Source: an uncultured Succiniclasticum sp. (GTDB lineage: Bacteria; Bacillota; Negativicutes; Acidaminococcales; Acidaminococcaceae). From it: a stretch of DNA of 64,000 nt. The translations under genes were made by a program, and so were the position numbers. The notes below the pieces were generated by a model. It was not told where the DNA came from, did no database searches, and was given only the letters and a program-made list of their open reading frames with translations. This document shows positions 1-64,000 of this stretch, one piece after another. How positions within the stretch are numbered: the first letter of the stretch is position 1; every line of letters begins with the position of its first letter. The stretch lies in contig CADCHY010000014.1 of NCBI GenBank assembly GCA_902801365.1, positions 1 through 64,000 of the forward strand. The letters are read 5' to 3'.

Positions 1-30
1 CGTTGCATTGCGAATCTGTTTGATTTCCAT
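1..30 (-). CDS. MBL-fold metal-dependent hydrolase, N-terminal fragment (partial)
   Basis: The first ten codons of a leftward gene are visible, reading MEIKQIRNAT, and the gene leaves the window. A strong ribosome binding site (GGAGGTG on the minus strand, 34-40) sits just upstream of the ATG. The N-terminus matches the IRNAT signature that opens many small metallo-beta-lactamase-fold hydrolases of the UlaG/YtnP-like type. Only ten residues can be seen, so the family call is a pattern-based guess. The upstream hairpin repeat with a TATAAT-like end (57-110) may belong to its promoter region. Confidence 0.45.
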   Translation of the reverse strand, partial: MEIKQIRNAT

Positions 31-56
31 AAAGCACCTCCACCGTTTTTTTTAAT

Positions 57-110
57 TATAGCAAAACAGCCGCAGAAAAATCTACGGCTGTTAGAAAAAA
101 ACAACAATTT
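57..110. repeat. Hairpin-bearing direct repeat, copy 1
   Basis: A 54-bp sequence recurs almost unchanged and in the same orientation at 2835-2886. It contains a 12-bp stem (65-76 with 81-92, loop AAAA) that is fully paired on the minus strand if one G-T wobble is allowed. On the minus strand the hairpin is followed by TTTTGCTATAATT, so it could be a short terminator or promoter-proximal structure of the leftward gene at 1-30. The two copies flank the membrane-protein/methyltransferase/nadD cassette. Confidence 0.75.
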
Positions 111-120
111 GTCAGTTATC

Positions 121-149
121 TTGCATTTTAATTCTATACATGATAAAAT
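121..149 (+). promoter_or_regulatory. Promoter TTGCAT-17-TAAAAT
   Basis: The -35 box TTGCAT (121-126) and -10 box TAAAAT (144-149) are separated by 17 bp. Transcription would start near 156 and run through the structured leader and terminator before the gene at 318. Confidence 0.55.
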
Positions 150-155
150 AAACTG

Positions 156-232
156 TCACAAGAGTGATACCCTTCGCTGGAGCGGAGCAAAGTTGGTGCA
201 TTATTTTCAACGTTAACTGAATATAAAACGAT
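156..232 (+). promoter_or_regulatory. Structured 5' leader, possible riboswitch or attenuator sensor
   Basis: Between the promoter and the terminator the RNA can form at least two small hairpins: TCAC-aaga-GTGA near 155-166 and CTTCGCT-gg-AGCGGAG near 172-187. A leader followed by a full intrinsic terminator directly before a gene with its own ribosome binding site is the layout of a transcription-attenuation riboswitch. I do not recognise the aptamer class. Confidence 0.35.
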
Positions 233-295
233 AAAGCTATGAAAGCTGATTGACTCTTGAAAGAGTTGATTGCTTCATAGCTTTTTGTTTTATTT
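233..295 (+). terminator. Long intrinsic terminator inside the leader
   Basis: AAAGCTATGAAAGC (233-246) pairs with GCTTCATAGCTTT (272-284), with an inner perfect stem ACTCTT/AAGAGT (253-258 with 261-266). A T-rich tract TTTTTGTTTTATTTT follows. It lies 23 bp before the start codon at 318, so it would control read-through into that operon. Confidence 0.75.
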
Positions 296-317
296 TGAAG
301 GGTAAAGGAGGTTCAAA

Positions 318-719
318 ATGGCATGTTTTTTAGTATCCGTAGCTGAAGCTGTTGTGGTTAAGGTGGCAGAGAAAGCTGCAAAACAAAATGAATTAAGAGC
401 ATTGGAAAAGAATACAGAAAAAGCAAAAGAGGTTACAATACCTCTCAGCAGAAAGCTGAAATGGCTATCCAATATGCTCCTGGGCGGGAGCGTACTTCTT
501 GCATTTGAACATGTCTGGCATGGGGAAATAGTTCCCTGGTTCCCGTTCCTGACTGCTATGTCGGATCCGGAAGATACTGCTGAGATGCTTCATGAAATGG
601 CAACCATTGGCGTATCTATGGCTGTCCTTGTCACAGTAGTTTGGATAGGTATGTGCATAGCCGCAGATGTGATTGTTAGGCGTCCGGAAAAAACGCCGGC
701 ACAGACGACAACGGTATAA
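318..719 (+). CDS. Conserved small membrane protein, first of a two-gene cassette
   Basis: A 133-residue protein of unknown function. A ribosome binding site AAAGGAGG lies 7 bp upstream of the ATG. Residues 1-20 form an alanine/valine-rich segment. A charged stretch (Lys/Glu-rich, about 20-42) follows, then two hydrophobic segments: one near 50-64 and one near 94-118. A conserved-looking block between them is rich in His, Trp and Glu (FEHVWHGE). From memory, similar protein pairs are common in anaerobic gut Bacillota and stay unnamed. The next gene begins 16 bp downstream and the two are probably co-transcribed. A terminator-bearing leader sits in front. Confidence 0.75.
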   Translation: MACFLVSVAEAVVVKVAEKAAKQNELRALEKNTEKAKEVTIPLSRKLKWLSNMLLGGSVLLAFEHVWHGEIVPWFPFLTAMSDPEDTAEMLHEMATIGVSMAVLVTVVWIGMCIAADVIVRRPEKTPAQTTTV

Positions 720-735
720 GTAGGAGGCGATTACC

Positions 736-1047
736 ATGACGTTACTGATAACTATTTTTGCAGCCGTGATTGCTACTGTGATTTGGTACGTCCGAAAGGA
801 TGACAGCATGAAACTGGAGACGTTGCTTTTCATGTACTGGGGTGCTGCTATCATGTGGCTTGTGGATGCAATCTTTGAATATATGGAACTGAAGGAAAAG
901 TACTTTACTCCAGCTTTGGAGGATATGATAAACGATACTTTTCTTGGGCTGTACGTAGTAGCACTTGGCCTTGTAATCTGGGTAGTAAGGCTTTTGATTA
1001 CTGATCCGCGAGGTTCCGTGCGTGCTGTCCTTAAGAAAACAGCATGA
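736..1047 (+). CDS. Conserved small membrane protein, second of the cassette
   Basis: A 103-residue protein with about three hydrophobic segments: residues 2-18, 28-45 and 70-88. A short charged region between the last two carries the pattern KEKYFTPALEDMINDTFLG. A ribosome binding site (AGGAGG) precedes the ATG. It follows the 133-residue membrane protein and overlaps the methyltransferase start by the ATGA arrangement, which implies translational coupling. Function is unknown. The pairing with the upstream gene suggests a two-subunit membrane complex, but this is inference. Confidence 0.75.
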   Translation: MTLLITIFAAVIATVIWYVRKDDSMKLETLLFMYWGAAIMWLVDAIFEYMELKEKYFTPALEDMINDTFLGLYVVALGLVIWVVRLLITDPRGSVRAVLKKTA

Positions 1048-1823
1048 ACAGCCAAAACGTCTATGAAGAAAACTTAAAATATTGGACAAAACGCGTTCCC
1101 GGTTATTCTGAGGTCAATCAGCTGGAGCTGGCCACTGTTCAAAAGCAAAAGTGGAAGAACTGTTTGCAGAAAGAAATTGAGAAAGTGTTTTCTCATCATG
1201 CCGCAGAAGATTTGCATGTATTGGATATTGGTACAGGACCGGGTTTTTTCGCCATTATTCTCTGTGAGCTGGGCTATGACGTGACGGCAGTCGATTTGAC
1301 TCCGGCCATGCTTGACGAGGCCAGGATCAATGCGGGACCGTTAGCTGATAATATTGCGTTTTCTGTTATGAACGCTGAGGCATTGACATATGCAGACAAC
1401 AGTTTTGATGTGGTGGTTAGCCGCAATCTGACCTGGAATCTGCCGCATCCGGAGAGAGCTTATTCCGAGTGGGTTCGTGTTTTGAAGCGGTGCGGGCTCT
1501 TGTTGAATTTTGACGCAAACTGGTATGCATACCTATATGAAGAAGCTGCCAGGTCTGCGTATATTCAAGATCGTATTAAGAGCGCGGAACAGGGCATCTG
1601 GGATCAGAATATCGGTGAGAATTTTGACGTGATGGAAGATATTGCCCGCCATATTCCGTTATCTTCTATCCGACGGCCATCCTGGGATGTGGAAGTGCTG
1701 CGCAGTATTGGAGTTAAATGCAGTGTGAACAAGAAGATATGGCAGCGTGTTTGGTCGGAAGAAGAGAAACTGAATTTTGCTTCTACGCCGTTGTTTATGG
1801 TTAGGGCCGAAAAACAATGTTAA
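1044..1823 (+). CDS. Class I SAM-dependent methyltransferase
   Basis: A 259-residue protein with a Rossmann-type methyltransferase core. Motif I is VLDIGTGPGFFA (about residues 59-70). The acidic end of strand 2 is AVDLTP, and a motif resembling post-I appears around NAEALTYADNSFDVVVSRN, typical of the UbiE/Methyltransf_11 group. The N-terminal 50 residues and C-terminal 80 residues are less characteristic and probably hold the substrate site. The start overlaps the stop of the preceding membrane protein gene (ATGA), so it belongs to that operon. The substrate cannot be read from sequence. It could modify a small molecule or the product of the membrane pair. Confidence 0.85.
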   Translation: MNSQNVYEENLKYWTKRVPGYSEVNQLELATVQKQKWKNCLQKEIEKVFSHHAAEDLHVLDIGTGPGFFAIILCELGYDVTAVDLTPAMLDEARINAGPLADNIAFSVMNAEALTYADNSFDVVVSRNLTWNLPHPERAYSEWVRVLKRCGLLLNFDANWYAYLYEEAARSAYIQDRIKSAEQGIWDQNIGENFDVMEDIARHIPLSSIRRPSWDVEVLRSIGVKCSVNKKIWQRVWSEEEKLNFASTPLFMVRAEKQC

Positions 1824-1901
1824 AACAGGAAAGTAAATTCCGATTGCGTTTTTTATCGTGAAAACGCAGATAAAATATTTTCTTGCCAGGGAGGCAAAAT
1901 C

Positions 1902-2519
1902 ATGGAACGGCTGGCAATCATGGGAGGAACCTTTGACCCGATCCATATGGGGCATCTGCGTATGGCCCGTGCGGTGCAGCGGCAGATGGACTTTGACAAG
2001 GTAGTGTTTTTGCCTTCCTATATCCCCCCCCATAAGCAGACCCGGTCGAACTGCGCATCCTGGCAGGACCGGCTGGCCATGGTGGAGCTGGCGATACAAG
2101 AGTATGATGATTTCGTGGTCAGCTGCCTGGAATTTGATCGGGGCGGCATATCCTACACCTACGACACCATCAAATTCATGCAGAAACTGTGGCCCGGTGC
2201 GGAGATTTACCTGATTATCGGGGAAGATGCCCTGATCCATCTGTATAAATGGTACCGGGTGCCGGATCTGTTGCGGCTGGTACATTTTGTGGCGGCGAAA
2301 CGGTCCGGTTATGAAGGGGAGGCAGGCGTAACACAGCTGGTAAGGGCCTACGGCCCCTGGGTAGCAGAAAAGGTCATCCACGCGGAAGTGCCGGAAACAG
2401 CCATCTCCTCCACAGAAATCCGGCAACGGCTGCGGGAAGGAAAACCCATCCGGGGCATGGTGCCCCTGGCAGTGGAAAAGTCTATTTATGAACGGGGCCT
2501 GTACGGGGCTGAGCCATGA
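1902..2519 (+). CDS. nadD: Nicotinate-nucleotide adenylyltransferase
   Basis: A 205-residue cytosolic enzyme that joins nicotinate mononucleotide and ATP to form deamido-NAD in NAD synthesis. The nucleotidyltransferase signature GGTFDPIHMGHL is at residues 9-20 and the C-terminal ISSTEIR motif near 169-175. Length is normal for the family. A ribosome binding site (GGGAGG) sits before the ATG. In many Bacillota nadD is followed by yqeK and rsfS. Here neither follows and a terminator lies downstream, so the gene is out of its usual context. It is the only housekeeping gene between the two hairpin direct repeats. Confidence 0.93.
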   Translation: MERLAIMGGTFDPIHMGHLRMARAVQRQMDFDKVVFLPSYIPPHKQTRSNCASWQDRLAMVELAIQEYDDFVVSCLEFDRGGISYTYDTIKFMQKLWPGAEIYLIIGEDALIHLYKWYRVPDLLRLVHFVAAKRSGYEGEAGVTQLVRAYGPWVAEKVIHAEVPETAISSTEIRQRLREGKPIRGMVPLAVEKSIYERGLYGAEP

Positions 2520-2525
2520 AGACTG

Positions 2526-2722
2526 TTAATGACCTTTTGTCGCTTCTTTTATAGCAGCGCGATAGTGCCTTTCCGATTCAGGTGTCAGAACAAAGGAGAA
2601 AATCTCCGTTGTCGCTGTTATTCCGCACTTCCCTAAGGCATCCGTCGATATACCTGACCTCAAGATTGAGATCGATCTCCGGATGCTTCTCGCCGTATTC
2701 TCTGAATTTAATCGGTGTCAGT
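2526..2722 (-). pseudogene. Degenerate coding remnant, unidentified
   Basis: On the minus strand two adjoining frames read like real protein: LTPIKFREYGEKHPEIDLNL near 2670-2722, then in another frame GITATTEIFSFVLTPESE and on to a stop at 2526. Joining them needs one frameshift near 2640. The sequence looks like the C-terminal part of a decayed gene. I could not identify the parent family. This remnant fills most of the gap between nadD and the terminator. Confidence 0.3.
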
Positions 2723-2780
2723 TATACTGTTCCTGAATATGTCTTGGAACAAGCAAAATCTGAGTAAAATTATGTTTACT

Positions 2781-2816
2781 GGCCGCAATGCTAACGCATT
2801 GTGGTCTTTTATTTTT
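2781..2816 (+). terminator. Terminator after nadD
   Basis: GGCCGCAATGC (2781-2791) pairs with GCATTGTGGTC (2796-2806), including two G-U pairs, with loop TAAC. TTTTATTTTT follows. It would end transcripts from the nadD operon. Confidence 0.7.
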
Positions 2817-2834
2817 GCTTATTTATTATAGTAC

Positions 2835-2886
2835 TATAACAAAACAGCCGCAGAAAAATCTACGGCTGTTAGAAAAACAACAATTT
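2835..2886. repeat. Hairpin-bearing direct repeat, copy 2
   Basis: Nearly identical to 57-110 and in the same orientation, with the hairpin at 2843-2854/2859-2870. The only clear differences are a two-base shorter A run and the outermost bases. It marks the right side of the nadD cassette and the left side of the mobile element. Confidence 0.75.
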
Positions 2887-2934
2887 AGCTTAACTTAATA
2901 ACATTGTTATTATTTAATCCGGGGATTTTTCCTT

Positions 2935-2994
2935 TTTCTGCATATAAACTTGGCAATTTATATGCAGAAAGAAGTCGGGCATATGCAGAAAAAG
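2935..2994. repeat. Inverted repeat with a third half-site
   Basis: TTTCTGCATATAAA (2935-2948) and its perfect complement (2957-2970) form a 14-bp stem with an 8-base loop. A third copy of the half (CATATGCAGAAAAAG) lies at 2980-2994. No T tract follows on either strand, so a protein-binding or replication site is as likely as a terminator for the leftward genes ending at 3002. Confidence 0.55.
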
Positions 2995-3001
2995 TTTTTA
3001 A

Positions 3002-3175
3002 TCAAGATTGTAGTTCCGCAAGTTCTGGAACGGCATCTTTTAATCCGTTAATCAGTGCGTCTAATGACCCAGCTTCCAGAACTAACCCTGGAACGTCTTC
3101 GCTTTTTGCGATCCATATACATTCGTCCGCATCCCATAAGAGGTCTATTTCGAGGTATCTCTCTTTAGCTTTCAT
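3002..3175 (-). CDS. DUF1902-like small protein
   Basis: A 57-residue protein starting MKAKERYLEI. The pattern of an N-terminal beta strand, then DVPGLVLEAGSLDALI and KDAVPELAEL, matches the DUF1902/HicB-like fold, in which a PGL turn is followed by an aliphatic helix. AAAGGAGG sits at the very end of the upstream gene, 7 bp before this ATG, so the two genes are coupled. HicB-like proteins are often antitoxins or regulators, but no HicA-like partner is visible here. Family placement is from pattern only. Confidence 0.6.
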   Translation of the reverse strand: MKAKERYLEIDLLWDADECIWIAKSEDVPGLVLEAGSLDALINGLKDAVPELAELQS

Positions 3176-3178
3176 TAT

Positions 3179-3601
3179 CTATGCCTCCTTTCGTCCCTGG
3201 TCAATTTCTAATCCATCAAGCAACCACATCTTGGTCAGACCAGTTGCCTCTCTTAAATAACGAGATGGATCATACTTCGGATTTTTAACACAACACTGCG
3301 AAACGCCTTCTGCCCGGTAATGGTTGCCACAGTAATCGATGGCTGTAACCTGCCAAGTAACATTATTATCCATTTCGCTGCATTGGCCGTTAAGCATATC
3401 GCAGATCATCGTGCAGAATACCCAGACTTTGATGAATGGTAAGCGAATCACCGTAGATATATTTTTTCTGTCGTTTTCACCGAAAAACAGAAACACGCCA
3501 TTTTTGTTCACATAAACTTTTTGTTCCATATCATTCTTCCGACTAATGACCGTTATTTCACGAATTTGTTCGCAGTCCATTTCGGTTAATTCTAATTCCA
3601 T
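3179..3601 (-). CDS. Hypothetical protein upstream of the DUF1902-like gene
   Basis: A 140-residue protein I do not recognise. It has no signal peptide. It contains a cysteine-rich middle (VFCTMICDMLNGQC, then YCGNHY and CCVKNP) and a C-terminal stretch with SRYLREATGLTKMWLLDGLE. It starts at ATG with a moderate ribosome binding site (AAGGAAT) and is followed after 3 bp by the DUF1902-like gene. The tight coupling makes a two-gene module, perhaps toxin-antitoxin-like, but nothing in the sequence proves that. Confidence 0.55.
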   Translation of the reverse strand: MELELTEMDCEQIREITVISRKNDMEQKVYVNKNGVFLFFGENDRKNISTVIRLPFIKVWVFCTMICDMLNGQCSEMDNNVTWQVTAIDYCGNHYRAEGVSQCCVKNPKYDPSRYLREATGLTKMWLLDGLEIDQGRKEA

Positions 3602-3707
3602 AGCATAATTCCTTGCTTATCAGAGATATAATTTGTAAACTAACGTGCTCCACAGATTTTTATTAAAATCAGAGGGCTTTCATTTTTCGTCCTGGCTGAT
3701 TTTATAA

Positions 3708-4049
3708 CTATTCCTGCTGGGGATGAGTCGGAACAGATTCAGGGCGTCCGCTCGTTTGCTTTTCCAATCTAGTCAGTTCCTTTATTCTGGTTTTTACGGA
3801 TATCGCAAGTCTCTCAAAATCTTTATCAGTGTAACATTGTTTTTCATTTTCTTGAAGGCCAAGAATCGTAATAATATCACCATAAAGCTTCATAGCCTTA
3901 TGTGTTCGAATTGAATTTCTGTTGGATTTCAATTTTTTTTCGCTTTCGTTAATCTCTTTTTGAAGTTCTACCATACGTTTTTTAATTTCGATTATGTTGC
4001 GTTTGGCAGCTTCAGCATCGTCATTCATTCTAACTTTTTTTTCATCCAT
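3708..4049 (-). CDS. Coiled-coil protein divergent from the relaxase, possible accessory mobilization protein
   Basis: A 113-residue, highly charged protein. Residues 10-50 and 80-100 have heptad-like spacing of Ile/Leu among Lys/Glu, predicting coiled coils. The start follows AAGGAGG. It is divergently placed from the relaxase across the oriT-like region, where MobC-type relaxosome accessory proteins usually sit. No specific MobC motif was recognised, so the role is inferred from position. Confidence 0.55.
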   Translation of the reverse strand: MDEKKVRMNDDAEAAKRNIIEIKKRMVELQKEINESEKKLKSNRNSIRTHKAMKLYGDIITILGLQENEKQCYTDKDFERLAISVKTRIKELTRLEKQTSGRPESVPTHPQQE

Positions 4050-4199
4050 GTGTGATTCCTCCTTAAAATATATTGGCCTATCCTCTCTTATAGGGATTAT
4101 ATCACCATGTATAAGTATCGTTGCGCAACTCCATGCAACGATACGTCATTTCCGTGGTACAATCAGATTGGTATAGGAAAAGGCCCGATTGGAATGAGG

Positions 4200-4316
4200 G
4201 CGCAAAAGAATGCCCCAAACTGCGCTGACGCTTGTTGGTGTCATTCTTGTTGCGCTTTTGCCTGAGTGGCAAAAGGATATTGCTTAACTTTGGGGGACGT
4301 GCGCCACGCTACGTTT
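4200..4316. other. Candidate origin of transfer (oriT)
   Basis: The gap between the divergent mobilization genes has nested symmetry. GCGCAAAAGAATG (4200-4212) is repeated inverted, with one extra base, at 4242-4255. A perfect hairpin CTTTTGCC-tgagt-GGCAAAAG occupies 4255-4275. About 25 bp further on, a G-run leads into ACGTGCGCCACG, which loosely resembles the AAGTGCGCCCT nick region of the RSF1010/MOBQ group. A hairpin followed by a nick motif upstream of a MobA/MobL relaxase is the expected oriT layout. The nick position is not proven. Confidence 0.5.
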
Positions 4317-4436
4317 TATCCCCACCTCGTTCAGCAATCGGCAATGTGCGTTACTCTACATTTCCGAAACAACATAAAAAATACAGAAATTCCGTGGTAT
4401 ATACCACCAATACAGAATTAGGAAAAGGTACAAAAA

Positions 4437-6731
4437 ATGACTTGCCAGCATATGAGCTATAGTAGCATCAATAAATCCAAAGGCGGTAGCGTTATTGCTT
4501 CTGCTTCATATGACGAACGCAGAGAAATTTTTGATGAGTTGGAAGGACGTACAAAAATGAAACACACCCAAAAAGATGATTTTCTATTTTCAGAAATGCT
4601 TCTGCCGGAAGGCGCTCCGGAAGAATATAGAAAAACCGAAAAACTCTGGAACGAATTGAACGGGATCGAAAAAGATAAAACGGCTTATAGATTTATTTTC
4701 CCGTTTCAACGAGAACTAGCACTAGAACAAAATATGGAAGTTATTCGTAATGTAATGAACGAAGAATTTGTTCGCAAAGGGCTCCCTGTACAACTATTCG
4801 TTCATAAAGGCGAAGGCGACAATATGCATGTACATGCCTTAGCCGCAGACCGGCAATTAATCAAGGGAAAGTGGGCTGCAAAAAAATCCGAGACTAAATA
4901 TTATAGGCGAGGAACTGTTAAAGTGCTCGACGAAAAGGGTAAAGTAGTTAATCCGGATGCCGTTGTCCTTTCTTTCAATGATAAAGTCAACACACCTAAA
5001 CTTGATAGACAAGGAAATCTTATGCGCGACCATAATGGTAACATAATCTTTACAAGAGGCTGGCAAGAACTTCAATATGATTCTGCTGGTAATCCGTTAA
5101 TGGATGCAAAAGGCAAGCCAATCTTAATTGATATCCGGGAACCCGATTATGATTCAAATGGGATTCAAAAAATGAGCAAAAATGGCAAGTACAAAAAGCT
5201 GCAGTGGAAACGTACAACAGATAAATTTACCGACGTTTCTGTTGTCGGTCATAAGAAAATAGTGCGCCAAACATGGCAACGTCATCTAAACGCAGCGCTA
5301 AAAAAATATGGTGTTAAAGATGAGAATGGAATTTTGCTCCAAGTAGACTTCCGTTCTTATAAAGAACAAAACAAAGAGCGCCCCACGGATGAACAGTTGA
5401 TACCTACCATTAAAATTGGATATGGAAAGAATGCAAAATCAAAGAAAGATTATAACGCGATCGTTAGACAACACAACGCGAACATTAAAAAACTGCATGA
5501 GCTCAAAATGAAATTAACACAAGAAAAACAGAAACTGACTGAGGCATTGAAAGCAAAAAGCCAAAATGTTCAAAAATTTATCCCACAACCCATTATTAAC
5601 CAAACGACAAAATCTGCACTGATTGCTAAAACGCCGACCGCCAGAACCAACGTTGCCACAGTAGCGGCGAAAACCTTGTCGGTACTTGACGACATTGCCG
5701 GCAAAGAAGTTCCTGCGTCCTCCGGCAAAATCCTTCGGAAAGAACGCCCACTAACTAAAGAAGACTGGATCCTTCGGGAATTCTTAGACGACGGCACGGA
5801 TGCAATCGACGAGCTTCCGAATCACAAGCCCAAGACTAACGCCATGAGAGAATTGCAGAACGCTCTGTCAACGTTCCAGGAATATTCCCTCGCCCGCTCC
5901 ACAGAACCAGCGGCCCAATCTGCAGAACCGGTTACGGACAACATAACTATATCTTCAACCGATGATGCTCAGATTCACGAAGCGAAGATGCAGGCCCAAG
6001 CTCACGCTATTGCCGTGCGGCGAATCGACGATGAACTGGAAAAAGAAAAGAAACAAAAAGAAGACCTGGCGGCGGCCGAAAAAGAGTATATGGCGATCAA
6101 AGAGCCGCGGATTGCCGCTGGCAATGAACTCCGAAGCCAATTTATTGATTTTCGCTTGGCCGTATATTCTGCAGACAGACAAAAACTGGATGACCTCAAG
6201 ACAGAACTAGATAATGAAAAGCAGCGTCTCCTCAATAATCGAAGTAGCTGGCAAAAACTTCGCAACCAGAAACCAAAACTTTCAGAGGAAGATAGCAAAA
6301 ACCTAAGACACCTTCAAAATCAATACTCATTAACAAAAATTCGATTCGACAAAAAGTACCCAGAACTTCAAAAATATCCTGACATTCCGGAACCTCAAAA
6401 TAAAATGCGCCACCATTTCGCTAAAATTCAGATAAGTGTAGTTAAGGATTATGCTAAGAAGATGGGCTGGACAGATCCCAACCAAACAATCGCGAAATAC
6501 GAAGAGATCCATGCCAGGGAACAATACCTCTATTGTATTGTTAATCCTCCCAAAGGCCAAGATGACCCGGCAAGCGGACAGACAGTAACACCCGTAGCTA
6601 AACATGAATCCGCGCCGCCTGCACCCGAAAAAAACGCAGAAATAATCAAAAATGCTCGTCTTGAAGCTTCCCGCAAACACAGGGAAAAGGAAGAAAAAAG
6701 AAAGCAAAATAAAGGACGACCTCGCACATAA
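4437..6731 (+). CDS. MobA/MobL-family relaxase
   Basis: A 764-residue conjugative relaxase that would nick oriT and lead the strand into a recipient. The N-terminus (MSYSSINKSKGGSVIASASY) is the family's opening, with candidate catalytic Tyr25. The metal-binding motif is MHVHAL (His131, His133), preceded by FVHKG (His123). A WQRHLNAAL element follows near residue 280. Residues beyond 330 are a long, charged, coiled-coil-rich tail (Lys/Glu/Gln) without an obvious helicase or primase domain. ATG at 4437 follows AGGAAAAGG at some distance, and Met6 is a plausible alternative start. It is the only rightward gene of the element. Confidence 0.85.
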   Translation: MTCQHMSYSSINKSKGGSVIASASYDERREIFDELEGRTKMKHTQKDDFLFSEMLLPEGAPEEYRKTEKLWNELNGIEKDKTAYRFIFPFQRELALEQNMEVIRNVMNEEFVRKGLPVQLFVHKGEGDNMHVHALAADRQLIKGKWAAKKSETKYYRRGTVKVLDEKGKVVNPDAVVLSFNDKVNTPKLDRQGNLMRDHNGNIIFTRGWQELQYDSAGNPLMDAKGKPILIDIREPDYDSNGIQKMSKNGKYKKLQWKRTTDKFTDVSVVGHKKIVRQTWQRHLNAALKKYGVKDENGILLQVDFRSYKEQNKERPTDEQLIPTIKIGYGKNAKSKKDYNAIVRQHNANIKKLHELKMKLTQEKQKLTEALKAKSQNVQKFIPQPIINQTTKSALIAKTPTARTNVATVAAKTLSVLDDIAGKEVPASSGKILRKERPLTKEDWILREFLDDGTDAIDELPNHKPKTNAMRELQNALSTFQEYSLARSTEPAAQSAEPVTDNITISSTDDAQIHEAKMQAQAHAIAVRRIDDELEKEKKQKEDLAAAEKEYMAIKEPRIAAGNELRSQFIDFRLAVYSADRQKLDDLKTELDNEKQRLLNNRSSWQKLRNQKPKLSEEDSKNLRHLQNQYSLTKIRFDKKYPELQKYPDIPEPQNKMRHHFAKIQISVVKDYAKKMGWTDPNQTIAKYEEIHAREQYLYCIVNPPKGQDDPASGQTVTPVAKHESAPPAPEKNAEIIKNARLEASRKHREKEEKRKQNKGRPRT

Positions 6732-6735
6732 TCGG

Positions 6736-6963
6736 TTACTCAACTTGACGTAATATCTCGTCATAACTTTCGATAACAATTAACTCATCTTCAGAATTGA
6801 GTAATTGATACCATTCGTCCGACATATCATTGCTACAAACAATTTGTCGTTCAAACTGTATTAACGTTCTGTTGCCTAGAGGCATAAGATAGCGAACCAG
6901 CCTAAGGTTTACAACATACTCGACGCCTTCACAACTGTGCACAATGACAAAACACTTATTCAT
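6736..6963 (-). CDS. Hypothetical small protein of the mobile element
   Basis: A 75-residue protein, start chosen at MNKCFVIVHS because AGAGGAAA lies 5-8 bp upstream. It is mostly beta-like (VEYVVNLRLVRYLMPLG, TLIQFERQIV) with an acidic C-terminus. The layout loosely recalls FlbD-like small proteins, but the similarity is too weak to name. It converges with the relaxase gene, with only 4 bp between the two stops. Confidence 0.55.
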   Translation of the reverse strand: MNKCFVIVHSCEGVEYVVNLRLVRYLMPLGNRTLIQFERQIVCSNDMSDEWYQLLNSEDELIVIESYDEILRQVE

Positions 6964-7001
6964 TTCGTTTCCTCTTTTCAATGAAGTTTTGAACACAACT
7001 A

Positions 7002-7051
7002 TTGAACAATCCTCAAAGCAGATACTTCCGTTTCATACAAAGATTGTTCAA
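7002..7051. repeat. Perfect 10-bp inverted repeat
   Basis: TTGAACAATC (7002-7011) is repeated as its complement at 7042-7051 around a 30-bp spacer. It lies between two leftward small genes of the element. It may be a weak terminator or a binding site. Confidence 0.4.
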
Positions 7052-7067
7052 AAATGTTAAGTTTTGA

Positions 7068-7307
7068 TCAAAAACCAATACGGGCAGGTAATCCTTGCAT
7101 TGACCTGCCTTGAAAACGCGTACCGACCAAGTACCACGCTTCAATGCCTGGAGGCCCCCAACCCTCGATAGAAGTTTTTCTCCACTGTCCATATACATAT
7201 ATTTCTAAAACATTGCCGCAATGTAATGCACAATAATCGTTATTCTTATCATCAATCACAAAAAATCTGTCTTCACGAGCAATGTAACGTAATCTTCCTT
7301 TAATCAT
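7068..7307 (-). CDS. DUF5348-like small protein
   Basis: A 79-residue protein. The pattern GRLRYIAREDRFFVIDD, then ALHCGNVLEIYVYGQWRKT, then WYLVGT fits the DUF5348 family (a small beta-rich domain with LHCG followed by E, W and WYL positions). Such genes are common in Bacillota conjugative elements, usually near regulators or mobilization genes, with no known activity. The ATG is preceded by AAGGAGG. The C-terminal 20 residues are specific to this copy. Confidence 0.7.
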   Translation of the reverse strand: MIKGRLRYIAREDRFFVIDDKNNDYCALHCGNVLEIYVYGQWRKTSIEGWGPPGIEAWYLVGTRFQGRSMQGLPARIGF

Positions 7308-7327
7308 TTAATTTCCTCCTTAATTAT

Positions 7328-7912
7328 TTATAATTTTGCATCAACTTTTTGCTTCCACAGGAAACGCTGTAAGGTGCTTTTGCTAATTTGTGTCATTTTT
7401 TCCACGTCTTTATAAGAAGCACCATCATTCTTTAATTTTGCAGCCCATTCAAGCTGCTCCGTCGTAAATTTTTTCGGTCGTCCATCCCTGTAACCGGGCT
7501 TACTGCGGGCAACCTCTCTACCGATACGAGTTCTTTCCATAATAAGCTCTCTTTCAAATTCAGCAACCGCAAGCAACGTCTGAAGAAAGAACCGTCCCAT
7601 CGGCGAATCTTCTAAAAGACCAAGGTTAAGGACATGTACCTTGACACCATTAGAAAACAACAGCTTAACAATCTGAATCCCTTCTTCGACCGACCGAGCC
7701 AGCCTGTCAAGTTTGCAGACCATCAGCGTATCACCAGAATCTAATTTATCTAAAAGTTCTTCCAACCGGGGGCGAGCTTCAAGACTCGCACCCGTTCCCT
7801 GTTCAAGAACGACATTTTCACAGCCGTTCGCTCTCAAAGTGACAGTTTGTTCCTCCAACGATGTGCCTGATACTTGGCCCCGTGTTGATACTCTTGCATA
7901 CCCTACAATCAT
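7328..7912 (-). CDS. Serine recombinase (resolvase/invertase type)
   Basis: A 194-residue small serine recombinase. The catalytic domain opens MIVGYARVSTRGQ with nucleophile Ser9. The conserved arginine motif KLDRLAR and the region EFERELIMERTRIG are present, followed by a C-terminal helix-turn-helix (YKDVEKMTQISKSTLQRF). I chose the ATG at 7912 because GGGGGA lies 5 bp upstream and homologues start there. It is 15 bp downstream of the DNA polymerase stop, so the two are probably co-transcribed. It likely resolves element multimers. An invertase role is possible, but no inverted crossover sites were noticed. Confidence 0.92.
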   Translation of the reverse strand: MIVGYARVSTRGQVSGTSLEEQTVTLRANGCENVVLEQGTGASLEARPRLEELLDKLDSGDTLMVCKLDRLARSVEEGIQIVKLLFSNGVKVHVLNLGLLEDSPMGRFFLQTLLAVAEFERELIMERTRIGREVARSKPGYRDGRPKKFTTEQLEWAAKLKNDGASYKDVEKMTQISKSTLQRFLWKQKVDAKL

Positions 7913-7927
7913 ATATTCCCCCAAACT

Positions 7928-10900
7928 TTAAACAGCAATAATGACAGCACCGCATTTGTTCAATAGATCCATAATATATTTTTGGTCCAACATCTGGGAT
8001 TTGCGTTCCTGACGACGGCAGTTCTTCCAATCGTTTTTACCAAACTTTTTTCCCGATTTGTTCAAATCATTGATAAAATTTATTTTTTCATTCAGGCAAC
8101 GATTTTTTTCAGAAAGGTAAGGTATATCCCAAAAACCGAGCCTGTATCCCATAACAAGCGTAATAATGCGGGACCACTCAATATCAAGTATTTTTCTTTT
8201 TCGTTGACCAGATTTTCGTTTTACGGAACGATTTTCCAATAAAACAAAAAACTTATTCCAATCATTTAATGTACGTAAACACCCGGAAGCAGCACAGGCA
8301 ACAGCCGTCTTCTTGTATATTAAGAATTCTTCCACAGTTTCATACGGTTCCGTATCAAAGTTAGCTATTTCATAGGCATTGCCATTCAAAACAGGATTTA
8401 AGCCGACAAATGAATCAACTACAGGTTTCCGCTTTAAATCGAAGTCCATACTGATTTTCCGGTTTTGTTCAGTCACAGTAAAGTCTTTTCTGTTCATGGG
8501 ACGAGAAACGTCCTTGAAATGGGAAAACGCCTTGTTGATACATTCACACCGACCAGTCCGTGATAAAACGGTTTGCGTAAGTGACAGGCGGTCATCATAG
8601 CTATCAGGCGTATATCCAGTTACAAAACTGTTATGGGCGCACACGCCAGCATAAGCCTTCCCTGACACTATCACAGGATTTTCTTTTGCGTTCAGTGCAA
8701 CGTTGCCCCGTGTGGTAAAGTTAAGCAGCTTTTCCTGTGCATGTTTAAGTTGCCACATGGTCGGGTCCCCTGTCAGCGCAAACCGAGCCGTTTCAAACAA
8801 TGTACGGAATCCATATAATCCCAAATTTTTAATAACAGTTTCCGGGGCATTGCTGATGAACCCATCCGTTGTTACGCTATAAACCGCATAACCTAATGAA
8901 GATAACTCGTTTATCGCTGCCAGCAAGCAAGCACGAACCCCTGCGGTAATGATAGAAGCATGCGCAGGGGAGGTCATCGACGAACCGCCGATATTTACCA
9001 TCTGCTGACGGTATGCATCCCACGTTTCCTTCTCAATAATATCCTGTGCTGTTTTTCCATAAAGACTGTTAACGGCAGTCTTCATCAGTATTTCAGGCAA
9101 AGAACCTTCACCGAAAACCTTTTTAGCAAGGTTGCGGTCATTTATAAAATCTTTGACTACAGCCCGAAGAGAATAGGATACGGAATTATCCTTATTAAGC
9201 AAGTATTTACCTTTAACAGCACGGGCGGCAGTTACTTCAGCCCCCAGACAAAGAGCCAAATAAATTTCAGGACCGCAAGCGTACACACCATCGCTGTTTT
9301 CATAGGAACGGGGATAAATCATGTTTCCTTCTACCTTGACCGGAATGCACGGGTACTTCACGCTTTCGGGAAACTTGAATTTGATATTTCCGAAAACTGG
9401 GTCATAAGGGGAACGGAAATCTTCCAGTAACATCCGTTCGTTCCTCCATTCCCTAGCAATCACCTTATCTGACATCCAATCAATATCCATACACAAAGCC
9501 ATACTGGTAGGGTAGGCGTTTCGTAAATCATAATCGTAAGTAAGACCTTCATACCAGCCGATAGTAGTTGAAGCGTTATACCCTCCCTTATAAGATTCCT
9601 GTGCGTAAGACTGTATAAGTTTAGCGTCATCGCTAACCGGGGCAAGGGAAGTATCCTCAATATATCCAGGGCGGTCATGGCAAGCTATCAGACCTTTTTT
9701 AACATTTTTCAGTCCGCGAAACTTCATATTATATCCTTTCTTATCACCTTCCTCTAATCCGAAATACCGTTGTAAAACAGGCACTGAAGCTTTAACAGCA
9801 GCGCCTGATACGGTCAAAGGCATCGCCTTATTGTATCCCCACAGTTCAGACGCATACAGCAATGTAATCAAAGCATCATTGACAGCATATTCCATAAACG
9901 CAACAGGTTGTTCAACCATATAACGACGCATACCGTCTTTACTGTATCCATCCAATAGAGTAAGTTTTTTTACTCCAATAGATGCTCCCAAATTCGCAAG
10001 ACTCTTTTTTTTGGCCGGTGCAAAACACATCGTATCCCTTATCACAATATGGACAGGATAAAAATTCCAGTATCGGAATACGTCAGACGGATAGGTGTAA
10101 TAGCCCAAAATGGATACCAAACCGCCAGACACAGAAGAAACACGACGCAAAACGTCTTTGTCAAAATCGGTGAAACCAAATCCTGTAAGATCAGCAATAC
10201 CGGTATGGAACAGCAAAGTTATAGGTAACGCTTTGTTATTGTAGTCGCTATAATCATTGACATACCCGACATCACCATCAACCTTATGGTTCAGCTTGTG
10301 GCGGGATGTGACACTTTTTAAACTATCAACAAAAGACGTAACATTACAAGTTTCCAATGCGTCATCAAAGGTACGGCAGGAAACATACGTCAATTCCCCA
10401 GACTTATCATCCAAACAAGGCACTATCCAACGCCGTGTATCACGGCGCAGAAATCCCTTGTTTTTCAAAGAACTGTACGGAAGGTAATAAAACTGATAAA
10501 AACTGGTAAGCCATGACAGTGCAAGACCCAAAGGTAATCTGTCACCGTGTAAAGAAAAGAAAACAACCTGATGCACTACGGAAGTGTTGAAATCAGAAAA
10601 CGCAAACTGCCATGATAAAATTTTACGACCATCGGAATCGTACACAAATTCTGTGTCTATAGCGATAACCAAACGGGAATCTTCTTCTTTCATTCTGGCA
10701 ACGGTAGGTATATCACCTAATGACCTCACAACGTTTTCAGGTAAGTGGGGGTCAATATCTACTATGGGACACCCATAGTCATTCCCGACCCCCAAGTCTT
10801 CGGGAGTGTTCAAAACCGCTTGGTTGCTGGGTTTGTCAATTTGCATTAACCTTTCTTTTTTTTCAGTAACAGTAGTGTTACTGAAAAACTCTTTGTGGTT

Positions 10901-11092
10901 AACGATACTATTTCCCCCTGATAACGGGTTGTGCACATCCCGTATAAATGCACCGAACTTTGTAACATGATACCCGTTTCCCTGGCTTGTTTTTATAGGA
11001 AGATATGTCCAGCCTGCATTAACAAGACGAACTGATATATCCTGAAAGTTTTCATTCAGCGACGTATCCGCCTTAAAATTTACACCGTCCAT
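7928..11092 (-). CDS. Family B DNA polymerase, pipolin/protein-primed type
   Basis: A 1054-residue replicative polymerase. From the chosen start, Exo I is AIDTEF (Asp146, Glu148). Exo III is YAVND (Tyr402, Asp406). Motif A is DLRNAYPTSM (Asp522). Motif B is KTAVNSLYG (Lys671). Motif C is VTTDGF (Asp743), where the usual first Asp of DTD is Thr. A DFDLKRKP element lies near the C-terminus, as in phage and plasmid PolBs. The ATG at 11092 is preceded by AAAGGAGG; an in-frame codon 33 bp earlier lacks such a site. About 140 N-terminal residues before Exo I are unassigned. Whether priming is by a terminal protein or by the enzyme itself cannot be told without structural alignment. No separate terminal-protein gene was recognised. 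Confidence 0.88.
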   Translation of the reverse strand: MDGVNFKADTSLNENFQDISVRLVNAGWTYLPIKTSQGNGYHVTKFGAFIRDVHNPLSGGNSIVNHKEFFSNTTVTEKKERLMQIDKPSNQAVLNTPEDLGVGNDYGCPIVDIDPHLPENVVRSLGDIPTVARMKEEDSRLVIAIDTEFVYDSDGRKILSWQFAFSDFNTSVVHQVVFFSLHGDRLPLGLALSWLTSFYQFYYLPYSSLKNKGFLRRDTRRWIVPCLDDKSGELTYVSCRTFDDALETCNVTSFVDSLKSVTSRHKLNHKVDGDVGYVNDYSDYNNKALPITLLFHTGIADLTGFGFTDFDKDVLRRVSSVSGGLVSILGYYTYPSDVFRYWNFYPVHIVIRDTMCFAPAKKKSLANLGASIGVKKLTLLDGYSKDGMRRYMVEQPVAFMEYAVNDALITLLYASELWGYNKAMPLTVSGAAVKASVPVLQRYFGLEEGDKKGYNMKFRGLKNVKKGLIACHDRPGYIEDTSLAPVSDDAKLIQSYAQESYKGGYNASTTIGWYEGLTYDYDLRNAYPTSMALCMDIDWMSDKVIAREWRNERMLLEDFRSPYDPVFGNIKFKFPESVKYPCIPVKVEGNMIYPRSYENSDGVYACGPEIYLALCLGAEVTAARAVKGKYLLNKDNSVSYSLRAVVKDFINDRNLAKKVFGEGSLPEILMKTAVNSLYGKTAQDIIEKETWDAYRQQMVNIGGSSMTSPAHASIITAGVRACLLAAINELSSLGYAVYSVTTDGFISNAPETVIKNLGLYGFRTLFETARFALTGDPTMWQLKHAQEKLLNFTTRGNVALNAKENPVIVSGKAYAGVCAHNSFVTGYTPDSYDDRLSLTQTVLSRTGRCECINKAFSHFKDVSRPMNRKDFTVTEQNRKISMDFDLKRKPVVDSFVGLNPVLNGNAYEIANFDTEPYETVEEFLIYKKTAVACAASGCLRTLNDWNKFFVLLENRSVKRKSGQRKRKILDIEWSRIITLVMGYRLGFWDIPYLSEKNRCLNEKINFINDLNKSGKKFGKNDWKNCRRQERKSQMLDQKYIMDLLNKCGAVIIAV

Positions 11093-11108
11093 AAACCTCC
11101 TTTCCGCC

Positions 11109-11148
11109 TTTACACTTGACAACACATTATCAACGTGTTACAAATGCA
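11109..11148 (-). promoter_or_regulatory. Dyad upstream of the polymerase gene
   Basis: Just upstream of the polymerase ribosome binding site is a dyad built from AACAC and GTGTT with outer TTG/CAA. A close relative of its half (AACGTGTAAC) recurs 40 bp away at 11172-11181. It may be an operator or part of an origin for the polymerase-bearing element. Confidence 0.3.
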
Positions 11149-11190
11149 ATAGGACAGCTTACCCGTTCCCCAACGTGTAACTTGTTCCTT

Positions 11191-11225
11191 AACCGTCCTG
11201 CGGTCGCCAAACTAACAGGACGGTT
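11191..11225 (-). terminator. Hairpin at the end of the integrase gene
   Basis: AACCGTCCTG (11191-11200) pairs perfectly with CAGGACGGTT (11216-11225), and the integrase stop codon overlaps the right arm. There is no long U tract on either strand, so it may be a weak terminator or an RNA-stabilising end. Confidence 0.5.
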
Positions 11226-12429
11226 ATTTATTTTCATCATCATCCAGCATTGCACCCAACGCTGCGGGTACTTCCGATTCCATCTCATCCAGTACGTGGG
11301 CATAGACCCGCATGCTGAAGCCGACGTTCGTGTGCCCAACATATTTAGACACTGTTTTAATGTTAATACCGGCCCGGATTGCTAATGTAACGAAAGTGTG
11401 ACGCATGCAGTGCAGGGTAAACCTGTTAGATACATCTGCTGCCTTGCATAATGATTTCCATTGCCTAGACCGGAAATTATTAACATCTATCGGACTGCCC
11501 CAAATTGAAGTGAATACCAAGTCATCTTTGTTCGTAAACTTATCTCCCAGTGAGGTTGCGTATTCTTCCTGCCGTTTCTTTAAAGCCTTAAGCAAATCTA
11601 TCATTTTTTTCTCAACTGCTATCGTTCTGGTTGAAGCAGATGTTTTTGTTGCACCAAGTTCAAATTTGCCTTCCTTGCTATGTGTCCCTAAACTAGCATT
11701 GATTTTTATCTTAAATTTCTTATCATCAATACATTGCCAGCGAAGCCCAAACACTTCCCCTGGACGCATCCCTGTCCTCAAAGCAAGTTCTATAGCTACG
11801 GCTATCTCATCAGAAAAGTATTTTTGACCTTCATCTTGTGATTCGTATGGCTTGTAATAATCTTTCTGCTTGGCTACAGCGATAAATTGTCGTGCCTGTT
11901 CCTCCGTAAGGACCACTTTTTCCTGCCGTTCCTCCCGCGGCGGTTTTGTGGCTTTTACCACATTTTTTGATGCGTATCCTGCGTCATAAGCAGCACCTAT
12001 AGCTGATATCAGCATCGACCTTAAACTACGTACTGTTGTTGTTGAAAGAGGATTTTTCTTATCTTTCCGTCTTTTTGAACCTCGGAGCATCGCCGAAAAC
12101 AAAGCTTGGAAATCTGCTGTATCAAGTTCATCCATTGCTTTTTCACGCAATGTTTCTGGAAGATATTTCATTAAATTTCTGTAATTACTTAAAGTTCTGG
12201 GTTTAACGACCGGCTCAACATAATTATTCAACCAAATTTGGATCCAGTCCCCAAAGGTTTTGATTACTGCCAGATTCTTATCCAATGCATAAATCCTATC
12301 CAGCAATGCGTCCTGCGTTTTTGCTGAAATCATCCGCCGCTTACGTTTACCATCTGGTGTAGTAACAAAATATTGGTAGCACCATCCGTTACTTTTGCTT
12401 AAAAACATACTTCCCTTTTTTACTTTCAT
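11224..12429 (-). CDS. int: Tyrosine integrase
   Basis: A 401-residue phage-type integrase. The N-terminal arm-binding segment (about 1-60) is followed by a SAM-like core-binding domain (about 60-160) and the catalytic domain, with Arg222 (TGMRPGEV), Lys262, His340 and Arg343 (LHCMRHTF), His366 (YVGHTN) and nucleophile Tyr376 (RVYAHVL). All catalytic residues are intact. It reads away from the nearby attachment fragment at 12911-12949, with the excisionase-like gene between them. This is the standard int-xis-att arrangement. It should recombine the tmRNA/tRNA 3' end. Confidence 0.95.
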   Translation of the reverse strand: MKVKKGSMFLSKSNGWCYQYFVTTPDGKRKRRMISAKTQDALLDRIYALDKNLAVIKTFGDWIQIWLNNYVEPVVKPRTLSNYRNLMKYLPETLREKAMDELDTADFQALFSAMLRGSKRRKDKKNPLSTTTVRSLRSMLISAIGAAYDAGYASKNVVKATKPPREERQEKVVLTEEQARQFIAVAKQKDYYKPYESQDEGQKYFSDEIAVAIELALRTGMRPGEVFGLRWQCIDDKKFKIKINASLGTHSKEGKFELGATKTSASTRTIAVEKKMIDLLKALKKRQEEYATSLGDKFTNKDDLVFTSIWGSPIDVNNFRSRQWKSLCKAADVSNRFTLHCMRHTFVTLAIRAGINIKTVSKYVGHTNVGFSMRVYAHVLDEMESEVPAALGAMLDDDENK

Positions 12430-12441
12430 GTGGAATCCTTC

Positions 12442-12627
12442 TTATCCGACGTTGAAATTGGGATTGTTTAAAAATTCATTCACAAAAGAGGACAGGATTA
12501 AATACCTGTCACCAAAGCGCTTTGCGGGGATTTTGCCTTTTCTTACATAATTGTATATGGTAGTTTTAGCGATGGTTTTCCCTGCCAGTACATAAAATTC
12601 ATCAACAGTATAAAAGTTTTTATCCAT
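12442..12627 (-). CDS. Excisionase-like helix-turn-helix protein
   Basis: A 61-residue DNA-binding protein. It starts at MDKNFYTVDE behind AAAGGAGG. The winged-helix excisionase signature is visible: an N-terminal YTVDEFYVLAG, then TTIYNYVRKGKIPAKRFGDRYLI. It ends 12 bp before the integrase start, so the pair is an operon. It likely directs excision. A plain transcription regulator of the MerR-like helix-turn-helix type is the alternative. Confidence 0.85.
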   Translation of the reverse strand: MDKNFYTVDEFYVLAGKTIAKTTIYNYVRKGKIPAKRFGDRYLILSSFVNEFLNNPNFNVG

Positions 12628-12782
12628 ATTGTTCGCCTCCTTTTTATAGAACCCAAAAAACCAAACTAATAAAAATATAATTGCTGAAAACACTTGCGTT
12701 ATATATATTATAAATAGCACAAGTGCCCTTTGTCAAGTAGGTGCTCTTAAAAATCTACGCTTTTTATAATTGCTAAAAATAA

Positions 12783-12828
12783 ACATAGCACCCCCATAGC
12801 AGTTTTACCTGAAATAGGGGTACTATGT
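12783..12828. repeat. Inverted repeat in the attachment region
   Basis: ACATAGCACCCC (12783-12794) and GGGGTACTATGT (12817-12828) pair with one mismatch. The whole stretch 12628-12910 is AT-rich and has no gene. The repeat could be an integrase arm site or, on the minus strand where T-rich sequence follows, a terminator isolating the element. Confidence 0.45.
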
Positions 12829-12910
12829 GCTTTACAGAAACTATATATTGTGTTTTAGATGGTGAAAATATACAATTAGTAGTATGAAGAATTGCTAATT
12901 CCCTATGGCA

Positions 12911-12949
12911 TTCAAGAGGTCAGGGGTTCGATCCCCCTCGTCTCCACCA
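12911..12949 (+). other. attR: 3' end of a tmRNA or tRNA gene
   Basis: The sequence has a complete T arm (AGGGG-TTCGATC-CCCCT, 12922-12938), the 3' half of an acceptor stem CGTCTCC (12939-12945), discriminator A and an encoded CCA. No 5' half exists upstream, because the integrase operon is there. The end CGTCTCCACCA is the same as the Bacillus tmRNA end as I remember it, so ssrA is the favoured origin; a tRNA is possible. Integration into the 3' end of such a gene leaves this fragment at the far side of the element. Confidence 0.75.
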
Positions 12950-12956
12950 AATGAAA

Positions 12957-13001
12957 AGCCAACAGTCATACGGGTTTCAGGACCTGTGTGGCTGTTTTTT
13001 T
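12957..13001 (+). terminator. Terminator of the interrupted tmRNA/tRNA gene
   Basis: AGCCAACAG (12957-12965) pairs with CTGTGTGGCT (about 12984-12993, one bulged G). A run of seven T follows. It probably terminated the original tmRNA/tRNA transcript. Confidence 0.6.
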
Positions 13002-13118
13002 ATTGTCCGGTTTTAAAATGGACAGTAAATAGACAGTTATGGTTTCTCCCTTCATTTTTGATTTTGCAGATGTTATGTAGAAAGTGAAGACGCAGCAATC
13101 ATGCGGGGTTTCACAGTT

Positions 13119-13313
13119 ATTTCTACGTTTCTACCTTTTTTCGGAAAGACAGCGGAAACATAGAAATAATTTAAACACGCACGTACGTATTTGTTCTGCG
13201 TTTATTATGTATTCTTTTCAGGTAGAAAGGTAGAAACGTAGAAATTATGAATACAACCCGCATGGTTATCATACTTTTGATTTCTACCTTTTTTCTACCT
13301 TTTCTACGTTTCG
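13119..13313. repeat. Cluster of direct and inverted TTTCTACC/GGTAGAAA repeats
   Basis: Units of TTTCTACC or TTTCTACG occur at about 13119-13136 (two), inverted at 13221-13245 (three), and again in the first orientation at 13280-13313 (three). Spacing and alternating orientation suggest iteron-like binding sites or the remnant of a replication origin. The rest of 13002-13496 shows no gene. A strong -10 (TATACT) lies near 13434, upstream of the NifH-like gene. Confidence 0.6.
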
Positions 13314-13496
13314 TCAAATTTCAGGCTGCAGGCAATTTGCCACTGCAGGATGGTGTGGCTTTCTTGTAATTTGAAAATCGTATTTTTTGTACAAAAAACC
13401 AGCGTAAACATAGCGTATGGAACAGGATATGATATACTATAAATTATAAGATAGTTTTTTGATTAATGGTTAATAATATGGAAAGGAACCGGGTCT

Positions 13497-14321
13497 ATGT
13501 TTAAAATCGCATTTTACGGAAAGGGCGGTATCGGAAAATCAACGACGGCATCCAATGTTTCTGCTGCGTTAAGCGAGACAGGAGTGAAGGTGTGCCAGAT
13601 TGGCTGCGATCCGAAAAACGATTCCACCCGCCTGGTGCTGGGCGGAATCTGCAAAAGAACCGTTCTGGATGCGGTAAGAAGCTCGGATGATGGCAGCGTT
13701 ACCCTGGAAGAAGTCGTACATTATGGCTATAATCATATAAAGTGTATCGAAGCCGGTGGTCCGGAACCCGGTGTCGGTTGTGCCGGCAGAGGTATTATCG
13801 TTGCACTGGAGCGTTTAAATGCATTACATGCAAATGAAGACGATGAACTGATTTTGTACGATGTATTGGGAGATGTGGTCTGCGGCGGTTTTGCGGTGCC
13901 AATCCGGGAGGGATACGCTGAAGTTATTTATATTGTGACTTCCGGAGAGATGATGTCGCTGTACGCTGCAAATAACATTGCAAAAGGCATAAAACGGTTT
14001 GCGCAACGTGGAAAAGTGCGTCTGGGCGGACTGATTGGCAACAGCCGGAATACCCCAAAGGAAAAAGAACTGCTGGAAGCGTTTGCAAAGAAACTGAATA
14101 CCAGGCTGATTGCGTTTATTCCCCGGGACCAGATAGTACAGAAAGCAGAAATCCGGCGGCAAACTGTAATTCAGTATGCGCCGGATTCCTGTCAGGCACA
14201 GGTATACCGTGAGTTGGCAAAAAATATTCTTGATAATAAGGAACTGTCAATTCCCACGACCATGACGTTTGAAGAACTGGAAGCATTTATGGCGGAGATG
14301 GGTGTGGAAGATAATAAATAA
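13497..14321 (+). CDS. NifH-like P-loop ATPase (nitrogenase iron-protein homologue)
   Basis: A 274-residue protein of the NifH/BchL superfamily. Walker A is [11 protein letters not shown] (residues 7-17), [10 protein letters not shown] is at 35-44, and the two cluster-ligand cysteines are Cys95 (GVGCAGRG) and Cys129 (DVVCGGF). A homodimer should hold one 4Fe-4S cluster and pass electrons with ATP hydrolysis. No NifD/K-like partner, FeMo-cofactor gene or molybdenum transporter lies nearby, so it is unlikely to act in nitrogen fixation by itself. Relatives outside nitrogen fixation reduce tetrapyrroles or sulfur compounds, or have no known role. The next gene converges on it. Confidence 0.88.
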
Positions 14322-14378
14322 AGTAATTCTAACTTAATATTTCCTGAAAAAACGTATCTGCGTTATCGCAAACATCGC

Positions 14379-15590
14379 TTATAGCCGGTCGCTTCCAACA
14401 GTCTGTTTATACAGTTTTTCCCGTTGGGCAGAATCTGCCAGATTTTTCAGCTTGCAATACACGATACGGCGGACAGAGGCATCAATATCCGACGGGGAAA
14501 TCTTGCCGTCTTTTACGGCCTGCAGCGTGCTGCGATAGATACGTTGCTGCACCTCCGGATCATGGCAGCTCAGCAGTATGTCCGTCCCGGCCTGAACAGC
14601 GACGATGCCGATTTCTTCCGGCTTATATCCTTCACTGACGGCGCCCATGTCCAGGTCGTCGGTGATGACGATGCCCTGATAACCCAGCTGGCTCCGCAGC
14701 ATTTGTTTCAGGATGACTGGCGAAAGGCTGGCTGGTTTTGCATCAAAGGCAGGGTAGCGGATATGGCCGGCCATCACCATGAACTGGTGGTGGGGATATT
14801 GGTCGATGATGTGTCGGAAAGGCAGAAGGTCTTCCTGTAAAATAGTCTGCTGAGGCGCGTTCACAACCGATTTATCAGTATGAGGATCGGTTTCGCTGCG
14901 GCCCATGCCCGGGAAATGTTTTATGGTAAACAGAACGCCGCTGTCCCGTAAGCCGCGGCAGGCCTGTTCCCCGAAAGATGCAACCAGCTGCGGTGTAGTC
15001 CCGTAGGTGCGCCCGTGCATGCGGCTGCTGATATCAAGAACCGGGGCGAAGTCCAGATTGAAGCCCAGTTCCCGGATATCTTTTCCGGTTTTATTCGCAT
15101 GCGTGTACGCGTCTTCCGGTTTGCCCTTGCTGATTTCCGTTGGTGCAGGCGCTGTGTAGGCCTGTTGCTTCATCCGGGTCACCAGTCCCCCTTCCTGATC
15201 TACTGAAAGGAAAAGGGGGAGGCTGAAAGAGTTCAGCGCCAGATTCTGCAGGGAGGAGTTTAAGGCTTTGACCTGTTCCCGGGTTTCCATGTTCCTATCA
15301 AACAGGATCACGCCGCCCACATGTATGGCAGTAAGGTTGTTCTTTGTGTTTTCGGTAAGCGTAGTCCCATGGATGCCTACAAACATCATCTGGCCGATTT
15401 TTTCTTCCAAAGTCATTTTATCCGTGACAGAATCCGCCAGTTGCCGGAGCCCCTTCTCCGTGGCCCAGGTGTCAGTGACAGGCACGGCTGCTTTTTCTGC
15501 GGGGGTTGTTCCTTTTTCTGCGGCGCTGCAGCCGAAGAACAGGAACATTATAAACAGTAATGTAGCGCAAAGAGTTAGCTGCTTTTTCAT
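14379..15590 (-). CDS. nagZ: Beta-N-acetylhexosaminidase (GH3, NagZ-like) lipoprotein
   Basis: A 403-residue exported glycosidase. MKKQLTL starts a lipoprotein signal ending at LFFGCSA (lipobox Cys about residue 21). The GH3 catalytic domain contains FAPVLDISS, the KHFPGMGRSETDPHTDK loop (general acid/base region) and nucleophile motif ITDDLDMGAV. It should release N-acetylglucosamine from muropeptides or glycans outside the cytoplasm. Cytosolic NagZ is typical of Gram-negatives, whereas lipoprotein forms are frequent in Bacillota. The ATG at 15590 was preferred to one 9 bp upstream because of the weak GGA site, and either is possible. Confidence 0.9.
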   Translation of the reverse strand: MKKQLTLCATLLFIMFLFFGCSAAEKGTTPAEKAAVPVTDTWATEKGLRQLADSVTDKMTLEEKIGQMMFVGIHGTTLTENTKNNLTAIHVGGVILFDRNMETREQVKALNSSLQNLALNSFSLPLFLSVDQEGGLVTRMKQQAYTAPAPTEISKGKPEDAYTHANKTGKDIRELGFNLDFAPVLDISSRMHGRTYGTTPQLVASFGEQACRGLRDSGVLFTIKHFPGMGRSETDPHTDKSVVNAPQQTILQEDLLPFRHIIDQYPHHQFMVMAGHIRYPAFDAKPASLSPVILKQMLRSQLGYQGIVITDDLDMGAVSEGYKPEEIGIVAVQAGTDILLSCHDPEVQQRIYRSTLQAVKDGKISPSDIDASVRRIVYCKLKNLADSAQREKLYKQTVGSDRL

Positions 15591-15713
15591 GATACACATC
15601 CATTCTTATATTGCGTTGCGCGGTGCTTTCCGAAAATGGTATGATATAAAAAAGCAGTAACACAGAACGGAGAATATTTTTCAGATTCACTGTCAGTTGT
15701 GGAGGTATTGGCT

Positions 15714-16052
15714 ATGAAACTCTGGACTTATTATCTCCTGTCGTGGTTAAGCGGGCTATTGACACTGATCTTTTCCGTTGGGGGCGCCCTGGCGTTTGTA
15801 ACCTATCTCAGCAGCCCTTCCACTGTAGATGGTATTATCCGCAAAGGGCATATGAGTATTATGGAGTTTGTTCTGCCGCTGTGTCTGATCGGTCTTGTCT
15901 GTTTTATCCTGTATCTTTGCGTGTCCCTGTTCTGTGTTTTCCGAAAGCTGAAGGCACAGGAACACAGGCTTTTACATTTTCTGCTTAATTTGATTCTGTA
16001 TCTGGTTACTGCGGCGGGAACAGTTCCGTTAATGATACTTCTGTTCAATTAG
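15714..16052 (+). CDS. Small integral membrane protein, unknown
   Basis: A 112-residue protein with three to four hydrophobic helices (about 6-30, 48-75 and 90-110). The ATG at 15714 follows GGAGG at 9 bp. No family was recognised. The pattern of an N-terminal LSGLLTLIFSVGGALAF and a Cys-rich second segment has no diagnostic motif. It is divergent from the nagZ-like gene and followed by its own promoter-bearing gap. Confidence 0.6.
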   Translation: MKLWTYYLLSWLSGLLTLIFSVGGALAFVTYLSSPSTVDGIIRKGHMSIMEFVLPLCLIGLVCFILYLCVSLFCVFRKLKAQEHRLLHFLLNLILYLVTAAGTVPLMILLFN

Positions 16053-16056
16053 GAAA

Positions 16057-16085
16057 TTGACTTTTACACAGATTTTTACTATAAT
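16057..16085 (+). promoter_or_regulatory. Promoter TTGACT-17-TATAAT
   Basis: TTGACT (16057-16062) and TATAAT (16080-16085) are spaced 17 bp. It drives a leader of about 100 nt and the 35-residue protein at 16195. Confidence 0.7.
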
Positions 16086-16194
16086 TTATGAAGTAAAATG
16101 AACAATATTGAAAACAAACCCTGTAATAACTTTCTGTAGTTATTTCTGTACGATAGAGTTACAGACTTCGGCGGTGCCGGGAAGGATGGGCATT

Positions 16195-16302
16195 ATGGGT
16201 GAGAAGTTTAAGACTTTTATCTCCTGCACAAAAGAAGATAATTTGAAGCTGCTTGCGTTTGTAATCGTTCTGCTTGCCATCATTGCGTTTTTTGGCTGGT
16301 AA
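16195..16302 (+). CDS. 35-residue single-pass membrane protein
   Basis: MGEKFKTFISCTKEDN is followed by a hydrophobic helix LLAFVIVLLAIIAFFGW to the end. The ATG is preceded at 8 bp by AAGGA, and a near-consensus promoter lies 110 bp upstream, which supports it as a real small gene. Function is unknown. Small C-tail-anchored proteins of this kind often regulate larger membrane partners. Confidence 0.55.
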   Translation: MGEKFKTFISCTKEDNLKLLAFVIVLLAIIAFFGW

Positions 16303-16511
16303 TATCATTGTGTCTTTTTTGTTAAATATAGGATTTTCCTGTACTACATATTGTGATTTTATGTTATAATAAACTAACAATAGTAGTTTACTCTGCGTAA
16401 ATTTTTCTTTGTGTGATATATGAATCTGGCAGAACCGATTTTCGTTTGTGGACTTTTTTTAACAAACCGACTTTTGAGAACAATTATTTTTGACTGCAAA
16501 GGTGTGATTTA

Positions 16512-17216
16512 ATGAAAAAATCAAAGCCTAATATTTTTGTATATATGTTAGCCTATCTTGCAATCCTGATGCGCTGGATGCGCCGGAGCACGCTTGGCAA
16601 AGTAGTAACGGCAGGTCTTTTGATCGTGCTTGTCAGCGGTACCTATAACCACTTGAGCGCAGCACCCTTCTTTGCGGATAACGCACAGCCCAAACTGACG
16701 GAAACGGAAAAGGTTGAGCAAAAAGGCAAAGAAGAGATTGCGAAGAAGGCGGAGGCGCAGAAACAGGAAGTTGAAAAGGCCAAGGTTGCTTCACAGCCTG
16801 TAACGAGCCATACTTACAGCCTGGTTATAACGAAAAGCGCATACCGTATATCCCTGTTGGACAACGGAACTCCGATTAAGGAATATAACTGTGCGGTAGG
16901 CCGCAACCCGGGTCAGAAAACAAAGACCGGTGACGCAAGGACACCGGTTGGCACCTTCAAAGTTGAATCCATCAATCCTTCTTCCGACTGGGTTTCCGAT
17001 GAAGATGGAAAAGGCGCTTACGGGCCCTGGTTCATCACCCTGGATACCCGGGAACTGAGTAAAGGTGAATGGAACGGTATCGGTATTTCCGGTACGAATA
17101 AACCGGAAGGTCTGGGAAGAGCCTCTTCGGCAGGCAGTATACGGGTACGGAACAGCGACATCGAAGAGATTAAAAAATTTGTGAAGGTCGGCACAGTCGT
17201 CACGATCAAAGAGTGA
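16512..17216 (+). CDS. L,D-transpeptidase-fold protein lacking catalytic His and Cys
   Basis: A 234-residue membrane-anchored YkuD-domain protein. A hydrophobic helix (about 30-48) follows a basic N-terminus, then a Lys/Glu coiled-coil stem (62-95), then the YkuD domain (about 100-234). It aligns closely with the next gene, but the catalytic HGT is SGT (Ser193, TCC at 17088-17090) and the SxGCxR motif is SAGSIR (Ser209, AGT at 17136-17138). The active His and Cys are therefore both gone, while the fold residues (GRNPG, GDARTPVGTF, GPWF) remain. It is probably a non-catalytic peptidoglycan-binding or regulatory paralogue. Confidence 0.9.
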   Translation: MKKSKPNIFVYMLAYLAILMRWMRRSTLGKVVTAGLLIVLVSGTYNHLSAAPFFADNAQPKLTETEKVEQKGKEEIAKKAEAQKQEVEKAKVASQPVTSHTYSLVITKSAYRISLLDNGTPIKEYNCAVGRNPGQKTKTGDARTPVGTFKVESINPSSDWVSDEDGKGAYGPWFITLDTRELSKGEWNGIGISGTNKPEGLGRASSAGSIRVRNSDIEEIKKFVKVGTVVTIKE

Positions 17217-17225
17217 TATGCAGTC

Positions 17226-17273
17226 AAAGAGTTATTCCTCAAAGAAGCGCTTGCGGAATAGCTCTTTCTTTTT
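17226..17273 (+). terminator. Terminator between the two L,D-transpeptidase genes
   Basis: AAAGAGTTATTCC (17226-17238) pairs with GGAATAGCTCTTT (17255-17267) with one G-U pair, followed by CTTTTT. The two paralogues are therefore not a simple operon. Confidence 0.7.
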
Positions 17274-17339
17274 ATAAAAAACCGTACTGTATTTAGGGGA
17301 TCTGCGGGAACTGACAGTGACCCGGAAAGCGAGTTTGCC

Positions 17340-18068
17340 ATGAAAACGAATCGGAAACTGACAAATATTACAGCGGTACTGATGGCTGTATTGATGGTGC
17401 TTTGTGCTATGGCCATAACGGGCTGTACCGGAGAAGATAACCCGAAAGAAAAGTCTGAGATTACAGAAACGAAGAAGACGCCGGAGCAGATTGCCGCAGA
17501 AAAGAAAGTCAAAGCAGAAGCCGAACAAAAAGCCAGGGAAGAAGCAGAGAAGAAAGCGAAAGAAGCTGAAGAGAAGGCTAAAAAAGCGGCGGAAGAAAAA
17601 GCGAAACAGGAACAGGCGTTGATCAAACAGAATGCTGACCAGAAAAAATATCATATATTTATCAAGAAGAGCGCTTTCACGCTGTACCTGCTTGATGATA
17701 AAAACAATGTGATTAAAGCGTATGACTGCACCCTTGGGAAGAATCCGGGACAGAAACAAAAGCGGGGCGACATGAAGACCCCAACCGGAACGTTTTTGGT
17801 AGATGAAATCTGCGATGCCCGCAGTTGGACGCACGACTTCGGTGATGGCAAGGGTGAGATAAAAGGGGCTTACGGTCCCTGGTTTATCAGTCTGGACACA
17901 GATGCAATGAGTAAAGGTGCCTGGGGCGGTATCGGCATCCATGGTACCCACAAACCCAATGTGATGCGGGTCCGTGATTCAGAAGGCTGTATCCGTTTGC
18001 AGAACCGGAATGTTGAGGAACTGAAGCAGTATGTGCGGGTGGGCACGAAAGTTGTGATTGAAGAGTGA
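17340..18068 (+). CDS. L,D-transpeptidase (YkuD) lipoprotein
   Basis: A 242-residue exported enzyme that cross-links or modifies peptidoglycan. The signal peptide ends in lipobox AITGC (Cys29). Residues 45-95 are a Lys/Glu/Ala-rich coiled-coil stem. The YkuD domain (about 104-242) has an intact active site: His201 in GIHGTHKP and Cys217/Arg219 in SEGCIRL. It is a tandem paralogue of the catalytically dead upstream protein, with matching GKNPGQKQKRGDMKTPTGTF and GAYGPWFISLDT blocks. The MFS transporter gene starts 6 bp after its stop, so the two may be co-transcribed. Confidence 0.93.
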   Translation: MKTNRKLTNITAVLMAVLMVLCAMAITGCTGEDNPKEKSEITETKKTPEQIAAEKKVKAEAEQKAREEAEKKAKEAEEKAKKAAEEKAKQEQALIKQNADQKKYHIFIKKSAFTLYLLDDKNNVIKAYDCTLGKNPGQKQKRGDMKTPTGTFLVDEICDARSWTHDFGDGKGEIKGAYGPWFISLDTDAMSKGAWGGIGIHGTHKPNVMRVRDSEGCIRLQNRNVEELKQYVRVGTKVVIEE

Positions 18069-18074
18069 TGTAAT

Positions 18075-19238
18075 GTGAAAAAGATAGATCCCTCTGTATA
18101 CCTTTTCTCGTTGGGACATCTTTCCGTAGACTGGTGTCAGGGAGCGATTCCTGCTCTGCTGCCTTATTTTATCCGGAATTACGATTTATCCTATCAGGCG
18201 GCGGGGACGCTGGTTTTTGCCAATGTGCTGGTGGCTTCAGTATTACAACCTATGTTCGGATATTATTCTGACCGTATTTCCCGTCCCTGGTTCATATCCC
18301 TGGGAACGTTGTTTTGTGGTATGGCAGTCGCGCTTATGGGATTCTGCACATCTTTCTCTGCAATTTTCGCGGCAGCCATGCTTTGCGGTGTCGGCAGTGC
18401 GGTATTCCATCCTGAGGCAGCCCTGATGGTAAACCGTATGGCTGCGAAAGCCAAAGGTCAGGCGCTGGGTACGTTTTCAGTGGGTGGTAATGCCGGCTTT
18501 GCCATAGGTCCGATAGCAGCGGGGATATGCGCTTACCGGCTGGGAATACACACCCTGCTGGTTTTTGGCATAGTGAATGCGGTGCTGGCTCTGGCCCTTT
18601 GGACAAAGATGCCTTACGTACTGCGTCAGGTTGCCCTTGCAGGCGGGCAGGAAACAGAAAAGAGTACGGTGAAAGCCAGAGAGAATAACTGGAAAGCTTT
18701 TGGTATTCTTTCCATGCCGATTTTTGCCCGGTCCATCGGGTTCACCCTAAGTAACACGTTTATTCCGATTTACTGGATGACTGTATTGCATGCTTCTGCT
18801 ACCCAGGGAACTACGGCTCTGTCGTTCCTGTTTACCTTGGGGGCGTGCATAACATTCGGCGGAGGTTTGCTGGCTGACAGGTTTGGTTACGTAAAAATAA
18901 TCCGTGCGGCATTTTGCTGTATGGTGCCTGCATATCTGCTGCTGACTCATACAACAGATATCCGGCTGGCTACGGCGCTGCTGATTCCGGCGGCAGTGGC
19001 AATCTTTATGCCGTACAGTCCTATTGTTGTTTTGGGACAAACTTATCTTGCCAAAAATGCCGGGTTTGCTTCCGGCGTAACGCTGGGGCTGACTACGACG
19101 CTGGGTGGTATTTTTGCGCCGCTGGTTGGCGGAATGGCAGACAGGTGGGGGCTGGTTCCGGCTTTACAGATATTCTGGATTGCCGGCCTGATTGGTTTAG
19201 TGGCGTCTTTTTTCCTGCCGGAACCTGAAAAGGAATAG
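18075..19238 (+). CDS. MFS efflux transporter, fosmidomycin-resistance (Fsr) type
   Basis: A 387-residue, 12-helix major facilitator protein of the inner membrane. The N-terminus with GHLSVDWCQGAIPALLPYF, the loop QPMFGYYSDR and the helix 4-5 region FHPEAA resemble the Fsr group. It starts with GTG. The substrate is not certain: Fsr homologues export fosmidomycin or unknown metabolites. It follows the L,D-transpeptidase gene by 6 bp. Confidence 0.85.
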   Translation: MKKIDPSVYLFSLGHLSVDWCQGAIPALLPYFIRNYDLSYQAAGTLVFANVLVASVLQPMFGYYSDRISRPWFISLGTLFCGMAVALMGFCTSFSAIFAAAMLCGVGSAVFHPEAALMVNRMAAKAKGQALGTFSVGGNAGFAIGPIAAGICAYRLGIHTLLVFGIVNAVLALALWTKMPYVLRQVALAGGQETEKSTVKARENNWKAFGILSMPIFARSIGFTLSNTFIPIYWMTVLHASATQGTTALSFLFTLGACITFGGGLLADRFGYVKIIRAAFCCMVPAYLLLTHTTDIRLATALLIPAAVAIFMPYSPIVVLGQTYLAKNAGFASGVTLGLTTTLGGIFAPLVGGMADRWGLVPALQIFWIAGLIGLVASFFLPEPEKE

Positions 19239-19270
19239 GAAAGCAGACTATATAGAAAGAGGATTTCCTT

Positions 19271-19594
19271 ATGGAACAGGTGAAAGAAAACATTGTGGTT
19301 GTAACACCGGATAATTTTCAGGCAGAAGTGCTGGAGTGTGAAAAACCGGTCCTGGTAACCTTTTATGCGAATTGGGACCAGCCTTGCCGCATGCAGCAGC
19401 CGGCGCTGGATTCCATTGCGGACAGGCATCCTGAAATTAAGGTGTGCAAACTGGACGTTGAAGAGCATGCTGCTTTTGCGCAGCAGTTTGGTATTATGAT
19501 GATTCCCACGACGATCGCTTTTAAAAATGGGAAAAGGGTTAAACGGGCCAGCGGCCTGCGCCTGGAGCATGTTTTATTGAGCATGGTAGAGTAA
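19271..19594 (+). CDS. Thioredoxin-fold protein with a single active-site cysteine
   Basis: A 107-residue thioredoxin-like protein. The usual WCGPC is WDQPC (Trp35, Asp36, Cys39): the attacking cysteine is replaced by Asp, while the resolving cysteine, the cis-Pro region (MMIPTTIAF) and the fold remain. It cannot carry out normal disulfide exchange. It could bind partners, act as a chaperone or take part in mixed disulfides. It lies immediately upstream of a normal thioredoxin and a reductase and is probably in the same operon. Confidence 0.88.
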   Translation: MEQVKENIVVVTPDNFQAEVLECEKPVLVTFYANWDQPCRMQQPALDSIADRHPEIKVCKLDVEEHAAFAQQFGIMMIPTTIAFKNGKRVKRASGLRLEHVLLSMVE

Positions 19595-19632
19595 ATGAAA
19601 AGGACTTAGTGTAAAGAAAAGAGGGAATGAAA

Positions 19633-19941
19633 ATGGCAGTAATCGTAGTTAACAAAGAAAATTTCAAAAATGAAGTATTAAAAGCGGATAAACCGGTGCT
19701 TGTTGATTTTTGGGCGACCTGGTGCGGCCCCTGCCGTATGATGGCTCCTGTAGTGGAAGCGATTGCGGAAGAACATCCGGAGTTAAAAGTATGCAAGGTG
19801 GATATTGATGAGAATCCGGAACTGGCGCAGCTTTTCAATGTTATGAGCATTCCGACGCTGGCGGCCTTTAAAGATGGCCAGCTGACGGGAACCGCGATTG
19901 GCTACCAGCCGAAGGAAAATGTACTGAAACTGTTTGCGTGA
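19633..19941 (+). CDS. trxA: Thioredoxin
   Basis: A 102-residue cytosolic thioredoxin with intact WCGPC (Cys31, Cys34), the FWATWCGPCRMMAP context and cis-Pro in MSIPTLAAF. I chose the ATG at 19633, since the ATG 6 bp earlier directly abuts the GAGGG site. The reductase gene follows 6 bp after the stop. It should reduce protein disulfides using electrons from that reductase. Confidence 0.95.
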   Translation: MAVIVVNKENFKNEVLKADKPVLVDFWATWCGPCRMMAPVVEAIAEEHPELKVCKVDIDENPELAQLFNVMSIPTLAAFKDGQLTGTAIGYQPKENVLKLFA

Positions 19942-19947
19942 GGAAAC

Positions 19948-20832
19948 ATGATGGATATTATTATTATCGGCAGCGGCCCTGCAGGTGTTTCCGCTGCATT
20001 GTATGCAAAACGCGCCGGCGCGGATGTGACGGTGATCACCCGGGGCAGCGGGGCGTTGGCAAAGGCGGAGAAAATTGAAAATTATTATGGTCTGGCCGAA
20101 CCTGTGACGGGCGCGGAACTGGAAGCAAACGGGATTGCCGGGGCGAAGCGGCTTGGTGTGAGCTTTATCGAAGATGAAGTGGTGGGCCTTGCCATGAACG
20201 ACGATTTTACCGGGCTTGTTGTACAGACGCCGGGGCGTACCTGCGAAGCAAAAGCAGTAGTGCTCACAGCAGGAAGCACACGGCTGGCGCCGAAGATTCC
20301 GGGACTGAAAGAATTAGAAGGAAAAGGTGTGAGTTACTGCGCTATCTGCGATGCGTTCTTCTACCGTCAAAAAACCGTGGCAGTGTTAGGTGAAGGGGAC
20401 TACGCCCTGCACGAAGCGGAAATTTTACTGCCCCATGCCAGCAGGGTGATGCTGTTCACCAACGGAAAAGAACCGACAGTGAAAATACCGGATACCATAG
20501 AGGTACACAAGGATAAAATTATTGCCGTGGAAGCGGAAAACACAAATGGGATGGAACGTGTAAGCGGACTGCGAACCGAAGACGGAACCGTTACTCCGGC
20601 GCAGGGCCTGTTTGTTGCGCTGGGTACTGCAGGCAGTGTAGACCTGGCCCGTAAAATCGGAGCCGCTACGGATAACAACCGTATTGTTGTTGACGGAGAG
20701 ATGGCTACCAATGTGCCCGGACTCTATGCGGCCGGCGACTGTACCGGCGGCCTGCTGCAGGTGGTAAAGGCTGCCTATGAAGGCGCTGTGGCAGGGCTGG
20801 CGGCGGCAAAATATGTGAGGAGCCGGAAATAA
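19948..20832 (+). CDS. Thioredoxin-reductase-like flavoprotein without NADPH motifs
   Basis: A 294-residue FAD enzyme of the TrxR class. The FAD-binding GSGPAGVSAALYA is at 8-20, redox-active CAIC at Cys131/Cys134, and the second FAD motif GLYAAGDC near the C-terminus. In the pyridine-nucleotide domain the usual GGGDSA is GEGDYA (148-153), and the arginine motif HRRxxFR that holds the NADPH phosphate is replaced by LFTNGKEP. Clostridial ferredoxin-dependent TrxRs (FFTR) also lack these motifs, so the electron donor may be ferredoxin or something else rather than NADPH. It sits in an operon with two thioredoxins. Confidence 0.85.
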   Translation: MMDIIIIGSGPAGVSAALYAKRAGADVTVITRGSGALAKAEKIENYYGLAEPVTGAELEANGIAGAKRLGVSFIEDEVVGLAMNDDFTGLVVQTPGRTCEAKAVVLTAGSTRLAPKIPGLKELEGKGVSYCAICDAFFYRQKTVAVLGEGDYALHEAEILLPHASRVMLFTNGKEPTVKIPDTIEVHKDKIIAVEAENTNGMERVSGLRTEDGTVTPAQGLFVALGTAGSVDLARKIGAATDNNRIVVDGEMATNVPGLYAAGDCTGGLLQVVKAAYEGAVAGLAAAKYVRSRK

Positions 20833-20856
20833 TTAAAGATACGGCAGAATAAAAAA

Positions 20857-20902
20857 AACTGCCTGTGACATGGTTATTTTCATGTCACAGGCAGTTAGAT
20901 TT
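20857..20902. terminator. Bidirectional terminator
   Basis: AACTGCCTGTGACATG (20857-20872) pairs perfectly over 16 bp with 20881-20896. A-rich sequence lies to the left and AGATTTTTT to the right. It serves both the reductase operon and the convergent M48 protease gene, whose stop codon (20885-20887) lies inside the right arm. Confidence 0.9.
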
Positions 20903-21814
20903 TTTACGCCATATATAGTTTGCGTTCACATAGTTCTTGATCCGTTCCAGCCGCTTTCCGGTGGCGGGATGGCTGGATAAGATGCGGGTGGCGAAACTCA
21001 TCTGGGACTCTCCCTGGCTGATAAGGAGAAGACCGTTGTACAGTTCTGCGCCCAGCCCGATTTTACAGGCATACAGGTCTGCTTCATACTCGTCCTGACG
21101 GGAACTGAACATGGTGATAAGATGCAGGGGCAGCTGCATCAGGAACTGGAACAGCCAGATCTGGATGAGGAAGAACCAGGAAATGATGGCGGTAATCCAG
21201 CCGATGACGGGGATGAAACTGATGATTTGAAGAGCCAGCGTGATGAAGCTGTAAATTCGTACGACCAGATTTCCAAAAGAACTCATGGTACTGTTCAACA
21301 GGGCAATGTTGGTGTCCCGGTTCTGGATGTGTCCCATTTCATGAGCCAGGATACCGGCAATTTCATTTACCCTCATATTCGTTAACAGAGGCAGCGTGAC
21401 CGCGATATTATTGCTGCCGACTGCGAACGCATTCAGCATTTTTGCGTTACATATGTATAAATTATAATCATCCATATCCAGCCCGGCCTTCCGGCAGACG
21501 ATGGACATGGCCTGCTTCAGCTGTTCTCCGGCGACGCCGGTGGGAGCCTGACAGTTCATAGACCAGCAGAGATAGCGCTGCATGAGCCGGGTACGGTACA
21601 GCAGGCAGGGGATCAGCAGGGTCAGGGCGGATAAAACGAGAATTACATTTGTTTCCGTAAAGGGAATACTAAAATAGTTCATTCCCTTATGCAGCCATTG
21701 CCAGCGGATAGGGCTGAACACCTCCACCAGCCCCCAGAACGTGGAGACGATCAGGAAGTTCACAATAAACGTCAGGCTGAGGACAATAATATCCCGAAGC
21801 AGGTTGTATAACAT
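20885..21814 (-). CDS. M48-family zinc metalloprotease (HtpX-like)
   Basis: A 309-residue membrane protease. Two N-terminal hydrophobic helices (about 8-32 and 55-75) precede the zinc motif HEMGH (His158, Glu159, His162), with a third ligand likely in the DEYEADLYA segment. Two more helices lie between (about 185-235). This is the HtpX/Ste24-like topology used in membrane protein quality control. The ATG at 21814 is set by AAAGGAGCC. It converges on the thioredoxin reductase gene. Confidence 0.9.
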   Translation of the reverse strand: MLYNLLRDIIVLSLTFIVNFLIVSTFWGLVEVFSPIRWQWLHKGMNYFSIPFTETNVILVLSALTLLIPCLLYRTRLMQRYLCWSMNCQAPTGVAGEQLKQAMSIVCRKAGLDMDDYNLYICNAKMLNAFAVGSNNIAVTLPLLTNMRVNEIAGILAHEMGHIQNRDTNIALLNSTMSSFGNLVVRIYSFITLALQIISFIPVIGWITAIISWFFLIQIWLFQFLMQLPLHLITMFSSRQDEYEADLYACKIGLGAELYNGLLLISQGESQMSFATRILSSHPATGKRLERIKNYVNANYIWRKKSNCL

Positions 21815-21921
21815 ACAGGCTCCTTTTTCTAACATATCTGGCTAATGCAATTGCTTATACTAAATTATACTACAGAACACCCGGTTTTCCAAAAATTAAT
21901 TAAAGACCGATTGGATTACTG

Positions 21922-21950
21922 TTGTGATAATTACGGTTCTGATATATAAT
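21922..21950 (+). promoter_or_regulatory. Promoter TTGTGA-17-TATAAT for the ECF operon
   Basis: TTGTGA (21922-21927) and TATAAT (21945-21950) with 17-bp spacing. The leader of about 125 nt has one clear hairpin (CTTTTC/GAAAAG near 21959-21978), and no recognised riboswitch was found. Confidence 0.65.
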
Positions 21951-22081
21951 GTAACCATCTTTTCTGATATCGGAAAAGGCTTTGATCCTGTTAATTATTA
22001 AATGCTAATGGGTAATTTCAGCACGTACAAGACGTAACAACGTTGCAGTGTTGAATTATTGCAAGAGAAGGGAGCGCTTTT

Positions 22082-22687
22082 ATGGAAGATACTATGAATA
22101 CCCCTGAGACTGGAAAAGAATACAATGCGACGCCCGCCCTGACGCATGTGGAAGCGAATCAGGAGGGTTATCGCTGGGTGGCGATTACGGCCATGCTGTT
22201 TGCCATCGGTATCATTCTGCATACGGTGAGTCCCAACGTGGGCGGTGTTACTCCCAACTGGACCATCGCCATGTATTCCATCGTTATCAACCTGACCCGG
22301 CCTCCCCTGAAGCGGGCCATCGGTATCGGGTTTGTTGCCGGCCTGACGCTGATTCCTTCGTCCAAGTCGGCATTCCCGCTGGGGAATATTGCCAGTGAGC
22401 TGAGCGGGGCTACCACCTGTTGCCTGTTGGTAAAGGCCTTTGTGGCCTGCCATATGGGAGACTGGCGGCTTACTCCCTTTATCACCGGTTTTGCTTCCAC
22501 CTTTGTGTCCGGCGGTGTATTTACTTTTATTTTAAAACTGGTGCTGGGCCTGCCGCTGAAGGTGTGGATTTTTGCCATGCTGCCGGTAGTGGCAGTAGTC
22601 GGCGTGCTTAACGGCCTAATTACGTTCGGTCTGTTCCGTCCTGTAAAGAAACTGTTTTACGCGCAGGAAGGGGGCGAAGATAAATGA
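22082..22687 (+). CDS. ECF transporter substrate-binding (S) component
   Basis: A 201-residue membrane protein with about six helices. A hydrophilic N-terminus (1-30) is followed by the helix AITAMLFAIGIILHTVSP and segments such as SIVINLTRPPLKRAIGIGFVA. The architecture resembles the TrpP/tryptophan-type S components, but the substrate cannot be fixed from sequence. The downstream ATPase gene overlaps its stop by 4 bp, and the energizing module follows directly, so this is a dedicated group I ECF transporter. The start follows AAGGGAG. Confidence 0.8.
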   Translation: MEDTMNTPETGKEYNATPALTHVEANQEGYRWVAITAMLFAIGIILHTVSPNVGGVTPNWTIAMYSIVINLTRPPLKRAIGIGFVAGLTLIPSSKSAFPLGNIASELSGATTCCLLVKAFVACHMGDWRLTPFITGFASTFVSGGVFTFILKLVLGLPLKVWIFAMLPVVAVVGVLNGLITFGLFRPVKKLFYAQEGGEDK

Positions 22688-23547
22688 ATTCCGTGATTTC
22701 TGTTTCCGATTTTTATTTTAACTATCTCCGCTCTGATCTGGTGCTGAAAAATGTGAATATTGAAATTGAAAAAGGCTCTTTTACCGTAATCATCGGTCCC
22801 AGCGGCGCGGGGAAAACTACGTTATGCAAAGCCATGACAGGTATCGTTCCGTTTTACTCCGGCGGCGATTATGCCGGTGAGATTAAAGTGCTGGGGGAAT
22901 CGACAAAGGGAAAAAAGGTTTCTGATCTGGCCATGAAGGTAGGTCTGATGTTGGAAGATTATGAAAGCCAGCTGGTTTCCCTGACGGCAGGGGAAGAAGT
23001 GGCATTCAGTCTGCTGAATCACGGTTTCCCGCCGGAGGAAGCGGAAGAACGGACCCGCCTGGCGCTGGAAGATGTAGGCCTGCCGGGACGGGAAAGCTAT
23101 CAGCTGGACGAACTGTCCGGCGGACAGCGGCAGCGCCTGGCGCTGGCTTCGTTGCTGGCAGTGCATCCGGAAATTATCGTGCTGGACGAACCGGTCAGCG
23201 CCATGGATCCGGACGGGGGCGAGAGCCTGTATAAGTTATTGGACAAAATCCACAAAGAGCATGGGACCACGTTTATCGTGGTAGAGCACCGGCTTGAATT
23301 TGTGCTGCCCTATATGACGGATCTGATTGCCGTAAAAAATGGGGAAATTGCAGCGCAGGGGCATTGTGAGGACGTGGTGCCCCATATTTATGAAGACGAA
23401 GAACTGCGTGCGCTGCTGCCGGACCTGTGGCAAATCAAATGTAATCTGGAAAAGGGAACGGCGCAGAAGTTCAACTTGTGGAGATCTGCTGAGGAAGCAG
23501 TGAAAGAGCTGCAGTCTAAAGGTTTTGGAAGAGGGGTGAGGGCATGA
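22684..23547 (+). CDS. ecfA1: ECF transporter ATPase 1
   Basis: A 287-residue cytosolic ABC ATPase. Walker A is GPSGAGKTT (about 38-46), signature LSGGQRQRLA, Walker B IIVLDEP and H-loop VVEHR. It should pair with the second ATPase to power uptake through the T and S components. It overlaps the S gene by 4 bp and the second ATPase gene by 4 bp. Confidence 0.92.
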   Translation: MNSVISVSDFYFNYLRSDLVLKNVNIEIEKGSFTVIIGPSGAGKTTLCKAMTGIVPFYSGGDYAGEIKVLGESTKGKKVSDLAMKVGLMLEDYESQLVSLTAGEEVAFSLLNHGFPPEEAEERTRLALEDVGLPGRESYQLDELSGGQRQRLALASLLAVHPEIIVLDEPVSAMDPDGGESLYKLLDKIHKEHGTTFIVVEHRLEFVLPYMTDLIAVKNGEIAAQGHCEDVVPHIYEDEELRALLPDLWQIKCNLEKGTAQKFNLWRSAEEAVKELQSKGFGRGVRA

Positions 23548-24350
23548 TTGAAGCAAAAGAGATCAACTTTGCCTATCGCCGCGGCATTCCGGTGCTGTTC
23601 GATATCAACTGCAAAATCGAAGACGGGGAGTTTGTGGCGCTGCTGGGTCACAATGGCAGCGGCAAAACCACTCTTTCCCGTCTGTTCATGGCTTTGGATC
23701 ATCCCCGTAGCGGACAGATCCTTGTTGATGGGGAAGATATTATCAATTATGAACCGGCCGATCTGGCGGATAAAGTCGGTTACGTGTTCCAGAACCCGGA
23801 CCTGCAGATTCTGGCGGATACGGTATATGAAGAAGTTGCCTATGGTCCCCGGGTCAAGAAGCTGCCGGAAGAAAACATCAAAACAAATGTGAAAGCCGCA
23901 TTGCAGGCCATGGGCCTGAAAGAACTGGAAGCAAAGTATCCCCGTATCCTTTCTTTCGGACAGAAGCGGCGGCTGGGGGTGGCGGCTGCTTTGGCGCTGA
24001 ACCCCCGCATGCTGATCCTGGACGAGATCACTAATGGTCAGGACGCGGCGGAACAGGCGGCCATGATGGAATATCTGAAAGCATTAAACGAAGAAAAGGG
24101 AACAACCATTATCCTCATCACCCATGACATGAACGTGGTGCGGAAATATGCCAGAAGGGCTATTGTCCTGACAGATGGCCGTCTGGTATTCAGCGGCACT
24201 CCGGAAGAGCTGTTCGAGGGAAATCAGCCGGTGGAACGCTGGGGCCTGCGACGTCCTACTGTTTCCGAACTGGCTTCCCGTCTGGGGGTTTCTGCCGCAT
24301 CCTGTGAAGAATTTTGCGAGGAAGTCCGGAAAGGGGGCGCTGCTATATGA
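23544..24350 (+). CDS. ecfA2: ECF transporter ATPase 2
   Basis: A 268-residue ABC ATPase. Walker A is GHNGSGKTT, the Q-loop is in VFQNPDLQ, the signature is the less usual LSFGQKRRLG, Walker B is LILDEIT and the H-loop ITHD. The altered signature and the Ile after the Walker B Glu suggest the degenerate-site partner of an asymmetric dimer. It overlaps both neighbours (ATGA junctions). Confidence 0.9.
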   Translation: MIEAKEINFAYRRGIPVLFDINCKIEDGEFVALLGHNGSGKTTLSRLFMALDHPRSGQILVDGEDIINYEPADLADKVGYVFQNPDLQILADTVYEEVAYGPRVKKLPEENIKTNVKAALQAMGLKELEAKYPRILSFGQKRRLGVAAALALNPRMLILDEITNGQDAAEQAAMMEYLKALNEEKGTTIILITHDMNVVRKYARRAIVLTDGRLVFSGTPEELFEGNQPVERWGLRRPTVSELASRLGVSAASCEEFCEEVRKGGAAI

Positions 24351-25021
24351 AACTGAACGCCTTTACCTGGATTATCGTAACGCTGGCGGTTACAGCCTGG
24401 GTGTTTATTCTGCCGCTGGAAGCCGTAGCGACGATTCTTGTGTTACAGTTAGTACTTCTGTTGTATTTTAAACGCAGCAAGACCATGCTGGCAGCCATTG
24501 GCGGGTTAGCTGTGTTTACCGGCATGATGGTCCTCCTGCAGCTGTTGTTTGGCTCGCCGCTTGACGTTTCCCTGTTCGGCGGCCTGCGCATGCTGGTCAT
24601 GACCCTTGCCTTTTTGTGCATGCTGGCGACGACGCGCATCCAGAGCATTGCCAAAGCATTAGTGGACCGTTTCCATCTGCCGGTGGAATATGCGTTCATG
24701 CTGACGGCGGCCTTGCGTTTTGTTCCAAACTTTCTGGAGGAAAGTTCCATTACCCTGGACGCCCAGTCCTGCCGGGGCTATTCCAACCGGGGCAACGCGC
24801 TGAAACGCCTGCTGTCCTATGTGGTGGTGATCCGTCCTTTGGTCATGCGCGCTGTGGCCAAATCGGAAACCCTGGCCCTATCCATGGAACTGCGGGGCTT
24901 TGGTGCCAACACATATAAAAATATGCCCAAGGAAGAGCTCACGCTGACTGATTTCGTGGTATTAGTAATTGTTGTGGTATTGAGTACTTATCCGTTCTGG
25001 AAGAAGTTCTTGCCGGTATAA
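24347..25021 (+). CDS. ecfT: ECF transporter transmembrane (T) component
   Basis: A 224-residue protein with four to five helices and the coupling-helix motifs typical of EcfT: TLDAQSCRGY and a second near ALSMELRGFGAN (the conserved Ala-Arg-Gly type contact to the ATPases). The start at 24347 overlaps the stop of the second ATPase gene by ATGA. It completes the S-A-A-T operon. Confidence 0.9.
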   Translation: MKLNAFTWIIVTLAVTAWVFILPLEAVATILVLQLVLLLYFKRSKTMLAAIGGLAVFTGMMVLLQLLFGSPLDVSLFGGLRMLVMTLAFLCMLATTRIQSIAKALVDRFHLPVEYAFMLTAALRFVPNFLEESSITLDAQSCRGYSNRGNALKRLLSYVVVIRPLVMRAVAKSETLALSMELRGFGANTYKNMPKEELTLTDFVVLVIVVVLSTYPFWKKFLPV

Positions 25022-25034
25022 AAAGTGGAGAGAA

Positions 25035-26243
25035 ATGCGCATTATGACGGAAAAACTGTTTGAAAGAGATTCCAATTTAAAAACCTGTGAAGCGACGGTG
25101 CTGGAATGCGAGCAGGCGCCCCAGGGGTATGCGGTTGTGTTGGATCGGACGGTACTGTTCCCGGAAGGGGGCGGACAGCTCAGTGATACGGGCACGATCA
25201 ACGGAGCTGCGGTGAAGCATGTGCGGGAAACGAAGGAAAAAATTATCCATGAGTGCGCAGCTGAGTTTCCTGTGGGCAGCAAGGTTACGGTGCAGGTGAA
25301 CTGGACGGACCGGCTGGACCACATGCAGCAGCATTGCGGAGAGCACATCCTTTCCTACGCGTTCTTCAAACTGTTTGGTGCCAATAATGTAGGATTCCAC
25401 ATGAACGAGCGCCTGGTGACGATTGACCTGGATAAAGAAGTAACCCTGGAAGAAGCCTTTCAGGCGGAAGACCTGGCTAACCGGCATATCTGGGAAGACC
25501 GTCCCGTAACGGTTTCCTATCTGCCCCATACGGAACTGGAGCATCTTCCCATGCGGAAGAAGAATGAGAAACTGACCGGTATCCTGCGGGTGGTGGCAGT
25601 ACAGGACGGGGATGTCTGCACCTGCTGCGGCACCCATCCCACATCAACCGGCGTGGTAGGGCTGGTCAAAATAACGAAGATTGAAAAGCATAAGGGCGGG
25701 ACCCGGGTGGAGTTTCTCTGCGGGCGCTGGGCGCTGGAAGATGCCCGGAAAAAGATGCGGTATATCCAGGAAGCCGCAAATATGCTGAGCACGAAAGAAG
25801 AAAAAGTCTGTGAAGGAATTGAACGGCTGGAGGATGAGATTTCAGAACTGAAGGAAAAGCTGCGGGCTGCCGTAAAGCAGATTCAGGAAGCGGAAATCAT
25901 AACGATTCTGGAAGAAGCCCCGGTCAATTCCGCAGGATGCAAAATCGCAGCCGCGGTCAAGGACGGATACGAGCCGAAAGACGCAAAAACGTTGTTCGGG
26001 AAGCTGACGGATGTTCCCAACACGGTGGTGGCAGTGATATATCACAACGGGGAACGCGTCAATTACATGTTTGGCCTGGGAGACGGCGCGGCAGGTGACT
26101 GCAAGGCCATCATTGCCAAAGCCAATGAGATTTTCGGCGGCAGAGGCGGCGGCAAAAAAGAATCCGCACAGGGCGGCGCGCCTTATGCGGATGACTGGAA
26201 AGAGAAAGCGGAGAAGCTGATTGCTGAGTTGAAAGCAGAATAA
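25035..26243 (+). CDS. Alanyl-tRNA editing protein AlaX-L
   Basis: A 402-residue cytosolic protein that should hydrolyse Ser- or Gly-charged tRNA-Ala. The editing domain has FPEGGGQLSDTG, zinc motif HCGEH (His100, His104) and CxxxH in CCGTH (Cys197, His201). A coiled-coil linker (about 245-290) leads to a C-terminal DHHA1 domain ending in GGRGGGKKESAQGG. This is the domain set of alanyl-tRNA synthetase without the catalytic core. It starts 14 bp after ecfT, but is probably functionally separate. Confidence 0.92.
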   Translation: MRIMTEKLFERDSNLKTCEATVLECEQAPQGYAVVLDRTVLFPEGGGQLSDTGTINGAAVKHVRETKEKIIHECAAEFPVGSKVTVQVNWTDRLDHMQQHCGEHILSYAFFKLFGANNVGFHMNERLVTIDLDKEVTLEEAFQAEDLANRHIWEDRPVTVSYLPHTELEHLPMRKKNEKLTGILRVVAVQDGDVCTCCGTHPTSTGVVGLVKITKIEKHKGGTRVEFLCGRWALEDARKKMRYIQEAANMLSTKEEKVCEGIERLEDEISELKEKLRAAVKQIQEAEIITILEEAPVNSAGCKIAAAVKDGYEPKDAKTLFGKLTDVPNTVVAVIYHNGERVNYMFGLGDGAAGDCKAIIAKANEIFGGRGGGKKESAQGGAPYADDWKEKAEKLIAELKAE

Positions 26244-26314
26244 AAAGAACTGCCGGTTATTCGTTAGTGCTCCCAAACTTCGTGCAAATTCATTTAGTAA
26301 GTGTTCCAAAAATT

Positions 26315-26371
26315 AAAAGTCCGGAGCCATTTTCCTGTTTTTGGCAGGCAATGGTTCCGGACTTTTGTATT
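26315..26371. terminator. Bidirectional terminator between alaX and dedA
   Basis: AAAAGTCCGGAGCCATT (26315-26331) pairs with 26350-26366 across an 18-base loop, with A-rich sequence on the left and T-rich sequence on the right. It serves both convergent genes. Confidence 0.85.
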
Positions 26372-26377
26372 ATCTTT

Positions 26378-27028
26378 TTATTCTTTTCCCATTTTTGCTT
26401 TAGCAAATTCGTAAACGATAGGCAGTACGGATACAATGATGATGCCTAACGCCACGTGGGAGAAGTTTTCCTTCACGAAAGGAATGTTGCCGAAGAAATA
26501 CCCTGCACCAGTGAACAGACCTACCCAGACCAGGCCGCCGATTACGTTGTAACGGAGGAATGTGCTGTAATGCATGGTACCGATGCCGGCCACAAAGGGA
26601 GCAAAGGTGCGGACGATGGGAACGAAGCGGCACAGGAAGATGGCCTTGTGGCCATGTTTTTCATAAAACTTCTGCGCCTTTTCCACATGTTCCGGCTTGA
26701 TCAGGCGATTATGGCTTTCCAGTAGTCTCTTGCCAAACTTTTCCCCTATCCAGTAATTACTGGTATCGCCTAAAATCGCCGCTGCCAGACAGATTGCAAA
26801 CAATGTTCCGAAGTGCAGACTGTTGGCGGTAGCGGACAGGGCACCGCAGGCAAAGAGCAGGGAATCACCCGGAAGAAAAGGTGTAACAACCAATCCCGTT
26901 TCGCAGAAAATAATCATAAACAGGATAAAATAAATCAGGGAACCGTAAGAGGCCATGACCAGGGGAATGTATTTGTCGAAATGCATAATGTATTCGCTGA
27001 AATAATAGGGAATCTGGCTGATGTCCAT
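26378..27028 (-). CDS. DedA-family membrane protein
   Basis: A 216-residue inner membrane protein of the DedA/VTT group, proposed to move phospholipids or undecaprenyl phosphate. Diagnostic features are FCETGLVVTPFLPGDSLLF, the GDTSNYWIGEKFG loop, FYEKHGHKAIFLCRFVPIVR with the conserved Arg, and the motif APFVAGIGTM. The ATG at 27028 follows GGAGG at 11 bp, and upstream in-frame ATGs overlap that site. It is transcribed alone. Confidence 0.9.
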   Translation of the reverse strand: MDISQIPYYFSEYIMHFDKYIPLVMASYGSLIYFILFMIIFCETGLVVTPFLPGDSLLFACGALSATANSLHFGTLFAICLAAAILGDTSNYWIGEKFGKRLLESHNRLIKPEHVEKAQKFYEKHGHKAIFLCRFVPIVRTFAPFVAGIGTMHYSTFLRYNVIGGLVWVGLFTGAGYFFGNIPFVKENFSHVALGIIIVSVLPIVYEFAKAKMGKE

Positions 27029-27208
27029 AAAAAGAAAAACCTCCATAAATAATTGCTTGATTTTAATGTCATTGTATTCTATCATATTTTGCCAAAGAAT
27101 GATATAATTATTTATTATTTATGTTAGTTCGCGCTGTTTAGGTTTTGACTTTACATTTTCTGTTGAAACGAAAGCAGAAAACAAGTGCAAACAGTATTGG
27201 AGGTTACA

Positions 27209-28069
27209 ATGAGCGAAATATTGTGCTGGTGTGGCAGCGGCAAGCCTTATGAAGATTGCCATAAAGAGATAGAAGACGAGATCCGTATGCATCAGTTAGC
27301 GGGGGAAGAGGTGCCTACCCGCCAGATGATCAAGACGCCGGAACAGATTGCCGGAATCCGGGAAGCGTGCAAATTAAATACCGCTGTGCTGGACGAGGTG
27401 GCGAAGCATATCAGAAAAGGTATGACGACGGAAGAAATCGACCGGATTGTGTATGATTTCACGGTTGCCCATGGGGGCATCCCGGCACCACTGAATTTCT
27501 GCGGTTTTCCCAAAAGCGTGTGCACGTCCATAAACGATGTGGTGTGTCACGGCATTCCTTCGGAGAAAGTGGCACTTCGTTCCGGTGATATCGTAAATAT
27601 CGATGTTTCTACGATTTTGAATAATTATTACGGCGATGCTTCCCGCATGTTTGAAATCGGGCGCGTGGACAAAAAAGCCAAAGACCTGGTGGCGATTACC
27701 AAAGAGTGTCTGAAGCGGGGTGTGGCAGCGGTTAAGCCCTGGGGACATCTGGGAGATGTAGGCGCGGCGGTTTCCCAGCTGGCGCACAAACACGGCTACA
27801 GTGTGGTGGAAGAGTTCGGCGGCCACGGCGTGGGCGTAGAATTTCATGAGGATCCCTTTGTTGCCCATGTGGGGAGAAAAGGAACGGGTATGCTGCTGGT
27901 GCCCGGCATGATTTTCACCATTGAACCCATGATCAATACCGGCAGGAAAAATATTTTTATTGACGAAAAAGATGAATGGACAGTTTACACGGAAGACGGC
28001 AGCCTCTCCGCCCAATGGGAGTATACGGTGCTGGTGACGGATGCCGGCGTGGAAGTTTTATCCTGGTAA
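27209..28069 (+). CDS. map: Type I methionine aminopeptidase with N-terminal SEC-C zinc motif
   Basis: A 286-residue enzyme that removes the initiator Met from new proteins. Residues 5-17 form a SEC-C zinc finger (CWCGSGKPYEDCH), which is thought to tether the enzyme to ribosomes or partners. The peptidase domain has CHGIP, NIDVSTILNNYYGDASRMF (metal Asp residues), EFGGHGVGVEFHEDP and FTIEPM. The ATG at 27209 follows GGAGG. Transcription probably begins in the divergent gap with dedA. Confidence 0.93.
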   Translation: MSEILCWCGSGKPYEDCHKEIEDEIRMHQLAGEEVPTRQMIKTPEQIAGIREACKLNTAVLDEVAKHIRKGMTTEEIDRIVYDFTVAHGGIPAPLNFCGFPKSVCTSINDVVCHGIPSEKVALRSGDIVNIDVSTILNNYYGDASRMFEIGRVDKKAKDLVAITKECLKRGVAAVKPWGHLGDVGAAVSQLAHKHGYSVVEEFGGHGVGVEFHEDPFVAHVGRKGTGMLLVPGMIFTIEPMINTGRKNIFIDEKDEWTVYTEDGSLSAQWEYTVLVTDAGVEVLSW

Positions 28070-28084
28070 AAGCGCTCAGAAGGT

Positions 28085-28143
28085 TATGTATACAAGTATA
28101 CATAAAAAAATCTATTGATTTTTTGAGCCTGATTGTTTAAAAT
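28085..28143 (+). promoter_or_regulatory. Promoter with two palindromes upstream of the glycine riboswitch
   Basis: TTGATT (28115-28120) and TAAAAT (28138-28143) are 17 bp apart. A perfect 20-bp palindrome TATGTATACAAGTATACATA lies at 28085-28104, of the shape bound by GntR-type regulators. An 8-bp inverted repeat TTGAGCCT/AGGCTCAA spans the spacer and -10 box. Repression in addition to the riboswitch is therefore possible. Confidence 0.6.
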
Positions 28144-28179
28144 AGGCTCAAATATATAATTGAAATTGTAAAACTGAAT

Positions 28180-28375
28180 ATCGGGTGGATGAAACATGCG
28201 GAAGAATGCAGGGCCAAAAGGTCAGGCATGCCGAAGGAGTAGCACTCTCAGGCGTTCCGGTGAACACGAAACCGCATGCGGACACAACTCTGGAGATACT
28301 CATTTAATTGAGAGCCGAAGGTGCAAGGGCACAGCCCTAATCTCTCAGGCAAAAGGACAGGGTCGGAACAGGCGG
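28180..28375 (+). ncRNA. Tandem glycine riboswitch
   Basis: Two consecutive glycine aptamers. The second (about 28287-28363) has the textbook pieces: GAGAGCCGAAGGTGCAAG, then ATCTCTCAGGCAAAAGGACAG. The first (about 28180-28286) has GCCGAAGGAGTAGC, CTCTCAGGC and CGGACA. A terminator and a long leader separate it from the symporter gene. Glycine binding probably turns on a glycine/alanine transporter or limits uptake. The sign of control cannot be deduced without mapping the anti-terminator. Confidence 0.93.
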
Positions 28376-28429
28376 TAATCCCGCTTGAGCAATAATGTGA
28401 CATATATATTTTGCATATTGTGATTGTTG

Positions 28430-28473
28430 ACCGGCCTACAGGGAGTGAATTTCCGGAGGCCGGTTTTAGTTTG
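28430..28473 (+). terminator. Riboswitch expression-platform terminator
   Basis: ACCGGCCT (28430-28437) pairs with AGGCCGGT (28457-28464), followed by TTTAGTTTG. It lies 55 nt after the second aptamer, in the right place to be the regulated terminator. Confidence 0.7.
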
Positions 28474-28497
28474 CAGTTTCAATATAGGGAGGTCCAA

Positions 28498-28533
28498 ATG
28501 GGGGAATTCAGAATCAGAGGTGATACAGGGTAA
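28498..28533 (+). other. Possible 11-residue leader peptide
   Basis: A ribosome binding site AGGGAGG precedes an ATG that opens MGEFRIRGDTG and stops at 28533, in the leader between the riboswitch terminator and the symporter gene. It may be chance. A translated leader peptide would add another control step. Confidence 0.3.
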
Positions 28534-28623
28534 TACAGCAGTAACCGTGCGTTAAGCGCAGCGCCAGATTTGGCAAGGACCGGAAACAATTCCGGTAATT
28601 ATAAAAAGGAAGAAGGAATTTTT

Positions 28624-30048
28624 ATGGATTGGAAAGCTATTAATGCAACAGTTGACGCAATAGACAGTTTTGTGTGGGGTCCGGCGATGCTGGTCCTGCT
28701 GGTAGGTACCGGCGTGTACCTGACCTTTAAGCTGAACTTCCGCACCTGGCGGAACCTGCCCTACGCTTTGAAGAGCGTGTTGGGCAAAGATGCCCGTACC
28801 ACGAAACGCGGGCATGGCGATGTTTCCCCGTTCTCAACCCTGATGACGGCGCTGGCCGCTACTATAGGTACCGGTAACATCGTCGGTGTGGCGACGGCCA
28901 TGTTCTCCGGCGGCCCCGGCGCCCTTGTCTGGATGTGGATCTCTGCCTGCTTCGGTCTTACCAGCAAGTTTGCGGAATGTATGCTGGCGGTTAAATACCG
29001 TGAAGTGAATGCCAAGGGCGAAATGGCCGGCGGTCCCATGTTCACCATGAAGAATGCCCTGAAAAATAAATCTCTGGGTAAAACTCTCGGTTTCCTGTTT
29101 GCGCTGTTCACCGTGCTTGCGTCTTTCGGTATCGGCAACCTGACCCAGGCGAACTCCATTTCTTCCGCCCTGGAACAGACTTTTGAAATCCCCATCGCAG
29201 TAACCGGTGTCGGTCTGACGATTCTGTCCCTGATCATTATTCTGGGCGGCATTCAGACGATTGCCAAAGTATCTTCCGTACTGGTTCCCTCTATGGCGGT
29301 TCTGTATGTTGTTGCCGGTCTGGCGGGCATCCTGGGGAACCTCTCCGCGATTCCTCATGGTCTTTATCAGATTTTCGTGATGGCATTCAGCCCTGATGCA
29401 GTAGGCGGCGGTGTGCTGGGCACGATTACTGTCAGCGTTATGAATGCGGTCCGCTTCGGCGTAGCCCGCGGCTGTTTCTCCAATGAAGCCGGCATGGGTT
29501 CTGCGGCTATCACCGCGGCGGCGGCCCATACGGACGACCCGGTCCGCCAGGGTTACATCAACATGACAGGCACGTTCTTCGATACCATTGTTGTCTGCTC
29601 CATTACCGGACTGGTCATTGCTTCCTCCGGCGTTCTGGGCGCTACGGCGGCAGATGGTACCCCGCTGAAAGGCATCGCCCTGACCATCGCGGCTTTTGAA
29701 CGGTTTGTTGGCCCTGCAGGCGCATATATCGTTTCCATCGGCATCCTGCTGTTTGCGTACTCTACGATTCTCGGCTGGGAATATCACGGTGAGAAAGCGT
29801 TCGAATATCTGGTAGGCGACCATAAATTAAACATCATCTACCGCGTGCTGTTCTCCCTGACCGCTTATATAGGCGCGACCCAGACCCTGGAACTGGTGTG
29901 GAACCTGGCCGATATTTTCAATGCCCTGATGGCGATTCCCAACTTAATCTGTATGATTATGCTGGCTGACGTTCTGAAATCCGAAGTGGAACGGTTCCAG
30001 CCAATCCTGGAAGCGGAAGAAGCGGCTAAGTCTGCTACGGAAGCCTGA
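28624..30048 (+). CDS. Na+/alanine (glycine) symporter, AGCS family
   Basis: A 474-residue inner-membrane sodium symporter with 10-11 helices. Family blocks include GTGVYLTFKLNFRTWRNLPY, the FSTLMTALAATIGTGNIVG segment, GGPGALVWMW, the FSNEAGMGSAAITAAAAHT motif and GWEYHGEKAFEYL near the end. The ATG at 28624 follows GGAAGAAGG. The glycine riboswitch upstream argues that glycine is a physiological substrate. Confidence 0.93.
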   Translation: MDWKAINATVDAIDSFVWGPAMLVLLVGTGVYLTFKLNFRTWRNLPYALKSVLGKDARTTKRGHGDVSPFSTLMTALAATIGTGNIVGVATAMFSGGPGALVWMWISACFGLTSKFAECMLAVKYREVNAKGEMAGGPMFTMKNALKNKSLGKTLGFLFALFTVLASFGIGNLTQANSISSALEQTFEIPIAVTGVGLTILSLIIILGGIQTIAKVSSVLVPSMAVLYVVAGLAGILGNLSAIPHGLYQIFVMAFSPDAVGGGVLGTITVSVMNAVRFGVARGCFSNEAGMGSAAITAAAAHTDDPVRQGYINMTGTFFDTIVVCSITGLVIASSGVLGATAADGTPLKGIALTIAAFERFVGPAGAYIVSIGILLFAYSTILGWEYHGEKAFEYLVGDHKLNIIYRVLFSLTAYIGATQTLELVWNLADIFNALMAIPNLICMIMLADVLKSEVERFQPILEAEEAAKSATEA

Positions 30049-30087
30049 TTAACGCCGGATCCGGTAAAACTTTAATAGTTGCAAAGA

Positions 30088-30122
30088 AGAGGCAGAGGCT
30101 TTGGCTTCTGTCTCTTTTTTAT
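30088..30122 (+). terminator. Terminator after the symporter
   Basis: AGAGGCAGAGGC pairs with GCTTCTGTCTCT around a short loop (30088-30114), followed by TTTTTT. Confidence 0.8.
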
Positions 30123-30217
30123 ATTCTGTACGCGTTATGTTTATGGTATAATATTTCAGTACCCGGAATTTTTGAATCGATATGAGGTAAACGTACGCTA
30201 TGGGAGCATGAGTTGCC

Positions 30218-30262
30218 ATGAATCATAAGGAGTCGTCTTTTTTATTGCACAAGGAGCGATGA
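30218..30262 (+). other. Out-of-frame queT N-terminus or leader ORF
   Basis: ATG at 30218 behind GGGAG opens MNHKESSFLLHKER and stops at 30262, overlapping the queT ATG (30259) by ATGA. One slip in the T6 run at about 30238-30243 would join it to the queT frame as MNHKESSFFIAQGAMIAAAY, a natural-looking N-terminus. Confidence 0.5.
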
Positions 30263-30699
30263 TCGCGGCGGCATACGTGGTACTGACGGTTGCTTTTGCA
30301 CCGTTTTCCTTTAAGGAAATCCAGGTCAGGATATCAGAATCCCTGACAATACTGCCCATATTTACTCCGGCGGCGCTTCCCGGACTTGCTGTTGGCTGCC
30401 TGCTTGCTAATATTTTAGGCGGGGCGGTGGCTGCTGACGTGGTGTTTGGATCATTAGCCACACTGATCGGGGCAGTGGGGACCCGAATGTTACGGGACAA
30501 AAATCCTGTTCTGGCTGTCATCCCTCCGATTATCGCGAATATGCTTATTGTTCCGTTTGTGCTTCGTTATGCCTATGGCGTGCCGTTGCCAATCCCACTG
30601 ATGATGGGGACCGTTGGCATTGGAGAAATGATATCCTGCGGTGTTTTGGGGTTACTGCTTTATAAAGCTTTGTATACGCATCGAAAGAGCATTTTTTAA
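30259..30699 (+). CDS. queT: QueT-family ECF S component (queuosine precursor uptake)
   Basis: A 146-residue membrane protein. The sequence IAAAYVVLTVAFAPFSFKEIQVRISESLTILP is diagnostic of QueT, and later PALPGLAVGCLLANILGG and DVVFGSLATLIGA also fit. It should capture a queuosine precursor and work with a shared ECF module, whose ATPases are not adjacent. The visible ATG at 30259 has a poorly spaced ribosome binding site. The frame is open upstream to a TAA at 30229-30231 without a normal start, but with homologous-looking codons (FFIAQGA). The true start therefore probably lies in the other frame at 30218, and the gene may be frameshifted or translationally coupled. Confidence 0.8.
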   Translation: MIAAAYVVLTVAFAPFSFKEIQVRISESLTILPIFTPAALPGLAVGCLLANILGGAVAADVVFGSLATLIGAVGTRMLRDKNPVLAVIPPIIANMLIVPFVLRYAYGVPLPIPLMMGTVGIGEMISCGVLGLLLYKALYTHRKSIF

Positions 30700-30754
30700 G
30701 AATAAAATATAATGTTCACAAGTTTTTGTTTTTCATAGAATTTTTGGAGGACTG

Positions 30755-35941
<5,187 letters not shown>

Positions 35942-36092
35942 GTCTGCCGGCTTATGAACAGACAGAAAGATAACATCTGAAATAAATCTGTGAAAAAGAA
36001 GACTTATCTTTCCTCTTATATACAAATTGTGATATAATAACATGTATGTTTTTTCAGACTTAACGTTTAATGAATAACAGGATGGTGAAAAC

Positions 36093-36380
36093 ATGAAAGT
36101 AACAGAAAAAGATGTGAAATACATCGCTGCTCTTTCCCGACTGGAAATTTCAGATGAGGAAATGCCCAAGTTTACAGAACAGTTCAACCAGATTCTGAAC
36201 TATGCGGATATTTTGGAAAAAGTTGATACCACCGGTATCGAACCGACCTTCAGTATCCTGCCCCTGTACAATGTGCTTCGGGAAGATGTGCCGCAGGAAG
36301 GCGTGGCCCACGAAGATGCGCTGAAAAATGCGCCGGCGGTACATAATGACGGATTTAAAGTTCCGCGTGTGATCGAGTAA
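36093..36380 (+). CDS. gatC: Asp/Glu-tRNA amidotransferase subunit C
   Basis: A 95-residue subunit holding GatA and GatB together. The signature [12 protein letters not shown] and the [16 protein letters not shown] block are present, ending VPRVIE. Length is normal. It is the first gene of gatCAB, which converts mischarged Glu-tRNA-Gln or Asp-tRNA-Asn. TATAAT near 36032-36037 suggests the operon promoter. Confidence 0.95.
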
Positions 36381-36394
36381 GGGAGGCAAGGACT

Positions 36395-37861
36395 GTGAAG
36401 TTATACGAAAGCACCGTTCATGAACTGCATGAGCAACTGCAGAATAAACAGCTCAGCTCGGTGGAGCTGACTAAAGCGGTATATGACCGCATTGAGGAAG
36501 TGGAAGACAAAGTCGGCGCCTATGTGACGTTGGACAAAGAGAATGCACTGGCCCAGGCAGCCAAAGTGGACGCTATGATCGCCGCCGGCGAAACCGTCAA
36601 ACCGCTGGCCGGCATTCCGGGCGCCATTAAAGACAATATCAGTACCAAAGGGCTGCGCACTACCTGCTCATCCCATATTCTGGATAATTTTATCCCGGTG
36701 TATGACGCTCATGTCATTGCTAACCTGCGTAAAGATGAAACTATTTTCTTGGGCAAGACCAACATGGACGAATTCGCCATGGGTTCCACCACAGAAACTT
36801 CTTACATGAAAAAGACCCATAACGCCTGGAATCTGGACTGCGTACCCGGCGGTTCCTCCGGCGGCAGCGCAGCGGCTATTGCGGCCGGAGAAGCCATCTG
36901 GTCCCTGGGCTCCGATACCGGCGGATCCATCCGCCAGCCAGCATCCTTCAACGGCGTGGTTGGTATTAAACCGACTTACGGCCGTGTGTCCCGTTATGGC
37001 TGCGTTGCATTCGCATCTTCATTGGACCAGATCGGGCCTATCACCCGTGACGTAACCGATGCTGCGATCGTATTGAACACCATCTGCGGCGTGGATGCCC
37101 ATGACTCCACCTCCCTGCCGGTGGATGTGCCTGATTTCACAAAAGCCCTGCGGCAGGATGTGAAAGGCCTGCGCATCGGCCTGCCGAAAGAATACTTTGG
37201 AGAAGGCATTAATGCCAAAGTCAAAGAGCAGATTATGCTGGCCGTGGAAAAATACAAAGAGCTGGGCGCGGAAATCGTGGATGTTTCCCTGCCCCATACG
37301 GAATATGCCGTAATCACGTATTACATCATCGCCCCGGCAGAAGCTTCCGCCAATCTGGCCCGTTATGACGGCGTGCGTTACGGCTATCGTAACAAAGAGG
37401 CCAAGAGCGCGCCGGAAATGACAAAGCTGAGCCGTACGGAAGGCTTTGGCAGCGAGGTTAAACGCCGCATCATGCTGGGCACGTATGTGCTGAGTTCCGG
37501 TTATTATGATGCTTATTATAAGAAAGCCATGCAGGTTCGTACCCTGATCCGCAAAGACTTTGACGAAGTGTTCCAGAAAGTGGATGTGCTGCTGACCCCG
37601 ACATCTCCGGTAGTGGCGTACCCGCTGGACGGCAAGATGGATCCCCTGGCAATCTACATGCTGGACGTAACTACAATTCCGGTGAACATGGCCGGCCTGC
37701 CCGGTATCTCTATTCCCTGCGGCTTTGCGGACGGTATGCCGGTAGGTCTGCAGCTGATCGGCAAGGCGCTGGACGAAGAAACACTGCTGCGTGCCGCTTA
37801 CACCTTTGAGCAGGCAACGGAATTTCATAAAGCGGCAGCGCCTTTGGGAGGTAACAAATAA
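36395..37861 (+). CDS. gatA: Asp/Glu-tRNA amidotransferase subunit A
   Basis: A 488-residue amidase-signature glutaminase. The catalytic triad Lys79 (GAIKDN), Ser154 (GGSSGGS) and Ser178 (DTGGSIR) is complete and sits at the usual numbers. The GTG start follows GGGAGGCAAGGACT. It provides ammonia that is channelled to GatB. Its stop overlaps the gatB ATG by one base (TAATG). Confidence 0.96.
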
Positions 37862-39306
37862 TGAAAAATTATATTACTGTTATCGGTCTGGAAGTCCATG
37901 CCGAGTTAAAAACAAAAACCAAAGCTTTCTGCTCCTGCTCCACGGAATTCGGCGCGGAACCCAATACCCATGTATGCCCGGTCTGCCTGGGCATGCCCGG
38001 CGCCCTGCCGGTGCTGAACAAACGGGTCGTTGAATTTGCGATCCGTGCCGGTCTGGCCCTGAACTGCGACATTCAGAAGTTCAATAAGATGGATCGCAAG
38101 AATTACTTCTATCCCGACCTGGCGAAGAATTACCAGATTTCCCAGTGGGATGAACCCATCTGTCTGGGCGGCCACATTGATATCCGTGTCAACGGCGAGA
38201 AAAAACGCATCGGCATCACCCGCATCCATATGGAAGAAGATGCCGGCAAACTGGTACACAGCGGCCTGACCATCAGTACGTCTGATTATTCTGCGGTTGA
38301 CTATAACCGCGCCGGCGTGCCCCTGATTGAAATCGTATCCGAACCGGATATGCGCAGCGCGGCGGAAGCCCGTGCTTACATGGAACAGTTGAAGGCGATT
38401 TTGGAATACACGGATGTCTGCGACTGCAAAATGCAGGAAGGCAGTCTCCGCTGCGATGCCAATATTTCCGTTATGCCGGAAGGCGCTACGGAATTCGGCA
38501 CCCGTGCCGAAATCAAAAACCTGAACTCCTTCCGCGCGCTGGAACGGGCTATTGAATACGAAGTGGAACGCCAGATTGAAATTGTGGAAGACGGCGGACA
38601 CGTAGTACAGGAAACCCGTACCTGGGACGACGCCAACGGCGTGACCCTGTCCATGCGTTCAAAGGAAGAAGCGCACGACTACCGTTACTTCCCGGAACCG
38701 GACCTGGTACCGGTCAACCTGGATCAGGCCTGGATCGACGAAATCAAAGCGACCCTGCCGGAACTGCCCTCTGCCCGTAAGGAACGGCTGTTGGCGGAAG
38801 ATGTTCCGGAAGACAACGCGGATATCATCGTGGCCAGCAAAAAGGTGGCGGATTATTTTGACGCAGGCACCAAAGCCACGAAGAACCTGAAAGCCCTGTC
38901 CAACTGGCTGATTGGGGATGTCGCCGGCTATCTGAACGCGGAAGGTATTGAAATCGATGATCCGGAATTCAAGATTACACCGGATCATCTGGGTGAGCTG
39001 GTGAACCTGATTGATAAAGGCGTGCTGTCCAGCAAACTGGCCAAGCAGGTCTTTGCGGAGATGCTGAAAGAAAATGAAGTACCTCAGGTACTGGTGAAGA
39101 AGCTGGGTCTGGAACAGGTCAGCGATGCAGGTGAACTGGGCAAACTGGTAGACGAAGTGATTGCTGCCAATCCTCAGTCCATTGCGGATTTCAGGGCCGG
39201 CAAGAAAAAGGCTCTCGGCTTCCTGGTAGGACAAATCATGAAAGCTACCCAGGGAAAAGCAAACCCGGGCATGGTCAACAAGATGCTGATGGAAAAATTA
39301 CAATAA
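37861..39306 (+). CDS. gatB: Asp/Glu-tRNA amidotransferase subunit B
   Basis: A 481-residue kinase/transamidase subunit. [16 protein letters not shown] opens the protein, with the [11 protein letters not shown]-like zinc region [30 protein letters not shown] and the C-terminal YqeY-like tRNA-binding domain. It phosphorylates the carboxylate on the mischarged tRNA and amidates it. Confidence 0.96.
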
Positions 39307-39357
39307 AAATCTATTGATAGTATAAAACAGCATTTCCGTACATGGTTACGGACACAG

Positions 39358-39397
39358 GCGCGGTTTGTAAAACGAATGCAAACCGCGCTGCTTTTTT
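39358..39397 (+). terminator. Terminator of the gatCAB operon
   Basis: GCGCGGTTTG (39358-39367) pairs with CAAACCGCGC (39379-39388), followed by TGCTTTTTTT. Confidence 0.92.
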
Positions 39398-39559
39398 TAA
39401 CGGGTTTGGAAAAGGATTTTTATATTAATTTGTAGAAACATATATAAAATCAGACTGAAGCATTGACATATTATGTAATTACAGTAAAAGAAAGATATGG
39501 TGTTATATAAACAGCAATTGGTTTTATCAGTGCTGTAATGCAAGAGGGGAGAACGTGAG

Positions 39560-40318
39560 TTGGATTTCGGAATGTATGTTTCCGGCCTGCAGTCCCATGC
39601 AGGCCCGCTTTTTTGTGTATTCCTTGCGGCTTTTCTCCAATCGATTACAGGCTTCGGCCTTGTCATGGTGGCTGCGCCGCTTCTGATGTTTTTTTACGAG
39701 CCGAAATTCACGATCATCATCATGTTCTGTCTGGCGGGCTGTGGAAACTGTGTACAACTTCTGCTGCTTTGGAAACAGGTAAACTGGCAGCGGATAGCGG
39801 AGCTGTTCTGCGGTGCCCTGGCCGGCATCCCGCTGGGAGTGGCGGTTTTCCGTCAGTTACCGGGCGGCGGGTTAAGGGCAGCAATCAGTATTGCCGTCCT
39901 TCTGACCCTTGTTACCATGGAATTCAGGCGCAGACGCTTTGAGGAAACAAGGAAAAATACAATTCTCACAGGTATGCTGGCGGGTATCATGGCGATGACG
40001 ACCGGCATGGCAGGACCGCCCCTTATTCTGTATTTTGCCTACACATCGATGCCTCAGAATGTATTCCGGGCTACATGTATAGGATACTTCTTTTTCAGTA
40101 ACCTGGGTTCGCTGATTGCTTTATGGGTTACAGGGGTGCCCATTGGTGAAGCAGTTGGAGAGTGTTTATTCCTGTTGCCCGGTCTTGCCTGCGGTATCGC
40201 CTTGGGGCATTGGGCATTTGCCTTTATGCCGCAACAGCTGATACGTAAAATTATCATCATCCTTTTGTATGCAACCTGTTTATATAATATTTGCAAGGCG
40301 TTTCAATTATTTTCATAA
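39560..40318 (+). CDS. TauE/SafE-family anion exporter
   Basis: A 252-residue membrane protein with about eight helices in two repeated halves: FLAAFLQSITGFGLVMVAAPLL, and later MAMTTGMAGPPLILYFAYT, the two family motifs. It probably exports sulfite, sulfoacetate or another organic anion. A TTG start at 39560 follows GGGGAG at 8 bp; ATG at 39572 is the alternative. The YdjM-like gene begins 32 bp after its stop. Confidence 0.85.
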   Translation: MDFGMYVSGLQSHAGPLFCVFLAAFLQSITGFGLVMVAAPLLMFFYEPKFTIIIMFCLAGCGNCVQLLLLWKQVNWQRIAELFCGALAGIPLGVAVFRQLPGGGLRAAISIAVLLTLVTMEFRRRRFEETRKNTILTGMLAGIMAMTTGMAGPPLILYFAYTSMPQNVFRATCIGYFFFSNLGSLIALWVTGVPIGEAVGECLFLLPGLACGIALGHWAFAFMPQQLIRKIIIILLYATCLYNICKAFQLFS

Positions 40319-40350
40319 GTTTGATGTTTTTTAACAGGGGGATATGCTCA

Positions 40351-40803
40351 TTGACCGGTGTATCACATAGCATTGTCACATTCGCAACGTTGTTTGTGGC
40401 GACACATAACGTATTCATTGCCGGAAGCGCAATGCTCGGCAGCCTGTTTCCTGACAAGTCGGAAGGATTATTCTGGCAGTCCTCTCACCGTTCCTACTCT
40501 CACTGGTTCGTGCTGTATGTTGCAGCCATGGCCTTTTTCTGGACGCCGGATGTGCTTTCTGTAACGGGGATGCAGGTGTGGCAGGCGGGCATCGTGCAGA
40601 TGATGCGGCTGTTCTTTTTCTGGTTTTTTGCCGGGGCGTTACTCCATATTCTGGAAGACGCGATATGCGGCCCGGTACCGTTTCTGTATCCGACAAAACG
40701 GACAACCGTATTTCCCCGCCTGTTCAAGACCGGCTCTGTTGGGGAATGTCTTTTCGTCATAGCATATTGCGCGATTATGTATCTGGCTGCGGGAAGATTA
40801 TAA
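40351..40803 (+). CDS. YdjM-like membrane metal-dependent hydrolase
   Basis: A 150-residue membrane protein. I placed the start at TTG 40351 (MTGVSHSIVTF) because homologues begin MTGxTH and GGGGG is 9 bp upstream. The motifs GSLFPDKSE and HRSYSHWF are the family's metal-binding-like residues. Four hydrophobic segments are seen. The biochemical reaction is not known for this family. Confidence 0.75.
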   Translation: MTGVSHSIVTFATLFVATHNVFIAGSAMLGSLFPDKSEGLFWQSSHRSYSHWFVLYVAAMAFFWTPDVLSVTGMQVWQAGIVQMMRLFFFWFFAGALLHILEDAICGPVPFLYPTKRTTVFPRLFKTGSVGECLFVIAYCAIMYLAAGRL

Positions 40804-40944
40804 TTTTATAAAATCCCATGTGGAAGGTTAAATCAAAAACAAGCGTGTAAATTTTTATTAACTCGTTTCCGTGTTATAATTATGGGCAGGATAAGACCGA
40901 TTTAAACAGTGGGAATATCGCAGGAATAGCAAAGGGGAATCATT

Positions 40945-41721
40945 ATGAGAGATATTGACAATCAGGAATGGAAAGTGTATGTAACAAAATGTACAACCGG
41001 GGAATGGCCTGTTCCCCCCGGTTTTGTAAGTGACAAGAATAACTGGCTGTGCCGCGCTATTGTAGGCCGGGTGCTGTATTTCATTAAGGATGTAGAAGGT
41101 GCCCTTACGGTGTTGAGCACCTTCATCAACGATGTAGAGCCGGATTTGAACGATCATCCGGATCAGGGCATGTGCGAAGCGGAGCATTTTGTACTGAGCC
41201 TGCGAGATATTTCAGAAATCATCTGGAAGCTGACAAAAAATGGCGATGCATCTCTGCAGTATCTGGACAGGGCGTTTGAAATCTGCCGGAAATTTCCTTA
41301 CCGTTTTCATACGGAAGCGCGCGGTGATATCTGGTACCGGCGGTTGAACGTTCTGGCAGAAAGCGGAAAATCGGAAACGGCTGTAGCTGAAGCGGAAGAG
41401 ATGGTTAAGAATGAAAAACTGGAGTCCCATGCGCCGCATCCCATCATCCCCGACCCGCTGTATGATACGGTGAATCCATACATTTTCTACAGCCTGCGTT
41501 TTCTGGCAGAACAGAAGCATAAAGAAGGAAAAACGGCAGAAGCCTGTGCCCTGTTTGCAGAAGCATACAATTATTTTCCGCTGTCGGCGGCGGGCATCCG
41601 GGATGTGAACAAGGCGAAGGAAACAAAAGATGTGGAAGAACAGTACAAGGCCTGGATTTTCTGCACGACTTACCAATATTTGCCTTGGGAGAAACAGCCG
41701 ATTGTAAAGTTACGGGATTAA
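40945..41721 (+). CDS. Hypothetical TPR-like protein
   Basis: A 258-residue soluble protein of unknown function. Helical pairs with Ala/Leu periodicity (residues about 95-140, 180-225) suggest TPR-like repeats, for example AEQKHKEGKTAEACALFAEA. Trp-rich ends (EWKVYVTKCTTGEWPVPPG and the C-terminal TYQYLPWEKQ) look specific. No signal peptide is present. The RBS is AAAGGGGAA. The RocB-like peptidase gene starts 15 bp later, so the two form an operon and may share a pathway. Confidence 0.6.
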   Translation: MRDIDNQEWKVYVTKCTTGEWPVPPGFVSDKNNWLCRAIVGRVLYFIKDVEGALTVLSTFINDVEPDLNDHPDQGMCEAEHFVLSLRDISEIIWKLTKNGDASLQYLDRAFEICRKFPYRFHTEARGDIWYRRLNVLAESGKSETAVAEAEEMVKNEKLESHAPHPIIPDPLYDTVNPYIFYSLRFLAEQKHKEGKTAEACALFAEAYNYFPLSAAGIRDVNKAKETKDVEEQYKAWIFCTTYQYLPWEKQPIVKLRD

Positions 41722-41735
41722 GATGATTCAGAATT

Positions 41736-43331
41736 ATGAAAGATAGAATTATTGAAATTTTGCAGGGCCTGATGGCTTGCGCTGCCATTACCCATACGGA
41801 AAAAGAGATTGCTGCGGAACTATGGATGCTGGATTTTTTCCGAAAGCAGCCATATTTTAAGAAATATCCGGAATTATGCGGATCGTTTCCGGTTCCTGGA
41901 GATGCCTTGAACCGCAGTGCTGTCTGGGCACTGGTGAAACCGTCTGGCGTTTGCGAAAAATTGAAGGTTGAAAATTTGCCGGCAGTAGTTTTCATGGGGC
42001 ATCACGATGTGGTTTCGGCAGACGTTTATGGTGAAGCAGCCCCCTGGGCTTTTAATCTTGATGAAATCGCCGCCCGTTTGAACGCAGAGGTGCTTTCCGC
42101 GGAAGCCCATACGAATCTGCTTTCCGGGGAGTGGCTGTTCGGCAGGGGAAGCTGCGATATGCTGGGAGGAACTGCCGTTCAGATGGCGTTGCTTGCGAAA
42201 CAGGCAGAAGCCGCGTTGCGCAATACAGAGGAAACGAATGACGGTCAGGGGGCGCTCCTGTTTATTTCCGTACCGGACGAAGAATCGTTCTCTGTTGGGA
42301 TGCGGGGGTCCCTGCCGTTACTGGAACAACTGAAAGACCGGTATCATTTGGACTACCGTTTGGCAGTTTGCTCGGAACCAAGCCAGAGACTGGCTGACGG
42401 AAAGACGCAAATTGTTTATTCCGGCAGTATCGGCAAGTTGCTGCCGGTTGTGCTGGTACAGGGCAAACTGGTACAGGTGGGGAGCTACCGGGAAGGTGTC
42501 AACCCGGTAGGTATCCTGTCCCGCATCGTGGCGGCAACAGAAGGTGATGAAACCTTTGCGGAAACCTGCGGTAATGAAGTTTCGCTACCGCCGGTGTGGA
42601 TGTATACCCGGGATTTGAAAGAAGGGTATGATTTCTCGCTGCCGCAGCGTGCGGCAGGGTATTGTAACGTACTCACGTTCCGGAAGACCCCTGCCCAGGT
42701 GATGGCCTATTTCCTGGGAAAAATTAAAGGGGCCGTGGCAGACACGGGTCATTCTGTTGAAGTGATGACATGGGTGACTTTATGGCAACAGGCAAAGCGG
42801 CAAAGCGGCTTTAACGAGTTCCTGCAGGAAATGGAACAGAAGAAAAAGGTACTATTGCAAAAGGAACACAAAACGTTTCCCGAAGTTACCCTGTGGCTGA
42901 TGCAGCAGACTCTGGATTTTCTGAACTTTGATCATCCTGTGGTCTTATTTGGCTTTGCCCCGCCGTATTATCCGGCGGTACGCAGTGAAGATATGGGAGA
43001 CGGTGCAAGATTTGAAATTTATAAGAAAGCCTTGTCAGCCTTGCAGGATATTGTAATTAAAAGCTATTTCCCGGGGGTATCTGACTGCAGTTACTGCGGA
43101 CTTTCCGATAACGTGCAGAGCCCGGTGTATCAGGCTAATACGCCGCTGTGGGGAACAGATTACCGGTTTGATATGGAAGCGCTGGCGAGACTGCAGATTC
43201 CGTTCTTTTTGTTTGGCCCCTGGGGTAAAGATTTGCATCAGATTGGGGAACGGGTCAACCGGCACAGCCTGACGGAAGAATACCCGGAGGTTTTACGCAA
43301 ACTGCTGCAACGCGTATGGTTATCGGAATAA
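41736..43331 (+). CDS. M20-family peptidase, RocB-like
   Basis: A 531-residue enzyme of the M20/RocB group. Metal-site motifs are FMGHHDVVS, LFGRGSCDMLGG and SVPDEESFSVGMRG. The body is longer than ordinary M20 peptidases (about 400 residues) and matches the arginine-utilisation protein RocB in size. In Bacillus RocB belongs to arginine catabolism with unclear chemistry. It is translationally close to the TPR-like gene. Confidence 0.85.
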   Translation: MKDRIIEILQGLMACAAITHTEKEIAAELWMLDFFRKQPYFKKYPELCGSFPVPGDALNRSAVWALVKPSGVCEKLKVENLPAVVFMGHHDVVSADVYGEAAPWAFNLDEIAARLNAEVLSAEAHTNLLSGEWLFGRGSCDMLGGTAVQMALLAKQAEAALRNTEETNDGQGALLFISVPDEESFSVGMRGSLPLLEQLKDRYHLDYRLAVCSEPSQRLADGKTQIVYSGSIGKLLPVVLVQGKLVQVGSYREGVNPVGILSRIVAATEGDETFAETCGNEVSLPPVWMYTRDLKEGYDFSLPQRAAGYCNVLTFRKTPAQVMAYFLGKIKGAVADTGHSVEVMTWVTLWQQAKRQSGFNEFLQEMEQKKKVLLQKEHKTFPEVTLWLMQQTLDFLNFDHPVVLFGFAPPYYPAVRSEDMGDGARFEIYKKALSALQDIVIKSYFPGVSDCSYCGLSDNVQSPVYQANTPLWGTDYRFDMEALARLQIPFFLFGPWGKDLHQIGERVNRHSLTEEYPEVLRKLLQRVWLSE

Positions 43332-43450
43332 AAAGATGTTATAATATATAAGATATATTTTCCGTTATTCAGAAAGCATTTCTTAATGTTCTGCATCATC
43401 CGGATACAGGCAGTCAATGATTTTGAAGAAAGAATCTGAGGGGGAAACGT

Positions 43451-44842
43451 ATGTATAACAAAGTTGACGAGAAATTTATTGCGGGCCTGCAGGCGATTGC
43501 AGGAAAAGAGCATGTGTATGTAGATCCGGATACGCTGGATCAGTACAAAACAGATGAAGAGACGGATCCGGCTAAGTTCCATACACCGGAAGCGGTAGTG
43601 GCTCCCGGTTCAACGGAAGAAGTGGCGGCCATTGTGAAGCTTGCCAATGAAGCAAATATTCCCATTACGGTGCGTAGTGCCGGGACAAGCCTTTCGGACG
43701 GGGCTATTGCGGTCTGTGGCGGAATTATTCTTCTGATGGGGCGGATGAACCGTATTTTGGAAGTGAATACAGAAGGTCTGTATATGGTTGCAGAAGCCGG
43801 CGCGCTGGTGAAAGAATGTCAGGCTGCAGCTAAAGAGCACGATCTGGTGTATGCCGGTGACCCCAGCAGCGCGGAGACCTGCCAGATCGGCGGCAATCTG
43901 GCCACCAATGCAGGCGGCATCAAGGCAATCCGCTATGGCGTAACAAGGGACCAGGTGTACGGCATGAAAGTTGTTACCCCTGCCGGAGAAATCATGAACG
44001 TAGGGGCCTGCCTGAAAAAAAAGACTACGGGCTATGCGCTGGAGCAGCTGATTATGGGGTCGGAAGGAACTTTGGGCATCATCACCCAGGTAACCCTGAA
44101 ACTGCAGCCGCTGGCTCCGTACCGTTTCGATGTATTGGCTATGTTCGACAGCGTGGAAAAAGCTGCCCGGCTGGTGCCTGCGGTCATTAAAGCGGGACTG
44201 AACCCCACCAGCATCGAATTTATGGATAACAGTTTCGTGCGCAGTACCACAACCTTCTGTGAGACGAACGTGCCTCACCGGGATATTGCCAACTTTGTCT
44301 ATGTTACGGTGGAGACATTTGACGAAAACCAACTGGACACAGGACTGGAAAAACTGAGTGAGCTCTGCGAAGAAGCGGGAGCACTGGAAGTGCTGGAAGC
44401 GGATGACCGGTTGTGGACTCTCCGTCGCAGCTGTCAGGAATCTTTGCGGATCCTGTCTGATGTGACCATTACAGATGACTTTGTGGTTCCTGTACATAAG
44501 GTGGCGGAAACTATAGAGCATGTGAAAGCCATGGGGGATCATTATCCGTTTGAGGTCATGGTGCTGGGTCATGCCGGGGACGGAAACCTGCACGTCTGCA
44601 TGTGCCGTAAAGATCTGACGGAAGAAGAATGGAATGAGAATGTGGAAAAATTCCACAGGGAAGCCTATCCCTACGTTTACAGTCTGGGCGGAAGATTATC
44701 CGGTGAGCATGGCATCGGTGCCAAGAAACTGCATTATATGGAAGAATACACGGAACCGGCCGAACTGGAATACATGCGCATGATTAAAAGGGCTGTAGAT
44801 CCGAAAAATATCCTGAATCCCGGAAAGATTTTTAATGTATAA
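43451..44842 (+). CDS. FAD-linked 2-hydroxyacid oxidase, GlcD/lactate-dehydrogenase type (copy 1)
   Basis: A 463-residue flavoprotein. The PCMH-type FAD domain has RSAGTSLSDGAI and DPSSAETCQIGGNLATNAGGIKAIRYG. The C-terminal FAD-oxidase domain has GHAGDGNLHVCM and RLSGEHGIGAKK. Relatives oxidise D-lactate, glycolate or D-2-hydroxyglutarate, often passing electrons to an electron-transfer flavoprotein. In Acidaminococcus-like glutamate fermenters 2-hydroxyglutarate is a central metabolite. No etf genes are adjacent. The next gene is a paralogue. Confidence 0.88.
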   Translation: MYNKVDEKFIAGLQAIAGKEHVYVDPDTLDQYKTDEETDPAKFHTPEAVVAPGSTEEVAAIVKLANEANIPITVRSAGTSLSDGAIAVCGGIILLMGRMNRILEVNTEGLYMVAEAGALVKECQAAAKEHDLVYAGDPSSAETCQIGGNLATNAGGIKAIRYGVTRDQVYGMKVVTPAGEIMNVGACLKKKTTGYALEQLIMGSEGTLGIITQVTLKLQPLAPYRFDVLAMFDSVEKAARLVPAVIKAGLNPTSIEFMDNSFVRSTTTFCETNVPHRDIANFVYVTVETFDENQLDTGLEKLSELCEEAGALEVLEADDRLWTLRRSCQESLRILSDVTITDDFVVPVHKVAETIEHVKAMGDHYPFEVMVLGHAGDGNLHVCMCRKDLTEEEWNENVEKFHREAYPYVYSLGGRLSGEHGIGAKKLHYMEEYTEPAELEYMRMIKRAVDPKNILNPGKIFNV

Positions 44843-44931
44843 ATTTAATTTTATTTAAAAACAATTAATTTTTTTGGCGTCCTGTCTGTGATGCAGTCAG
44901 AGAAATGGAACGCCGGCAAAGGAGTGTTTGT

Positions 44932-46335
44932 ATGGCAAAGTATAATCCCGTTACCCCGGAACTGCTGGAAGAGTTGAAAAAGGTCGTTGGCGCAGCCAAT
45001 GTAAAGACCGATGCGGAAACCCTGGACCGTTTTAAAACGGACGAAGAGACGGACCCTCGCCTGATGCACCTGCCGGAAGTGGTAGTGTGGGTCAACAGCA
45101 CGGAAGAAGTTGCGGCAGTCATGAAACTGGCCAACAGGTTTGTTGTGCCGGTAACCCCCCGCAGCGCCGGCACCAGCGTTTCCGACGGAGCGATTCCCGT
45201 TTTGGGCGGCATCGTGCTGAACATGGAAAAAATGAACAAGATTATTGAAATCAACGAAGACGCCATGTATGCTGTAGCCGAAGCCGGCGCACGTACCATC
45301 GACATCCAGATGGCCGCCAAAGCAAAGGGCCTGCTGTACGCCGGAGATCCCTGCAGCGCGGAAAGCTGCCTTATCGGCGGCAACATCGCTACCAACGCAG
45401 GCGGCAACAAGGCGGTACGGTATGGCACCACCCGGAACCAGGTGTTTTCCGTAGAAGTGGTAACGCCAACCGGGGAAATAACGACGCTGGGCTCCCGCCT
45501 GAAAAAGTGCAGCACCGGGTACTGCCTGGAACAGCTGGTCATGGGTTCGGAAGGGACGTTGGGCATTATCTGCAAAGCAACCCTGAAACTGCTGCCGTTG
45601 CCTCCCTATAAAGTGGATGTGGCTGCAGTATATGACGATCTGGATAAGGCCGTTACCCTGGTGCCGAATCTGGTAAAGGCCGGTCTGGAACCCACCAGTG
45701 TGGAATTCATGGACAGCAACTTCCTGAAGAGCTCCTGTGAATACAGTGAGATTAAGCTGCCTCATTGTGATGAGGGCGTGTGTTACCTTATCGTCAGCAT
45801 GGAAACCTTCAACGAAGACGAAGTGGACGCCAAAATGGAAAAACTGGCGGAGATCTGTGAAGAATCCGGCGCCATTGACGTGCTGGAAGCAGATGACCGT
45901 GTCTGGACCGTACGCCGCAACTGCCTGGAGTCTACCCGTTCCCTGAGCAAGATTGCCCAGTCGGACGATCTCGTTGTCCCGGTGGATCAGATTGCCAATT
46001 GCATCAAACGCCTGACGGAAGAAGCAAAGAAATACGATTTTACCATGTTCTGCCTGGCCCACGCCGGCGACGGAAACCTGCACTTCCAGCATATGAAAGG
46101 CGATATGAGCGATGAGGCCTGGGAACAACAGCAACACGCCTTCCATGAAACCGCTTATTCCTACGTGTACAGTCTGGGCGGCCGTATTTCCGGCGAGCAC
46201 GGCATCGGCGCGAAGAAAGTTTATGCGATGGAAAAATACACCGACCCGGTGGAACTGGCGATGATGAAAGCCATTAAAAAAGCCCTGGATCCGCTGGATA
46301 TCCTGAATCCGGGCAAAGTGATGAATGTATATTAA
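44932..46335 (+). CDS. FAD-linked 2-hydroxyacid oxidase, GlcD type (copy 2)
   Basis: A 467-residue paralogue of the preceding protein, sharing its motif order (RSAGTSVSDGAIP, DPCSAESCLIGGNIATNAGG, AHAGDGNLHFQH, RISGEHGIGAKK). The ATG at 44932 follows AAAGGAG. The 89-bp gap holds no terminator, so both may be one transcript. Differences in the active-site loops suggest different substrates or a regulated pair. Substrate is not fixed by sequence. Confidence 0.88.
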   Translation: MAKYNPVTPELLEELKKVVGAANVKTDAETLDRFKTDEETDPRLMHLPEVVVWVNSTEEVAAVMKLANRFVVPVTPRSAGTSVSDGAIPVLGGIVLNMEKMNKIIEINEDAMYAVAEAGARTIDIQMAAKAKGLLYAGDPCSAESCLIGGNIATNAGGNKAVRYGTTRNQVFSVEVVTPTGEITTLGSRLKKCSTGYCLEQLVMGSEGTLGIICKATLKLLPLPPYKVDVAAVYDDLDKAVTLVPNLVKAGLEPTSVEFMDSNFLKSSCEYSEIKLPHCDEGVCYLIVSMETFNEDEVDAKMEKLAEICEESGAIDVLEADDRVWTVRRNCLESTRSLSKIAQSDDLVVPVDQIANCIKRLTEEAKKYDFTMFCLAHAGDGNLHFQHMKGDMSDEAWEQQQHAFHETAYSYVYSLGGRISGEHGIGAKKVYAMEKYTDPVELAMMKAIKKALDPLDILNPGKVMNVY

Positions 46336-46359
46336 TATCTTGTTGTAATCATTATAATT

Positions 46360-46396
46360 GCAGGGACAGGTAACTGATAGATAACATTGTCCCTGC
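46360..46396. repeat. Inverted repeat between the oxidase and usp remnants
   Basis: GCAGGGACA (46360-46368) and TGTCCCTGC (46388-46396) form a perfect 9-bp stem with a 19-base loop and no strong T run. It may be a weak terminator of the oxidase genes or a protein site. Confidence 0.5.
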
Positions 46397-46439
46397 ATAA
46401 ACAGAGCAACAGTGAGTATGATTAAAGGAGTATCTGCAA

Positions 46440-47254
46440 ATGTTTTCCAGAGTAATGCTGGCCTTGGATCTGTCGGAGCTTACGCCCCGTATGCTGGATG
46501 TGTTTTACAGCATTTGCCTTGATCCGGAAACGGAAGTATATCTGCTTCACGTTGTTAAAAAGGCAGAGAATTTTGCCAAGTCTTCTGCATATTACAAAAA
46601 GACGTACAGCCGTTTAAACGGGCTGGCTCAGGACATCCAGAAAGCCGGATACGATAACGTGGATATTCTGTGGGAAAGCAATCCGGACTCGACCAGTATG
46701 ATATTAACCTGCTGCTCATGGCTTCACACGGCAAAGGCATCTGGGCCAGTACGTTCAGGGGAAGCAATACCTTCAACGCGGTACGGGCTATAGATATCCC
46801 TACCCTTGTGGTGAAAGGGGATTACAAGTGCAGCGATTATCTGCAGCGCATACTGCTGCCTACGGATTTCTCCCGGAAATCCCTGATTGCCCTGAACTTT
46901 ATCCGCAACCTGCGGGAAAACGTGGGGGAAATCATCTTTGTGCATGTTATTGAAGGCGTCCGGGGTGACGACGAGCTGCTGGAAAATAAAGAGATGGCAG
47001 AGGACATGCTGAAGGAACTTTGCAATGAGATGCAGGACTTCGGGATACAGTCACGCTACGTGATTGCGGACGGAGGCGCTGCGTCCCGTGAAATCTGCAA
47101 ACTGGCGGAAGAGGAAAACTGCAGTCTCGTCATAACGGGGAAAACCGGTGCAGGTCCCATCAAAGGATTACTGATGGGGAGCACGGCCCAGAATATTTTA
47201 CTGAATTGCAGCCGTACTCTCTGGGTAATGCCGGACGAAGAAAGCGAAGACTAA
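46440..47254 (+). pseudogene. Universal stress protein, frameshifted two-domain UspA
   Basis: A UspA-type protein split between two frames. The first frame begins MFSRVMLALDLSELTPRMLD and runs to about ESNPDS near 46692. The second frame resumes as DQYDINLLLMASHGKG and continues through a complete second Usp domain (RILLPTDFSRKSLIAL to LVITGKTGAGP). In intact homologues a short linker helix joins these pieces, so a small deletion of a length not divisible by three near 46685-46700 is likely. The second half could still be translated from ATG 46670. A sequencing error is an alternative. Confidence 0.75.
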
Positions 47255-47261
47255 AAAACGC

Positions 47262-47290
47262 TTGACAAAAAAGGGTAATATCCGTATAAT
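47262..47290 (+). promoter_or_regulatory. Near-perfect promoter for tRNA-Ser
   Basis: TTGACA (47262-47267), 17 bp, TATAAT (47285-47290). A perfect 9-bp hairpin ACGTGGCTG-acctt-CAGCCACGT (47296-47318) opens the transcript, 34 nt before the tRNA. Confidence 0.9.
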
Positions 47291-47351
47291 ATCTTACGTG
47301 GCTGACCTTCAGCCACGTATTTACAATTAAAAAGCTTTAATTCCTACAACC

Positions 47352-47441
47352 GGAGAGATGACCGAGCGGTTGAAGGTGCACGCCTGGAAAGCGTGTGTAC
47401 GGGAAACCGTACCGAGGGTTCGAATCCCTCTCTCTCCGCCA
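47352..47441 (+). tRNA. tRNA-Ser (anticodon GGA)
   Basis: The acceptor stem GGAGAGA pairs with TCTCTCC, discriminator G, encoded CCA (47439-47441). Anticodon loop CTGGAAA gives anticodon GGA. A long variable arm GTGTACGGGAAACCGTAC and T arm GAGGG-TTCGAAT-CCCTC confirm a class II serine tRNA. Confidence 0.97.
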
Positions 47442-47454
47442 TTTTAAAATGAGT

Positions 47455-47474
47455 GCCGCATTGCGGCTTTTTTC
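47455..47474 (+). terminator. Terminator after tRNA-Ser
   Basis: GCCGC-att-GCGGC (47455-47467) followed by six T. Confidence 0.8.
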
Positions 47475-47499
47475 TTCTGAATTGGAGAATAATATTGGT

Positions 47500-47632
47500 T
47501 TTTCTGTAAGGCTGTAGCGGCAGGTCCTGCGCGATGGAGGCCTGTGAACCGTGTCAGGTCCGGAAGGAAGCAGCACTAAGCAGATTCCTGCATGCGCCGC
47601 GGGGGTGCCTGCCCTGCGGTCTTACAGGAAAA
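47500..47632 (+). ncRNA. ffs: Signal recognition particle RNA (4.5S-like)
   Basis: The conserved apical segment GTGTCAGGTCCGGAAGGAAG and the following CAGC are present, flanked by long complementary arms whose outer ends are TTTTCTGTAAG and CTTACAGGAAAA. Length is about 130 nt. It pairs with Ffh to target membrane proteins. It sits between tRNA-Ser and dnaX, a common Bacillota neighbourhood. Exact ends are estimated from the terminal stem. Confidence 0.95.
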
Positions 47633-47639
47633 CCGGTCG

Positions 47640-47668
47640 AGAGCAATCCGTTAAGGATTGCTCTTTTC
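47640..47668 (+). terminator. Terminator after the SRP RNA
   Basis: AGAGCAATCC (47640-47649) pairs with GGATTGCTCT (47655-47664), followed by TTTCTGTTTT. Confidence 0.9.
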
Positions 47669-47753
47669 TGTTTTAGCAAAGTTATCCTGATTCTGCAATA
47701 TCTGTAATCGGGTTGTTAAAAACGGAAATTTGAAATTTTTTCACATTTCAGTC

Positions 47754-47781
47754 TTGCATTTCTTTGAAAGTGTGCTATAAT
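47754..47781 (+). promoter_or_regulatory. Promoter TTGCAT-16-TATAAT
   Basis: TTGCAT (47754-47759) and TATAAT (47776-47781) with a 16-bp spacer and TGTGC extended element. It starts the structured leader of about 190 nt before the 87-residue protein. Confidence 0.75.
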
Positions 47782-47787
47782 TCAATT

Positions 47788-47975
47788 CGTTGTTCTGCTG
47801 AGGTCCCGTGTTAAAAAGTAGTCTTGGCAACTGCATGAAGCCAGGGCTATTATTTTTTTGCCAGGGAGACGCTGGTTGCATGGGTTTGTTCGTCAGGCGG
47901 ATGAATCAGCGTGTCTTTGTGTACTGGCATGGTGTCACGACAGCAGAATGCGAAAAACAAAAAAGGAAGGAAAGA
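47788..47975 (+). ncRNA. Candidate structured RNA (6S-like?) upstream of a small gene
   Basis: A promoter is followed by about 190 nt without a gene that can fold as a long rod. GCATGAAGCCAG pairs imperfectly with CTGGTTGCATG around a central loop, and TTCTGCTGA with TCAGGCGGA further out. A long hairpin with a central bubble recalls 6S RNA, but I cannot match the conserved 6S bubble bases. It could equally be a leader of the gene at 47980. Confidence 0.35.
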
Positions 47976-47979
47976 GTTT

Positions 47980-48243
47980 ATGAAAAAATTGTTTGATACA
48001 GCTGCAAGAATGAATGAAATTGAGAAAAGAAAGAAAGCTGTGGCCAGGAGACTGCAGTTCCTGGAAGAAAAAAAGGCGGAAGTGCCGGAAGAAAGACAGG
48101 AGTCCTACTGCGATTTTGTAAAAAAATCTGTGACACGTCTGTGCTATGGCGCTACCGCTCAGGAAATCTGGCACGACTGGCAGTGGAGGTCAACCGGTCT
48201 GCCGGCATACTTTAAAAAAGTTGCGATGGCGGCGGGCAGATAA
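47980..48243 (+). CDS. Small hypothetical charged protein
   Basis: An 87-residue protein behind AAGGAAGGAAAGAG. The first half is Lys/Arg/Glu-rich helix (EKRKKAVARRLQFLEEKKAEV), the second carries CYGATAQEIWHDWQWRSTGLPAYFK, with four aromatic residues. No signal or membrane segment. Family not recognised. It lies between the candidate RNA and giant-hairpin repeat copy 1. Confidence 0.55.
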   Translation: MKKLFDTAARMNEIEKRKKAVARRLQFLEEKKAEVPEERQESYCDFVKKSVTRLCYGATAQEIWHDWQWRSTGLPAYFKKVAMAAGR

Positions 48244-48314
48244 ACTGCCTGGCGGTCAAATGTATTTGTAACGTGTTAACGCTGCAAATTGAATCCTAAA
48301 ACGATTATAAAGTC

Positions 48315-48498
48315 AAAGTTGCAAAGAAAAAGATTTCGCAAAACCGTCCACGATTGCTATTTCATGGATTTATCCGCCTGTGGCTTCGAAACTCGGGGCT
48401 TCGCCCCTCAGACAGTCTCGCCACGACGGCGAATTTCATCTCATGAAATTACGCAATCGCTCCCGATGTTTTGCTTAACTCTTCTTCTTTGCAACTTT
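48315..48498. repeat. Giant-hairpin intergenic repeat, copy 1
   Basis: A 184-bp imperfect palindrome. Outer arms AAAGTTGCAAAGAA (48315-48328) and the perfect complement (48485-48498) are unique to this copy. The core 48338-48474 starts GCAAAAC and ends GTTTTGC, has inner arms TTTCATG/CATGAAA and apical stem GGGGC-TTC-GCCCC. The core is shared with 53717-53922 and 59532-59716. It lies between a small gene and the dnaX promoter, and T-rich sequence follows the right arm. Confidence 0.9.
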
Positions 48499-48529
48499 AT
48501 TTTTTCTCTTAGATTTCATATTAATTTCA

Positions 48530-48558
48530 TTGTTATTTGCGCTGATTTTTACTATAAT
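48530..48558 (+). promoter_or_regulatory. Promoter for the dnaX operon
   Basis: TTGTTA (48530-48535), 17 bp, TATAAT (48553-48558), 50 bp before the dnaX start. Confidence 0.7.
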
Positions 48559-48607
48559 AATAGAGTAAAATTTATTAGACTTCCGGGAACAGGAAAGGAT
48601 GTGCGAC

Positions 48608-50527
48608 ATGGCTTACCAAACTCTATATCTGCGCTGGCGTCCGTCCGGTTTTGATACACTGGTGGGACAGGTACCGGTCAAGCAGGCGCTGATGAACGCG
48701 CTGTCCAGCGGCCGCATTGCGCACGCCTATCTGTTTACCGGCCCCCGGGGTACAGGCAAAACCACCACGGCCCGTATCTTTGCCAAGGCGCTGAACTGTC
48801 TGAACGGTCCTACGGACCATCCCTGCGGCGAATGCCTGAACTGCCGCCAGATCACGGACGGCAGCGCGATGGACGTGCAGGAACTGGACGCTGCTTCCAA
48901 CCGGGGCGTGGACGACATTAAAAATCTGAACAAGAATGCAGACTTTGCTCCGGTGAACTGCCGGTACAAAGTGTATATCATCGATGAAGCCCACATGCTG
49001 ACTACAGAGGCCTGCAACGCACTGCTGAAAACCCTGGAAGAGCCTCCGGAACATGTGGTGTTCATCCTGGCTACCACGGAACCGCAAAAGATTTTGCCGA
49101 CAATCCATTCCCGCTGCCAGCGTTTTGATTTCCATCCCATTACCCAGGAGGAAATTGTGGCGCATCTGCAAAAGGTAGCAGAGGGCAGCGATATTAAAGC
49201 GGACAGAGAAGCGCTGGAACTGATTGCGGCGGCCTCCGAAGGCGGCATGCGGGACGCGCTGAGCCTGCTGGAGCAATGCGGCGTGATGGCGGAAACCGTT
49301 ACCGCAGAAACGGTGCGCTCCGTACGGGGCATCATCGGCAGGGAGATTCTCCGGGAGCTGGTCCGTGCGGTGGGGCAGCGGGAAGTTGCTTCCGCCCTTG
49401 CGATTTTTGATAAGCTGCTGATGCAGGGCAAGGATATCAGTCAGATACTGATTGAATTATCCGGGTACATGCGGGCGTTGCTGCTGTACAGGGCAACACC
49501 GGAGTATCAGCCCATATATGTGACGGATACGGCAGAAGAACTGGGAAAGCTGGCTTCTTATTACACCGGGGAACGGATTCTGGCGGCTCAGGAAATTATC
49601 CATCAGGCTATGAACGAACTGCGTTTTACCGCCCGGGGACGGGTCACCGCTGAAATGTGCCTGTATGATCTGTGCCGGGAAGATAACCGGACGCTGAAGG
49701 CACTGGCTGCCCGCATCAACCGGCTGGAGCAGGAACTGACAGCGTTAAAAGCCGGTGGGATCACGGTGGCGGCGCAGGAACCGGTTGCTGTTGCAGCACC
49801 GGTAGCAGCCGAAAAGCCGAAAGCGGATGAACCGGTCGTACATGATATGCCGCAAAAACCGGAACCGGCAGGCGTTGTTCAGGAAGACGCGCAACAAATG
49901 TCTGCGGCAACTGCAGATAAAGGGGAAAAGGCCCGTACAGCAGTAAAAAAGAAACCGGTTGCTGCTGTTCCTCCGGTACAAAGCAATCCGCCTGAAGATC
50001 CCACGGTTTCTCTGCAAAATACTGCAGCGTCAGGAAACGGTACAGAATCTTCCGGCGGAAGTTATACTCCCTACGGAAGTGACTGGGCAGCAGGGGATGA
50101 GTACTGGACCCGGGCTATGGAAATACTGAAAGCGGAACGGAAAAATTCTATTGCGTCCTGCGCTTCCCACGGCTCCGTGCTGGCCTATGAGAATCAGACC
50201 CTGATCGTTGGTTTCAAGATGAAGTTTTTGTGTGAGCGCCTGCAGAAACCGGATTACCGGGAAGTGGTGGAGGAGATCCTGCTGCGGGTAGCACGGGTGC
50301 CCATCCGGCTGCAATGCGTGACGGATACGGGCGGGAAAACAGGGGGGTATACACCGGAAGGAAAAAAGCCGGAACCTGTTTCCAAAGCAAAAACCTCACC
50401 GGCAGCGGATTCTGTGAAGCCTGCCCCGGAACAGCCGGAAGCGGCAGCCGCTGACGCAGAGCCAAATGTGTCTGCAAGCACAAAAAAAGCCATGGAGATG
50501 TTCAGGGCAACACTGCACAAGGTATAG
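48608..50527 (+). CDS. dnaX: DNA polymerase III subunits gamma and tau
   Basis: A 639-residue clamp-loader ATPase. Walker A GPRGTGKT (45-52), zinc-knuckle cysteines Cys73/76/79 (CGECLNC), DEAH-type IDEAHM (125-130), SRCQRF sensor. Residues about 390-490 are a Pro/Ala/Glu linker, followed by a tau-like C-terminal domain (EYWTRAMEILKAERKNS). ATG 48608 was chosen over 48599 because AGGAAAGG abuts the latter. Operon with ybaB and recR. Confidence 0.95.
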   Translation: MAYQTLYLRWRPSGFDTLVGQVPVKQALMNALSSGRIAHAYLFTGPRGTGKTTTARIFAKALNCLNGPTDHPCGECLNCRQITDGSAMDVQELDAASNRGVDDIKNLNKNADFAPVNCRYKVYIIDEAHMLTTEACNALLKTLEEPPEHVVFILATTEPQKILPTIHSRCQRFDFHPITQEEIVAHLQKVAEGSDIKADREALELIAAASEGGMRDALSLLEQCGVMAETVTAETVRSVRGIIGREILRELVRAVGQREVASALAIFDKLLMQGKDISQILIELSGYMRALLLYRATPEYQPIYVTDTAEELGKLASYYTGERILAAQEIIHQAMNELRFTARGRVTAEMCLYDLCREDNRTLKALAARINRLEQELTALKAGGITVAAQEPVAVAAPVAAEKPKADEPVVHDMPQKPEPAGVVQEDAQQMSAATADKGEKARTAVKKKPVAAVPPVQSNPPEDPTVSLQNTAASGNGTESSGGSYTPYGSDWAAGDEYWTRAMEILKAERKNSIASCASHGSVLAYENQTLIVGFKMKFLCERLQKPDYREVVEEILLRVARVPIRLQCVTDTGGKTGGYTPEGKKPEPVSKAKTSPAADSVKPAPEQPEAAAADAEPNVSASTKKAMEMFRATLHKV

Positions 50528-50594
50528 ACCTAAAGGTTCAACATAGAAAAAACATAAATACAATTTATAGTTATGATTACAGGAGGACGGAAAC

Positions 50595-50936
50595 ATGAAA
50601 GGTATGAAATTCCCCGGTATGGGCGGTATGGGTAATATGCAGGGCATGCTGCAGAAAGTACAGAAGATGCAGGCAGAAATGCAGAAAGTGCAGGCGGAAC
50701 TGCAGGCCCGCACTTTTGAAAGCACATCCGGCGGCGGCGCCGTAAAGGTTACCGTAACCGGCAAAAAAGAGCTCACCGGCGTGGTGATCGATCCCCAGGT
50801 CGTGGATCCGGAAGATGTAGAAATGCTGCAGGATCTTATCCTCGCTGCAGTTAACGAAGCTTTACATCAGGTGGATACGGTTACGGAAGCAGAAATGAAC
50901 AAAGTGACCGGCGGTCTCAAGATTCCGGGAATGTAA
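50595..50936 (+). CDS. YbaB/EbfC nucleoid-associated protein
   Basis: A 113-residue DNA-binding protein. A Met/Gly/Gln-rich N-terminus (MKFPGMGGMGNMQGML) leads to a coiled helix MQKVQAELQART, then the conserved GGGAVKVTVTGKKELTGVVIDP. Ribosome binding site AGGAGG. It sits between dnaX and recR as in many bacteria. Confidence 0.95.
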   Translation: MKGMKFPGMGGMGNMQGMLQKVQKMQAEMQKVQAELQARTFESTSGGGAVKVTVTGKKELTGVVIDPQVVDPEDVEMLQDLILAAVNEALHQVDTVTEAEMNKVTGGLKIPGM

Positions 50937-50937
50937 T

Positions 50938-51543
50938 ATGGCTGGCATGATAAAACCGCTGAACAGTGTGTATGACCAGTTCCGCCGTCTTCCCGGGCTT
51001 GGCAATAAATCTGCCCTCCGTCTGGCCTATCACATCATCGATATGCCGGAAGAGGATGTGCGCCGTCTGGCGGAAGCGCTGTTGCAGGCGAAACGGGACA
51101 TCCGTTTCTGCAGGGAATGCTTTAACCTGACGGACAGCGACGAATGCGAGATTTGCAGGGACGAGAAGCGTGACCACAGTATGATCTGCGTGGTAGAACA
51201 GCCCCAGGACGCCATGGCCATGGAACGGAGCCATGGCTACACAGGCGTTTACCATGTGCTGCACGGATGCCTGTCCCCATTGGACGGAATAGGGCCGGAA
51301 GAACTCCGGATCAAGGAACTGTTATCCCGGCTTGGCAGCGGAGCCGTGAAAGAAGTAATCCTTGCCACCAACAGCAATGTGGAAGGAGAAGCTACAGCAG
51401 CGTATCTGGCGCAGTTGCTGCGACACCAGCCTGTGGTTGTGAGCCGTATCGCCCGGGGTCTGCCCATGGGCGGAGACCTGGAATATGCAGATGAAGTAAC
51501 GCTTGCCAAGGCCCTGGAAAACCGGACCCGCATTACGGGATGA
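50938..51543 (+). CDS. recR: Recombination protein RecR
   Basis: A 201-residue repair protein forming a ring clamp with RecO/RecF. Helix-hairpin-helix RLPGLGNKSALRLAYH, zinc finger CRECFNLTDSDECEIC, Toprim domain ICVVEQPQD and the C-terminal Walker B-like GGDLEYADEVTL. Starts one base after the ybaB stop. Confidence 0.96.
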   Translation: MAGMIKPLNSVYDQFRRLPGLGNKSALRLAYHIIDMPEEDVRRLAEALLQAKRDIRFCRECFNLTDSDECEICRDEKRDHSMICVVEQPQDAMAMERSHGYTGVYHVLHGCLSPLDGIGPEELRIKELLSRLGSGAVKEVILATNSNVEGEATAAYLAQLLRHQPVVVSRIARGLPMGGDLEYADEVTLAKALENRTRITG

Positions 51544-51655
51544 AAGTGATTTTAGTGAAGGGGCAGAGAAGAGTAATTATAATGAAATCAATGTTTCCCT
51601 GAGATTTTTAGTGTTTTATGAATTAGATTTATGGATTGAAAAACAGGAGGAAGAC

Positions 51656-51913
51656 ATGGAAATTATAGCTTCACTTGGCTCATTGGCGATTGGCGTAATC
51701 ATATTGTATATCATTGTTAAACTGTTGGCGCTCCCCTTCAAACTGGTATGGAACGGGATCATCGGGGCCATTATGCTGTGGCTGGCGAATCTGCTGGGCG
51801 GCACGCTGTTCGGCGTGACGATCAACATTACCATTATCAAGGCTTTAATCGCCGGTTTCTTTGGCATCCCCGGAGCTGCGGCAGTCATTTTGTGGGATTT
51901 GTTTTTAAAATAA
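51656..51913 (+). CDS. BofA-family small membrane protein
   Basis: An 85-residue protein with two to three hydrophobic segments (2-30, 34-50, 56-80) and the pattern NITIIKALIAGFFGIPGAAAVI that marks pro-sigma-K processing inhibitor BofA-like proteins. Homologues follow recR in many Bacillota, even in non-sporulating ones, where the role is unknown. The ATG at 51656 follows AGGAGG. Confidence 0.88.
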   Translation: MEIIASLGSLAIGVIILYIIVKLLALPFKLVWNGIIGAIMLWLANLLGGTLFGVTINITIIKALIAGFFGIPGAAAVILWDLFLK

Positions 51914-51926
51914 ACAGGTATTGATA

Positions 51927-52610
51927 ATGAAAAAGTTGCATGCAATCGCTGCATGGATCCAACAGGAGACCAGTGCCCGCCGGCCCCGTCTCGATAAGAC
52001 GGGGGTAGTGATGCGGACGGCTTCGGTTCTCCTGTTGTTGCTTCCCGGAAGGGAAGGTCCGGAACTTCTGTTTGAAGTCCGGTCCTCCAGATTGGGGTGG
52101 CAGCCCGGCGACATTTGTTTCCCGGGCGGACGCAGGGAAAACAGCGACCGGAATTTCGCGGCGGCGGCGGTACGGGAAGCGTCCGAGGAACTGGGCATCC
52201 CATACGGGGATATCCGGCTTTGCGGTACGCTGGATTTTTTTGCGGCCCATAACGGTTTTATGGTGTATCCTTTTGTGGGTATCTGGAATCCGGCGGGCGG
52301 AGTCTTATCCGGTGACGCCGTGTATAAAACATGGAATTTTAATAAAGATGAAGTCGCGGAACTGTTCACGGTTCCGCTTTCCTGGTTCCTGAACAACAAG
52401 CCCCGTATCGGCACGGCCCACATTCAGGTCACCCGCAAGGATGATTTTCCCTTTGAACTGGTACCCCATCTGGATCCCCACAAGGATTTCCACCAGGAGT
52501 ATGAAATTTACTTTTACCAGTATGGGGATAAGGTGATATGGGGCATGACCGCAGCTATTTTACACAGCTTCCTTGACAGATTCGGAAAGGGGTTAGCAGA
52601 CTTTGCGTAA
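51927..52610 (+). CDS. NUDIX hydrolase, CoA pyrophosphatase type
   Basis: A 227-residue hydrolase. The Nudix box begins GGRRENSDRNF and ends REASEELGIP, preceded by LGWQPGDICFPGG, the UPF0035/NudL pattern for CoA pyrophosphatases. Trp/Tyr-rich C-terminus (EYEIYFYQYGDKVIWGMTA) also fits NudL. The ATG 51927 is preferred to a TTG 6 bp upstream. The LCP gene overlaps its stop by 8 bp. Confidence 0.88.
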   Translation: MKKLHAIAAWIQQETSARRPRLDKTGVVMRTASVLLLLLPGREGPELLFEVRSSRLGWQPGDICFPGGRRENSDRNFAAAAVREASEELGIPYGDIRLCGTLDFFAAHNGFMVYPFVGIWNPAGGVLSGDAVYKTWNFNKDEVAELFTVPLSWFLNNKPRIGTAHIQVTRKDDFPFELVPHLDPHKDFHQEYEIYFYQYGDKVIWGMTAAILHSFLDRFGKGLADFA

Positions 52611-53499
52611 AATCTTTTTTCTTATAATATTATTGATAGTGGGATTCCTGAGCGATTTCTCTCTGTTCGACAGCCTTGAACGGTTGGATCTGCTTTCCGG
52701 CAAAAAGAATATCGTGGTGATGGGCTGCGATGTCCGCAAGGGCGATGCAGGGCGCAGCGACACCCTGTTTGTTGTCATGCTGGATAAAAGCAAAAAAAAT
52801 GCAGCCCTGCTCTCTGTCCCCCGGGACACCCGGGTAAAGATCAAAGGGCATGGCTGGGATAAAATCAACGCAGCCTTTGCCTATGGCGGCCAGAAACTGA
52901 CCCGGGAGACCGTACAGGATTTTCTGGGTATCAAGATCAATAATTATGTCCTTGTAGACTTCCAGGGATTTAAAGGCCTGGTGGATGCTGTGGGCGGCGT
53001 GGATATCAACGTGGAAAAACGCATGTATTATTACGATCCATATGACGGATTTGAAATCGATTTGAGACCGGGAATGCAGCATATGGATGGAAAAACTGCC
53101 ATGCAGTACGTCCGTTACCGCGATGAAGAAGGCGATATCGGGCGCATCCGCAGACAGCAGAAATTTTTGATGGCTTTGTACCGCCATATAGCATCGAAGA
53201 ATATCATTGCCAAAATACCCGGCGTTTCCAAACAGATCATGTCTATGGTTAAGACAGATCTTTCCCTGAAAGAAATGGTGGAACTGGGCAATGTAATGCG
53301 TGAAATGGTGGAAAAGGACGGTCTGAAGATGTCCATGGTTCCGGGTGAGCCGGAATATATTGATGGCATCAGTTACTGGATCCCGGACATTCCGAAGATG
53401 CGTCAGAAGATGGCGGATATGCAGGGCGTTAAAATTTCAGAAAAATTTAATGAGAATACAAAAAAGCTGGAGCAGGAATATAAAAATTCCGCTAAATAA
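52603..53499 (+). CDS. LytR-CpsA-Psr (LCP) family cell-wall ligase
   Basis: A 298-residue envelope protein. One N-terminal helix (FFLIILLIVGFLSDFSLF) anchors the LCP domain: VVMGCDVRKGDAGRSDTLFVVML, SVPRDTRVKI, DKINAAFAYGG, VGGVDINV and GRIRRQQKFL. These enzymes attach glycopolymers to peptidoglycan from undecaprenyl carriers. A TTG start overlaps the NUDIX gene by 8 bp. Confidence 0.93.
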   Translation: MRKIFFLIILLIVGFLSDFSLFDSLERLDLLSGKKNIVVMGCDVRKGDAGRSDTLFVVMLDKSKKNAALLSVPRDTRVKIKGHGWDKINAAFAYGGQKLTRETVQDFLGIKINNYVLVDFQGFKGLVDAVGGVDINVEKRMYYYDPYDGFEIDLRPGMQHMDGKTAMQYVRYRDEEGDIGRIRRQQKFLMALYRHIASKNIIAKIPGVSKQIMSMVKTDLSLKEMVELGNVMREMVEKDGLKMSMVPGEPEYIDGISYWIPDIPKMRQKMADMQGVKISEKFNENTKKLEQEYKNSAK

Positions 53500-53621
53500 T
53501 AAACGGAATCATATATGTCCGTATCCCGTGAACGTTTGTAATAAAAAACGTCCTAAAGTTTTCACAGGGGAGTACTTTTTCTGAATTCTACACCAGTAGT
53601 GCAAACCTTGAGGGTTATGGC

Positions 53622-53704
53622 TTGAAGTATCCTTTCTTTTGTGCTATAGTATATATACAATCAAACAGCCCCTCATTTGGCCCTTCTCGCAAGGGCTTTT
53701 TTTT
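53622..53704 (+). ncRNA. Candidate small RNA of about 48 nt with own promoter and terminator
   Basis: TTGAAG (53622-53627), 17 bp, TATAGT (53645-53650) would start transcription near 53657. The strong terminator GCCCTT-ctcgc-AAGGGC with eight T ends at 53704. No reading frame fits between. It lies between the LCP gene and giant-hairpin copy 2, 13 bp from the latter. The terminator may alternatively serve the LCP gene alone. Confidence 0.45.
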
Positions 53705-53716
53705 GCGCAAAATTTG

Positions 53717-53922
53717 AACGTTAAAAAAACTAACGGCGGGCAAAGCCTCGCAAAAACGTCAACGATTGCTATTCCATGGACTTGTTCGCCTGTGGCTTCA
53801 AAACTCGGTGCTTCGCACCTCAAACAGTTGAAGCCACGGGCATCTCATTTCATCTCATGGAATGACGCAATCGTTTCCTATGTTTTGCTTAGGCCTTGCC
53901 CGCCGTTAGTCTTTTTAACGTT
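53717..53922. repeat. Giant-hairpin intergenic repeat, copy 2
   Basis: A 206-bp imperfect palindrome between convergent LCP and tex genes. Outer arms 53717-53743 and 53896-53922 are complementary over 27 bp with one mismatch and are unlike those of the other copies. Within the shared core, inner arms are ACGATTGC/GCAATCGT and TTCCATG/CATGGAA, a 10-bp stem GTGGCTTCAA/TTGAAGCCAC surrounds the apical stem GGTGC-TTC-GCACC. It ends 2 bp before the tex stop codon, so it is probably in both transcripts' 3' ends. Confidence 0.92.
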
Positions 53923-53924
53923 TT

Positions 53925-56093
53925 CTATTTGTTCTTATTCTCCGGCACTTTCTTTAAAGACAGCCCGATCCGTCCCCGGGCTTCGTCAATGCTGATAATC
54001 ATCACGTCCACGATGTCTCCGGTGGAGACGACATCCAACGGGTGTTTGAAACGGCGGTTGGAAAGTTCTGAACGGTGGATCAGCCCGTTAATCTTCAGTC
54101 CGATGTCTACGAAGCAGCCGAAGTCCACAACATTGCGGATGGTTCCTTTCACGATGGAGCCAATCTGCAGATCGCTGAGCTTCGTCACATTCTTCCGGCT
54201 CAGGGGGGCCGGCGAATCTTCCCGGGGATCCCGGCCCGGCTTGGCCAGGGCCTGGAGGATATCGGTAACGGTGGGCAGACCTGCCTGCAGGTGTTCCGCA
54301 ATCCGTTTCGGGTCCGCTTTGGCGGCGGCTAACTGTACGGCAGGGCTGCCGCTGTTTTCTTTTTTGCATCCTAACTCTGCCAGTATTTTTTCCGTCAGCT
54401 CATAGCTCTCCGGATGGACCGGAGTGTTGTCCAACGGGTTGGTGCCGTTGGCGATGCGCAGGAAGCCGGCGCACTGGGTAAAGGCGGCCGGACCCAGACG
54501 GGGTACCTTTAACAACTCTTTGCGGTTGCGGAAGCGTCCGTTTTCATTGCGGTAAGCAATAATGTTCTTGGCCACGGTACTGCTGACACCGGCCACATAG
54601 CTCAATAAAGCGGGAGATGCGGTATTCAGTTCCACGCCTACGTGGTTTACGCAGCTTTCTACTACGTCGCCCAGGGCATTGCCCAATTCTTTTTGGTTCA
54701 CGTCGTGCTGATATTGACCTACGCCAATGGCCTTCGGTTCGATTTTAACCAGTTCGGCCAGCGGGTCCTGGATGCGGCGGGCAATGGATACGGCGCCCCG
54801 CAGGGACACGTTCAGGTCAGGCAATTCTTCTTTGGCCAGCGGGGAGGCGGAATATACAGAGGCGCCTGCCTCGCTGACGATAAGATACGACAGATTCAGT
54901 TTATGCTTTTCGATCATTTTTGCCGTGAACTCTTCCGTTTCGAAAGAAGCTGTCCCGTTGCCGATGGTGACGAGGGTAACACCGAAATCCTTAACCAGCT
55001 TCACAAAACGCGCTTCCGCGTCATCCTGTTGCCGCTGGCTGCCGATGATGTACAGGGTGTCGGTAGCCAGGACCTTGCCCTGGGGATCGATGACTGCGGT
55101 CTTGCAGCCGGTTCGGTAACCGGGATCCAATCCGATGACCGTGTGCCCCGCGATGGGCTGTTGCAACAACAGCTGCCGCAGGTTGACAGAAAACACATTG
55201 ATAGCCTGCTTTTCCGCTTTCTCTGTCAGTTCATTGCGGATTTCCCGTTCAATGGAAGGGAAAATAAGCCGCTTATAAGCATCGGCGCAGGCTTCGGCAT
55301 ACATTTCGGAAAACCGGTTCCCGCTTTTGATTTTCAGGAAGCGGTGCAGTTCCGCCAGCATATTTTCTTCTGGATAATTTAATGAAAGCTTCAGGTATTT
55401 CAGCTTTTCGCCCCGGTTCAGGGCTAACGTGCGGTGAGGCGGCAGCAGCCGGACCGGCTCGCTGTATTCTTTGTACATGAGGAAATCTTTGCCCGTGGTT
55501 TCATCGGTGGCCAGCACGGAAGCCAGCTGGGCGTTCTGCCACAGCACACGGCGGATTAAAGCGCGTACATCGGCCCTGTCGGAAATGGTTTCCGCCACGA
55601 TATCCTGGGCGCCTTTCCAGGCGTCGCTTTCCGTTTCCACGCCTTTTTCCGCATTGATAAAAGGCGTTGCCAGCTCAGACAGGCTTTTCGGCGTATCGGC
55701 CTGCAGCACAATATAACTGGCCAGGGGTTCCAGCCCTTTTTCGCGGGCAATCTGGGCCCGGGTGCGTTTTTTGGGGCGGTAGGGGAGATACAGATCTTCC
55801 AGGACCTGCATCTTTTCCGCTGCCATAATCTGCTGTTCCAGTTCCGGCGTCAGCTTTTCCTGTTCCCGGATGGAGTTTAAAATTTCTTCCCGGCGCGTGT
55901 CCAGATTACGGAGATACTGGGCCCGGGCCTCCAGGTTGCGGATCTGTTCTTCATCCAGTGAACCGGTGGCTTCTTTCCGGTACCGGGCGATAAAAGGAAC
56001 GGTGTTGCCGTCGTCCAGCAATTGCAGCGCGGCCTCCGCCTGGGCCGGCCGGATATTCAATTCTTTAGCTAATAACAATACGATTTTTTCCAT
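53925..56093 (-). CDS. tex: Transcription accessory protein Tex (S1 RNA-binding)
   Basis: A 722-residue RNA-binding protein conserved in most bacteria. N-terminal helical Tex domain (VPFIARYRKEATGSLDEEQI), YqgF/RNase H-like middle (VIGLDPGYRTGCKTAV), helix-hairpin-helix (NENGRFRNRKELLKVPRLG) and C-terminal S1 domain (IGSIVKGTIRNVVDFGCFVDIG). The ATG at 56093 follows AGAAAGG. It is a single-gene transcription unit, convergent with the LCP gene. Confidence 0.95.
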   Translation of the reverse strand: MEKIVLLLAKELNIRPAQAEAALQLLDDGNTVPFIARYRKEATGSLDEEQIRNLEARAQYLRNLDTRREEILNSIREQEKLTPELEQQIMAAEKMQVLEDLYLPYRPKKRTRAQIAREKGLEPLASYIVLQADTPKSLSELATPFINAEKGVETESDAWKGAQDIVAETISDRADVRALIRRVLWQNAQLASVLATDETTGKDFLMYKEYSEPVRLLPPHRTLALNRGEKLKYLKLSLNYPEENMLAELHRFLKIKSGNRFSEMYAEACADAYKRLIFPSIEREIRNELTEKAEKQAINVFSVNLRQLLLQQPIAGHTVIGLDPGYRTGCKTAVIDPQGKVLATDTLYIIGSQRQQDDAEARFVKLVKDFGVTLVTIGNGTASFETEEFTAKMIEKHKLNLSYLIVSEAGASVYSASPLAKEELPDLNVSLRGAVSIARRIQDPLAELVKIEPKAIGVGQYQHDVNQKELGNALGDVVESCVNHVGVELNTASPALLSYVAGVSSTVAKNIIAYRNENGRFRNRKELLKVPRLGPAAFTQCAGFLRIANGTNPLDNTPVHPESYELTEKILAELGCKKENSGSPAVQLAAAKADPKRIAEHLQAGLPTVTDILQALAKPGRDPREDSPAPLSRKNVTKLSDLQIGSIVKGTIRNVVDFGCFVDIGLKINGLIHRSELSNRRFKHPLDVVSTGDIVDVMIISIDEARGRIGLSLKKVPENKNK

Positions 56094-56291
56094 ATAATAA
56101 GGCCTTTCTGATAACAATCAGGGCGGCACGGACTGTGCCTTCCGGAACAGGTTGGCATACCGTCCGTGTTCCGGAAAAAACTGTTGGAAGCAGACGCTTC
56201 CTGTCTATTATAGCACTTGTCAAAGGGAAAAAGATACGATAAAATTATTTTTAAAGAACAAGCGATTTTTTCAGGAGGAACCGGTATACCC

Positions 56292-56945
56292 ATGATTGAA
56301 CAACATATAGAACATACCCTACTGAAACCGGAAGCAACGACGGCAGATATTATCAGATTATGTCAGGAAGCCCGTACCCATAATTTTCTGGGCGTCTGCG
56401 TCAACCCCTGTTTTGTTCCGCTGGCGAAACATCTGCTGGCGGGAACGGAAGTAAAGGTGGTTTCCGTTGTAGGTTTCCCGTTAGGCTGTGATGAGCCGGA
56501 AGTGAAAGCGGAGGCAACCCGCCGGGCAGTCCGGAACGGCGCTGATGAGATTGACATGGTCATCAACGTGGGCGCGCTAAAAGGCCGGGATAATGCCTAT
56601 GTTGTGGAAGATATCCGCCAGGTCGTAACTGCGGCAGGCGAAGCGCCTGTCAAAGTTATTATCGAAGCGTGCCTGTTAAATGAAGAAGAAAAAATCCGCG
56701 CCTGCAGGATGATCGCCCGGGCCGGCGCGGCGTTTGTGAAGACCAGCACGGGCTTTAGTAAAGGCGGCGCGACGGTAGAGGATGTGGCTCTGTTATCTGC
56801 GGAAGCAAAACAGCTGGGCCTGCGGGTAAAGGCTGCGGGAGGAATCCGGGATTACACGACGGCCAAAGCCATGCTGAAAGCCGGGGCGGAACGCTTAGGA
56901 TGCAGCGCCGGGGTCAGGCTTATGGAAGAAGAGGCCCGGGCATGA
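56292..56945 (+). CDS. deoC: Deoxyribose-phosphate aldolase
   Basis: A 217-residue class I aldolase splitting 2-deoxyribose 5-phosphate into acetaldehyde and glyceraldehyde 3-phosphate. IEHTLLKPEAT opens the barrel; VSVVGFPLG, EIDMVINVG and the Schiff-base lysine in FVKTSTGFSKGGAT are intact. Start at 56292 after AGGAGG. Overlaps the next gene by ATGA. Works in deoxynucleoside salvage; the secreted nucleoside hydrolase 3 kb away may supply related sugars. Confidence 0.95.
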   Translation: MIEQHIEHTLLKPEATTADIIRLCQEARTHNFLGVCVNPCFVPLAKHLLAGTEVKVVSVVGFPLGCDEPEVKAEATRRAVRNGADEIDMVINVGALKGRDNAYVVEDIRQVVTAAGEAPVKVIIEACLLNEEEKIRACRMIARAGAAFVKTSTGFSKGGATVEDVALLSAEAKQLGLRVKAAGGIRDYTTAKAMLKAGAERLGCSAGVRLMEEEARA

Positions 56946-57766
56946 GTTGTTTCCAGGTGGCGGTGTTGGCCAGCGGCAGCAAGGGAAACGCGACGGTAAT
57001 GCGCTGCGAATCCGGCATGGTGCTGGTGGACGCAGGCATCTCCTGCCGCCGAATTATGCAGGGAATGCAGAAGCTGGGACTCCGTCCCGAAAATCTGGAC
57101 GCGGTATTCATCACTCATGAACACATCGATCATGTAAAGGGACTGGAGACCTTTGCGAAAAAGTATCCGGTACCTATTTATGCAAGCCGGGGGACCTGGC
57201 AGGGGATCAGACAGACGCTTCCGCGGCTGGATCTGAAACTGTGTAACCGCCAGATTCTTGCACCCCAGACGGAGGTCACGTTAGGGGGGCTGCAGGTGCG
57301 CAGTTTTTCCGTATCCCACGACGCGCTGGAACCTGCCGGTTATCTGTTCCGGAGCAAAGGCCATGTGTTTGGGTATGTAACCGATACGGGATACGTCAGC
57401 GATGTAGTGAAACGTGAGCTGGAAGGCGCGGAAGTACTGGTGATTGAATCCAATCACGACCCCATCCTTCTGAAAAACGGACGCTATCCGCCGCCGCTTC
57501 AGAAACGTATATTGGGGACACGGGGCCATCTGGCCAACGCAACGGCAGGCCACCTGCTGGCAACATTGCAGACGCTGCCCGGGCAGGTTTTTCTGGCCCA
57601 TCTCAGTCAGGAAAACAATACGCCGGACCTGGCGCTGAACACGGTACGCGGCATCGTTATGCAGCAACACCCGAAAGCAAACATCCAGTTCTATGTCACT
57701 TCACAGGACGAAGTGGTGAAAAATAAAGAATGGGAGGATTATCATGAGCAGAACATTTTTGAATAA
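56942..57766 (+). CDS. MBL-fold hydrolase, YycJ/WalJ-like
   Basis: A 274-residue metallo-beta-lactamase-fold protein. Metal motif THEHIDHVKG, downstream VSHDALEP, VTDTGYVSD and the H residue in AHLSQENNTP match the YycJ (WalJ) nuclease-like group, which is linked to DNA repair or cell-wall control in Bacillota. It overlaps deoC by 4 bp and htrA by 23 bp. YycJ next to an HtrA-like protease recalls the 3' end of the Bacillus walRK-yycHIJ-htrC cluster; walRK themselves are absent here. Confidence 0.9.
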   Translation: MSCFQVAVLASGSKGNATVMRCESGMVLVDAGISCRRIMQGMQKLGLRPENLDAVFITHEHIDHVKGLETFAKKYPVPIYASRGTWQGIRQTLPRLDLKLCNRQILAPQTEVTLGGLQVRSFSVSHDALEPAGYLFRSKGHVFGYVTDTGYVSDVVKRELEGAEVLVIESNHDPILLKNGRYPPPLQKRILGTRGHLANATAGHLLATLQTLPGQVFLAHLSQENNTPDLALNTVRGIVMQQHPKANIQFYVTSQDEVVKNKEWEDYHEQNIFE

Positions 57767-58889
57767 GGCAGGCAGCGTAACCGTAAGCCTGTTGCTGGCA
57801 ATGAGCATGCTGCTGGGTGGCTGCGGCGGCGCTAAAGGCAACGCGGTAGCCCCGGAAACGAAAAAACCTGCGGCGCAGGCGACAGAACAGGCTACGCCCC
57901 AGCAACAGCAGGAAAAGAAAGCGGAAGAAATCGACAAAAAGATGTCCGGCGCCCGGAATACACCCATCGTGCAGGCTGCCAGAAAAGTTGGTCCCACTGT
58001 GGTGGGTATTACCAACAAAGCCTATGTGCGCGATTTCTTTAACCGGGTGCAACTGGCGGAACGGGGTTACGGCTCCGGCGTTATTTATGATAAATCCGGT
58101 TTGATCGTGACCAATAACCATGTGGTAGACGGGGCTTCCGAAATCATCGTCAGCCTGGCGGACGGGCGCAGCGCTCAGGGTAAAGTGTTGGGTACTGATG
58201 CAGCCACGGACCTGGCTGTGGTAAAAATTGAACTCGATAATCTGCCGGTTGCAGAGTTCGGTGATTCTTCCACGGTACAGGTAGGCGAACCAGCTATTGC
58301 CATCGGCAACCCGCTGGGCATGGAATTCCGGGGCAGCGTAACGGTGGGTATCATCTCGGCGTTGAACCGTTCCGTGGAAATCGGTGAAAAGAAATTCACC
58401 CTGTTCCAGACCGACGCGGCGATTAACCCGGGTAACTCCGGCGGCGCGCTGGTGAACGCGGACGGCGAGATCATCGGCATCAACAGCGCCAAGATTGCGG
58501 TATCCAATGTGGAAGGCATCGGCTTTGCCATTCCCATCAATAACGTAAAACCCATCATCAAAGAACTGGCTTCCAAGGGCCGGGTAGCCCATCCCTATGT
58601 AGGCGCATCCCTGATTGATGCACAAATCGCTAAACAGTATGGTTTCGATATGGACCTGCATGGCGGCCTGTTTATCATGAAACTGTCTAAAGGCGGCCCG
58701 CTGGCCCGGGCAGGCGCCCGCACCGGTGATATCATCACCGAATTCAACGGCGTGAAGGTTCAGACTGTTGTCGCGCTGCGGGACGAAATTGCCAAGCATA
58801 AAGTGGGTGATCAGGTGAATATTACTGTACTGCGAAACGAAAACCAGATGACATTGGCTGTTGTCCTGCAGGAGTATCCGAGAAACTAA
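57744..58889 (+). CDS. HtrA/DegP-like serine protease lipoprotein
   Basis: A 381-residue envelope protease. Signal MSRTFLNKAGSVTVSLLLA with lipobox LLGGC (Cys27) anchors it as a lipoprotein. A Gln/Ala/Lys linker (32-66) precedes the trypsin-like domain with His126 (TNNHVVD), Asp156 (ATDLAVVKI) and Ser232 (NPGNSGGAL), and one PDZ domain (about 290-375). It is the third gene of deoC-yycJ-htrA, and the yycJ-htrA pair mirrors the classic Bacillota arrangement. Confidence 0.95.
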   Translation: MSRTFLNKAGSVTVSLLLAMSMLLGGCGGAKGNAVAPETKKPAAQATEQATPQQQQEKKAEEIDKKMSGARNTPIVQAARKVGPTVVGITNKAYVRDFFNRVQLAERGYGSGVIYDKSGLIVTNNHVVDGASEIIVSLADGRSAQGKVLGTDAATDLAVVKIELDNLPVAEFGDSSTVQVGEPAIAIGNPLGMEFRGSVTVGIISALNRSVEIGEKKFTLFQTDAAINPGNSGGALVNADGEIIGINSAKIAVSNVEGIGFAIPINNVKPIIKELASKGRVAHPYVGASLIDAQIAKQYGFDMDLHGGLFIMKLSKGGPLARAGARTGDIITEFNGVKVQTVVALRDEIAKHKVGDQVNITVLRNENQMTLAVVLQEYPRN

Positions 58890-58965
58890 ACCAACAGGAA
58901 AACGTGTGGTTCTACGGTGATAAGTACAGGATTTACCGGGAAGGCAGGTTTAGTTAAGAAAAGCA

Positions 58966-58994
58966 AAAAGCCGCCCGTAACGGGCGGCTTTTTT
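58966..58994 (+). terminator. Terminator after htrA
   Basis: AAAAAGCCGCCCG (from 58965) pairs with CGGGCGGCTTTTTT across TAA; a textbook intrinsic terminator, usable on both strands. Confidence 0.95.
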
Positions 58995-59026
58995 AACAGT
59001 AACATGCGATGTAAAAGGCAGATAAC

Positions 59027-59506
59027 ATGAGAATTACTATTGCCTGTGTAGGCAAACTGAAAGAAAAATATCTGACGGCCGCCATGGACGAATATGTGAA
59101 ACGGCTGCAGCCGTTCTGTAAACTGGATATTGTCAGCATCAATGAAGAAAAGATGCCGCAGGAACCTTCGGAAGCAGAACGGGAGCAGGTGCTGGAAAAA
59201 GAAACACAGAGGCTGCTGTCCATAATTCCGGAGCATTCGTATATAATTTTACTGGACTTGCAGGGAAAACAGATTGCCAGTCCGGAACTGGCGGAAAAAA
59301 TGGACGCGCTGGCGGTACAGGGCGTCAGCCATATTACCTTTGTCATCGGCGGCGCTTTCGGTTATACGGACGCCCTGCGGAAAAAAGCGGATTTCCGCTG
59401 GTCTTTTTCCAAACTGACTTTTACCCACCAGATGATCCGCGTGCTGCTGGCGGAACAGATTTACCGGGCGTTTAAGATCAGTAAAGGGGAGAAATATCAC
59501 TGGTAA
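59027..59506 (+). CDS. rlmH: 23S rRNA pseudouridine-1915 N3-methyltransferase
   Basis: A 159-residue SPOUT methyltransferase. RITIACVGKLKEKYL at the start, LLDLQGKQIASPELA, VIGGAFGYTDALRKKADFRWSFSKLTFTHQMIRVLLAEQIYRA in two parts (SAM knot residues) and the invariant C-terminal KGEKYHW. Normal length. It follows yycJ-htrA, again as in Bacillus, where rlmH is downstream of htrC. Confidence 0.96.
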   Translation: MRITIACVGKLKEKYLTAAMDEYVKRLQPFCKLDIVSINEEKMPQEPSEAEREQVLEKETQRLLSIIPEHSYIILLDLQGKQIASPELAEKMDALAVQGVSHITFVIGGAFGYTDALRKKADFRWSFSKLTFTHQMIRVLLAEQIYRAFKISKGEKYHW

Positions 59507-59531
59507 ACGAAACGGAATTTTGTACGATGAT

Positions 59532-59716
59532 GTGATGCTGTCAGGGAAAGACATCGCAAAACGCTCACGTCTTGCTATTCCATGGACTCATTCACCTGTG
59601 GCTTCGGAACTCGGGACTTCGTCCCTCAGACAGCCTCGCCACGACGGCGAATTTCATCTCATGGAATGACGCAATCCGTTCGAAATTTTGCTCATGTCTT
59701 TCCCCGACAGCGTCAC
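59532..59716. repeat. Giant-hairpin intergenic repeat, copy 3
   Basis: A 185-bp imperfect palindrome starting 25 bp after rlmH. Outer arms 59532-59554 and 59694-59716 pair over 23 bp with two G-T type differences and do not resemble the arms of copies 1 and 2. The core is shared, with inner arms TTCCATG/CATGGAA and apical stem GGGAC-TTC-GTCCC. No T tract follows, so a terminator role is least obvious here. Confidence 0.92.
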
Positions 59717-59850
59717 GTTACACATACCTCCGCTTTCTTTATAAAATGGTAATGCGCCATATTCAATTTTAGTGTATAATATTTTTAAAAGGATGTACTT
59801 TTTTATAATAGTCTGAAAATATATTCTTGACATCCGGAAGGAGGCTTCTT

Positions 59851-60969
59851 ATGAAAACCTGGAAACGTTTATTACAGACGACTTGCGTTGCGGCTCTGGT
59901 AGGCGCTACGGCTATGACTGTGACTGCGTCCGCGGCTAAAGCGCCTGTGGCGCAGGCACCGGAAAAAATCCCCGTCATTCTGGATGCGGACATGGTGGAT
60001 TTGTTTGATGACGGCGTAGCATTGCTGATTCTGGCCAAGTCTCCCAAAGTTGACTTAAAAGGCGTAACGGTTGTCATCGGCAACAGCTGGGTAGAAGACG
60101 GGGTGGCCAGCACGATCCGCCATCTGGAAGGCATCGGCAGGACTGACATACCGGTGTTTGCAGGCAACAATACTCCGACCCGTCCCGGCCGTATCGAAAA
60201 CATAAAAGCGGAAAAGAAACTGTGGGGCCGCGGCCATGACTCCCATTTGGGAGCGGCGGGATATCCCCGGCCTGCTTCCTGGCAGGAAACATACCGGGAA
60301 CGGTACAATAGTGAACCTACCGTTGAACCGAAGGCGGAAGACCCCAGCGACTTTATTATCCGTACCATTAAGGAGAATCCTCATAAAGTAACGATTGTCG
60401 GTATCGGTACGGGCGGAAATATTGCCAAGGCACTGGAAAAAGATCCGTCTATCGCTCCACTGGCAAAGGAAATCGTGTATATGGCAGGGGCTTTCCTGCA
60501 TGCAGGCAATGTAATGCCCACTGCGGAATTTAACGTATGGCTGGATCCGGAATCTGCGAAGAAAGAATATCGCGGGGCCTGGCCGAAACAGACCTTCTTC
60601 CCGCTGGATGTATGCGAAAATGAAAGAATCAATTACAAGAACTTCCTGGATCTTGAAAAACGGGTGAAAAATCCGGTCTTTAAACATATGTGGGAAAACC
60701 ATTACCAGACCCCGCTGTTCCGGAATAATCACAAATTCGAGAACTATATCTGGGACGTTCTGGCCGCGTCTTATGTGTTGGATCCGTCCATCGTTACCGA
60801 AGAAGTGTTTATGCCGGTTGACGTAAACGATACGTATTCCCTGTCTTACGGCGAGACGCTGGCCTTTGCGGGACCGGGGCCGGAAGGATCCCAAAAAGCC
60901 CACATCGTACAGAAGATCAACCGCAAGAAAGTCTGGAAAATTGTAACGGATACCTTTGACAAACTGTAA
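59851..60969 (+). CDS. Exported nucleoside hydrolase-like protein
   Basis: A 372-residue protein with a cleavable signal peptide (MKTWKRLLQTTCVAALVGATA, cut near ASAAKA). The mature part is an inosine/uridine-preferring nucleoside hydrolase fold: VILDADMVDLFDDGVALLIL replaces the usual DxDPGxDD loop with an insertion but keeps Asp residues; IGTGGNIAKALEKDP, VYMAGAFLHAGNV and EFNVWLDPESA follow. It likely splits nucleosides outside the cytoplasm. RBS AAGGAGG. Confidence 0.85.
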   Translation: MKTWKRLLQTTCVAALVGATAMTVTASAAKAPVAQAPEKIPVILDADMVDLFDDGVALLILAKSPKVDLKGVTVVIGNSWVEDGVASTIRHLEGIGRTDIPVFAGNNTPTRPGRIENIKAEKKLWGRGHDSHLGAAGYPRPASWQETYRERYNSEPTVEPKAEDPSDFIIRTIKENPHKVTIVGIGTGGNIAKALEKDPSIAPLAKEIVYMAGAFLHAGNVMPTAEFNVWLDPESAKKEYRGAWPKQTFFPLDVCENERINYKNFLDLEKRVKNPVFKHMWENHYQTPLFRNNHKFENYIWDVLAASYVLDPSIVTEEVFMPVDVNDTYSLSYGETLAFAGPGPEGSQKAHIVQKINRKKVWKIVTDTFDKL

Positions 60970-60986
60970 AAAGAGGATGAAGTAAA

Positions 60987-61799
60987 ATGAACCTGTTTAC
61001 CCCTGCTGAATTTACGGAGAATTATGCCCAGGCCGGCGTGAAAAAAGCGTCATTGCCGGTCGGTAAAATGCTTTTGCTGGGAATCCTGGCCGGCTTCCTG
61101 ATTGCCATGGGCGGTGCGACTGCAAGTACCGCGTCCCATGCCATCCCGAATGCAGGGCTGGCAAAGATGGTCAGCGGTCTGCTGTTTCCCTTTGGCCTGG
61201 CCATGGTGATTCTTACCGGGGCGGAACTGTTTACCGGGAACGTGCTGATCAACATTTCCGTGTTTGAAGGAAAAACAGGTTTCGCTTCCATGTTGCGGAA
61301 CTGGTTCTGGGTATATATCGGTAATTTCTGCGGCGCCCTTCTGGTAGCAGCGGGAATGGCGTTTTTAGGCTGCCTGAATTTGTCCGGCGGCGGCTTTGCC
61401 GTTTCAACCATGAAAGTCGCTGCTGCCAAAAGTTCCCTGCCGTTTATGACCGCGGTGGGACTGGGCTTTTTCTGTAACGTGCTGGTGACGGTTGGCGTAC
61501 TGATCAGCCTGGGTTCTAAAGATACGATCGGGCGTTTTATTGGCGCCTATATGCCGGTAGCATTTTTTGTCATCTGTGGCTTTGAACACAGCATTGCCAA
61601 TATGTATTATGTGCCGGCAGGCATTTTTGCCGCGTCGAACCCGGCCTGGCAGGCACTGGCAGTGAAAGCGGGAGTCAACCTTGGAAACGTAAGCTGGGGA
61701 AGTTTCTTCATGGGGAATCTGCTGCCTGTTACCATTGGCAATATTTTAGGAGGGCTTGCTGTCAGTTTCATTTTCTGGTACTGCTACGGGAAAAAATAA
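60987..61799 (+). CDS. Formate/nitrite channel (FNT family)
   Basis: A 270-residue channel with six helices. LFTPAEFTENYAQAGVKKA opens the protein; GGATASTASHA, GAELFTGNVLIN, GNFCGALLVA and GFEHSIANMYYVPAG are the FNT constriction and slit motifs with the central His. It probably exports formate formed in fermentation. It starts 17 bp after the nucleoside hydrolase gene, so the two are in one operon. Confidence 0.93.
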   Translation: MNLFTPAEFTENYAQAGVKKASLPVGKMLLLGILAGFLIAMGGATASTASHAIPNAGLAKMVSGLLFPFGLAMVILTGAELFTGNVLINISVFEGKTGFASMLRNWFWVYIGNFCGALLVAAGMAFLGCLNLSGGGFAVSTMKVAAAKSSLPFMTAVGLGFFCNVLVTVGVLISLGSKDTIGRFIGAYMPVAFFVICGFEHSIANMYYVPAGIFAASNPAWQALAVKAGVNLGNVSWGSFFMGNLLPVTIGNILGGLAVSFIFWYCYGKK

Positions 61800-61949
61800 T
61801 ATGCCGGCCCGTCTGCTTGAACTTGCAAGGTGCTGAATCTTTTGTGCCGGCTTCAGGCAAAAAGTAAAATGCACCGGATTCACATTGATTTTGGGAAATC
61901 GGTTTCAGGATTGCGTTTGAAGCAATCTTTTGCAAGGAGGGATGAATTT

Positions 61950-63059
61950 ATGTCCAAAGTATTGAATCATTATCAGTATCTCCATTCGATTCCGGAACCG
62001 GGTTTCGAAGAAGTAAAAACCTCTGCGTATCTGGCAGAGAAACTGACAGAAGCCGGCTTTAAGGTAACCCGGAACCTTGCTGGGACTACAGGTCTTGTGG
62101 CTGAATATGACAGCGGTGTGCCGGGCCCGGTATTCGGTATCCGGGCGGATATGGACGCTCTTACCCATATCATCAACGGAAAGAAAGAATTCCGTCACAC
62201 CTGCGGTCATGATGCCCACAGTTCCATGCTGCTGGCTGCTGCGGAAGAAGCGCTGGCTTCGGGTATAATAAAAAAAGGCCGTTTTAAAGCAGTGTTCCAG
62301 CCAGCGGAAGAACTAGGCGCCGGCGCCCTGAAAATCCTAGAAAGCGGAATTCTGGAAGACGTAGACTATTTGCTGGGCATGCATATTCGTCCCACGCAGG
62401 AATGTCCGGCGGGAGGCGCTATCTGTGAAATGCGTTATTCAGCGGGCTGCCAGTTCCGCGCCCGTATCAAAGGCAAACAGTCACATGGCGCCAGGCCCCA
62501 TTTGGGAATCAATCCCATTGATGCGTCTACCTGCGCCATTGCGGCAGTAAACGCCATCCATATGGACCCGCGGATTCCTTTTAGTGTAAAATGTACCCGT
62601 TTCCATGCGGATTCCGGCGTGTTTAATTCGGTCCCTGAATTCGCAGATATAACGTTTGATATGCGCGCACAGGATAACCCCACTATGAAAGAGATGCGGG
62701 AAAAGGTCATACGTGCTATTGAAAACGGAGCGGCAGCTGTGGGAGCCAAAGCGGAAGAATTTGAGTTCTATACGGATTTCCCGGCAGCGGAAGGATTTGA
62801 ACCGGGATTTGCGAAAATCGTCCGGGAAAGTGTGGCGGACGTTGTGGGAGAAGAGAATATTATTCCGGCCTTTAATACGTCCGGCGGCGAAGATTTCTTC
62901 TGCTATCCTGTAAAGCTTTCACACCTGAAGGTCGGTTTCGTCGGCCTGGGCGTGGGTGCGGAACCGGGCCTGCATCATCAGGATATGCATTTTGATCCCA
63001 AATATCTGGAAAACGGAGTAAGCATCCACTGCAGAGTGATTGAAAAGATGTTAGGATAA
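61950..63059 (+). CDS. M20D amidohydrolase (N-acyl-amino acid/peptide hydrolase)
   Basis: A 369-residue metal-dependent hydrolase. LHSIPEPGFEEVKTSAYL, IRADMDALT, HTCGHDAHSSMLL, FQPAEELGAGA and the C-terminal NTSGGEDFFCY are the M20D motifs. The ATG at 61950 follows AAGGAGGG; the frame is open further up without a ribosome site. It removes acyl groups from amino acids or opens aminobenzoyl-type amides; substrate not fixed. Its gene is convergent with another M20 gene. Confidence 0.92.
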   Translation: MSKVLNHYQYLHSIPEPGFEEVKTSAYLAEKLTEAGFKVTRNLAGTTGLVAEYDSGVPGPVFGIRADMDALTHIINGKKEFRHTCGHDAHSSMLLAAAEEALASGIIKKGRFKAVFQPAEELGAGALKILESGILEDVDYLLGMHIRPTQECPAGGAICEMRYSAGCQFRARIKGKQSHGARPHLGINPIDASTCAIAAVNAIHMDPRIPFSVKCTRFHADSGVFNSVPEFADITFDMRAQDNPTMKEMREKVIRAIENGAAAVGAKAEEFEFYTDFPAAEGFEPGFAKIVRESVADVVGEENIIPAFNTSGGEDFFCYPVKLSHLKVGFVGLGVGAEPGLHHQDMHFDPKYLENGVSIHCRVIEKMLG

Positions 63060-63097
63060 CAACAGAAAAGATTTTGAGATGAATCCATAAAAAAATC

Positions 63098-63130
63098 AGG
63101 CAACCCTCAATGGAGGGTTGCCTTTTTCTT
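63098..63130. terminator. Bidirectional terminator between two M20 genes
   Basis: AGGCAACCCTC (63098-63108) pairs with GAGGGTTGCCT (63113-63123); A run to the left, TTTTTC to the right. Confidence 0.92.
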
Positions 63131-63148
63131 GGTCCTGAACGGTGTATG

Positions 63149-64000
63149 TTATTTATACAGCTTGGCCTGCAAATCCAGTAAAATCTTTTCCAGGCAGTGC
63201 AGGGAAGGTTCTACGGACTTCAGCTCCAGATATTCCGCCTCGCTGTGTCCGCCTGCGCCGGTAGGACCGATGCCGTCAACCGTGGTTGCGCCTGCGCCGG
63301 CCATATGGTTCCCGTCGCTGCCGCCACCGGCTTTGACCCATTCGGTGGAAAGACCGAATTCGCGGCTGGCGTTGTCGATAATTTCTACCAGCCCCGCTGT
63401 CTCCGGCGTGCTGGCCATGGGAGGCATGCTGGAAACAACGATGATCTCCGTTTCAATTTCCGCCGCTTTGGCATGCTCCTGCAGTTTGGCAAAGGCTTCT
63501 TCCATAATGGAAATCTGGGCCTTGTCTACCACCCGCAGATCGATATCCATGAAAGCATCCGCAGCTACGCTGTTGTAACCGCTGCCGCCTTTAACCACGC
63601 CGGTGTTTACCGTCATGCCGGTTTCAAAGTTGGTAAGAGCGGCCAGCTGCAGGATCCAGTAAGCCATTTCGTTGATCGCGCTGCGTCCGTCCTGAGGCGC
63701 GTTGCCCGCGTGAGCTGCGCGGCCTTTCAGTTTTACCTGATAATGGCACACGCCTTTGCGCTCCAGTACCCGTGCGCCGTTTGCCCGGGCCGCTTCCAGA
63801 ACCAGGCAGTATTTGCTGTGGGAACCCAGTTCCTGGAACCAGGACAGGACGTGTGTGCTGCCGATTTCTTCTTCCGAGTTAAAGGCCAGGCAGACTTTCA
63901 GATCCTTCAGGCTTCCGGCGGTTTCCATGGCTTTTAAGACATGGGTGCCCTGGAGGCAGCAGCATTTCATATCGCTGACCCCCGGTCCGTAAGCCCGGTC
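63149..64000 (-). CDS. M20-family peptidase, CPG2-like (partial, N-terminus beyond the window)
   Basis: The C-terminal 284 residues of a leftward peptidase. AYGPGVSDMK places the catalytic metal Asp; NSEEEIGSTHV supplies the general base and metal Glu; VLEAARANGARVLERKGV, GRAAHAGNAPQDGRSAINE and GIGPTGAGGHSEAEYLEL continue the glutamate-carboxypeptidase pattern. Just after SDMK the usual Gly-Gly is replaced by three cysteines (CCC). The true start lies outside the window; the internal Met at 63970 is not the start. Confidence 0.88.
   Translation of the reverse strand, partial: DRAYGPGVSDMKCCCLQGTHVLKAMETAGSLKDLKVCLAFNSEEEIGSTHVLSWFQELGSHSKYCLVLEAARANGARVLERKGVCHYQVKLKGRAAHAGNAPQDGRSAINEMAYWILQLAALTNFETGMTVNTGVVKGGSGYNSVAADAFMDIDLRVVDKAQISIMEEAFAKLQEHAKAAEIETEIIVVSSMPPMASTPETAGLVEIIDNASREFGLSTEWVKAGGGSDGNHMAGAGATTVDGIGPTGAGGHSEAEYLELKSVEPSLHCLEKILLDLQAKLYK

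Follow-up and report, generated by a model that had tools for sequence, protein, structure and literature searches.

The three intergenic hairpins at positions 48315-48498, 53717-53922 and 59532-59716 of the window, by which we mean the whole 64,000-nucleotide stretch of DNA analysed here, are probably copies of one palindromic DNA repeat, ~170-240 bp long, which is non-coding, specific to a single genus and MITE-like in character. In the reading that we favour (probability about 0.6), this repeat would often serve as a bidirectional terminator and would be kept palindromic, and flipped, by template switching. The matching changes in the two arms of the hairpins probably come from the way in which folded DNA is copied and not from a working RNA.

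Structure of the hairpin segments

The three segments were found where the first-pass annotation had placed them, and each folds as a single long imperfect hairpin in which a conserved core of ~137 bp lies inside arms that are specific to the copy. The parts of each copy are listed below; no strand is assigned to the arms.

48315-48337: left arm of copy 1 (AAAGTTGCAAAGAAAAAGATTTC), from the fold; in genomes G005, G007 and G012 these arms are found as a plain terminator that lacks the core
48338-48474, + strand: core of copy 1, GCAAAAC...GTTTTGC, 137 bp, apex GGGGC/GCCCC, from sequence and fold
48475-48498: right arm of copy 1, followed by a T-tract at 48500-48505
53717-53749: left arm of copy 2 (AACGTTAAAAAAACTAACGGCGGGCAAAGCCTC), from the fold; the same arms occur without the core in G005 and G007
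53750-53888, + strand: core of copy 2, GCAAAAAC...GTTTTGC, 139 bp, apex GGTGC/GCACC, from sequence and fold
53889-53922: right arm of copy 2, from sequence and fold
59532-59555: left arm of copy 3 (GTGATGCTGTCAGGGAAAGACATC), similar to the TTATGCTGTCAGGCAAAGGC ends that the homogeneous G001 copies have
59556-59691, + strand: core of copy 3, GCAAAAC...ATTTTGC, 136 bp, apex GGGAC/GTCCC, from sequence and fold
59692-59716: right arm of copy 3; arm remnants alone are present at this site in G005 and G007

Fold stability was compared with that of dinucleotide shuffles and gave z scores of -14.5, -8.4 and -8.3 for copies 1 to 3; the reverse strand of copy 2 folded equally well. The apical stems and the inner arms reported earlier (TTTCATG/CATGAAA in copy 1, TTCCATG/CATGGAA in copies 2 and 3) were confirmed. 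The boundary boxes reported as GCAAAAC and (G)TTTTGC hold overall, with two exceptions, GCAAAAAC on the left of copy 2 and ATTTTGC on the right of copy 3, and the core, put earlier at about 137-140 bp, was measured as 137, 139 and 136 bp. What had been missed is that the outer arms are wholly different between copies yet paired within each copy.

Across the family the core is ~134-139 bp long and bounded by a GCAAAAC-like box and a GTTTTGC-like one; it contains nested stems and, at the apex, a stem whose sequence varies. The apical loop is almost always TNC or TNT, and nearly all copies have TNC (GNA/ANA on the other strand), a loop that resembles stable DNA mini-hairpins. The outer arms are unrelated in sequence between copies and complementary within each of them, the duplex formed by a copy's own arms having a mean of -28.2 kcal/mol against -11.9 for mismatched arms. 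In some copies the apex is missing or the apical domain is of another kind. In the variants L028:1491-1720, L081, L128, L147 and L168, another hairpin domain (AAGTCGCGTTG...CCGCCTCCCACTTCCTC...) that is common to several species stands in place of the apex and the core's right half. The repeat contains no reading frame of note, and Rfam gave no match at the gathering score and none over copy 2 at E<=1, so that the earlier statement that neither a reading frame nor a known RNA signature is present holds.

Distribution of the repeat

A search for further copies had been proposed in the first-pass annotation. In the window's own Succiniclasticum genome (G000; 2.05 Mb in 53 contigs) it returned 27 near-complete copies plus fragments, at ~30 places, and the family with a covarying core is thus real and larger than was noted. 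Sampling across genomes yielded 152 unique near-complete copies. Of 14 Succiniclasticum genomes, 11 carry the repeat. When a covariance model made from 25 copies was run against 380 Negativicutes genomes, it matched 11, every one of them Succiniclasticum, and none outside this genus. The three Succiniclasticum genomes that lack the repeat (G004, G009 and G010) form together a deep branch in the tree. Named carriers are Succiniclasticum ruminis DSM 9236 and metagenome-assembled Acidaminococcaceae and Selenomonadales bins; the source label of many of these bins is the gut of ruminants. Carriage by plasmids, phages or viral contigs was rejected, since no matches were found in plasmid, phage or viral collections.

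Genomic setting

Gene setting was judged from simple reading frames, and on this basis 48 of 124 classifiable copies lie between convergent genes against a baseline of 61/333 (p=1e-5), while divergent settings are depleted (11/124 copies against 78/333; p=3e-4). The nearest reading frame is at a median of ~40 bp, and the hairpins lie ~35 nt past stop codons. The orientation of the core relative to transcription shows no preference (30 co-directional, 35 opposite). An outward T-tract was found on 73% of the sides in convergent settings, against 8% with an A-tract; between tandem genes, neither side was favoured by the T-tract. From these sequence features the repeat is predicted to be, in many places, a bidirectional intrinsic terminator.

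Covariation

Pairing was scored in 110 distinct copies. Standard pairs made up 93.6% of cells, compared with 81.8% in shuffled alignments and 36-50% when the partners were slid. Doubly changed paired cells numbered 767 against 232±20 in the shuffles, an excess over expectation that is not a formal probability because the shuffles disregard relatedness; the slid-partner controls preserve relatedness and still fall far short of the observed pairing. Changes on both sides were found in 42 of the 56 pairs. At shared sites, the arms showed 35 double Watson-Crick changes and 42 single changes.

If an RNA were under selection, G·U should be favoured over A·C. Broken Watson-Crick pairs comprised 107 G·U and 135 A·C, G·U being no commoner. 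A G-U pair is conserved at two core positions on the + strand, which speaks slightly for RNA. It had been argued from the paired changes that the folded form is what is kept. This is not supported, since G·U is not commoner than A·C, the orientation of the core is random and cores are flipped in place.

In-place inversion of the core

Comparison between genomes of the sequences flanking each copy, after removal of duplicates, gave 31 sites present in at least two genomes and 85 genome pairs. The core was inverted and the flanks were not in 32 of the 85 pairs, at 15 of the 31 shared sites. By class of flank divergence, flipped cores were on average 84-94% identical, against 83±4% for random copies; in the most diverged flipped pairs, turning over and replacement are indistinguishable. 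In the eight flipped pairs with flanks of >91% identity, the cores were 85-98% identical when read in the flipped sense, the closest pairs giving 91-98% with the single exception at 85%. As this identity is above that of random copies, the same element was turned over, not replaced, in most of the closest pairs. The clearest case is L002 and L061, in which the flanks are 98-99% identical, the outermost arm sequence is shared and the core is inverted.

The breakpoints of the flips lie mostly 6-35 bp outside the core box, at a depth that differs between pairs. The longest exact inverted repeat had a median of 11 bp and was <21 bp in 31 of the 32 flipped pairs, which makes k-mer assembly ambiguity unlikely, and an assembly artefact behind the flips was judged unlikely on this ground. 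The flipped fraction was flat with divergence (4/10 at a flank identity of at least 95%, 12/25 at 85-90%); inversion is therefore saturated, or is partly an assembly or mixed-population effect. The copies of G001 have two distinguishable ends, alpha (AAATTGAAGTTTGTG) and beta (AAATCAGAATTTATG), and those that could be read carry almost always one alpha and one beta, with the core in either orientation.

Orthologous sites and loss of the core

At the site of copy 2 (53717-53922), G012 carries the same element and G008 an inverted copy. The hairpin of G013 is short and of another kind, but retains TTTGCAAAAC. In G005 and G007 the arms stand alone, as CTAACGGCGGGCAAG-AAC-TTGCCCGCCGTTAG (G007 form) followed by T's, an allele that by its sequence is a predicted ordinary intrinsic terminator. 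G005 and G007 are sister genomes, and on the tree their allele is a single core loss. At the site of copy 1 (48315), G005, G007 and G012 have the plain terminator with the same arms, and gain of the core in G000 and its loss in the other three are both compatible with this pattern. At the site of copy 3 (59532), the element is present in G003 and G012, and arm remnants are present in G005 and G007. Two further core-deleted alleles that keep the arms were found, in L011 and L083.

Insertion into the loops of pre-existing terminators looked plausible at the site of copy 2. As a general rule it was rejected, as the tree points to core loss there in G005 and G007, and some empty alleles have no hairpin (for example L105 compared with L011 and L091). 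L105:2135-2369 of G003 holds another giant hairpin family, at the site where G000 has the element (L011).

Among orthologues, differences amount to 8% in the apical loop and 9% in the core stems, the two being equally conserved, and the rate of change in the core does not exceed that of the mostly coding flanks. This suggests some constraint on the core, beyond the template-switch model.

Mobility and search for an enzyme

The family has spread, as indicated by dispersed copies and by sites that are empty in relatives. Direct repeats flanking the copies were no longer than those in shuffled flank pairs, so no target site duplication was seen. An IS630-type DDE_3 transposase, prompted by a possible TA duplication, was rejected, since its gene (PF13358) is absent from all 14 Succiniclasticum genomes and the duplication signal is missing. 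The Y1 transposase (PF01797) is absent from G001, G002, G003 and G013, and was rejected as mobiliser because G001 has 28 near-identical ends. The end sequences were also used to look for an element that shares them and carries a gene, and this gave only hairpin copies, solo ends and other hairpins.

The alpha and beta ends are common to the copies of G001; in the other genomes the outer arms are copy-specific. The many near-identical copies in G001 had suggested a recent transposition burst there. This was weakened by the finding that other species also have an element at 8 of the 10 sites that could be tested, in a comparison set enriched for element-bearing DNA; homogenisation or re-invasion is as likely as a recent burst. 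G001 also contains other giant hairpins (L285, L289), and one such family shares the alpha end, which offers a lead to a shared enzyme. In G005 (S. ruminis DSM 9236), many partial Y1 transposase genes lie at contig ends, and an abundant IS200-like element probably breaks this assembly.

Neighbouring features in the window

A candidate small RNA lies at 53622-53705 (+ strand), just upstream of the hairpin at 53717-53922. It consists of a promoter-like TTGAAG/TATAGT, ~45 nt containing AGCCCCTCATTTGGCCCTT, and a terminator. Among 200 Negativicutes genomes, 32 contain its 19-nt motif, each a single time; all belong to the same family (Acidaminococcaceae) and represent 11 genera; promoter-like and terminator sequences are also present in the relatives inspected. 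The only Rfam resemblance was to SpF51, below threshold (E 0.13). A long hairpin at 13097-13267, with arms of ~42 nt made of TTTCTAC-type repeats (z -7.5), is unrelated to the core-bearing family. A terminator-like 43-nt repeat around AACAGCCGCAGAAAAATCTACGGCTGTT is present at 57-99 and 2835-2877 (98% identical), and similar sequences adjoin hairpin elements in G001 and G002. Two Rfam matches in the window, a glycine riboswitch aptamer (28280-28370) and a small SRP RNA (47518-47617), are ordinary.

Discussion

Under the favoured reading, extrusion of the hairpin would cause the template to be switched from one arm to the other at the replication fork. Paired changes would arise when one arm is copied from its partner, and switching between strands would turn the core over. 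The arms, with their A/T tracts, would act as a bidirectional intrinsic terminator and would be the part that the host keeps; the core would be dispensable at many sites, and its loss would leave an ordinary terminator. Template switching between the arms of inverted repeats is reported to lead to homogenisation of the arms and inversion of the spacer (PMC8604942), and to create, and possibly maintain, paired stems (PMC8794818). In the same work no observation is held to support template switching more strongly than a compensatory change accompanied by loop inversion, which was found to be extremely rare (PMC8794818). Paired multi-base arm changes and spacer inversion were found together here on a large scale, the combination that template switching predicts (PMC8604942, PMC8794818). 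Recombination between the arms or cruciform resolution could also give the same outcomes.

The same palindromes could be maintained by the host, as terminators or as protection of mRNA 3' ends, with compensatory changes fixed singly and flips arising as rare by-products of recombination between the arms. The enrichment between convergent genes, the outward T-tracts, the position ~35 nt after stop codons and the persistence of arms as plain terminators after core loss all agree with such selection, but its single-change intermediates are no more often G·U than A·C, the inner core stems, which termination does not need, covary too, and the flips are not rare; we regard it as unlikely. A structured RNA with a conserved fold, either a cis element of the 3' UTR or an independent small RNA, would account for the strong covariation, the two conserved G-U positions of the core and the conservation of the unpaired apical loop. 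Against it stand the lack of a wobble preference, an orientation that is random relative to genes and inverted between orthologues, the replacement or deletion of the apex and right half in many copies, and the absence of an Rfam match, which together leave it very improbable. It is the weakest of the three explanations put forward in the first-pass annotation, the two others, a fold-back MITE-like element and a DNA structure, being those that fit best.

Inversion in place at many loci is what an inverton would show, that is, a core flipped by a site-specific recombinase to control neighbouring genes. The depth of the breakpoints varies with no fixed crossover site, the arms are unrelated in sequence between loci and the copies lie mostly at gene 3' ends, not at promoters, so this explanation is given very little weight. 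An ordinary MITE mobilised by a transposase, its flipping and pairing being incidental, is agreeable with the terminal inverted alpha and beta ends in G001 and with a non-coding, dispersed repeat whose presence varies between species. It is nevertheless rather improbable in view of the missing target duplication signal, the absence of a DDE_3 gene from the genus and of a Y1 gene from G001, and pairing that the terminal repeats of a decaying MITE would lose and that those of the hairpin repeat retain.

Covariation is the standard evidence for functional RNA. A family that covaries strongly, has no wobble preference and is inverted between orthologues calls for caution in passing from covariation to RNA, and provides a test set for that step. 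The repeat also bears on the open question of how the two sides of a stem change together, and with a culturable carrier, Succiniclasticum ruminis DSM 9236, the rate is measurable. It is proposed tentatively, at slightly less than even odds, that strong covariation is created here, in a naturally occurring bacterial system, by replication template switching at giant hairpins and not by RNA selection, that the inversions of >130 bp testify independently to these events at dozens of loci, and that new transcription terminators arise from a dispersed repeat on loss of its core.

Comparison with known systems

Bacterial MITEs such as RUP, SPRITE and QMITE (PMC10969869) are likewise small, non-coding, intergenic and dispersed, with inverted ends and a stable stem-loop, and some are terminator-like. 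At 170-240 bp the hairpin repeat falls within the 50-500 bp of MITEs and has no transposase gene. It differs in having neither a target duplication nor a transposase that could be found (DDE_3 and Y1 were tested), in arms that diverge pairwise and in a core that flips relative to the ends and flanks. The repeat is called MITE-like, and membership is not claimed, because neither a target duplication nor a cognate enzyme of the DDE_3 or Y1 families was found.

The REP and REPIN sequences associated with TnpA-REP (PMC8266576, PMC3733652) are also extragenic palindromes dispersed in many copies. They are palindromes of 20-40 bp that go with a Y1 transposase (RAYT), whereas the hairpin repeat is at least 5 times longer and the Y1 family is absent from G001 despite the large homogeneous set of copies there. 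In invertons and invertible promoters (PMC11892184), a segment between inverted repeats is inverted in place, as here; the hairpin repeat, in contrast, has no apparent fixed recombination site, lies at gene 3' ends and has arms that differ at each locus. Template-switch mutations at quasi-palindromes (PMC8794818, PMC8604942) share with it both the homogenisation of arms and the inversion of the spacer. The published spacer inversions are short, a few bases in length and reaching 7-8 nt in rRNA loops, whereas those described here span >130 bp and were found at 15 of 31 sites.

Follow-up and report, generated by a model that had tools for sequence, protein, structure and literature searches.

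The window, that is, the whole 64,000-nucleotide stretch of Succiniclasticum DNA analysed here, contains three long hairpins at positions 48315–48498 (copy 1), 53717–53922 (copy 2) and 59532–59716 (copy 3). A preliminary description had reported three hairpins with a common core and differing self-complementary arms, and all three were recovered in our analysis, with a core of ~138 nt. Their parts are as follows.

48315–48336, + strand: left outer arm of copy 1, inverted repeat I4; present without the core in genomes G001, G003 and G004
48337–48474, + strand: conserved core of copy 1, profile match to the full model
48475–48498, + strand: right outer arm of copy 1, followed by ATTTTTT at ~48499–48505
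53717–53748, + strand: left outer arm of copy 2, A-tract included, inverted repeat I1
53749–53888, + strand: conserved core of copy 2, a variant with CAGTTGAAGCCACGGGC, from profile match and site comparison
53889–53922, + strand: right outer arm of copy 2, T-tract included, inverted repeat I1
59532–59554, + strand: left outer arm of copy 3, with orthologues in G003 and G010 that have similar arms
59555–59691, + strand: conserved core of copy 3, profile match
59692–59716, + strand: right outer arm of copy 3, T-tract absent

The arms of copy 1 are AAAGTTGCAAAGAA (left) and TTCTTTGCAACTTT (right), and those of copy 3 are GTGATGCTGTCAGGGAAAGACAT (left) and ATGTCTTTCCCCGACAGCGTCAC (right). As the preliminary description had stated, the right arm of copy 3 is not followed by a T-run; ATTTTTT follows that of copy 1, and the right arm of copy 2 includes a T-tract. 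An inverted repeat that does not belong to this family, with 42-nt arms (79% complementary) lying 87 nt apart and with TTTCTACGTTTCTACCTTT, is located at positions 13097–13267 of the window.

A search of the genome to which the window belongs (G000; 2.05 Mb, 53 contigs) revealed 29 matches. The element was detected in 11 of 14 Succiniclasticum genomes and was absent from G007, G009 and G011; the 11 genomes together yielded 186 full copies that differ from one another, spread over 93 sites. All named records with exact pattern matches belonged to Succiniclasticum, Acidaminococcaceae or Selenomonadales, S. ruminis DSM 9236 included. Judging by these searches, the family is apparently restricted to the genus Succiniclasticum. 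One copy was found at the end of a viral-contig record (L057:1-160, IMGVR_UViG_3300028832_004618) and may be host sequence or the edge of a provirus. Sites were compared across genomes through flank searches. A genome tree was built from 8.2 kb of window genes with G007, G009 and G011 as the outgroup; it had the topology ((((G000,G001),G004),G003),G010),G012, with support of 98–100 at these nodes.

The whole hairpin of ~180 nt is composed of the ~138-nt core, a conserved inner stem of 11 nt and a free outer stem of ~8–10 bp. Analysis of 92 cores revealed 37 consensus pairs that were 97% paired, with at least two Watson-Crick types at 20 pairs, and the predicted energy of most full copies with flanks was about −69 to −117 kcal/mol. 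Arm positions 1–11, beside the core, are conserved family-wide (left GGRAAAGRCAT, right TCATGYCTTTTCC), while positions ~12–20 carry almost no information and are free across the family. The earlier claim that the outer stems are unrelated thus holds for these next ~8–10 bp, which vary freely, but not for the 11 nt beside the core, and the idea of wholly unrelated arms was rejected. Among 90 site representatives, the left arm paired far better with its own right arm than with the right arm of another copy at nt 0–12, more than chance would give (local score 7.2 versus 4.5), and at nt 12–25 the own right arm likewise scored above that of another copy (5.7 versus 3.6). Only a slight excess of complementarity extended into the flanks past 26 nt.

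Beyond the free stem, an A-rich tract on the left and a T-rich tract on the right are found at a constant distance (A5 in 35% versus 8% in the control, T5 in 34% versus 15%). As read from the sequence, this arrangement of A-tract, stem and T-tract is the layout expected of an intrinsic terminator that can be read from either strand. For a subset of copies, a U-tract comes after the stem at the end of a gene, and both tracts were present in 9 of 21 convergent copies versus 8 of 52 tandem ones (p=0.03). We infer that the outer stem may act as an intrinsic terminator of transcription, in many cases in both directions.

In several copies (L155:2512-2712, L029, L218, L299 and L320) the core apex encloses a second palindromic repeat (..TCCCACTTCCTCACTCCGCCCGCTCAGCAAGCTTCGCGTTGCTC..), which has variable self-complementary arms of its own (ACTGGCAATCCG, TGGAGCAACCCG, GGGGCAACCCG). 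In a third repeat family (CTGATACCGCCTTCATAGCGCTCCGCTAACGCTTCGGG .. CGCTTATTCAGGCGGTATCAG; L101:2155-2347, L088:2821-3058 and L348) the outermost complementary arms vary likewise, and at L049 the element is located within sequence similar to that of the third family.

Comparison of 75 orthologous pairs of copies revealed 34 compensated pairs in the inner stem, where 2.2 were expected, and 35 in the outer stem, where 5.2 were expected, which gives 69 versus ~7 overall for copies that, when they share a site, are not independent. No excess of double changes was detected at non-partner positions in the same 75 pairs. The closest pairs (93–99.6% flank identity) contained 26 single changes versus 1 double change; the numbers were 37 single and 10 double at 88–93% flank identity and 94 single and 49 double at 80–88%. 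Since double changes build up with divergence and the changes in the closest pairs are nearly all single, the pattern is that of two-step compensation, which would result from selection on the stem or from later correction of one arm by the other. Instantaneous double changes via template switching were unsupported in the closest pairs.

For pairs of copies from different sites, identity of the outer stem was 0.80 when the cores were at least 0.96 identical and 0.50 when core identity was 0.90–0.92, compared to a null value of 0.46; copies that have dispersed recently thus bring their arms along. Copies of the recent G008 subfamily have ~45 nt in common on each side of the core (long arms AAATTGAAGTTTGTGTGCC). 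Inversion was found in 61 of 171 orthologous pairs (36%), and in 5 of 12 even when the flanks were at least 95% identical. In the flipped pairs, positions 0–11 went with the core in 55 of 57 cases and positions 11–22 in 43 of 55; positions 22–32 were even, and positions 35–65 went with the flank in 47 of 57. The inner arms and outer stem go with the core and positions 35–65 with the flank, and the breakpoints are, therefore, where the arms end on their outer side. Many empty alleles lack both arms and core. Because of the shared arms, the G008 subfamily, the flips and the armless empty alleles, and further because orthologous arms co-vary, the arms are normally part of the element itself.

Genus-wide, 41 sites with a core-less relative were available, and were sorted by reading into classes whose counts are approximate. 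An arms-only hairpin with the same arms was present at ~6 of them: copies 1 and 2, the L024 and L025 sites in G012, the L263 site in G001 and site 46 in G000. In at least two of these cases, the L024 site (G012) and site 46 (G000), the core-less hairpin has an apparent remnant of the core end and is probably a deletion product. Internal-deletion remnants that retain the arms and, in many cases, GCAAAAC/GTTTTGC were found at ~10 sites; arms and core ends are retained at L015, L021, L013, L020 and L080. At ~5 sites there is a terminator with a different sequence (such as L018 in G001, and L067/L097 versus L119), and at ~20 sites, L005, L006, L009, L011, L012, L013, L016 and L017 among them, the relatives have no hairpin. 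At L040 the copy lies within a terminator loop, and the same terminator is core-less in G000 and G001. Direct repeats beyond the arms were seen at some empty sites, being TATCA, ~8 nt (L011) or ~10 nt (L016), and overall ~5–10 nt at L005/G010, L011 and L016, with none at several other sites. Since their length varies and several sites have none, they do not establish ordinary transposition with a target duplication of fixed length.

The preliminary description had proposed that a mobile core inserts into the loops of existing hairpins or that the element captures or templates its flanks, and had named empty sites without a hairpin and arms common to different copies as findings that would count against this. 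The former were observed at ~20 of the 41 sites and the latter where cores were at least 96% alike. Constant capture of arms from the target was rejected as a rule, about half of the empty sites being hairpin-less and the newest copies sharing arms.

The short core-less hairpin that had been anticipated at empty sites was present at copies 1 and 2 but not at copy 3, where deletion scars were found. The copy 2 site is occupied, with the same arms, in G000 and G003 (the core is 97.9% identical to the G003 orthologue), and in G001 and G004 these arms form a perfect core-less terminator, AACGGCGGGCAAG-AA-CTTGCCCGCCGTT. The copy 1 site is occupied in G000 alone. Its arms form a core-less hairpin, AAGTTGTAAAGAA..TTCTTTGCAACTT (also given as AAGTTGTAAAGAA..TTCTTTGCAACTTTATTTTT), in G001, G003 and G004, in which a short GCTTGGA or GCCTGGC loop stands where the core would be. 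No core residue is left in the core-less hairpins at either site. At the copy 3 site, the hairpin is present with similar arms in G003 and G010, and the deletions in G001 and G004 have spared part of the right arm; in G008 (L169, G008:C8), the junction of rlmH with the nucleoside hydrolase gene at this site contains ~3.9 kb of other DNA in place of the hairpin. At the copy 2 site (window 53700–53940), next to tex, different species carry unrelated hairpins, and G013 has a long perfect hairpin, AGCGGGGTTACAGAGTAT..ATACTCTGTAACCCCGCT. Because of these unrelated hairpins, terminators at this site seem to turn over fast.

In the local gene tree for copy 1, G000 is placed outside the three empty genomes, G001, G003 and G004, and gain and loss are therefore equally parsimonious. 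For copy 2, the genome tree requires two gains or two losses. The nearest core to that of copy 1 belongs to a same-genome paralogue, L005 (0.949), with unrelated arms, which would favour a recent insertion; an element remnant with other arms at the copy 1 place in the outgroup G006 would favour loss. The view of copy 1 as a clear gain in G000 was dropped, since the local tree took away polarity. Insertion into existing terminator loops may have occurred at copies 1 and 2; the trees are compatible with either direction of change.

We consider it probable that the element is a non-autonomous, MITE-like palindrome that in many copies resembles a terminator, and that its outer stem has been conserved in its pairing and not in its sequence. 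The whole ~180-nt hairpin would then be the unit of spread, flipping and loss. The outer stem would be kept for pairing only, through terminator function and/or mutual correction of the two halves by template switching, and because of this the arms could drift pairwise until those at different sites lose their likeness, with the core still recognisable. Template switching, through which hairpins are known to be maintained and loops inverted (PMC8794818), could be the source of both the arm pairing and the flips. A deletion within the hairpin could eliminate the core so that a bare terminator remains, and most arms-only hairpins probably arose from such core deletion. Several observations speak against this explanation: copies 1 and 2 are represented in relatives by arms only, with no core residue, which loop insertion would also predict; among cores, the nearest to that of copy 1 comes from a paralogue with unrelated arms; direct repeats are ~5–10 nt long and missing from several sites; and neither a transposase partner in flanking DNA nor a terminal sequence common to subfamilies was found.

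An alternative that we regard as unlikely is that the mobile part is a core together with a short inner stem, which inserts in the loops of existing intrinsic terminators; the terminator stem would then become the outer arms, so that each copy has unrelated arms. We are equally doubtful of its fuller form, in which the core would enter and precisely leave terminator loops, borrowing the host stem as arms, with termination kept meanwhile. Core-less terminators with the same arms at copy 1 in G001, G003 and G004, where the loops GCTTGGA and GCCTGGC are homologous, and at copy 2 in G001 and G004 are consistent with loop insertion, as are the L025 site in G012, the L263 site in G001, the copy in a terminator loop at L040 and the different-armed paralogue nearest to the copy 1 core. 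However, most empty sites are hairpin-less, the newest copies share arms, inversions move the arms along with the core, and the hairpins at the L024 site (G012) and site 46 (G000) retain the apparent core-end remnant; moreover, the local tree is compatible with loss as well as gain at copy 1, and copy 2 can be two losses as well as two gains.

Less probable still is that the arms were made complementary after insertion, one being native and the other copied from it by fold-back through template switching, with the element thereby templating its flanks. Template switching has been described as creating hairpins, making compensatory changes and inverting loops (PMC8794818). The strong excess of compensated changes agrees with fold-back, and at two sites, L017 and L258, native sequence forms the outermost arm on one side, with a new complement opposite. 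The predominance of single changes at 93–99.6% flank identity (26 versus 1), with doubles appearing only with divergence, argues against it, as do the new arms, which are unlike native sequence at most sites, and the slight complementarity past 26 nt. The 37 consensus pairs, their 97% pairing in 92 cores and the 20 pairs with at least two Watson-Crick types could also point to a structured non-coding RNA family, with core and stem conserved for RNA function in trans or in cis. We find this highly improbable: presence/absence and inversion relative to the flanking genes are frequent, the copies have no fixed gene context, an Rfam search gave no match to the element, and the palindrome co-varies as DNA as well.

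In a non-exhaustive literature search we found no description of a stem conserved solely as pairing or of inversion of the whole hairpin, seen here in about one-third of orthologous pairs, and nothing specific on insertions into terminator loops or on repeats in Succiniclasticum. As a MITE-like palindrome, the element would provide a natural series of mobile hairpins with a pairing-only stem, frequent orientation change and, possibly, a bare terminator left behind. Such a series makes testable both the origin of terminator sequence diversity in bacteria and the way in which drifting palindromes keep their halves complementary.

The SPRITE, BOX and RUP repeats of Streptococcus pneumoniae (PMC3049150) are, like the element described here, genus-limited, intergenic, multi-copy and palindromic, and insertion of such elements into each other has been described (PMC10969869). 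SPRITE, which has an 18-bp duplex and a U-rich tract, resembles a terminator and is found preferentially at the 3′ ends of genes (PMC3049150); going by description, the terminator-like stem found here recalls it. According to the same descriptions, SPRITE has one consensus and simple AAAA/TTTT ends, whereas our element has no shared outer-stem sequence and, in contrast to SPRITE, contains a long imperfect hairpin core and is frequently inverted as a unit. Shortness, lack of coding capacity and a high degree of base pairing are shared with bacterial MITEs such as Correia elements and Chunjie (PMC3049150, PMC10969869), as are inverted repeats in nearly every copy. The numerous similar non-coding copies, whose presence at a given site differs between relatives, and the recent G008 subfamily with its long common ends are also MITE-like. 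Unlike the terminal inverted repeats shared by MITEs, sequence past the first 11 nt is common only within subfamilies; a fixed target duplication was not found either, direct repeats of ~5–10 nt occurring at some sites and none at others, and a search via the long G008 ends revealed no transposase with matching ends in the flanking DNA examined. IS1397, ISKpn1 and IS621, which target REP palindromes (PMC1525189), provide a precedent for mobile DNA targeting bacterial palindromes, but they are autonomous insertion sequences, while here no transposase was found in the flanking DNA and most insertions lie outside hairpins. Inversions of hairpin loops are known, among them small plastome inversions (PMC6824564). 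Compensatory stem changes and inversion between paired arms are features that the element has in common with template-switch hairpins (PMC8794818, PMC6824564); in contrast to template-switch loop inversions, the inverted unit is the whole ~180-nt mobile hairpin, arms included.
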